Shown here piece after piece: positions 1 through 20,047 of a stretch of DNA of 20,047 nt. The stretch covers positions 1 through 20,047 of the IMG/VR virus record IMGVR_UViG_3300007520_001789; one strand, written 5' to 3'. Made by a program: the position numbers and the translations under genes. Origin of the DNA: a virus. Numbering within the stretch: the stretch's first letter is position 1; each line of letters opens with the position of its first letter. The notes beneath the pieces are model-generated. The model made no database searches. It saw nothing but the letters and a program-made list of their open reading frames with translations, and had not been told where the DNA came from.

Positions 1-1650
1 GGCAAAGGCGACAAACCCGCGTTCCAGCGGGTCTTGCTTGACCAGCCAGCCATAAAAATCAGCCTTCATCTGACTGACGTTCAGCATCCAGCCGCGCTTT
101 TGCCGCTTGATCTGTTTGCCGCTGGCCTTGCGGTCGCTCTGCGGGCGCAAGATCGGCCCCGTTGCCGACGATGACCCCTTGATCAGGATAACCCGCGTCC
201 AGGGGTGCCGCTTGGCCCAGTCGCGCACGTCTTCGGTAAAGGCGCCTTCATCAACCGCCATCATGTCCAGCGGCAGGCGCAAGCCCAGCTCGGTACGCCA
301 CTGCGCTTTCAACAGCCCGTCCAGCGCCGCGCGCCCATCATCCTCGCCGATGTGAAACGGGATCACGATGTGATCGACGACCCAGCGGCGGTAATTCTGG
401 CCAAAGGCGCAGATCGTCACCTCGGTCCGGTCCAGCTGGCAATCAACTCCGGCGGTCAGCATGACACCACAAGTGGGTACTATACCCCTATCGAGAATGG
501 TCGCGCCCTCTTCGGGGTTCTCGACGCGGTTGCGCAGGGCCTCCCAGTCGGGGCCCCGTGTTGCCTGCTCATAGGGCAGCCCCAGAACATCGTTCCAGAA
601 GGTCTGTTCCGTTTCCGCCTCGACCGTGTTGCGGATTTCATCTTCGCTGGCCTGCGTCACCGTCAGACCGGACCAACCCATTACCTGCGCATAGTCGATT
701 GCGATCGATGCCCAGTCGCGCTGCGGCGCATAGGCCCGCCACAGATGAAACCCCGGGTGATCGCCGCCCGGGTTGCTGGCCACCCATGCCCCTTGGGCAA
801 TCATCTTTTCCTTGTCGCCGTGGGTGATCACCGCGCCGCAGCTTTCGCAGGTGAAATGCGCCGCGTGCAGCCGCTCAGGGTCAAGGTTCTTTCTGAAGTT
901 GTCCCAGGTCAGCGGCGCCATCGCATCGCAATGGGGGCATGGCACATGATAAAATCGCCGGTCGGAACGGTCGAACGCCCGGCTGATGCGGCATGTGCCC
1001 TTCACCAGCGGCGTTGAAACACGGAATATCTTGGCATCCTCGAACCCCGAGGCACGGCTTACCGCCAACGCCTCGGGGTCACCCTTTTCCGACATCACGA
1101 ACTTCGAAAGATCGTCCATGATCACCAGTCGGCGCGACGTGCCGGTCAGATCGGCGGGTGACCCGCTCGACGCCACCTTCAGCGATCCGTTGCGCGCCAA
1201 AGTCTCCTGGTTGAACATCGCATCCTTGTTGTCGCCACCCCGGCCCTCACCAAACGTCTGCCGCAGGCTGTTGGCCTGTCGACGCATCGGCATCCATTTG
1301 TTGTCGACCCATTCAGCCGCGGCTGATTGTGTCGGGTGCACGACCAGCGAATCCAGCGGCGTGTATTCGTGCCATGCGCCCAGCACCGGCTGGATCAGCG
1401 ACACCGTCTTGCCGATCTGCGCCGATCCGCGCACCGTCACCTCACGCGCCGGATGTTCCGGTGACAGACATTCGTGGATCTCGCGCAGCCATGGGAAACG
1501 GCGCACGCTGAATGGCCCAGGCATCGGTGATCGTTCATCGAACAGAATATTCTCTTCACACCACCTGGTGATATCCGGCGGCGGCGGCGGAAACAGTGCC
1601 TGCGCCATGGCACGGGCGATGACCGCGCCAGCCGGTGACAGAAAGCCCAT
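1..1650 (-). CDS. terL: Phage terminase large subunit, GpA type (3' end outside window)
   Basis: This is the ATP-driven DNA packaging motor, which cuts phage DNA and pumps it into the prohead. The first 550 residues are present; the frame is still open at base 1. The gpA-family layout is visible: a Walker A-like loop GSAQIGKT (residues 75-82), a Walker B-like strand LVIMDD (175-180), a VSTP motif (211-214) that fits the ATPase coupling segment, and a zinc ribbon with CPHC (C238, C241) and CESC (C268, C271). The nuclease half follows, with candidate metal ligand D403 in AGVD and a second acidic stretch AVDEGAF near residue 465. The start codon overlaps the stop of the small subunit (TGATG), so the two are translationally coupled. 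Family members are usually 600-700 residues, so little is missing. Walker B carries DD where many relatives have DE; this is probably tolerated. Confidence 0.95.
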   Translation of the reverse strand, partial: MGFLSPAGAVIARAMAQALFPPPPPDITRWCEENILFDERSPMPGPFSVRRFPWLREIHECLSPEHPAREVTVRGSAQIGKTVSLIQPVLGAWHEYTPLDSLVVHPTQSAAAEWVDNKWMPMRRQANSLRQTFGEGRGGDNKDAMFNQETLARNGSLKVASSGSPADLTGTSRRLVIMDDLSKFVMSEKGDPEALAVSRASGFEDAKIFRVSTPLVKGTCRISRAFDRSDRRFYHVPCPHCDAMAPLTWDNFRKNLDPERLHAAHFTCESCGAVITHGDKEKMIAQGAWVASNPGGDHPGFHLWRAYAPQRDWASIAIDYAQVMGWSGLTVTQASEDEIRNTVEAETEQTFWNDVLGLPYEQATRGPDWEALRNRVENPEEGATILDRGIVPTCGVMLTAGVDCQLDRTEVTICAFGQNYRRWVVDHIVIPFHIGEDDGRAALDGLLKAQWRTELGLRLPLDMMAVDEGAFTEDVRDWAKRHPWTRVILIKGSSSATGPILRPQSDRKASGKQIKRQKRGWMLNVSQMKADFYGWLVKQDPLERGFVAFA

Positions 1651-2315
1651 CAGATGTCTTCCGAAACTTCCGTCGAAGACATCTTTGACTGCCCGGCCTC
1701 TTCATCCAGATGCTGTGCTCGGCTCAGGCGATGGACGCGCCACTGATCAGTCAAGATCTTGCGCACCGCCTTGAAATCAACCCCCATGGCATCCGCTACC
1801 TTTCGCGCCGCATCGCGCAGCACAGACTCGAACTCTGCGACCTCCTGGGCAATCAGCCGCTGGGTGGCGCGCGACACTTCAGTGGCCAGAACGAACGCGC
1901 CCTCGGCTTCGGCATTCTGCCGCCGCATCCGGCGGACCTCTTCTTCGGCCTTCTGGGTGCGCGCCAGCTCATAGCGGTCGTCATCACCAGCGTTCAGCAG
2001 TGAATCCGCCTTTTGGACCTTGCCACCGCGCACGTCCGGCGCGTGAGTGTCAGAACTGTCTTCGACCTGGTGCAAAGGCGCGTCGGCAATGTTGCGAATG
2101 GCACGGCGCGTCTGCGCACCGTTGCCCATCATCTGCCCGGGGTGCAGTTTCCGCCCCAGCGCAGCAGCCACCTTTTCCAGATCGAACCGCCGCGCGCGCC
2201 CGTCCCCGATGTAACAGCCGACCAGCTTGCCTTCGCTGACATACTGACTGACCCGCGCTTTGCTGACCTTCAGCTCCTGCGCCAAGTCTGTCGCCGATAC
2301 ACTTGCCATTTGCAT
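1650..2315 (-). CDS. terS: Phage terminase small subunit, Nu1-like
   Basis: The 221-residue protein begins with a helix-turn-helix (about residues 6-52: DLAQELKVSKARVSQYVSEG) followed by RRFDLEKVAAAL. This is the DNA-recognition arrangement of Nu1/gpNu1-type small terminase subunits. A linker and a long charged helix (about 110-165) follow, typical of the oligomerisation region. The protein should bind the packaging site and recruit the large subunit. The gene lies directly before the large subunit and shares the A of TGATG with it. The minus strand has GGGAAGG about 6-12 bases before the ATG, a strong ribosome binding site that supports this start. Confidence 0.88.
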   Translation of the reverse strand: MQMASVSATDLAQELKVSKARVSQYVSEGKLVGCYIGDGRARRFDLEKVAAALGRKLHPGQMMGNGAQTRRAIRNIADAPLHQVEDSSDTHAPDVRGGKVQKADSLLNAGDDDRYELARTQKAEEEVRRMRRQNAEAEGAFVLATEVSRATQRLIAQEVAEFESVLRDAARKVADAMGVDFKAVRKILTDQWRVHRLSRAQHLDEEAGQSKMSSTEVSEDI

Positions 2316-2466
2316 CCTTCCCTCAGCCCAGACAACGCACTAAACAACTAAACCCCCTTAACAACCATAAAGTTAAGGCTTCCCAATTAGTTAACCCCCC
2401 CAACCACATCGAAGTGCGAATTACCCGCGTGGGTTTGGGTGGGGGGAAGGACCCAAGAGGGGGGGG
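2316..2466. other. 151-bp non-coding gap with a 7-bp inverted repeat
   Basis: No gene is seen here. The gap is locally A+T rich beside the terminase start and then becomes a run of G and C next to the tail gene. An inverted repeat, CCTTAAC (2356-2362) and GTTAAGG (2372-2378) with a 9-base spacer, lies 38-60 bases before the small-subunit start codon. A further GTTAAC palindrome lies at about 2390-2395. These could form a regulator site for the packaging genes; no -35/-10 pair was convincing. Confidence 0.35.
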
Positions 2467-3072
2467 TCAGCGCAAGGTGGCCAGGGCTTGGCGCAGGCGG
2501 GTGATGAAGTGGCCCTGAAACCCGGCGCGGGCGGTGCGCTCTGCATGGCTCACGAACGACCACTTCGGTTTGTATTGCGCACGTGGCTCGAACGCGACCA
2601 GCATCTTTACCGCGCCTTTTCGACCACGCTGGTAGATGCCCGGTGCAAGGTGGCGTGTGCCCCGTTTGCCAGGCGATGTGGCGAAGGTGCCTTTTTTGGC
2701 ACCTAACCGCCCCAAAGTACCGCGTGGCATGTTGCCATATTTGTTCAACCGCAGACTGACAGGCACCGGGATTGCCCGCCCTTTGGGTGTCCGTGTCCCG
2801 CCCTTCACCTGATACTTCAGATAACCGGCCTGAATATCTTTGACCCCCACCGTAGCGGTTAGCTTCCGCTTGCTGGCACGGCGCACGAACAGGCCGCGCT
2901 TGGTGAATGGCGTCGGCCCGTCCAGGTCTTCGCCCAAAGATCGTTCTTCCCGCGCCTTGACATCGGCTGCGGTGTCATTCAGCGCCAACGCCGTGGCAAA
3001 GGGCAGCTGGGTGCGCGCAATATTGGACAGCATACGCTCGGCGGCGGCAATGTCGGCACTGATCGAGATCAT
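2467..3072 (-). CDS. Probable minor tail protein, lambda gpZ-like
   Basis: The protein has 201 residues and is very basic. It starts with an N-terminal helix rich in small residues (ALALNDTAADVKAREE). FTKRGLFVRRASKRKL, a beta-rich lysine/arginine middle section, and a C-terminal segment FVSHAERTARAGFQGHFITRLRQAL follow. This order (helix with conserved ALN, then KRRxxVRRA-type basic strand, then beta core, then closing helix) resembles the gpZ minor tail family, where gpZ matures or terminates the tail tube. The position before the terminase genes is unusual, since gpZ normally sits among the head-tail joining genes. The call rests on pattern recognition without an alignment. A different head-tail connector or virion protein is possible. 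Confidence 0.5.
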   Translation of the reverse strand: MISISADIAAAERMLSNIARTQLPFATALALNDTAADVKAREERSLGEDLDGPTPFTKRGLFVRRASKRKLTATVGVKDIQAGYLKYQVKGGTRTPKGRAIPVPVSLRLNKYGNMPRGTLGRLGAKKGTFATSPGKRGTRHLAPGIYQRGRKGAVKMLVAFEPRAQYKPKWSFVSHAERTARAGFQGHFITRLRQALATLR

Positions 3073-3091
3073 GTAAACAAACCCCCGGCAG

Positions 3092-3121
3092 GGTCAGCCG
3101 CCCCGTGGCTGGCGGCTGACC
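3092..3121. promoter_or_regulatory. Perfect 11-bp hairpin ahead of the late genes
   Basis: The arms GGTCAGCCGCC (3092-3102) and GGCGGCTGACC (3111-3121) pair perfectly around an 8-base loop. On the leftward transcript the hairpin lies between the NusG-like gene and the first late gene, about 20 bases before its start codon. The bases after it on the minus strand are G-rich and then TTTGTTT, so it is not a textbook intrinsic terminator. The rest of the 226-bp gap (3073-3298) holds a small GCGCC-ATA-GGCGC hairpin near 3229-3241 and no convincing gene, tRNA or promoter. Confidence 0.55.
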
Positions 3122-3298
3122 ATGCAATAACATCGACCACGTTGCTCAGTTATCTCGGGACACAATACAGGCGTGGCGCATCGGACCTATGAACCGACAC
3201 TAACCGCCCAGCAGACCGTGCCACAGGGCGCCATAGGCGCGGGGGCATCGGTCATAAAGCTCTTGGGATGGCAAGGTACGCGCAGTTGGCCGAATCCG

Positions 3299-3919
3299 TC
3301 AAGTCCCCAAGTGCAACTTAACCAAATCCTGAACATCCGCCTTAACCGGCACAAGACCACCAAACAGCGTCAGCCGCACCCGCGCGCCAAACTCGGGGGT
3401 CAGTTCGACAACCTCGCACCGCTGACCCGCCATCGGTCCAGACCGAAACAGCGCCGTGTCGCCCACCCGAAGCCGCGCCGCCGCCGCCTTGCGCGCCCTT
3501 GCACCATCGCGCCGCGCCTCTTGCGCCGCATCCACCGCACGCATGGCATGCAGCGCCCGCAACCCTGATCGGTGCAACTGCCCCCAGTGCCCACTGGACA
3601 GACACAACGCCCCGGTCAGGAACGGACAGGTCATCACGGCAAAGGGGCGAGGCACTCCGGCAAACCGCGCGAACACATAGCCGGGCAGATAGCGCCGGGT
3701 ATAGTCGCGCACATGGCCACGCACCCGAACCATGCGCCCGACAACCGGGTGAAAGGCATAGACGCCCCGCGCCGCCAACCACCGCTCGGCAGCCTCTTCC
3801 CGCTGGGGCCGACACGTCAGGGCATACCACCCCGCCGGGCCGTCAAACCATAACCCCGGCACATCAACCAACGTCGCCGCGATCACGTCACCAACCGACA
3901 AAGCCTCATGACAACTCAT
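3299..3919 (-). CDS. NusG/RfaH-family transcription antitermination factor
   Basis: This is a 206-residue, phage-borne paralogue of NusG. The N-terminal NGN domain (about residues 30-105) shows GWYALTCRPQREEAAERWL, then the VRVRGHVRDYTRRYLPGYVF segment typical of RfaH-like proteins. A linker helix rich in Ala and Arg (about 120-148) joins it to a KOW domain (about 150-200: RLRVGDTALFRSGPMAGQ, then AAL-type beta strands). Such factors ride on RNA polymerase and suppress pausing and termination. The start overlaps the preceding gene by ATGA. The gene is the last one before the late genes, where lambda-type phages keep Q, so control of late transcription is the obvious inference. The N-terminal 28 residues are an extension beyond the NGN domain; their role is unknown. 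Confidence 0.88.
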   Translation of the reverse strand: MSCHEALSVGDVIAATLVDVPGLWFDGPAGWYALTCRPQREEAAERWLAARGVYAFHPVVGRMVRVRGHVRDYTRRYLPGYVFARFAGVPRPFAVMTCPFLTGALCLSSGHWGQLHRSGLRALHAMRAVDAAQEARRDGARARKAAAARLRVGDTALFRSGPMAGQRCEVVELTPEFGARVRLTLFGGLVPVKADVQDLVKLHLGT

Positions 3920-4515
3920 GCCAACACCCCCGGCAGCGCCCGTTCGCCACAGCCCAAAGCGCGGGCATTTTCACACCGAGCAATCAGCGCCAGCCGACGA
4001 TCCATCACAGCTTGGTCAACAGGCAACAGAGCATCCGATCGGGCCAGCGCGACCAACCTCTCATGCTCGCGCACCTTTGGACGGGCGCCCTCGGCGATCT
4101 TTGACAGAACGTATTCCCCCGGCCACTTCCACTCACTGGTGACCCAGACCATCAATTCCGGCCCCCATCCATCGCGCAAGGCACGTTCGCCCGTGCCACC
4201 GGCGAACACCTTGCGCACCAGCGGCCCCGCGTCATTTCCGGGTGGCTTCTCGATGACCAGCGCCCGTTCCAACACGCGCACGGCAAGCGGGAAGCGATCA
4301 CGCTCCTTGCCGCCACCGCGTCCCGCCATATCCTCTGCCAGCGCGCCGAGACCATCGGCAGTCATGTACGCCAGCCGCTTGCAGATTTCGTGCTGCATGT
4401 CATCGAACACCGCCTGCTTCATGCTGGCGGGGCGGGTCAGACCAAGCCGCTGCAACGGTTCGATCAGCAATTCGCGCACCCGTGCCTCGCCTGCTTTCTG
4501 TGCCTGTTCATCCAT
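3916..4515 (-). CDS. Conserved-looking phage protein of unknown function
   Basis: A 199-residue protein starting MDEQAQKAGEARVREL. I chose the internal ATG at 4515 over the upstream one at 4563. AAAGGGA lies about 8-14 bases before it, and the upstream extension (ASCRNRAGLRKGKQ) looks like non-coding translation. The protein is predicted to be mainly helical and soluble, without membrane segments. No motif was recognised. It ends in a 4-base ATGA overlap with the NusG-like gene, so the two should be made together. It opens a new transcription segment, because a 194-bp non-coding stretch separates it from the next gene upstream. Confidence 0.75.
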   Translation of the reverse strand: MDEQAQKAGEARVRELLIEPLQRLGLTRPASMKQAVFDDMQHEICKRLAYMTADGLGALAEDMAGRGGGKERDRFPLAVRVLERALVIEKPPGNDAGPLVRKVFAGGTGERALRDGWGPELMVWVTSEWKWPGEYVLSKIAEGARPKVREHERLVALARSDALLPVDQAVMDRRLALIARCENARALGCGERALPGVLA

Positions 4516-4582
4516 CGCCTGTTTCCCTTTTCTCAGCCCTGCCCGGTTTCGGCAGCTCGCCACGCTTGTGTCGGTGCGCGCC

Positions 4583-4706
4583 TTACTGTCTTTTCATTTC
4601 TTGTCTTTTCTTATGGATGCAGACACATAGCCCGCAAATGTCTGTCAAATGTCGGGTTATGTGTCCGGACATGTCCGTATCTGTCTGCACGACACATACG
4701 GACACG
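4583..4706. promoter_or_regulatory. Hairpin- and iteron-rich non-coding block (possible origin or control site)
   Basis: No gene fits between 4516 and 4709. From 4622 to 4704 the DNA is built of ATGTC/GACAT words. A 13-base inverted repeat with one mismatch (4622-4634 with 4653-4665) encloses two direct copies of CAAATGTC, 11 bases apart. Next come the palindromes TGTCCGGACA and GGACATGTCC. A long hairpin follows: TGTCCGTAT (4672-4680) pairs with ATACGGACA (4696-4704), then one C/C mismatch, then TGTC with GACA around the loop TGCAC. On the left side (4583-4615) lies a pyrimidine, A+T-rich tract with two TGTCTTTTC copies. Repeats next to an easily melted tract and a replication-like gene suggest an origin. 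A complete TTGACA on the minus strand (4648-4643) leaves a promoter possible as well. Confidence 0.5.
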
Positions 4707-4709
4707 CCC

Positions 4710-5360
4710 CTAAATCTTCGGTGGTTTGCGGAAAAACCCGGCGCACACCTTTTCAAGACAGGCCTGTATCGCGCCGTGCAGCTGATCTTCGGTGCGCTTC
4801 TTGTTGCCGTCCGAATCCATCGCTTCACGGATGTGGCAATCGACCCAGCGCACCTGGGCCGGATCCATGGCGATGGCGGGCGCCAACCCGGCCAGCGTTT
4901 CAGCCAGCCGCACAAGGCGCCGCTGGGTCGAGGCGCCATCAGTGCGCGCGGCGTTCAGCTCGCGGCGGCTCAGCGCGTTGATCGCCACACGCGTCACCGT
5001 GTCGTGCATCAACCGCACATCGCCGTTGTCGCAGACACACGGGTACCAGCCATACAGCACCCCGTTCTCGCGATTGGCCAGCGCAGAGAAATGCAGCGGC
5101 TGAACCGCAGGCTGAACCATTCGCGCCAGGCGGGCGTGATCCATCGGCAACGTGCCCACAGGCGTTTGCTCATGGGCCTGCTGCACCAGATCGAACCAGA
5201 TGCTTTTTACCTCGTGCTCGGCGTTCCAGCGAAATTCGCTTTGCAGAAACCGACGAAACTCCCAGGCGATGAATTCGTGGCTGTCCAGCCGCACCGAGGC
5301 CGAGATTGGATATTCGGGCAGGTTGGTCACATCGATCGGCATTTGCACGGCGCGGATCAT
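4710..5360 (-). CDS. DUF1376-like phage protein, possible replication initiator
   Basis: The 216-residue protein begins MIRAVQMPIDVTN; the ATG at 5360 overlaps the stop of the TSCPD gene by ATGA, which decides the start. The N-terminal half (about residues 20-65) reads LDSHEFIAWEFRRFL, then WFDLVQQAHEQTPVGTLPMD, then HARLARM. This resembles the winged-helix pattern of DUF1376 and phage replication-initiator N-termini (helix, aromatic residues, GTLPxD, then LA). The C-terminal half is helical and charged and ends KPPKI. The assignment to DNA replication is an inference from this pattern and from the adjacent repeat block. Other roles are possible. Confidence 0.6.
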   Translation of the reverse strand: MIRAVQMPIDVTNLPEYPISASVRLDSHEFIAWEFRRFLQSEFRWNAEHEVKSIWFDLVQQAHEQTPVGTLPMDHARLARMVQPAVQPLHFSALANRENGVLYGWYPCVCDNGDVRLMHDTVTRVAINALSRRELNAARTDGASTQRRLVRLAETLAGLAPAIAMDPAQVRWVDCHIREAMDSDGNKKRTEDQLHGAIQACLEKVCAGFFRKPPKI

Positions 5361-5686
5361 TTCTCCACCCCCAGCGGCGGTGGCGGCAGCACCGCGTCGG
5401 CGATCACCGCCGCCACAACCGCACCCACGATCCCGTCGCATGACAGCGACCTGGCGATCTCTGCCAGGCGCAGTCCCTGCTGCAACAACAGCGAAACCAT
5501 GACACAGCCATCCTGCACGGTGTGCAACAGATCAGCGCCGGTCAGCATGCCATCAGAATAAAACACTTCCATCACGTGTCCCGTCGCGGGGCACAGACCC
5601 ACGGTTACATGAAACGGCTTGTGACCGGGCCAGTCCATCCTGATGGTGCGGCTGGGCCGACGATTGGGCAGGCGCAAGCGTGTCAT
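5357..5686 (-). CDS. Stand-alone TSCPD-domain protein
   Basis: A 109-residue protein. Residues 24-86 match the TSCPD pattern known from the C-terminus of some ribonucleotide reductases: FHVTVGLCPATGHVMEVFY, then GADLLHTVQDGCVMVSLLLQQG, then LAEIARSL. Free-standing copies occur in alphaproteobacterial prophages, where their role is unknown. No catalytic ribonucleotide reductase domain is present nearby, so nucleotide reduction cannot be assumed. The start shares ATGA with the methyltransferase stop, and the stop overlaps the DUF1376-like gene. The C-terminus ends in a proline-rich tail (LPPPPLGVEK). Confidence 0.72.
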   Translation of the reverse strand: MTRLRLPNRRPSRTIRMDWPGHKPFHVTVGLCPATGHVMEVFYSDGMLTGADLLHTVQDGCVMVSLLLQQGLRLAEIARSLSCDGIVGAVVAAVIADAVLPPPPLGVEK

Positions 5687-6417
5687 ATCAACACCCCCTG
5701 TCGCCCGTCACTGCGGTCCATGAACCGCACAGAGGGTTGCGCCATTCCGGGGCCATGGCCGCGCACATCTCGCCTGTCCCAGACATACCAGCAGTTGCGC
5801 TGCGGCGGGCTGCCCTCGCCGGTGAAATCCAGCTTCCAGCGCATATAATAAACCCACGAAAACGGGTGCTGATCCAACAGATCGCCCAGCCCGTTGATCC
5901 GGGCGAACGGCCAGTCGGCAGACAGCAACAGCGCCAGATACTCCCACCCGGGCAACTCAAGGGTGTGGCGCAACCACGCCCCCTTGCCGTCACGCGCATT
6001 GATCAGACAGAACGGCGGGTTGGTGATGATCGCGCGCGCAGGTGAAACCGTGGTGGCAAAGAAATCGGCCACGCTGGAATCCTTGCACCCCCGGTCCACC
6101 AGATCGCTGGCAACGCAAGGCAGCCCCGCCTGCCGGATCGGTCGCACCAGCGCACCGTCCCCGCAGGCGGGTTCCCACACGGCCCCACACTCGGCAATCC
6201 GTGTGCCGTCATGGGCCAGCAGCGCGCGGATCGCCTCAGGCTGTCCAGTCGGGTAAAAATCATCGGCGCGGCGCAGCGCGTCTTTGACGGGCACCTTGTG
6301 ATCGGGCAATTCGCCGAACAACGGATCCCCCGCAACCACCGGCTGCGCCGTCGCGCGCATCGCCCGAAACAGCGATTTTGCCGAGGCCACCATCAGCGCA
6401 CCCCACACGAGAAACAT
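5683..6417 (-). CDS. SAM-dependent DNA methyltransferase, adenine-N6 type
   Basis: A 244-residue protein. Motif I, WEPACGDGAL (residues 81-90), is the SAM-binding loop, and motif IV, ITNPPF (131-136), is the NPPF/Y catalytic motif of amino-methyltransferases. Together they point to N6-adenine methylation. A target-recognition region follows (about 150-225). No restriction endonuclease neighbours it, so it behaves as an orphan phage methylase that may protect phage DNA or mark regulatory sites. Two starts are possible: ATG at 6417 or ATG at 6393. The latter follows GTGGGG and overlaps the TGA of a 17-codon ORF (6393-6446). The longer form is given. The stop overlaps the TSCPD gene by ATGA. Confidence 0.8.
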   Translation of the reverse strand: MFLVWGALMVASAKSLFRAMRATAQPVVAGDPLFGELPDHKVPVKDALRRADDFYPTGQPEAIRALLAHDGTRIAECGAVWEPACGDGALVRPIRQAGLPCVASDLVDRGCKDSSVADFFATTVSPARAIITNPPFCLINARDGKGAWLRHTLELPGWEYLALLLSADWPFARINGLGDLLDQHPFSWVYYMRWKLDFTGEGSPPQRNCWYVWDRRDVRGHGPGMAQPSVRFMDRSDGRQGVLI

Positions 6418-6438
6418 CCGCAGTCATCTGTGGCCCGG

Positions 6439-6603
6439 TCAACCATGTCGCGCGCCCTTGGTGAGGTACCGCAGGCGCGACAGGCCAAGCGCGATCGCCC
6501 CCGCATCGCCTTGGCGCTTGGCCTCGGCAATCCACCCCTCGCACTCGGCAACCGACTGCAGGGTGGCAGCCTTGGTTTCGGCGTGGGGGTCAGCAACACT
6601 CAT
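6439..6603 (-). CDS. Small phage protein, 54 residues, unknown function
   Basis: The gene starts with ATG at 6603, sharing ATGA with the stop of the ParB-like gene, and ends with TGA at 6439-6441. The product begins MSVADPHAETKAATLQ and continues with a helical, charged middle and a C-terminus LSRLRYLTKGARHG. Third codon positions are mostly G or C, as in real genes here, whereas the overlapping frames have poor codon use. The predicted structure is two amphipathic helices. No motif was recognised. It probably is a small accessory or regulatory protein of the leftward operon. It is too short for many gene finders and would otherwise appear as a gap. Confidence 0.72.
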   Translation of the reverse strand: MSVADPHAETKAATLQSVAECEGWIAEAKRQGDAGAIALGLSRLRYLTKGARHG

Positions 6604-7682
6604 CGCGCAACCTCTGGTACCAGCGCCGCGCGCGCCGCCATCATCGCCAGTCGTGACGGTTTGCGCGCAACAGGCGGTTCAGTGCTAAGTCCATCGCCCG
6701 AACCGTCCACCGGCACTGCCGAAAAACGCCTGAAAATCGGCGCGTTGCTGACAGGCTCCACCGCGCTGTGCACTGAACCCCGCACTGGGCCCAGCGGTGC
6801 TTGGTGCCCCCTTGCCTGCACTGCGGTTCTGATCGACGCAACAGTCGGCTGGGATGGCAAAGCCGCCCGCAGAGCCTTGCAAATCTGCTCAATCACCCGT
6901 TCCCGCGCGCTGACCTTCGCCACCACCGGATCAGCCACCGCAGATCGCAGCAACCCAACAATATCAAGGCTGTCGAAAATCACAGCCAGCGGCAAAGCCA
7001 AAAACCTCTGGTCGCGCGCAAGGGCGTCCAGCCAGCATTTGAGAACCGGCCCGCCATAAGCCTCGATCGTGCCAGACTGGCCGCTCTCGACAATCGCGCG
7101 CAATCCGGTACTGATCACCGCACCCTCGCCGGCCGCCACCATGCATCGAACCATGCCGACGCCATAAATTACCCCCGGCACTTTCTTGCTGGCGCTTGGG
7201 TTCGCCGTGGCCAGCCTGCAGCCACCCGCCTCCACCACCGCCGCACAGGCCACTGCCCAGGGCGTGCCCGCCGCCCGCTCGGCACGGTAAATCTGCAAAG
7301 GATGTACCGACACCCTGTCACGGTTGATCGCGGCAAACCCCGCCGCCTGTTCAACCAGCGTCATCGCCACGGTCATCGCGGGCACTGTCGCCAACCCCAA
7401 AAGCGCAGCTGCATGGGCGCGGTGCTGGCCGTCAACCACCGCAAGCTTGCCATTGCCGGTTGGCGCCACGACGATCGGCTGAAACTTGCGCCAGTCAAAA
7501 TTGTCGGCCATCTTCTGGATCGCGCCGCGCCCCCGCGCGGTGATCGTGCGCTGATACCGACGGTCGATCACCAGATCCTCCAGCGCAGCCCAGATCAGCA
7601 TTGGCTGCGGCTGGTCCAACAGCCTGCTGGGCATGTACCCGGTCAAATCGATGCATGCGAAATCGTCCATGTTACCCCTCAT
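6600..7682 (-). CDS. ParB/sulfiredoxin-fold nuclease-like phage protein
   Basis: A 360-residue protein. The N-terminal domain (about residues 33-105) shows the ParB/Srx pattern: LEDLVIDRRYQRTI, then QPIVVA, then the box VVDGQHRAHAAALLGL (82-97) and VPAMTV. The box is where ParB-like proteins bind nucleotide and DNA. The remaining 250 residues are helical up to about 275, then low in complexity and basic (ARKPSRLAMMAARAAL). There is no ParA partner nearby, so plasmid-like partition is unlikely. Phages use such proteins as DNA-binding or nuclease factors. The ATG at 7682 overlaps the preceding stop by ATGA; an alternative internal ATG lies at 7670. Confidence 0.72.
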   Translation of the reverse strand: MRGNMDDFACIDLTGYMPSRLLDQPQPMLIWAALEDLVIDRRYQRTITARGRGAIQKMADNFDWRKFQPIVVAPTGNGKLAVVDGQHRAHAAALLGLATVPAMTVAMTLVEQAAGFAAINRDRVSVHPLQIYRAERAAGTPWAVACAAVVEAGGCRLATANPSASKKVPGVIYGVGMVRCMVAAGEGAVISTGLRAIVESGQSGTIEAYGGPVLKCWLDALARDQRFLALPLAVIFDSLDIVGLLRSAVADPVVAKVSARERVIEQICKALRAALPSQPTVASIRTAVQARGHQAPLGPVRGSVHSAVEPVSNAPIFRRFSAVPVDGSGDGLSTEPPVARKPSRLAMMAARAALVPEVAR

Positions 7683-8242
7683 TCTGCGGCCACCGCAAAC
7701 TGCCTGTTGGCCCGCCCCTCTCGGGTGCGCACACGCGGTCCCTCAAGACGGTACATTGCCGGAAAACCGCGCTGAAACTCGCGCACAAGCAACGAATGCT
7801 CGATGCCGACCAAAGCGCAGATTGCCGCGCAATCGCCACCCAACAGCCAGCCGCGGGCCTCATCCTTCAGGCGCTCGCGGGCCTGCGCCGTATAGTGGCA
7901 CCTGTCGGCCACGGCCCAACCGCGCGCAGTGTTGATCTGAACCTCAAGCACCGCTCCCCACATGTCGGCACAACGCACCGGGTCGATAAAACTGTCATCG
8001 ACCACCGCAAGCGCGGCCAGATCATCGTCCAGCGCCCGTGACCGCTTGCGCGCCTGCGCCGATGTCGGGTTGGCGTTGCGCGCCGCCTTCCACGCCAGAT
8101 CGGCCTGCCCGCTGACATACCGTGTCACCGCACCACGCGGAAAACCGGTGATCCGCACAGCCTGCGCCAGCAATGCACCGGCCTCGACAAGGCGCGCCAC
8201 GCGCACCCGCTGTTCGCCGGTCAGATCGATCCGTTGAGCCAT
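7679..8242 (-). CDS. Hypothetical phage protein with predicted HTH
   Basis: A 187-residue protein beginning MAQRIDLTGEQRVRVA. Residues about 18-45 (LVEAGALLAQAVRITGFPRGAVTRYV) look like a helix-turn-helix, followed by a charged helical section and a C-terminal half rich in Cys and His (CADMWG, DRCHYT, GDCAAICALVGIEH). The frame stays open upstream to 8662, including an ATG at 8518 that overlaps the previous stop by ATGA. That start would give 279 residues, but the added 92 residues have low-complexity, non-coding character and contain a terminator-like hairpin. The short form is therefore preferred. No good ribosome binding site precedes 8242, so the start is uncertain. Confidence 0.6.
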   Translation of the reverse strand: MAQRIDLTGEQRVRVARLVEAGALLAQAVRITGFPRGAVTRYVSGQADLAWKAARNANPTSAQARKRSRALDDDLAALAVVDDSFIDPVRCADMWGAVLEVQINTARGWAVADRCHYTAQARERLKDEARGWLLGGDCAAICALVGIEHSLLVREFQRGFPAMYRLEGPRVRTREGRANRQFAVAAE

Positions 8243-8264
8243 TTTGCATCTCGCACAGAAGGGG

Positions 8265-8314
8265 AAAAAAGGATCGGGGCGGGCCACACCCGGGAGGAAT
8301 GGGTATTGCCCGCC
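8265..8314 (-). terminator. Terminator-like hairpin within the leftward operon
   Basis: On the minus strand GGCGGGC (8314-8308) pairs with GCCCGCC (8284-8278). Seven bases later comes TTTTTT (8270-8265). The 7-bp G/C stem followed by six T suggests an intrinsic terminator, although the stem-to-T distance is longer than ideal. Its position inside a leftward operon means it would reduce expression of everything beyond it unless RNA polymerase is modified. Confidence 0.45.
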
Positions 8315-8514
8315 TCGCTGGACGACTTGCCGATGGGGCCACCCGGTCGTCCCGGTCGGGTGCACAAGGGAACCACTCAATTCCCGCCCCGGCGCACGTG
8401 AAACCTGTTGGGCGCGGCGGGCGACAGCCCACCCACCGCGCCCGCACCGGCGGGATCGGCCGCGCGCGTCCCCATCGCGCAGCCGCTCAACCGCCTGTGT
8501 TCGTGAAACCGCAC

Positions 8515-8685
8515 TCATGACGGTTCGCCCTTGACACGCTGGAAAAACTTTTCCGCGCGCCGCCTGCACGTCGCCGCCGCGCGGAAATCCTCGTAACAAT
8601 GCGCCCGGTTTTTCCGCCGGACATACTGCCGCCACCAGAACCGCGCGCACATCCGCCACCACACCTTTTGCCAGCCGTGAGACAT
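8515..8685 (-). CDS. Small basic tryptophan-rich protein, 56 residues
   Basis: The ATG at 8685 shares its A with the stop of the HTH gene (TGATG), and the TGA at 8515-8517 overlaps an ATG at 8518. The product begins MSHGWQKVWWRMCARFWW and is strongly basic (RQYVRRKN, TCRRRAEKFFQRVKG). The N-terminal cluster of Trp, Phe and Arg could lie flat on a membrane or bind nucleic acid; no family was recognised. Coupling to the previous gene on one side and ATGA on the other support that it is translated, although it is too short for standard gene-length cut-offs. Confidence 0.65.
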   Translation of the reverse strand: MSHGWQKVWWRMCARFWWRQYVRRKNRAHCYEDFRAAATCRRRAEKFFQRVKGEPS

Positions 8686-9056
8686 CACAGACGCCCCTCG
8701 ATCAGTTCAAACACCGCCTCGGCCCCGGCCAGCGCCATCACCCGCGTGACGTACCGAAATGCAGGCGCGTTATCGCCGCGCAGCCAGTTGCGCACCGTGC
8801 GGTGGTGCAGCGGGCGGTTTTCAGTGGTCAGCTGCTCGGCCACCAGTTCGGCAAGTTCGTTTTCCGACCCCGCCTCGGGAAACGCCCGCCACAATTGACG
8901 CGCAAACCAGTCAAGATCGGCGTCGACATCCGGGCGCGCATTGGCCCGATGCCGGGCCGGTGATTTTCTGAAAGACTTTTCCAACGCTTGTGCCCCATGA
9001 TTGATCCGTGGACGATCAACTGAAACACTCAGCAAAGGACGGGGCGCGGCGGTCAT
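8685..9056 (-). CDS. Phage HTH regulator-like protein
   Basis: A 123-residue protein. The C-terminal two thirds (about residues 45-122) read LDWFARQLWRAFP, then NELAELVAEQL, then HHRTVRNWLRGDNAPAFRYV and end in AEAVFELIEGRL. This fits a helix-turn-helix with recognition helix near RTVRNWLRGD. Its place after the Cro-like gene in the leftward operon is where lambda-type phages keep an early regulator. The N-terminal 19 residues (MTAAPRPL...DRPRIN) are encoded by a 68-bp direct repeat with a second copy 511 bp away. The start codon lies in the loop of a G/C hairpin (9041-9066); no alternative in-frame ATG exists. Confidence 0.72.
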   Translation of the reverse strand: MTAAPRPLLSVSVDRPRINHGAQALEKSFRKSPARHRANARPDVDADLDWFARQLWRAFPEAGSENELAELVAEQLTTENRPLHHRTVRNWLRGDNAPAFRYVTRVMALAGAEAVFELIEGRL

Positions 9057-9067
9057 GCTGCGCCCCG
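9000..9067. repeat. 68-bp direct repeat, copy R1
   Basis: It aligns without gaps to 9511-9578. The first 19 bases, bases 36-50 and the last 16 bases are identical; the differences are confined to a 16-base middle block and a 2-base position. It contains the hairpin GGGGCGC (9041-9047) with GCGCCCC (9060-9066). R1 also encodes the N-terminus of the minus-strand HTH protein, whose start codon is at 9056-9054. Confidence 0.9.
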
Positions 9068-9075
9068 CAACAGAT

Positions 9076-9107
9076 GGCCCGGGCAGGTGTTCAGACCCGC
9101 CCGGGCC
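9076..9107 (+). promoter_or_regulatory. 9-bp perfect hairpin in the leader of the first plus-strand cassette gene
   Basis: GGCCCGGGC (9076-9084) and GCCCGGGCC (9099-9107) pair perfectly around a 14-base loop. It lies 34 bases before the start codon of the gene at 9141. No T tract follows on the plus strand, so it is more likely a leader structure or protein site than a terminator. On the minus strand it lies just upstream of the HTH gene start. Confidence 0.5.
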
Positions 9108-9140
9108 GCTTCAAATTCCATCACAAGACCGGAGAGCGAA

Positions 9141-9515
9141 ATGACAGAACCCAAACCCCAACCATACATGAACAACGGTACCGTGCAGTTTTTCAACGCC
9201 GTAGAGCCCCGGCCCGCCAGAACCGAAACCTCTGGCAACGTCACGATCAACAACAACGGCACACCGGGGCAACCAGCCCATTTCAAGGTTAACTTCATCA
9301 TCACGGCCCCCTGCGACTTGCTGGATCTGGTGCACAATGTCTTACACTGGACATGCGTTGTTCCAGCAGACACAGACGAAGCTCAATATCGGCAAGTCGA
9401 GGATCAGGCGGCACAGCGTCTGCCCAGCCATCTGCGCGCGTTGGCAGATGCGCTTGAGACCCAGATTGCCGAAGCAACCGAAAAGCGCCACCAAGCCAAG
9501 CGCAAAGACGATTGA
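9141..9515 (+). CDS. Hypothetical moron-type protein with N-rich segment
   Basis: A 124-residue protein beginning MTEPKPQPYMNNG. The start was chosen because GGAGAG lies 6 bases upstream; the earlier in-frame ATG at 9087 adds a poorly supported stretch. The N-terminal third has two asparagine/glycine stretches (NNGTVQFFN and GNVTINNNG). A hydrophobic stretch follows (VNFIITAPCDLLDLVHNVL), and then a charged helix likely to form a coiled coil (about 75-120) with a lysine-rich tail. There is no signal peptide or clear membrane segment. No family was recognised. It runs against the surrounding leftward genes and its stop lies within repeat copy R2, as expected for an inserted cassette that may be expressed in the lysogen. 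Confidence 0.75.
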   Translation: MTEPKPQPYMNNGTVQFFNAVEPRPARTETSGNVTINNNGTPGQPAHFKVNFIITAPCDLLDLVHNVLHWTCVVPADTDEAQYRQVEDQAAQRLPSHLRALADALETQIAEATEKRHQAKRKDD

Positions 9516-9578
9516 TCCGTGGACGATCAGTTGGAGCAAATGAGGAAGGACGGGGCGCGGTCGTCATGCTGCGCCCCG
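9511..9578. repeat. 68-bp direct repeat, copy R2
   Basis: This is the second copy of the repeat at 9000-9067, offset by 511 bp. The stop codon of the plus-strand gene (9513-9515) lies in its first bases. The hairpin is kept (GGGGCGC 9552-9558 with GCGCCCC 9571-9577). On the minus strand the copy still encodes the pattern MTTAPRP...DRPRIN, but this frame then runs antisense to the plus-strand gene, so it is probably a remnant. Confidence 0.9.
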
Positions 9579-9614
9579 TTCATCTGTCGCGGTACTTGCG
9601 AGAATTAGAAAATT

Positions 9615-10058
9615 ATGCACTCTGGAAGAATGAACAATGACCCTTGGAATCGCCCGCGCCCGCCCACAACCGAACCGCCGGTGGTGCGCCGCAACGCGCC
9701 CGCGTCCGCCGCACCGCCCAAGGCAGGCAACGCCAAGACCTGTCCAAACTGTGACGCCGTTGTCTCGCCAAAGGCGTTCGACTGCCCCGGCTGCGGTCAC
9801 CCTTTGCGAAAGGCGCGTCGCGGCCCGATTGGCTGGACGCTGAAATGGCTGTTCATCGCCTTCAACCTGGTGATGGCGGTCTTGCTGTTCGCCGGTCTCG
9901 GATCGGTCGGAGAAACGATGAACACCGCAACATCCGAGGCGGAACGCGCTGGAACCGCCATCGGCGCAACCATTGGCACGGGCTTGGTTCTGGTCTTCTG
10001 GATGGCCGGTGCGGTCATCCTTGGACTGCTGGTGCTGCTGACCCGCCCGAAAAAGTAA
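9615..10058 (+). CDS. Zinc-ribbon membrane protein with two transmembrane helices
   Basis: A 147-residue protein. A proline-rich N-terminus (about residues 1-40) leads to a zinc ribbon CPNC (C43, C46) and CPGC (C57, C60), then a basic patch (RKARRG). Two membrane helices follow: about 75-96 (LKWLFIAFNLVMAVLLFAGL) and 118-142 (GTGLVLVFWMAGAVILGLLVLL). The C-terminus is LTRPKK. The likely topology places the ribbon in the cytoplasm. Zinc-ribbon plus membrane-helix proteins occur as small envelope or stress proteins; no specific family is claimed. The start is uncertain between ATG 9615 and ATG 9630 (MNNDPWN). The gene is oriented against its leftward neighbours and appears to be a second cassette. 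Confidence 0.78.
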   Translation: MHSGRMNNDPWNRPRPPTTEPPVVRRNAPASAAPPKAGNAKTCPNCDAVVSPKAFDCPGCGHPLRKARRGPIGWTLKWLFIAFNLVMAVLLFAGLGSVGETMNTATSEAERAGTAIGATIGTGLVLVFWMAGAVILGLLVLLTRPKK

Positions 10059-10078
10059 CTGGATCGAACCGGGGAACG

Positions 10079-10318
10079 TCATGCTGCGTCCTCAATCGAG
10101 CAATCTCTGGCCTTCAGCTTACTGAAACTGAACAGAGAGAAGTTGGGCGGGGCTATTCCAGCTTCACGCGCCAAGTCGCATGTTGCGCAGAAAAATTTTG
10201 TAGGAAGTGCACCAGCGGCAATGTGGGTGTGCAGGGTTGTCGGCTTCATTCCAAGCCTCGGCGCTACCCTTCGGTAGCCGCCCAAAGCTTCCACAAACTG
10301 TCTTGCTGTCTGATCCAT
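10079..10318 (-). CDS. Cro/YdaS-like phage regulator
   Basis: A 79-residue helix-turn-helix protein. The pattern FVEALGGYRRVAPRLGMKPTTLHTHIAAGALP (about residues 8-40) fits a Cro or YdaS-type DNA-binding domain, with the recognition helix near TTLHTHIAAG. It is transcribed away from the repressor and opens the leftward operon. Operator A lies 13-29 bases before its start codon. There is no ribosome binding site before the ATG, and a predicted -10 ends about 7 bases before it, so the message is probably leaderless. The stop TGA overlaps an ATG (ATGA) that now leads into a short-lived antisense frame, hinting that the next gene once followed directly. Confidence 0.78.
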   Translation of the reverse strand: MDQTARQFVEALGGYRRVAPRLGMKPTTLHTHIAAGALPTKFFCATCDLAREAGIAPPNFSLFSFSKLKARDCSIEDAA

Positions 10319-10324
10319 ATAGAA

Positions 10325-10353
10325 GGGTTAATCCGATATTTTCGGATTTTCAA
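10325..10353 (-). promoter_or_regulatory. Predicted leftward promoter for the Cro-like gene
   Basis: On the minus strand -35 TTGAAA (10353-10348) is followed by a 17-base spacer and a weak -10 TAACCC (10330-10325). The spacer is exactly operator A. Transcription would start near 10318, which is the A of the start codon. Confidence 0.45.
10331..10347. promoter_or_regulatory. Operator A (perfect inverted repeat)
   Basis: ATCCGA (10331-10336), 5 bases, TCGGAT (10342-10347). The symmetry extends one further base on each side. It lies between the divergent regulator genes and within the predicted leftward promoter, so it is expected to bind the phage repressor or the Cro-like protein. Confidence 0.85.
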
Positions 10354-10370
10354 GCACGAATGTGTGGCCT

Positions 10371-10387
10371 CTTCGATTTTCTCGGAT
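10371..10387. promoter_or_regulatory. Operator B (imperfect copy)
   Basis: CTTCGA (10371-10376), 5 bases, TCGGAT (10382-10387). The right arm is perfect and the left arm matches 4 of 6 positions. Its centre is 40 bp from that of operator A, about four helical turns. It overlaps the region just upstream of the repressor gene's -10, so it may serve autoregulation. Confidence 0.6.
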
Positions 10388-10394
10388 AGACCGG

Positions 10395-10400
10395 TATAAG
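10395..10400 (+). promoter_or_regulatory. Predicted -10 of the repressor promoter
   Basis: TATAAG matches the -10 consensus at 5 of 6 positions and ends 6 bases before the ATG of the repressor gene, which would put the RNA start at or beside that ATG. No good -35 box was found at the usual distance (TTCGAT at 10372-10377 is weak), as for promoters that need activation by the repressor itself. Confidence 0.45.
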
Positions 10401-10406
10401 TCGCGC

Positions 10407-10712
10407 ATGGAAATGACGCGCAATGAGAGCTTAGCGAGGTATCGTGACACGTCAGTCGCAGCGATCTCGCTGCGACTGCGCGCCGCACTTAAGGTTGCAC
10501 AAATCAGTCAGAAAGACATGGCGGCACAACTGGAAATCAGCCCTACAACGCTCAACTCACAGTTTACCAAAGGACGCCCCTCAAACGATACAATGGTTTT
10601 TTTCCACAGAAATCATAGGGTTGATCTAAATTTTATTATTCACGGCGATCTGGCACAACTTTCAGGCGACGTACAAAACGCATTAATAGCGGCTCTCGCT
10701 GATGAAGCGTAA
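10407..10712 (+). CDS. XRE-family phage repressor, CI-like, DNA-binding domain only
   Basis: A 101-residue protein, beginning MEMTRNESLARYRDT. The helix-turn-helix (about residues 20-57) reads ISLRLRAALKVAQIS, then QKDMAAQLEISPTTLNSQFTKG. Next comes HRVDLNFIIHGD, a pattern seen after the HTH in phage repressors. There is no LexA/S24 peptidase domain, so the protein cannot be cleaved in the classical SOS manner. The start at 10407 has no Shine-Dalgarno sequence but a -10 box 6 bases upstream, as for leaderless repressor messages. Base composition is distinctly richer in A+T than the neighbouring genes. It most likely maintains lysogeny by binding operators A-D. Confidence 0.82.
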   Translation: MEMTRNESLARYRDTSVAAISLRLRAALKVAQISQKDMAAQLEISPTTLNSQFTKGRPSNDTMVFFHRNHRVDLNFIIHGDLAQLSGDVQNALIAALADEA

Positions 10713-10867
10713 ACCTGAAATTGCCTAGGTAGTTGACGTTTACGCCCAGTTTTCGAGCGAGAATCAGAAGTCTAACCCACATGCTGAAACCCCCCTGTGA
10801 CCGCCGCAGTGTTCTTGGTTTGATCTCACACGTCAACTCACTTGGGCGACCTGCATACCATTAGCCT
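10713..10867. other. Non-coding stretch with a 9-bp distant inverted repeat
   Basis: No convincing gene is present. The arms AGTTGACGT (10731-10739) and ACGTCAACT (10830-10838) are perfectly complementary and about 90 bases apart. Each contains TTGACG, which resembles a -35 element on opposite strands, but matching -10 boxes are poor. A 66-codon frame on the minus strand here begins with TTG and shows no family pattern. Confidence 0.35.
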
Positions 10868-10884
10868 ATCCGATTATTTCGGAT
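10868..10884. promoter_or_regulatory. Operator C (perfect inverted repeat)
   Basis: ATCCGA (10868-10873), 5 bases, TCGGAT (10879-10884), the same site as operator A. Its centre is 30 bp, three helical turns, from that of operator D, which favours cooperative binding on one face of the DNA. Confidence 0.85.
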
Positions 10885-10891
10885 TTTTCAA

Positions 10892-10919
10892 TTTACAATC
10901 CGAATATTTCGGATATAGG
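10892..10919 (+). promoter_or_regulatory. Predicted promoter of the rightward operon
   Basis: -35 TTTACA (10892-10897), 16-base spacer, -10 TATAGG (10914-10919). Operator D fills the spacer, so repressor binding would exclude RNA polymerase. The RNA should start near 10926. Its first bases then form the hairpin CCATCA (10925-10930) with TGATGG (10935-10940), whose 3' arm enters the GGAG ribosome binding site of the first gene. Confidence 0.6.
10898..10914. promoter_or_regulatory. Operator D (perfect inverted repeat)
   Basis: ATCCGA (10898-10903), 5 bases, TCGGAT (10909-10914). It lies between the -35 and -10 of the rightward promoter and is the fourth member of the operator set. Confidence 0.85.
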
Positions 10920-10949
10920 TTGCCCCATCACCCTTGATGGAGCCTCACC

Positions 10950-11288
10950 ATGAACGCGCGCCCGATATTCCAGCATCCAGGCATCGCCGTCTTCGCGCTT
11001 GCCGCCCTCGCCGCCTGCGCACAGTCGCCCGACGCTATTGCCCCGGTCAACATGGGCAACGCGTTCGCCGCCACAGCCTGCCGCCAGGCACAGGCCGATC
11101 TGATCACCGAGCGCCAGAGCCTCGCCGCACTGTCTGCCCAACAGCAGAACGCGGTCGCCGGTGACGCCATCGGCGTGTTCCTGATCGGTGTGCCAATGGC
11201 CAGCCTGACCGGCGGCGACAAGGCCGGTCTGATCGCCGCCAGCAAGGGCAAGATCATTGCCCTGGAAACGCGGGTGGCGTCGTGCTGA
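10950..11288 (+). CDS. Phage-encoded lipoprotein
   Basis: A 112-residue protein. The N-terminus MNARPIFQHPGIAVFALAALAACAQSPD is a type II signal peptide with the lipobox LAAC; Cys23 should be lipidated. The mature part is short: an Ala/Gln-rich helix (about 40-68), then a glycine-containing hydrophobic stretch (GDAIGVFLIGVPMASLTGGD, 72-91) and a C-terminal helix ending in ASC. Lipoproteins expressed early from phages can block superinfection or alter the envelope, but nothing here proves that. It is the first gene of the rightward operon, with ribosome binding site GGAG about 7 bases before the ATG. Operators C and D control it, so it should be silent in the quiet lysogen unless another promoter acts. 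Confidence 0.8.
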   Translation: MNARPIFQHPGIAVFALAALAACAQSPDAIAPVNMGNAFAATACRQAQADLITERQSLAALSAQQQNAVAGDAIGVFLIGVPMASLTGGDKAGLIAASKGKIIALETRVASC

Positions 11289-11500
11289 ACCCCAGGCACC
11301 ATTCAACCACACCCAAGCTCATCAACCTGTCGGCCTTTCGCGCCCTTGACGGCGACACAGGCGCGGCAGGCTTCACCACACCCCAGGGCCGGGTGCGCGA
11401 AAAAAAGATGCCCTACGGCTGGTGGATACTTCCCACGATGGTGGTTGGCGCACTCCTGTGGACGCTGATTATCAAGATGATCCTGAGGTGGGTGTGGTGA
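11282..11500 (+). CDS. Small single-pass membrane protein
   Basis: A 72-residue protein beginning with GTG, 7 bases inside the end of the lipoprotein gene. The first 45 residues are polar and basic (AFRALDGDTG, RVREKK). The C-terminal part is one membrane helix (about 46-68: WWILPTMVVGALLWTLIIKMI) followed by LRWVW. The polar side before the helix is rich in Lys/Arg, which predicts a cytoplasmic N-terminus. Function unknown; small membrane proteins next to lysis or exclusion genes are common in phages. An internal ATG at 11408 (MPYGWW) would give a 30-residue protein with just the helix. Confidence 0.62.
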   Translation: MLNPRHHSTTPKLINLSAFRALDGDTGAAGFTTPQGRVREKKMPYGWWILPTMVVGALLWTLIIKMILRWVW

Positions 11501-11712
11501 CCGCCCTGCCGCAATTCGCCCGGTTCTGGATGATCTGCCGCAAACCCACCCGGCTGGATGGGAGAACCGAACCGCGCCAGCGCTATTCCACCCGCGCCGA
11601 TGCCTTTCACGACGCACAGCGTCTGGCCGACCAACTCGACGCGCCGTTCCTCATTCTCGAGGCGGTTGAAATCATCCGCCCCGGCACCAATCAGAAAGGG
11701 CTTGACCTGTGA
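11497..11712 (+). CDS. Hypothetical phage protein, 71 residues
   Basis: The GTG start overlaps the previous stop as GTGA, with GAGGTGGG just upstream as ribosome binding site. The product begins MTALPQFARFWMICRKPTR and continues with basic and aromatic residues, a helix (AFHDAQRLADQLDAPFLILEAVEII) and a polar end. The layout (beta strand with RxxYSTRADAFHDAQRLA, then FLILEA) looks like a small alpha/beta domain that handles a modified substrate or protein partner. No family was recognised. The stop again overlaps the next GTG (GTGA). Confidence 0.68.
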   Translation: MTALPQFARFWMICRKPTRLDGRTEPRQRYSTRADAFHDAQRLADQLDAPFLILEAVEIIRPGTNQKGLDL

Positions 11713-12134
11713 CCCCTGAAATTCACCTGCTGACCCGCATTCTCGAATCCGCCGAACTGCTGGGCTACGTCGGACGCGCCCAGATGGTGCTGCACACCGT
11801 CCAGTGCCACGGCACGATGAGCGCCCGCGCGCGCGGCCCCCGCGATTTTACCGAACCTCTGACGATCCTTGACGCCCTGGGCGCCATCGGCGAGGGCGAA
11901 ACAATCGACATCGCCGTCGCCGGATGGCTGCGCAGCGCGCGGGCCGAACTGTGCCGCCTGCGCCGGATCGAACGCGCCCTCGCCACCCTTGCCGCGCCCG
12001 CATCGCCCGACGAATGCCGCGCCGCCTGTGAAACCCTGCTCACCATGTCGCCCCGGTTCGACCACGTCACGCTGGCCCGCCAGCACCTTGAAACCCTGCC
12101 CCCGGCCCGCGCCCATGCCCACGCTGCCGAGTGA
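11709..12134 (+). CDS. Hypothetical phage protein, 141 residues
   Basis: The GTG start at 11709 shares GTGA with the previous stop. The protein is all-helical by pattern: LTRILESAELLGYVGRAQMVL, then a short loop, then DALGAIGEGETIDIAVAGWL, then three helices with many Ala/Arg/Leu. The C-terminus ends in AHAHAAE. The end of the gene shares 16 bases (including codons for AAE and the stop) with the end of the gene at 12843-13343. Function unknown. Confidence 0.7.
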   Translation: MTPEIHLLTRILESAELLGYVGRAQMVLHTVQCHGTMSARARGPRDFTEPLTILDALGAIGEGETIDIAVAGWLRSARAELCRLRRIERALATLAAPASPDECRAACETLLTMSPRFDHVTLARQHLETLPPARAHAHAAE

Positions 12135-12138
12135 CACC
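12123..12138 (+). repeat. 16-bp repeat at a gene end, first copy
   Basis: The sequence GCTGCCGAGTGACACC also occurs at 13332-13347. In both places it gives the gene end ..AAE-stop. In the second copy the preceding bases are AT, creating the ATG of the next gene (MLPSDT). Here they are AC, and the matching frame reads LPSDTKN and stops, so this looks like the scar of a lost gene. Confidence 0.75.
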
Positions 12139-12210
12139 AAGAATTAACGCCACACCACTGCACGACACGACACAACACGCCACGCCACCACGCAACACAA
12201 GGACCATCCC
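12139..12210 (+). promoter_or_regulatory. CA-rich leader before 12211
   Basis: The leader consists of CACGACACG-type words with few G or T and ends in CAAGGACCATCCC-ATG. A similar CA-rich leader (12775-12842) precedes the gene at 12843 and ends in CAAGGACCACCC-ATG. Such RNA would be unfolded, which may aid translation; C-rich, G-poor RNA is also where Rho can bind. Confidence 0.4.
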
Positions 12211-12774
12211 ATGAGAACCGCAACCTGCCATCTTTTCTCGGCCCAGCCCTACTCTCAGTCACGCAGCTATCAGCACGAGGTTGAAAAACCCGCGAAAGGC
12301 AAACACGACGAACACGACAAGCTGCACTGGCGCAAACACTGCCACGTCAATGCACAGGGCAACATCATCATTCCGCAGATGGCGTTTAAGATGGCGCTTG
12401 ACGAAGCGGCCCGCATGATGGGCGACCGCATCCCCGGCAAAGGTCAGTCCACCTATACCAAGTATTTCAAAGCCGGAATTCTGGTTCTGGAACCCATCGT
12501 CTTGCCAATCAAGGCCGAGGATGTGGACCACGACATGATCTATTGCAACGCCAACGGTGTGCGCGGCAGCGGCACCCGTGTCTGGCGCACCTTTCCCCGG
12601 ATTGATCAATGGGCCGGTGCGCTGACCGTGCATGTTCTGGCCCCCGAAATACCCAACGAACTGTTCGAATCCTACCTGAAACAGGCCGGATCGTTTGTCG
12701 GCATTGGCCGGTTTCGCCCGCAGAACGGCGGCTTTTATGGCCGCTTCGGGGTGGAACGGACCGACTGGAGTTAA
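12211..12774 (+). CDS. Phage protein with glycine-rich loop, RAMP/Cas7-reminiscent
   Basis: A 187-residue protein. Residues 40-75 (LHWRKHCHVNAQGNIIIPQMAFKMALDEAARMM) place His residues before a conserved-looking helix. IPGKGQSTYTKYFKAG (74-89) follows. Near the C-terminus GIGRFRPQNGGFYGRF (164-179) is a glycine/arginine loop of the sort seen in RAMP (Cas7-like) RNA-binding folds and in a few uncharacterised phage proteins. The N-terminus has SQSRSYQHEVEKPAKGKHDEHDK, highly charged. The functional link to RAMPs is speculation; the loop could arise separately. The start has AAGGA about 8 bases upstream. No nuclease motif and no CRISPR array are present in the window. Confidence 0.65.
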   Translation: MRTATCHLFSAQPYSQSRSYQHEVEKPAKGKHDEHDKLHWRKHCHVNAQGNIIIPQMAFKMALDEAARMMGDRIPGKGQSTYTKYFKAGILVLEPIVLPIKAEDVDHDMIYCNANGVRGSGTRVWRTFPRIDQWAGALTVHVLAPEIPNELFESYLKQAGSFVGIGRFRPQNGGFYGRFGVERTDWS

Positions 12775-12842
12775 CCGCCACGGCACGGCGCAACACGTCA
12801 CCCCACGCCACTACACTGCACAACGCAACGCAAGGACCACCC

Positions 12843-13343
12843 ATGATCACCACCAGCCCGGAAAACGCCGCCGACATCGCAACCCTGAAAACCATGCTTT
12901 CGGCGGCACCCATCGGCCAGACGCTCAGTTATGCTGCGATGACCGTGGCCATTGGCCGCGACGTGAAAGACCGCCCATGGATCATGATCGCCGCCCGAAA
13001 AGAAGTTGAAAAAGAAACCGGCGGCCTGTTTGAAACCGTGCGCGGCATTGGCGTTCAGCGCCTGCCATCGGCAAAAATTCCCGACGCGGGCCTGCACACC
13101 CTGCGCAAGTTGCGCAAATGCGCAAAACGCGGCGCCGAACGGCTGGCCAATGTGCGGGTCAACGATCTGTCGAACACCGAAAGACAGCAGGTGATCGCCT
13201 ATCGCAGTCAGCTTGGCGCAATCTCTCTGATCGCCGATGGCCGCAAGACGCAGAAGATCGTGCCTAACCTGCAAAGCGGCGAACCCTTGCCCGCCGGTCG
13301 CGTTCTCGAACTTTTCACGCGCGGCGCCCATGCTGCCGAGTGA
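12843..13343 (+). CDS. Hypothetical phage protein, 166 residues
   Basis: I chose the ATG at 12843, preceded by CAAGGACCACCC, because the longer frame is translation of the CA-rich leader and of antisense regions. The sequence SYAAMTVAIGRDVKDRPWIMIAARKEVEKETGGLFETVRGIGVQRL (about 29-75) reads as a small winged-helix-like module, followed by basic helices (TLRKLRKCAKRGAERLANVRV). I recall similar proteins in Rhodobacteraceae phages, with no assigned role. DNA binding is plausible. The C-terminus RGAHAAE resembles the end of the 11709-12134 gene. Confidence 0.72.
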   Translation: MITTSPENAADIATLKTMLSAAPIGQTLSYAAMTVAIGRDVKDRPWIMIAARKEVEKETGGLFETVRGIGVQRLPSAKIPDAGLHTLRKLRKCAKRGAERLANVRVNDLSNTERQQVIAYRSQLGAISLIADGRKTQKIVPNLQSGEPLPAGRVLELFTRGAHAAE

Positions 13344-13584
13344 CACCCTGCCCCGGCGCGCGGGCATCCTGTGCGGCGATCCGCGCTTCCAGCGCTTTGC
13401 CGCCGAACGTCTGGGCCTTGCCGGGCACCAGCTGACCAACAGCGCTGCCTCGGAATACCTGCGCCGCTTCTGCCACATCGCCTCCCGCCGCGACCTGACA
13501 ACCGACCCCGCCGGCCAATCGCAGTTCGCCATCCTGCGCACCGAATTCGACCGCTGGCTGGGCAAGATCGCTCCCCCACGCTGA
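13330..13584 (+). CDS. Small phage protein, 84 residues
   Basis: The ATG at 13330 lies in the last five codons of the previous gene (14-base overlap), giving MLPSDTLPRRAGILCGDP. The protein is helical with the pattern GDPRFQRFAAERLGL, then AASEYLRRFCHIASRRDL and FAILRTEFDRWLGKIAPP. I recall short proteins of this kind in Rhodobacterales prophages, but the function is unknown. An upstream in-frame ATG at 13237 would overlap the previous gene by over 100 bases and is rejected. Confidence 0.7.
   Translation: MLPSDTLPRRAGILCGDPRFQRFAAERLGLAGHQLTNSAASEYLRRFCHIASRRDLTTDPAGQSQFAILRTEFDRWLGKIAPPR
13332..13347 (+). repeat. 16-bp repeat at a gene end, second copy
   Basis: Second copy of the sequence at 12123-12138. 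It spans the stop of the gene at 12843-13343 and the first codons of the next gene. Confidence 0.75.
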
Positions 13585-13618
13585 CCCGTCGCACCCAACC
13601 GAAAGGACACCCACCGTG

Positions 13619-14041
13619 ATGACCAAAGCCAAACCGCCCGCCCGGATTTCGCCGCCCGAGCCCCACGATCACTATCTGATCCGGGGCATCGAACATCTGT
13701 TCACGCTGTTCGATGGTGGCGACTTTCTGGCCCAGTTGATGACCGGGCATCAGACGCTGATGCAGGACCTCAGCGAACACAACGCCGAACACGGCTCAAA
13801 GGGGTGCCAGGGCGACATGACGATCAAGGTCTCCTATGCCGTCGGCAATGCAGGCGACGTGGGAATGGGCGCGCGGGTCACCTTTACCCCGCCGAAAAAA
13901 CCGTCCAGCAGCGCCGCCGCCTACATCAACGACGCGGGCGAGCTGACGCTCTATTCCCCGATGATGGCCCGCATGCACCGCCCGGTGCGCGACGCCACCC
14001 CGCACGATCCCGAAACCGGCGAAGTGCGCGACGCCGACTGA
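13619..14041 (+). CDS. Hypothetical phage protein, 140 residues
   Basis: The sequence GTGATG allows GTG (13616) or ATG (13619) as start; ATG is chosen, with AAAGGA 10-15 bases upstream. The first half has the helix LIRGIEHLFTLFDGGDFLAQLMTGHQTLMQDL. The middle (about 66-90) is beta-rich (GDMTIKVSYAVG, ARVTFTPPKKP). The tail is polar. No family was recognised. It lies between a small gene and the DUF2303 gene and is likely co-transcribed with them. Confidence 0.68.
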   Translation: MTKAKPPARISPPEPHDHYLIRGIEHLFTLFDGGDFLAQLMTGHQTLMQDLSEHNAEHGSKGCQGDMTIKVSYAVGNAGDVGMGARVTFTPPKKPSSSAAAYINDAGELTLYSPMMARMHRPVRDATPHDPETGEVRDAD

Positions 14042-14068
14042 TCCCCTCAAACCCCGAAAGGAAACACC

Positions 14069-15058
14069 ATGCCCGAAAACACCAACCCCACGATCCTGCC
14101 CGAGAATACGGCGCAGACCGTTCAGAAACTGATGCAGTCGATCGGCCCGCACGAGGTGATCGACAACCCCGATGGCGCGGGCACCGTATATCCGCACATC
14201 GTGACCATCCCCAAAGATCGCCGGGTCGAGGATCTGACAGCGATCCAGCGCGCCGCCGCTGAATACTTCAAACCCCTGCGCCGCAAGGGCACCGCCCGCA
14301 TGGACCATCTGCAAAGCCTGATCGACTGGGCCAACCGGTTCAAGGGCGAAACCTCAGCCCTGTTCGCGAAACCCGACATGACCGCCCCAACCCTGACCTG
14401 CATCGCCGATTACCACGGGGCAGGCGCGGCGGCGGCAGACGGCATCGACGAAACCGCCAGCCACTGTCATCACCGCGCAATCTACAACTTTCCGCTGTCC
14501 GATGAATGGACAGCATGGATGAAGATCACTGGCGCGGCGCTGGACAAAGATGAAATGGGAGAATTCATCGAGGCGAACGCCAAAGACATCATGGATCCGA
14601 CCCCGCCCGTTCTGGCGATGAAAGACGCCCCCGGCAACCAGCCGTGGGAAACCCGCCTGATCGCCACCGCCCGCCAGATCGAGGGTCGCTATGGTCAGCT
14701 GCACCAGCTGCTGGCGATGTCGAAGCAGTTTCAGGTTTACGAAACCAGCAACCTGACGGTCAGCACCAACCGCGACACTGGCGAATCCGAGATCCAGTTT
14801 CTGAACGAGCACCGCGCCAAGGACGGCGCAGCGCTCAACATCCCGAACCTGATCATCATCGCCATCCCGGTGTTCCGGGGCGGCGCCCCCTACCGCATGC
14901 CGGTGCGGTTCCGCTATCGCAAGATGGGCGGCGCGGTGAAATTCATCCTGTCGATCTACAACCCCGAAAAGGCGTTCGAGGCGGCGTTCGACGAGGCCGT
15001 GAAAAAGGCCGTCGACGAAACCGCCCTGCCCGTCTTTCTGGGCACCCCGGAATCCTGA
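14069..15058 (+). CDS. DUF2303 (YfdQ-like) phage protein
   Basis: A 329-residue protein with the family layout. An N-terminal region (GPHEVIDNPDGAGTVYPHIVTIPKDRRVEDLT) is followed by the HCHHRAIYNFPLSDEWTAWM segment (about 131-150). Next come EMGEFIEANAKDIMDP (about 162-177) and VYETSNLTVSTNRDTGESEIQF. The end is GGAPYRMPVRFRYRK and FILSIYNPEKAFEAAFDEAV. DUF2303/YfdQ proteins occur in many temperate phages beside recombination or early genes and remain without assigned function; a link to recombination is often suggested by context only. It has AAGGA about 7 bases before its ATG. Length is close to that of relatives. Confidence 0.85.
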   Translation: MPENTNPTILPENTAQTVQKLMQSIGPHEVIDNPDGAGTVYPHIVTIPKDRRVEDLTAIQRAAAEYFKPLRRKGTARMDHLQSLIDWANRFKGETSALFAKPDMTAPTLTCIADYHGAGAAAADGIDETASHCHHRAIYNFPLSDEWTAWMKITGAALDKDEMGEFIEANAKDIMDPTPPVLAMKDAPGNQPWETRLIATARQIEGRYGQLHQLLAMSKQFQVYETSNLTVSTNRDTGESEIQFLNEHRAKDGAALNIPNLIIIAIPVFRGGAPYRMPVRFRYRKMGGAVKFILSIYNPEKAFEAAFDEAVKKAVDETALPVFLGTPES

Positions 15059-15067
15059 TGCCTCTTT

Positions 15068-15091
15068 CTGGCCCCCGGCAACAGGGGCCAG
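15068..15091 (+). promoter_or_regulatory. 8-bp perfect hairpin between the DUF2303 gene and the next
   Basis: CTGGCCCC (15068-15075) pairs with GGGGCCAG (15084-15091) around an 8-base loop. It lies 9 bases after the DUF2303 stop. No U tract follows, so it may be an mRNA-stability or attenuation element; the ribosome binding site AGGAG of the next gene (about 15102-15106) is free outside it. Confidence 0.45.
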
Positions 15092-15113
15092 CGACGGACA
15101 TCAGGAGAAAACC

Positions 15114-15260
15114 ATGTCAACCAACACCGCCACTCCCTTTGCCAAAACCGGCTTCTACCGCGCCACCTCGGGCTGGGTTGCATATTGCAAGGCCCTCGGC
15201 ATCACTCGCCCCGCCACGCAAGATGAGGCCCGCAATCAGGACAAAATGACAGATGGCTGA
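15114..15260 (+). CDS. Small phage protein, 48 residues
   Basis: ATG at 15114 with an excellent ribosome binding site (CAGGAG) 8 bases upstream; TGA at 15258-15260 overlaps the ATG of the next gene by 8 bases. The product begins MSTNTATPFAKTGFYRATSG and goes on with WVAYCKALGITRPATQDEAR, ending KMTDG. Its middle could be a short helix with an aromatic side. It is too short for many gene finders, but the spacing and coupling support it. Function unknown. Confidence 0.72.
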   Translation: MSTNTATPFAKTGFYRATSGWVAYCKALGITRPATQDEARNQDKMTDG

Positions 15261-16350
15261 CCGCACCAAGATCGAATGGACCGACGCCACATGGAATCCC
15301 GTCCGAGGCTGCACCCGCGTCAGCGAGGGGTGCCGAAACTGCTATGCCGAAGTAATGGCAGCGCGGTTTAGCGACCCGGGGCAGTGGGGACACGGCATTG
15401 CCCGCCGCGTGACGTTGCCCAATGGCACCACCGATCATCGCTGGACCGGCAAGGTGGCGCTGGCCGAACACCTTCTGGATCAGCCCCTACGCTGGCGGGC
15501 GCCCCGGCATGTATTCGTCAACAGCACTTCTGATCTGTTCCACGAGTCCATCCCCGAAGACTGGATTGACCGCGTGTTTGCCGTCATGGCTCTGGCCCCG
15601 CAGCACACATTTCAGGTGCTGACCAAGCGGCCCGAGCGGATGCGTCGGTACCTTCAGGCACTCGATATTCGTAGATTGGTCAGGGCTGCTTTGCCCTTTA
15701 TTGCAGGCAAAGATAACGAGGTTGCGTTGTGGGATATACCCCTTCCCAACGTCTGGCTTGGCACCAGCATAGAGAACCAGATCACCGCCGACGAACGCAT
15801 CCCGGTCTTGCTGGACACCTTGGCGGCAGTGCGGTTCGTTAGCGCGGAGCCGCTGCTGGGGCCGGTGCGCCTACCAGGCCTGATCCAATATGCCTCCCCA
15901 GGCAACTGTGTCAGCATAGACGGTGATTGGTGGCACGAGCCAGGTTCATGCTCACTGTGCCGCCCGGCCCTCGACTGGATCATCACCGGCGGCGAGTCTG
16001 GCCCCGGTGCCCGACCCATGCACCCAGACTGGGCGCGAATGCTGCGCGACCAGTGCCATGAGGCGGGCGTGGCGTTCTTCTTTAAGCAGTGGGGGGAGTG
16101 GGAAGCGTCGCTTGATCGTGACCGCGACGATCCAGATTTTCGCGAAGATTATAAGCGGAACTATGTCGACCGGGGCAATTCGAAGTGGCTTAACCTGGAG
16201 GGCGGAAGAGGATTCCACGGTGATCGCTTCCACGTGATGCGCCGAGTCGGAAAGGCCATCGCCGGTCGCCTTCTGGACGGTCGCACTTGGGACCAGATGC
16301 CGGGCGGGGTGGTAGGTAGGTATATCCGGCGGGGATCGGGCGATGTTTGA
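15253..16350 (+). CDS. Phage Gp37/Gp68 family (DUF5131) three-cysteine protein
   Basis: A 365-residue protein. It opens with WTDATWNPVRGCTRVSEGCRNCYAE, with Cys20, Cys27 and Cys30 (C-x6-C-x2-C), the hallmark of the Gp37/Gp68 family, which resembles radical-SAM enzymes. FVNSTSDLFHESIPEDWIDRVFAVM, FQVLTKRPERM, NVWLGTSIENQ, RFVSAEPLLGP and WIITGGESGPGARPMHPDW follow in family order; FFFKQWGEW occurs near 275-283. The reaction is unknown; an iron-sulfur enzyme is assumed. The usual neighbour, a three-Cys-motif partner (TcmP) protein, is not seen. It overlaps the previous 48-residue gene by 8 bases and the cytosine methyltransferase gene by 8 bases. Length fits the family. Confidence 0.88.
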   Translation: MADRTKIEWTDATWNPVRGCTRVSEGCRNCYAEVMAARFSDPGQWGHGIARRVTLPNGTTDHRWTGKVALAEHLLDQPLRWRAPRHVFVNSTSDLFHESIPEDWIDRVFAVMALAPQHTFQVLTKRPERMRRYLQALDIRRLVRAALPFIAGKDNEVALWDIPLPNVWLGTSIENQITADERIPVLLDTLAAVRFVSAEPLLGPVRLPGLIQYASPGNCVSIDGDWWHEPGSCSLCRPALDWIITGGESGPGARPMHPDWARMLRDQCHEAGVAFFFKQWGEWEASLDRDRDDPDFREDYKRNYVDRGNSKWLNLEGGRGFHGDRFHVMRRVGKAIAGRLLDGRTWDQMPGGVVGRYIRRGSGDV

Positions 16351-17968
16351 CGCCCTCATCCTGCCCGAACAAACCACGGCACACCACAAAGGCCTGCCGC
16401 TGATCATCGACAGCTTTGCAGGGGGCGGCGGGGCAAGTACGGGCATCGAACTGGCATTGGGCCGCAGCCCAGATGTGGCGATCAACCATGATCCCGTCGC
16501 GCTGGCCATGCACAGTGCCAATCACCCCGACACACTGCACCTGACATCCAGCGTCTATGCGGTTGACCCTGCCGACCTGGTGCGCCCCGGCCAGCGCGTC
16601 GGCCTTGCGTGGTTTTCGCCCGATTGCAAACACCACTCCAAGGCCAAGGGTGGCAAGCCCCTCGATCGCAACATTCGGGATCTGGCGTGGGTTGTGGTGC
16701 ACTATGCCGAGCGTATCCGCCCCGAGATCATCATGCTGGAAAACGTCGAGGAATTTCAGGACTGGTGCCCCCTGACCGCTGACAACAAACCCGACCTGAC
16801 CCAACGGGGCGCAACATTCGCCGCATGGGTCAAACGCCTCAAACGGCTGGGCTACAGGGTGCAGTGGCGACAGTTGCGCGCTTGCGATTATGGCGCACCA
16901 ACGATCCGCAAACGCCTGTTCCTGATCGCCCGCCGCGACGGCAGGCCCATCGTCTGGCCCGACCCGACCCACGGCGCGCCGGGCAGCCCCGGGGTGATCG
17001 CAGGCGCCCGCAAACCGTGGCGCACCGCCGCCGAAATCATCGACTGGTCAATTCCCTGCCCGTCGATTTTCGACAGATCCGAACAGATCATGGCAAAGTA
17101 CGGCATCCGCGCCGTGCGCCCGCTGGCCGACAACACCCTGCGCCGCATTGCCCGGGGCGTGATGCGATATGTGATCGAGGCGGCAGAGCCGTTTGTGGTC
17201 AATGTCGCCAACAGCAAAACCACCGGGCGCGGGCCCAACGTCTGGTCACAGAACGAACCTGTGCGAACGCTGACATCAAGCCCGGGGTTTGCAGTCGTCG
17301 TTCCATCTCTCTTGGCCTACTACGGGGATGGCGAAGGAGGATTGGACCGCTCGCAAGATCCCCGAGTTCCATTGACCACTGTCACGACCGCAAACCGCCA
17401 CGCACTCATCGCCGCCTTCCTCGCCCAGCACAACGGCGGGCCCCGCATGGAAAACGCCGCTGGGCGAGCGGCCAATGCACCCCTGTCCACTCTTACGACC
17501 CGGGGCACCCAACAGCAGATCGTTGCGGCCCACATGGTCAACATGCACGGCACATCGCGCAGCGCGCGCGATGCCCGCGAACCGCTGACAACCATCACGG
17601 CGGGCGGTGGCCACGCGGCACTGGTGGCCGCGTTCCTGTGCAAATACTATGGCAAGGGCGACGGCCAGCCCTGCACCGAACCCATGCACACCCTGACCAC
17701 CCACGACCGGTTCGGCGTCGTCACAGTGCAGATCGGCGGCGAACCCTATGTCATCAACGACATTGGCATGCGCATGCTCACCCCGCGCGAACAGTTCCGC
17801 GCGCAGGGATTCCCCGACAGCTACATCATCGATCGCGGCGGTGACGGCCAGTCCCTGACCAAAACCCAGCAGACCCACAAATGCGGCAACTCCGTATGCC
17901 CGCCGCTGGCCGAGGCGCTGGTCCGCGCAAATTGCCAACATCTTATGGAAGAAAGGATTGCGATATGA
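16343..17968 (+). CDS. C5-cytosine DNA methyltransferase with tandem-repeat region
   Basis: A 541-residue protein. Motif I is DSFAGGGGASTG (23-34). The catalytic motif IV is FSPDCKHHSKAKGG (91-104), in place of the usual PPCQ; Cys95 is the presumed nucleophile. ENV (133-135) is motif VI, YGAPTIRKRLFLIARR (183-198) is motif VIII, and GNSVCPPLAEAL (515-526) is motif X. Between them (about 305-470) lie five repeats of about 33-37 residues, each starting with (E/V/A)P(V/L/M)xT(L/V/I)T and containing a hydrophobic stretch and often YxG or NG. This repeat block occupies the target-recognition position. No restriction endonuclease is adjacent. It probably protects phage DNA or regulates it. The ATG overlaps the Gp37/Gp68 stop (8 bases). 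Confidence 0.92.
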   Translation: MFDALILPEQTTAHHKGLPLIIDSFAGGGGASTGIELALGRSPDVAINHDPVALAMHSANHPDTLHLTSSVYAVDPADLVRPGQRVGLAWFSPDCKHHSKAKGGKPLDRNIRDLAWVVVHYAERIRPEIIMLENVEEFQDWCPLTADNKPDLTQRGATFAAWVKRLKRLGYRVQWRQLRACDYGAPTIRKRLFLIARRDGRPIVWPDPTHGAPGSPGVIAGARKPWRTAAEIIDWSIPCPSIFDRSEQIMAKYGIRAVRPLADNTLRRIARGVMRYVIEAAEPFVVNVANSKTTGRGPNVWSQNEPVRTLTSSPGFAVVVPSLLAYYGDGEGGLDRSQDPRVPLTTVTTANRHALIAAFLAQHNGGPRMENAAGRAANAPLSTLTTRGTQQQIVAAHMVNMHGTSRSARDAREPLTTITAGGGHAALVAAFLCKYYGKGDGQPCTEPMHTLTTHDRFGVVTVQIGGEPYVINDIGMRMLTPREQFRAQGFPDSYIIDRGGDGQSLTKTQQTHKCGNSVCPPLAEALVRANCQHLMEERIAI

Positions 17969-18300
17969 CTGACGCCACCAAAGACCGCCTTGCCCGCGAA
18001 CTTCGCTCTGTCGCGGACAAGGCGAAGCCGGACAACGCTGCCATCTATCGCACCCTGGCAGACCGGGCCGAGACTGGCGAATTCGATGACTACGCTGATG
18101 TCCATGTCTGCGGCCCAACCGCCCTATACACCGAGCTGATGGCCGCAGGGTTTTCGAAATTCGCATCCCGCGTGGCAGCCGGGGAATTCGACGCATCACG
18201 CGAAGAAAGCGAGACGTGGGCACGGCAGCAGACAGACCCCGAAACTGTCAGGATCATGAACGCGATGGGCATCGGGCCAAGCCGGAAAGGGGATCACTGA
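17965..18300 (+). CDS. Hypothetical phage protein, 111 residues
   Basis: The start codon at 17965 shares ATGA with the methyltransferase stop, with GAAAGGA upstream. The product begins MTDATKDRLARELRS and shows helices with TLADRAETGEFDDYADVHVCGP, then ALYTELMAAGFSKFASRVAAGEFDASREE. It is acidic and helical, with no membrane segments. No family was recognised. It is coupled to the methyltransferase and to the DUF4326 gene (TGATG), so it may be an accessory protein of them. Confidence 0.7.
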   Translation: MTDATKDRLARELRSVADKAKPDNAAIYRTLADRAETGEFDDYADVHVCGPTALYTELMAAGFSKFASRVAAGEFDASREESETWARQQTDPETVRIMNAMGIGPSRKGDH

Positions 18301-18650
18301 TGCCAACACCAAAGCGCATCCAGCTTTCCCGCGCCAAAGGCTGGCGCAAGCCCGAGGGGGCTGTGGTGGTGGCCCGACCGACGAAATGGGGAAACCCGTT
18401 CACGATCGGAATGCGCGTCCTTCACGGCCTGCAAGACCCAATCGCGGTGTTGTTCTCGCGGCAAGACACTGTCGATGCATATCGAGATTTCATTTGCGCG
18501 GAGCACCCGATCGGCAAGATATTCCGCGCGTCGATCATCACCCATCTTCGCGGCAAAGACCTGTGCTGTTGGTGCCCGCTTGATCAGCCGTGTCACGCAG
18601 ACGTGCTGCTGGAAATCGCCAATGCTCCGATCCGCGCTGCGGATACCTGA
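18300..18650 (+). CDS. DUF4326 family protein
   Basis: A 116-residue protein starting MPTPKRIQLSRAKGWRKP; the ATG shares its A with the previous stop (TGATG), with AAAGGGG upstream. The family signature is clear: AVVVARPTKWGNPFTIG, then VDAYRDFI, then LRGKDLCCWCPLDQPCHADVLLEIAN (about 83-108). The cysteine/histidine cluster CCWCPLDQPCH should bind a metal. DUF4326 proteins are widespread in phages and bacteria; their function is not established. Confidence 0.87.
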   Translation: MPTPKRIQLSRAKGWRKPEGAVVVARPTKWGNPFTIGMRVLHGLQDPIAVLFSRQDTVDAYRDFICAEHPIGKIFRASIITHLRGKDLCCWCPLDQPCHADVLLEIANAPIRAADT

Positions 18651-18654
18651 CACC

Positions 18655-18948
18655 ATGGGAACACTGCGCCGCCCTGTCATGACCCCCGCCACAGCCGACC
18701 CCGTGGTCGCGCCCCAGGCCCCGCGCGTGATCGCCTATGTCAGCGCGGCCACTCTCGCACAGCTGCTGGATTGCAGCCCCACCACGATCATGGAGTGGAC
18801 CAAGCTGGGGCGCCTGCCCCGGCCCGTGCGGATTGGCGGCTCGAACCGCTGGAAATGGTCCGAGGTTGAAAAGCGCCTGAATTGCGGGCCTAGTGAACCG
18901 GTCGATCCGATTCTTGAGGCGGCGCGCGGTGGCAACAGTGCAACTTGA
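18655..18948 (+). CDS. AlpA/MerR-like DNA-binding protein, probable excisionase
   Basis: A 97-residue protein. Residues 27-75 carry the MerR-type winged helix: AYVSAATLAQLLDCSPTTIMEW, TKLGRLPRPVRIGGSNRWKWS and EVEKRL. This is the fold of AlpA and phage excisionases, and the position directly before the integrase fits. The ATG at 18655 is taken; a second in-frame ATG lies at 18679. The gene overlaps the integrase start by 20 bases. An excisionase would direct the integrase towards excision; a transcription regulator is the alternative. Confidence 0.8.
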   Translation: MGTLRRPVMTPATADPVVAPQAPRVIAYVSAATLAQLLDCSPTTIMEWTKLGRLPRPVRIGGSNRWKWSEVEKRLNCGPSEPVDPILEAARGGNSAT

Positions 18949-20047
18949 ACAGTACGTCCAGCGCAAAAGGCGCGGTGCGCGCGAGTATTTCTATTTCCGC
19001 ATCGTGCGCGCGGGCGTGGAAACCCGCATGCCCCTGCCCCACCCGTTCGATGCCGAATACCGCGCGGCCTATGACGCCGCCCATTTGTCGGTGTTCGGCA
19101 TCACCCCGAACGCATTCGAAAGCCCCACGGCGATCAGCGCCATGATCCGCCAGCACCGCGACAGCGAACGCTACCGCCGCCTGCCCCGCGCCAGCCGCGC
19201 CCTGCGTGATTACGCGCTGGATCTGCTTGCCGATCGGTGGGGCGCGTTCGACGCGACCCAGATCAAGCCGGTACATGTGCAGGCCCTGTACGACAGCCTG
19301 GCCGAACGCCCGGCCACCGCCAACCGGCGCCTCGATGACATCAGCGCCGTGTTCGGCTGGGGCCGCACCCGTGGTTTTGTCGACGTGAACCCCTGCGCGC
19401 GCATCGAACGGATCACCGATTCCGAACCGCGCGAACCTTGGCCCGACACCGCCCTGCGCACCTTGATCGACCAGGGCCTGCCCCACATCCTGCGCCCTGC
19501 CCTGGTTGCCGCCTATTCCGGCCAGCGCCGGGGCGACGTGCTGTCCCAGTTCTGCGACAACCAGATCAATGGCGGCGTGTGGTATCTGACCCAGGGCAAG
19601 ACGGGAACCACCGTGCCGGTGCCCCTGCACCCGGTGATCCTTGCCATTGCCGAAACAGAACGCGCCACCCGCCGCGCCGCTGGCGTCGTTGCCCCCGGTC
19701 GACCGCTGCTGCTGAACTCGCGCGGCGATCCTTGGACAGGTTCAGGCTATGGCGCATCCTGGCGAACCGAGCTGATTCGCCTCGGCCTGCGCCCCGGCCG
19801 CAATGACGCCTACACGGAGGGCCAGTTCAAACCCACATTCCACGGCCTGCGCCATACCAGCGCCACCCTGATCGCCACGGCTGTTGCCCGCAGCCCCGAT
19901 CTGTTCGGTGGGATTGCCCGTGTCGCTGCAATGCTGGGCCATCTGTCACCGGCCATGGCCGCACACTATGCCCGCCGCGCCGAGGTGGAACACCTGAACA
20001 CCGAAACCATGCTGCTTTTACCCGAGATTGGGAACGCCACCCCCTAA
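18929..20047 (+). CDS. int: Tyrosine-family phage integrase
   Basis: A 372-residue site-specific recombinase (from GTG at 18929) that integrates and excises the phage DNA. The catalytic set is complete: Arg200 in SGQRRGD, Lys224 in LTQGKTG, His305 and Arg308 in HGLRHTS, His338 in MLGHLS and the nucleophile Tyr347 in AAHYAR. The N-terminal part (about 1-140) is the SAM-like core-binding region. A start at GTG 18893 would overlap the excisionase gene by 56 bases; 18929 follows GAGGCGG and gives MATVQLEQY, so it is preferred. TAA at 20045-20047 is the last codon of the window. It is the last gene of the rightward operon, next to where the attachment site should be. Confidence 0.93.
   Translation: MATVQLEQYVQRKRRGAREYFYFRIVRAGVETRMPLPHPFDAEYRAAYDAAHLSVFGITPNAFESPTAISAMIRQHRDSERYRRLPRASRALRDYALDLLADRWGAFDATQIKPVHVQALYDSLAERPATANRRLDDISAVFGWGRTRGFVDVNPCARIERITDSEPREPWPDTALRTLIDQGLPHILRPALVAAYSGQRRGDVLSQFCDNQINGGVWYLTQGKTGTTVPVPLHPVILAIAETERATRRAAGVVAPGRPLLLNSRGDPWTGSGYGASWRTELIRLGLRPGRNDAYTEGQFKPTFHGLRHTSATLIATAVARSPDLFGGIARVAAMLGHLSPAMAAHYARRAEVEHLNTETMLLLPEIGNATP

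Follow-up and report, generated by a model that had tools for sequence, protein, structure and literature searches.

A probable CI/Cro-type lysogeny switch with four operators around a small repressor gene in Rhodobacterales phages

Introduction

In the CI-Cro switches of phages lambda, P22 and 434, divergent genes for a repressor and a Cro protein are controlled through palindromic operators that overlap promoters, and the repressor carries a lambda-repressor-like HTH domain. Lambdoid CI proteins are further characterised by a C-terminal S24 peptidase/oligomerisation domain, and lambdoid immunity regions by three operators at both OL and OR. The P2 C repressor (99 aa), which has no peptidase domain, binds direct repeats. 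Temperate phages of Paracoccus carry divergent XRE-type CI-like and Cro-like genes, and most of their CI proteins lack the S24 peptidase domain (PMC6536676). In Cluster A mycobacteriophages, operator letters diverge together with the repressor and define immunity groups (PMC6550527).

The window analysed here (the whole stretch of DNA, an IMG/VR viral record that is linear, 20047 bases long and free of host sequence) very probably contains a CI/Cro-type lysis-lysogeny switch of a temperate Rhodobacterales phage, in which one repressor acts on both arms. It shares with lambda, P22 and 434 the divergent repressor and Cro genes, the promoter-overlapping palindromic operators and the lambda-repressor-like HTH. 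However, its repressor has 101 aa and lacks the peptidase/oligomerisation domain, two sites on each side flank the repressor gene instead of three, cro is predicted to be leaderless, and one of the sites, B, is placed to repress rather than activate the repressor promoter. The repressor resembles P2 C in size, in fold (2xcj, Z 5.7 over 80 residues) and in having no peptidase domain, but its sites are four inverted repeats rather than direct repeats, which sets the locus apart from the P2 type. The CI/Cro regions of Paracoccus phages are similar in their divergent genes and in their CI without S24, and operators are not described there (PMC6536676). As with the Cluster A stoperators, operator letters diverge with the repressor, although the latter are 20-30 asymmetric monomer sites spread genome-wide, whereas the window has four palindromes in one region (PMC6550527). 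We regard the locus as a real, conserved lysogeny switch of the CI/Cro kind, but not strictly as a lambdoid immunity region. No paper describing this four-site operator set was found in the open-licence literature.

Four operators and two regulatory genes

The palindrome ATCCGA-N5-TCGGAT is perfect at three positions of the window (10331, 10868 and 10898); at a fourth (10371), four of the six left-arm letters and all six right-arm letters match.

Operator A, 10331..10347, no strand: perfect; fills the spacer of the leftward promoter and recurs in relatives
Operator B, 10371..10387, no strand: two left-arm mismatches; predicted autoregulatory site
Operator C, 10868..10884, no strand: perfect; 30 bp upstream of D
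Operator D, 10898..10914, no strand: perfect; fills the spacer of the rightward promoter
Repressor gene, 10407..10712, plus strand: 101 aa, lambda-repressor-like HTH (profile match and structure model)
Cro-like gene, 10079..10318, minus strand: 79 aa (AlphaFold model); ATG 12 nt past A

Base composition predicts 0.0008 perfect sites across the window, and finding this 12-letter palindrome three times without a mismatch in 20 kb greatly exceeds chance. The letters and coordinates given in an earlier note on this DNA were all recovered, including the incomplete left arm at 10371, as were the distances that it gives between site centres (A-B 40 bp, C-D 30 bp) and its ORFs of 101 and 79 residues. 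That note had also proposed a genome-wide search with the 17-bp pattern: with up to two mismatches allowed, A, B, C and D are the only matches in the 20 kb, while shuffled windows hold 0.92 such sites on average and one shuffle in 100 reaches four. In the 4.6-Mb genome of Oceanicola sp. S124, perfect sites are confined to A, C and D of the resident prophage, three in all, so that the repressor there appears to be dedicated to the switch.

The window repressor matches phrog_2328, a transcriptional repressor family, over residues 15-74 (E 7.6e-7). Its structure model (pLDDT 88.4) consists of an HTH domain with a short C-terminal helical extension, one helix at the end, and its structural neighbours are P22 c2 (Z 6.4), the 434 repressor (Z 6.2) and P2 C (Z 5.7). 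Many lambda-like repressors match the HTH domain at Z of about 6, and Foldseek E-values are weak. A Pfam search of the repressor found no S24 peptidase/oligomerisation domain, so direct RecA-stimulated self-cleavage is not expected. The structures nearest to the model of the Cro-like protein (pLDDT 84.5) are Cro proteins, those of Xfaso 1 (Z 6.8), P22 (Z 5.8) and N15. For both proteins the Z values are modest and indicate the fold rather than the function. Folds and comparison thus support the small repressor and Cro-like protein of the earlier note, and their binding to the sites is predicted.

Related loci in Rhodobacterales

Single-protein scans of viral contigs with the window repressor or Cro returned no relatives, whereas an alignment of three repressors used as query drew in 20 viral loci. 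The repressor family is present in 11 of 395 genomes from the family of Oceanicola sp. S124, in 21 of 391 from its order and in two of 385 sampled over the whole class, a distribution centred on Rhodobacterales. Once near-duplicates had been removed, 44 non-redundant relatives from viral contigs and Rhodobacterales genomes, window included, were available for comparison.

A scan for paired sites detected all four operators in a viral contig (L011) and in Oceanicola sp. S124 (L028), and three of them in two further loci (L004 and L008). In all four loci the sites surround the gene of a small repressor and, divergent from it, that of a Cro-like protein. Identity to the window is 44% for the repressor and 48% for Cro in L011, and 57% and 46%, respectively, in L028. 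The L004 and L008 repressors have 22% identity to that of the window and are missed by the family profile, which makes them either remote relatives or parallels. In genomes, the pair pattern mostly matches unrelated repeats or hairpin-like sites outside Alphaproteobacteria, and Oceanicola sp. S124 is the only clear member.

Among named phages, the window repressor, the window Cro, a close relative (L078) and the L004 repressor have no match, and no record matches the repressors of the window or of two relatives at good coverage; the repressor of another relative has one weak partial match. The only near DNA match of the window in named phages is a methyltransferase stretch in a Paracoccus phage. 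A family repressor also occurs on a plasmid of Sulfitobacter sp. SK025 (L129, 20001-20297), amid many transposases and a short integrase, in what is probably a decayed prophage.

A conserved geometry

For each locus, we retained the best four 6-N5-6 palindromes sharing any letters, with spacings left free between 20 and 60 bp. A-B spacing is 39-41 bp in 35 of the 44 relatives (6.0% of shuffles) and 31 bp in three others, and C-D spacing is 30-31 bp in 35 of 44 (5.2% of shuffles). The four-site score exceeds all 25 shuffles of the same locus in 37 of 44, while nine relatives lack the full layout; the relatives share ancestry and should not be counted as independent events. Members of the main group have A and B about 75 and 35 bp before the repressor start, and C and D about 455 and 485 bp after it; other members have an insert ahead of C.

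The earlier note considered that a DNA loop could join the two pairs. Such a loop, made by repressor oligomers as in lambda, would be an addition to the switch rather than an alternative to it. The repressor gene does lie between the pairs, whose distance is most often about 0.55-0.57 kb, and spacing within pairs is near three and four helical turns. However, A-D distances span 550 to 1032 bp without sharing a helical phase, whereas the spacing within pairs is fixed, and the repressor lacks a C-terminal oligomerisation domain of the lambda type. Looping between pairs is thus unsupported and we consider it unlikely, and this reading was set aside. Cooperation within pairs, by contrast, would fit the data.

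Two other arrangements were encountered. In two phage records, a C-D-like pair with 31-bp spacing precedes small genes, including one for an HTH-like protein (L006, 2585-2632; L010, 1055-1102). No A or B site is present anywhere in either record with up to one mismatch allowed. The pair may belong to a related control region that uses another repressor. Two viral contigs carry three ATCCGAG-type palindromes spaced by 21 bp (L005, 1579-1637; L007, 990-1048), apparently a different operator array.

Promoters and translation starts

By sequence and comparison, the shared operators overlap both early promoters, and a third promoter is predicted for the repressor gene.

-10 of the leftward promoter, 10325..10330, minus strand: TAACCC, 6 nt before the cro ATG; a weak match alone
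-35 of the leftward promoter, 10348..10353, minus strand: TTGAAA, from sequence; the TTG position recurs in relatives
Predicted -35 of the repressor promoter, 10372..10377, plus strand: TTCGAT, inside the B left arm, 17 bp before TATAAG
Predicted -10 of the repressor promoter, 10395..10400, plus strand: TATAAG, 6 nt before the ATG
-35 of the rightward promoter, 10892..10897, plus strand: TTTACA; TT lies 6 bp before D in 22 of 35 loci

The promoter placement of A and D described in the earlier note is recovered: operator A lies exactly between TTGAAA and TAACCC of the minus strand, and D occupies the gap between TTTACA and either ATAGGT (17 bp) or TATAGG (16 bp). The -10 boxes of the window are poor matches and a consensus sigma-70 scan of 9500..11800 yields no promoter at its threshold, so the promoter reading rests on the relatives. 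On the leftward strand, 29 of 35 loci have TTG precisely 6 bp ahead of A, and 25 of 35 have TA immediately after it. At the corresponding position of the opposite strand of A, or of either C strand, TTG is present in zero or one locus. Relatives also have a TA-rich hexamer 7-12 nt ahead of the repressor ATG.

The cro ATG is found 11-14 nt past A in 35 of 35 loci (12 nt in the window), which probably makes the cro mRNA leaderless. A transcript whose start lies 6-7 nt past the -10 would begin at the cro AUG or within about two nt of it, and a Shine-Dalgarno-like motif precedes cro in one of 35 loci, compared with 24 of 31 for the first right-arm gene. Similarly, among the 29 loci that have an ATG within range, the repressor ATG lies 17-19 nt past B in 26, and a Shine-Dalgarno motif precedes it in two of 29. 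Both divergent genes therefore appear to be leaderless, a trait overlooked in the earlier note.

That note also recorded the imperfect match of B but missed a probable reason for it. The left arm of B has on average 2.09 mismatches to the locus consensus, against 0.66-1.26 for the other arms, and its third position is T in 20 of the 29 loci whose consensus is not T. The deviation is common to relatives, so the four-of-six match is a shared trait, and the best explanation is probably that this arm overlaps the predicted -35 of the repressor gene. Weaker repressor binding at B would go together with an autoregulatory role.

Operator letters follow the recognition helix

Site letters vary among loci (ATCCGA, GTCCGA, ATCTGA, ATACGA, GTCCAT, GTACAT, GTTCAG, GTCCAG, ACTCAT and others). 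Operator distance correlates with the distance between repressor recognition helices given the rest of the repressor (partial r 0.61, Mantel p 0.0005). No such correlation is seen with the rest of the repressor once the helix is accounted for (0.03, p 0.33); this partial test handles phylogenetic non-independence only in part. At operator position 5, G is found only with Gln at the residue aligned to Gln52 of the window (19 of 19), and three Gln52-type repressors have A there. This covariation is the strongest evidence that the repressor reads the sites. The Cro helix is split by the same position, with H-x-H/Y for G (18) and S/T-N for A (13) and two exceptions, which is indirect evidence that Cro reads the sites too.

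The latter result would also be expected if only the Cro-like protein, or a host regulator, used the sites while the 101-aa protein acted elsewhere. We regard this as quite improbable, because the repressor helix tracks operator letters beyond the rest of the protein and B stands at a fixed distance from the repressor start; moreover, it is simpler for both proteins to read the same sites. Finally, a reading of the inverted repeats as short RNA hairpins or as terminators, instead of operators, is barely credible: C followed by its T run does score as terminator-like, and many unrelated pair-pattern matches in other phyla resemble hairpins or repeats, but the sites lie inside promoters and upstream of start codons, pairing extends over just 6 bp, and fixed spacing and helix covariation would be left unexplained, so that the terminator reading was set aside.

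A model for the switch and its significance

Under the CI/Cro-type switch, the 101-aa HTH repressor would bind the 17-bp palindrome as a dimer. A dimer on A, between -35 and -10, would turn off cro and the downstream leftward genes, and the rightward promoter would be turned off by dimers on C and D, which are separated by three helical turns. At high concentration, a dimer on B would limit repressor synthesis, because the left arm of B would double as the -35 element of the repressor gene. The Cro-like protein is a probable competitor for these operators and would tip the switch towards lysis.

With moderate confidence, we propose that these loci form an undescribed family of Rhodobacterales phage switches, with a frozen geometry (A-B about 40 bp, C-D about 31 bp), about ten operator alphabets, repressor and Cro helices that change together, two leaderless divergent genes, and an operator arm that doubles as a -35 and thereby builds in autoregulation. 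Its value lies in this frozen geometry with changing letters. Phage immunity specificity is usually worked out repressor by repressor, while one family whose scaffold stays unchanged across about ten matched alphabets of repressor and operator would make a recognition code readable from sequence and testable. The immunity groups of uncultivated phages could be predicted from the family's operator letters, and the family's repressor-operator pairs are a natural collection on which to test the blocking of one virus by another. The switch would also be compact, its divergent genes apparently leaderless, and our searches returned no described operator set for this host group.

Neighbouring genes

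On the right, D is followed by a hairpin and by the first gene of the rightward operon.

Hairpin CCATC-loop-GATGG, 10925..10942, plus strand: 5'-terminal in the rightward transcript, overlapping the Shine-Dalgarno of its first gene; -7.1 kcal/mol
First gene of the rightward operon, 10950..11288, plus strand: 112 aa, lipoprotein-like

Similar hairpins follow D in many relatives, with arms that hardly vary. The hairpin may affect translation or stability.

The left of the window carries terminase, tail, NusG-like and ParB-like genes, and the right carries methyltransferase, excisionase-like and integrase genes. This agrees with a 44-kb relative (G1028), in which replication, terminase, portal, protease, capsid, tail and lysozyme-type genes are on the cro side, with a methyltransferase and an integrase on the opposite side. 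An ORF for a zinc-ribbon membrane-like protein (9615-10058, plus strand; phrog_6586, E 1.1e-21) is convergent with cro and separates it from the rest of the left arm in the window; another convergent gene stands at the same place, just beyond cro, in G1028. The proposal of the earlier note that one repressor silences both arms thus holds in part. Control of the leftward (cro-side) and rightward promoters is supported by the four-site layout in 35 of 44 relatives and by the helix-tracking letters, but the convergent gene interrupts the left arm. Further along this arm, the NusG-like protein (3299-3919, minus strand; Pfam NusG, 3.3e-7; phrog_6386 antiterminator, 3.8e-14) is a candidate antiterminator of late genes.
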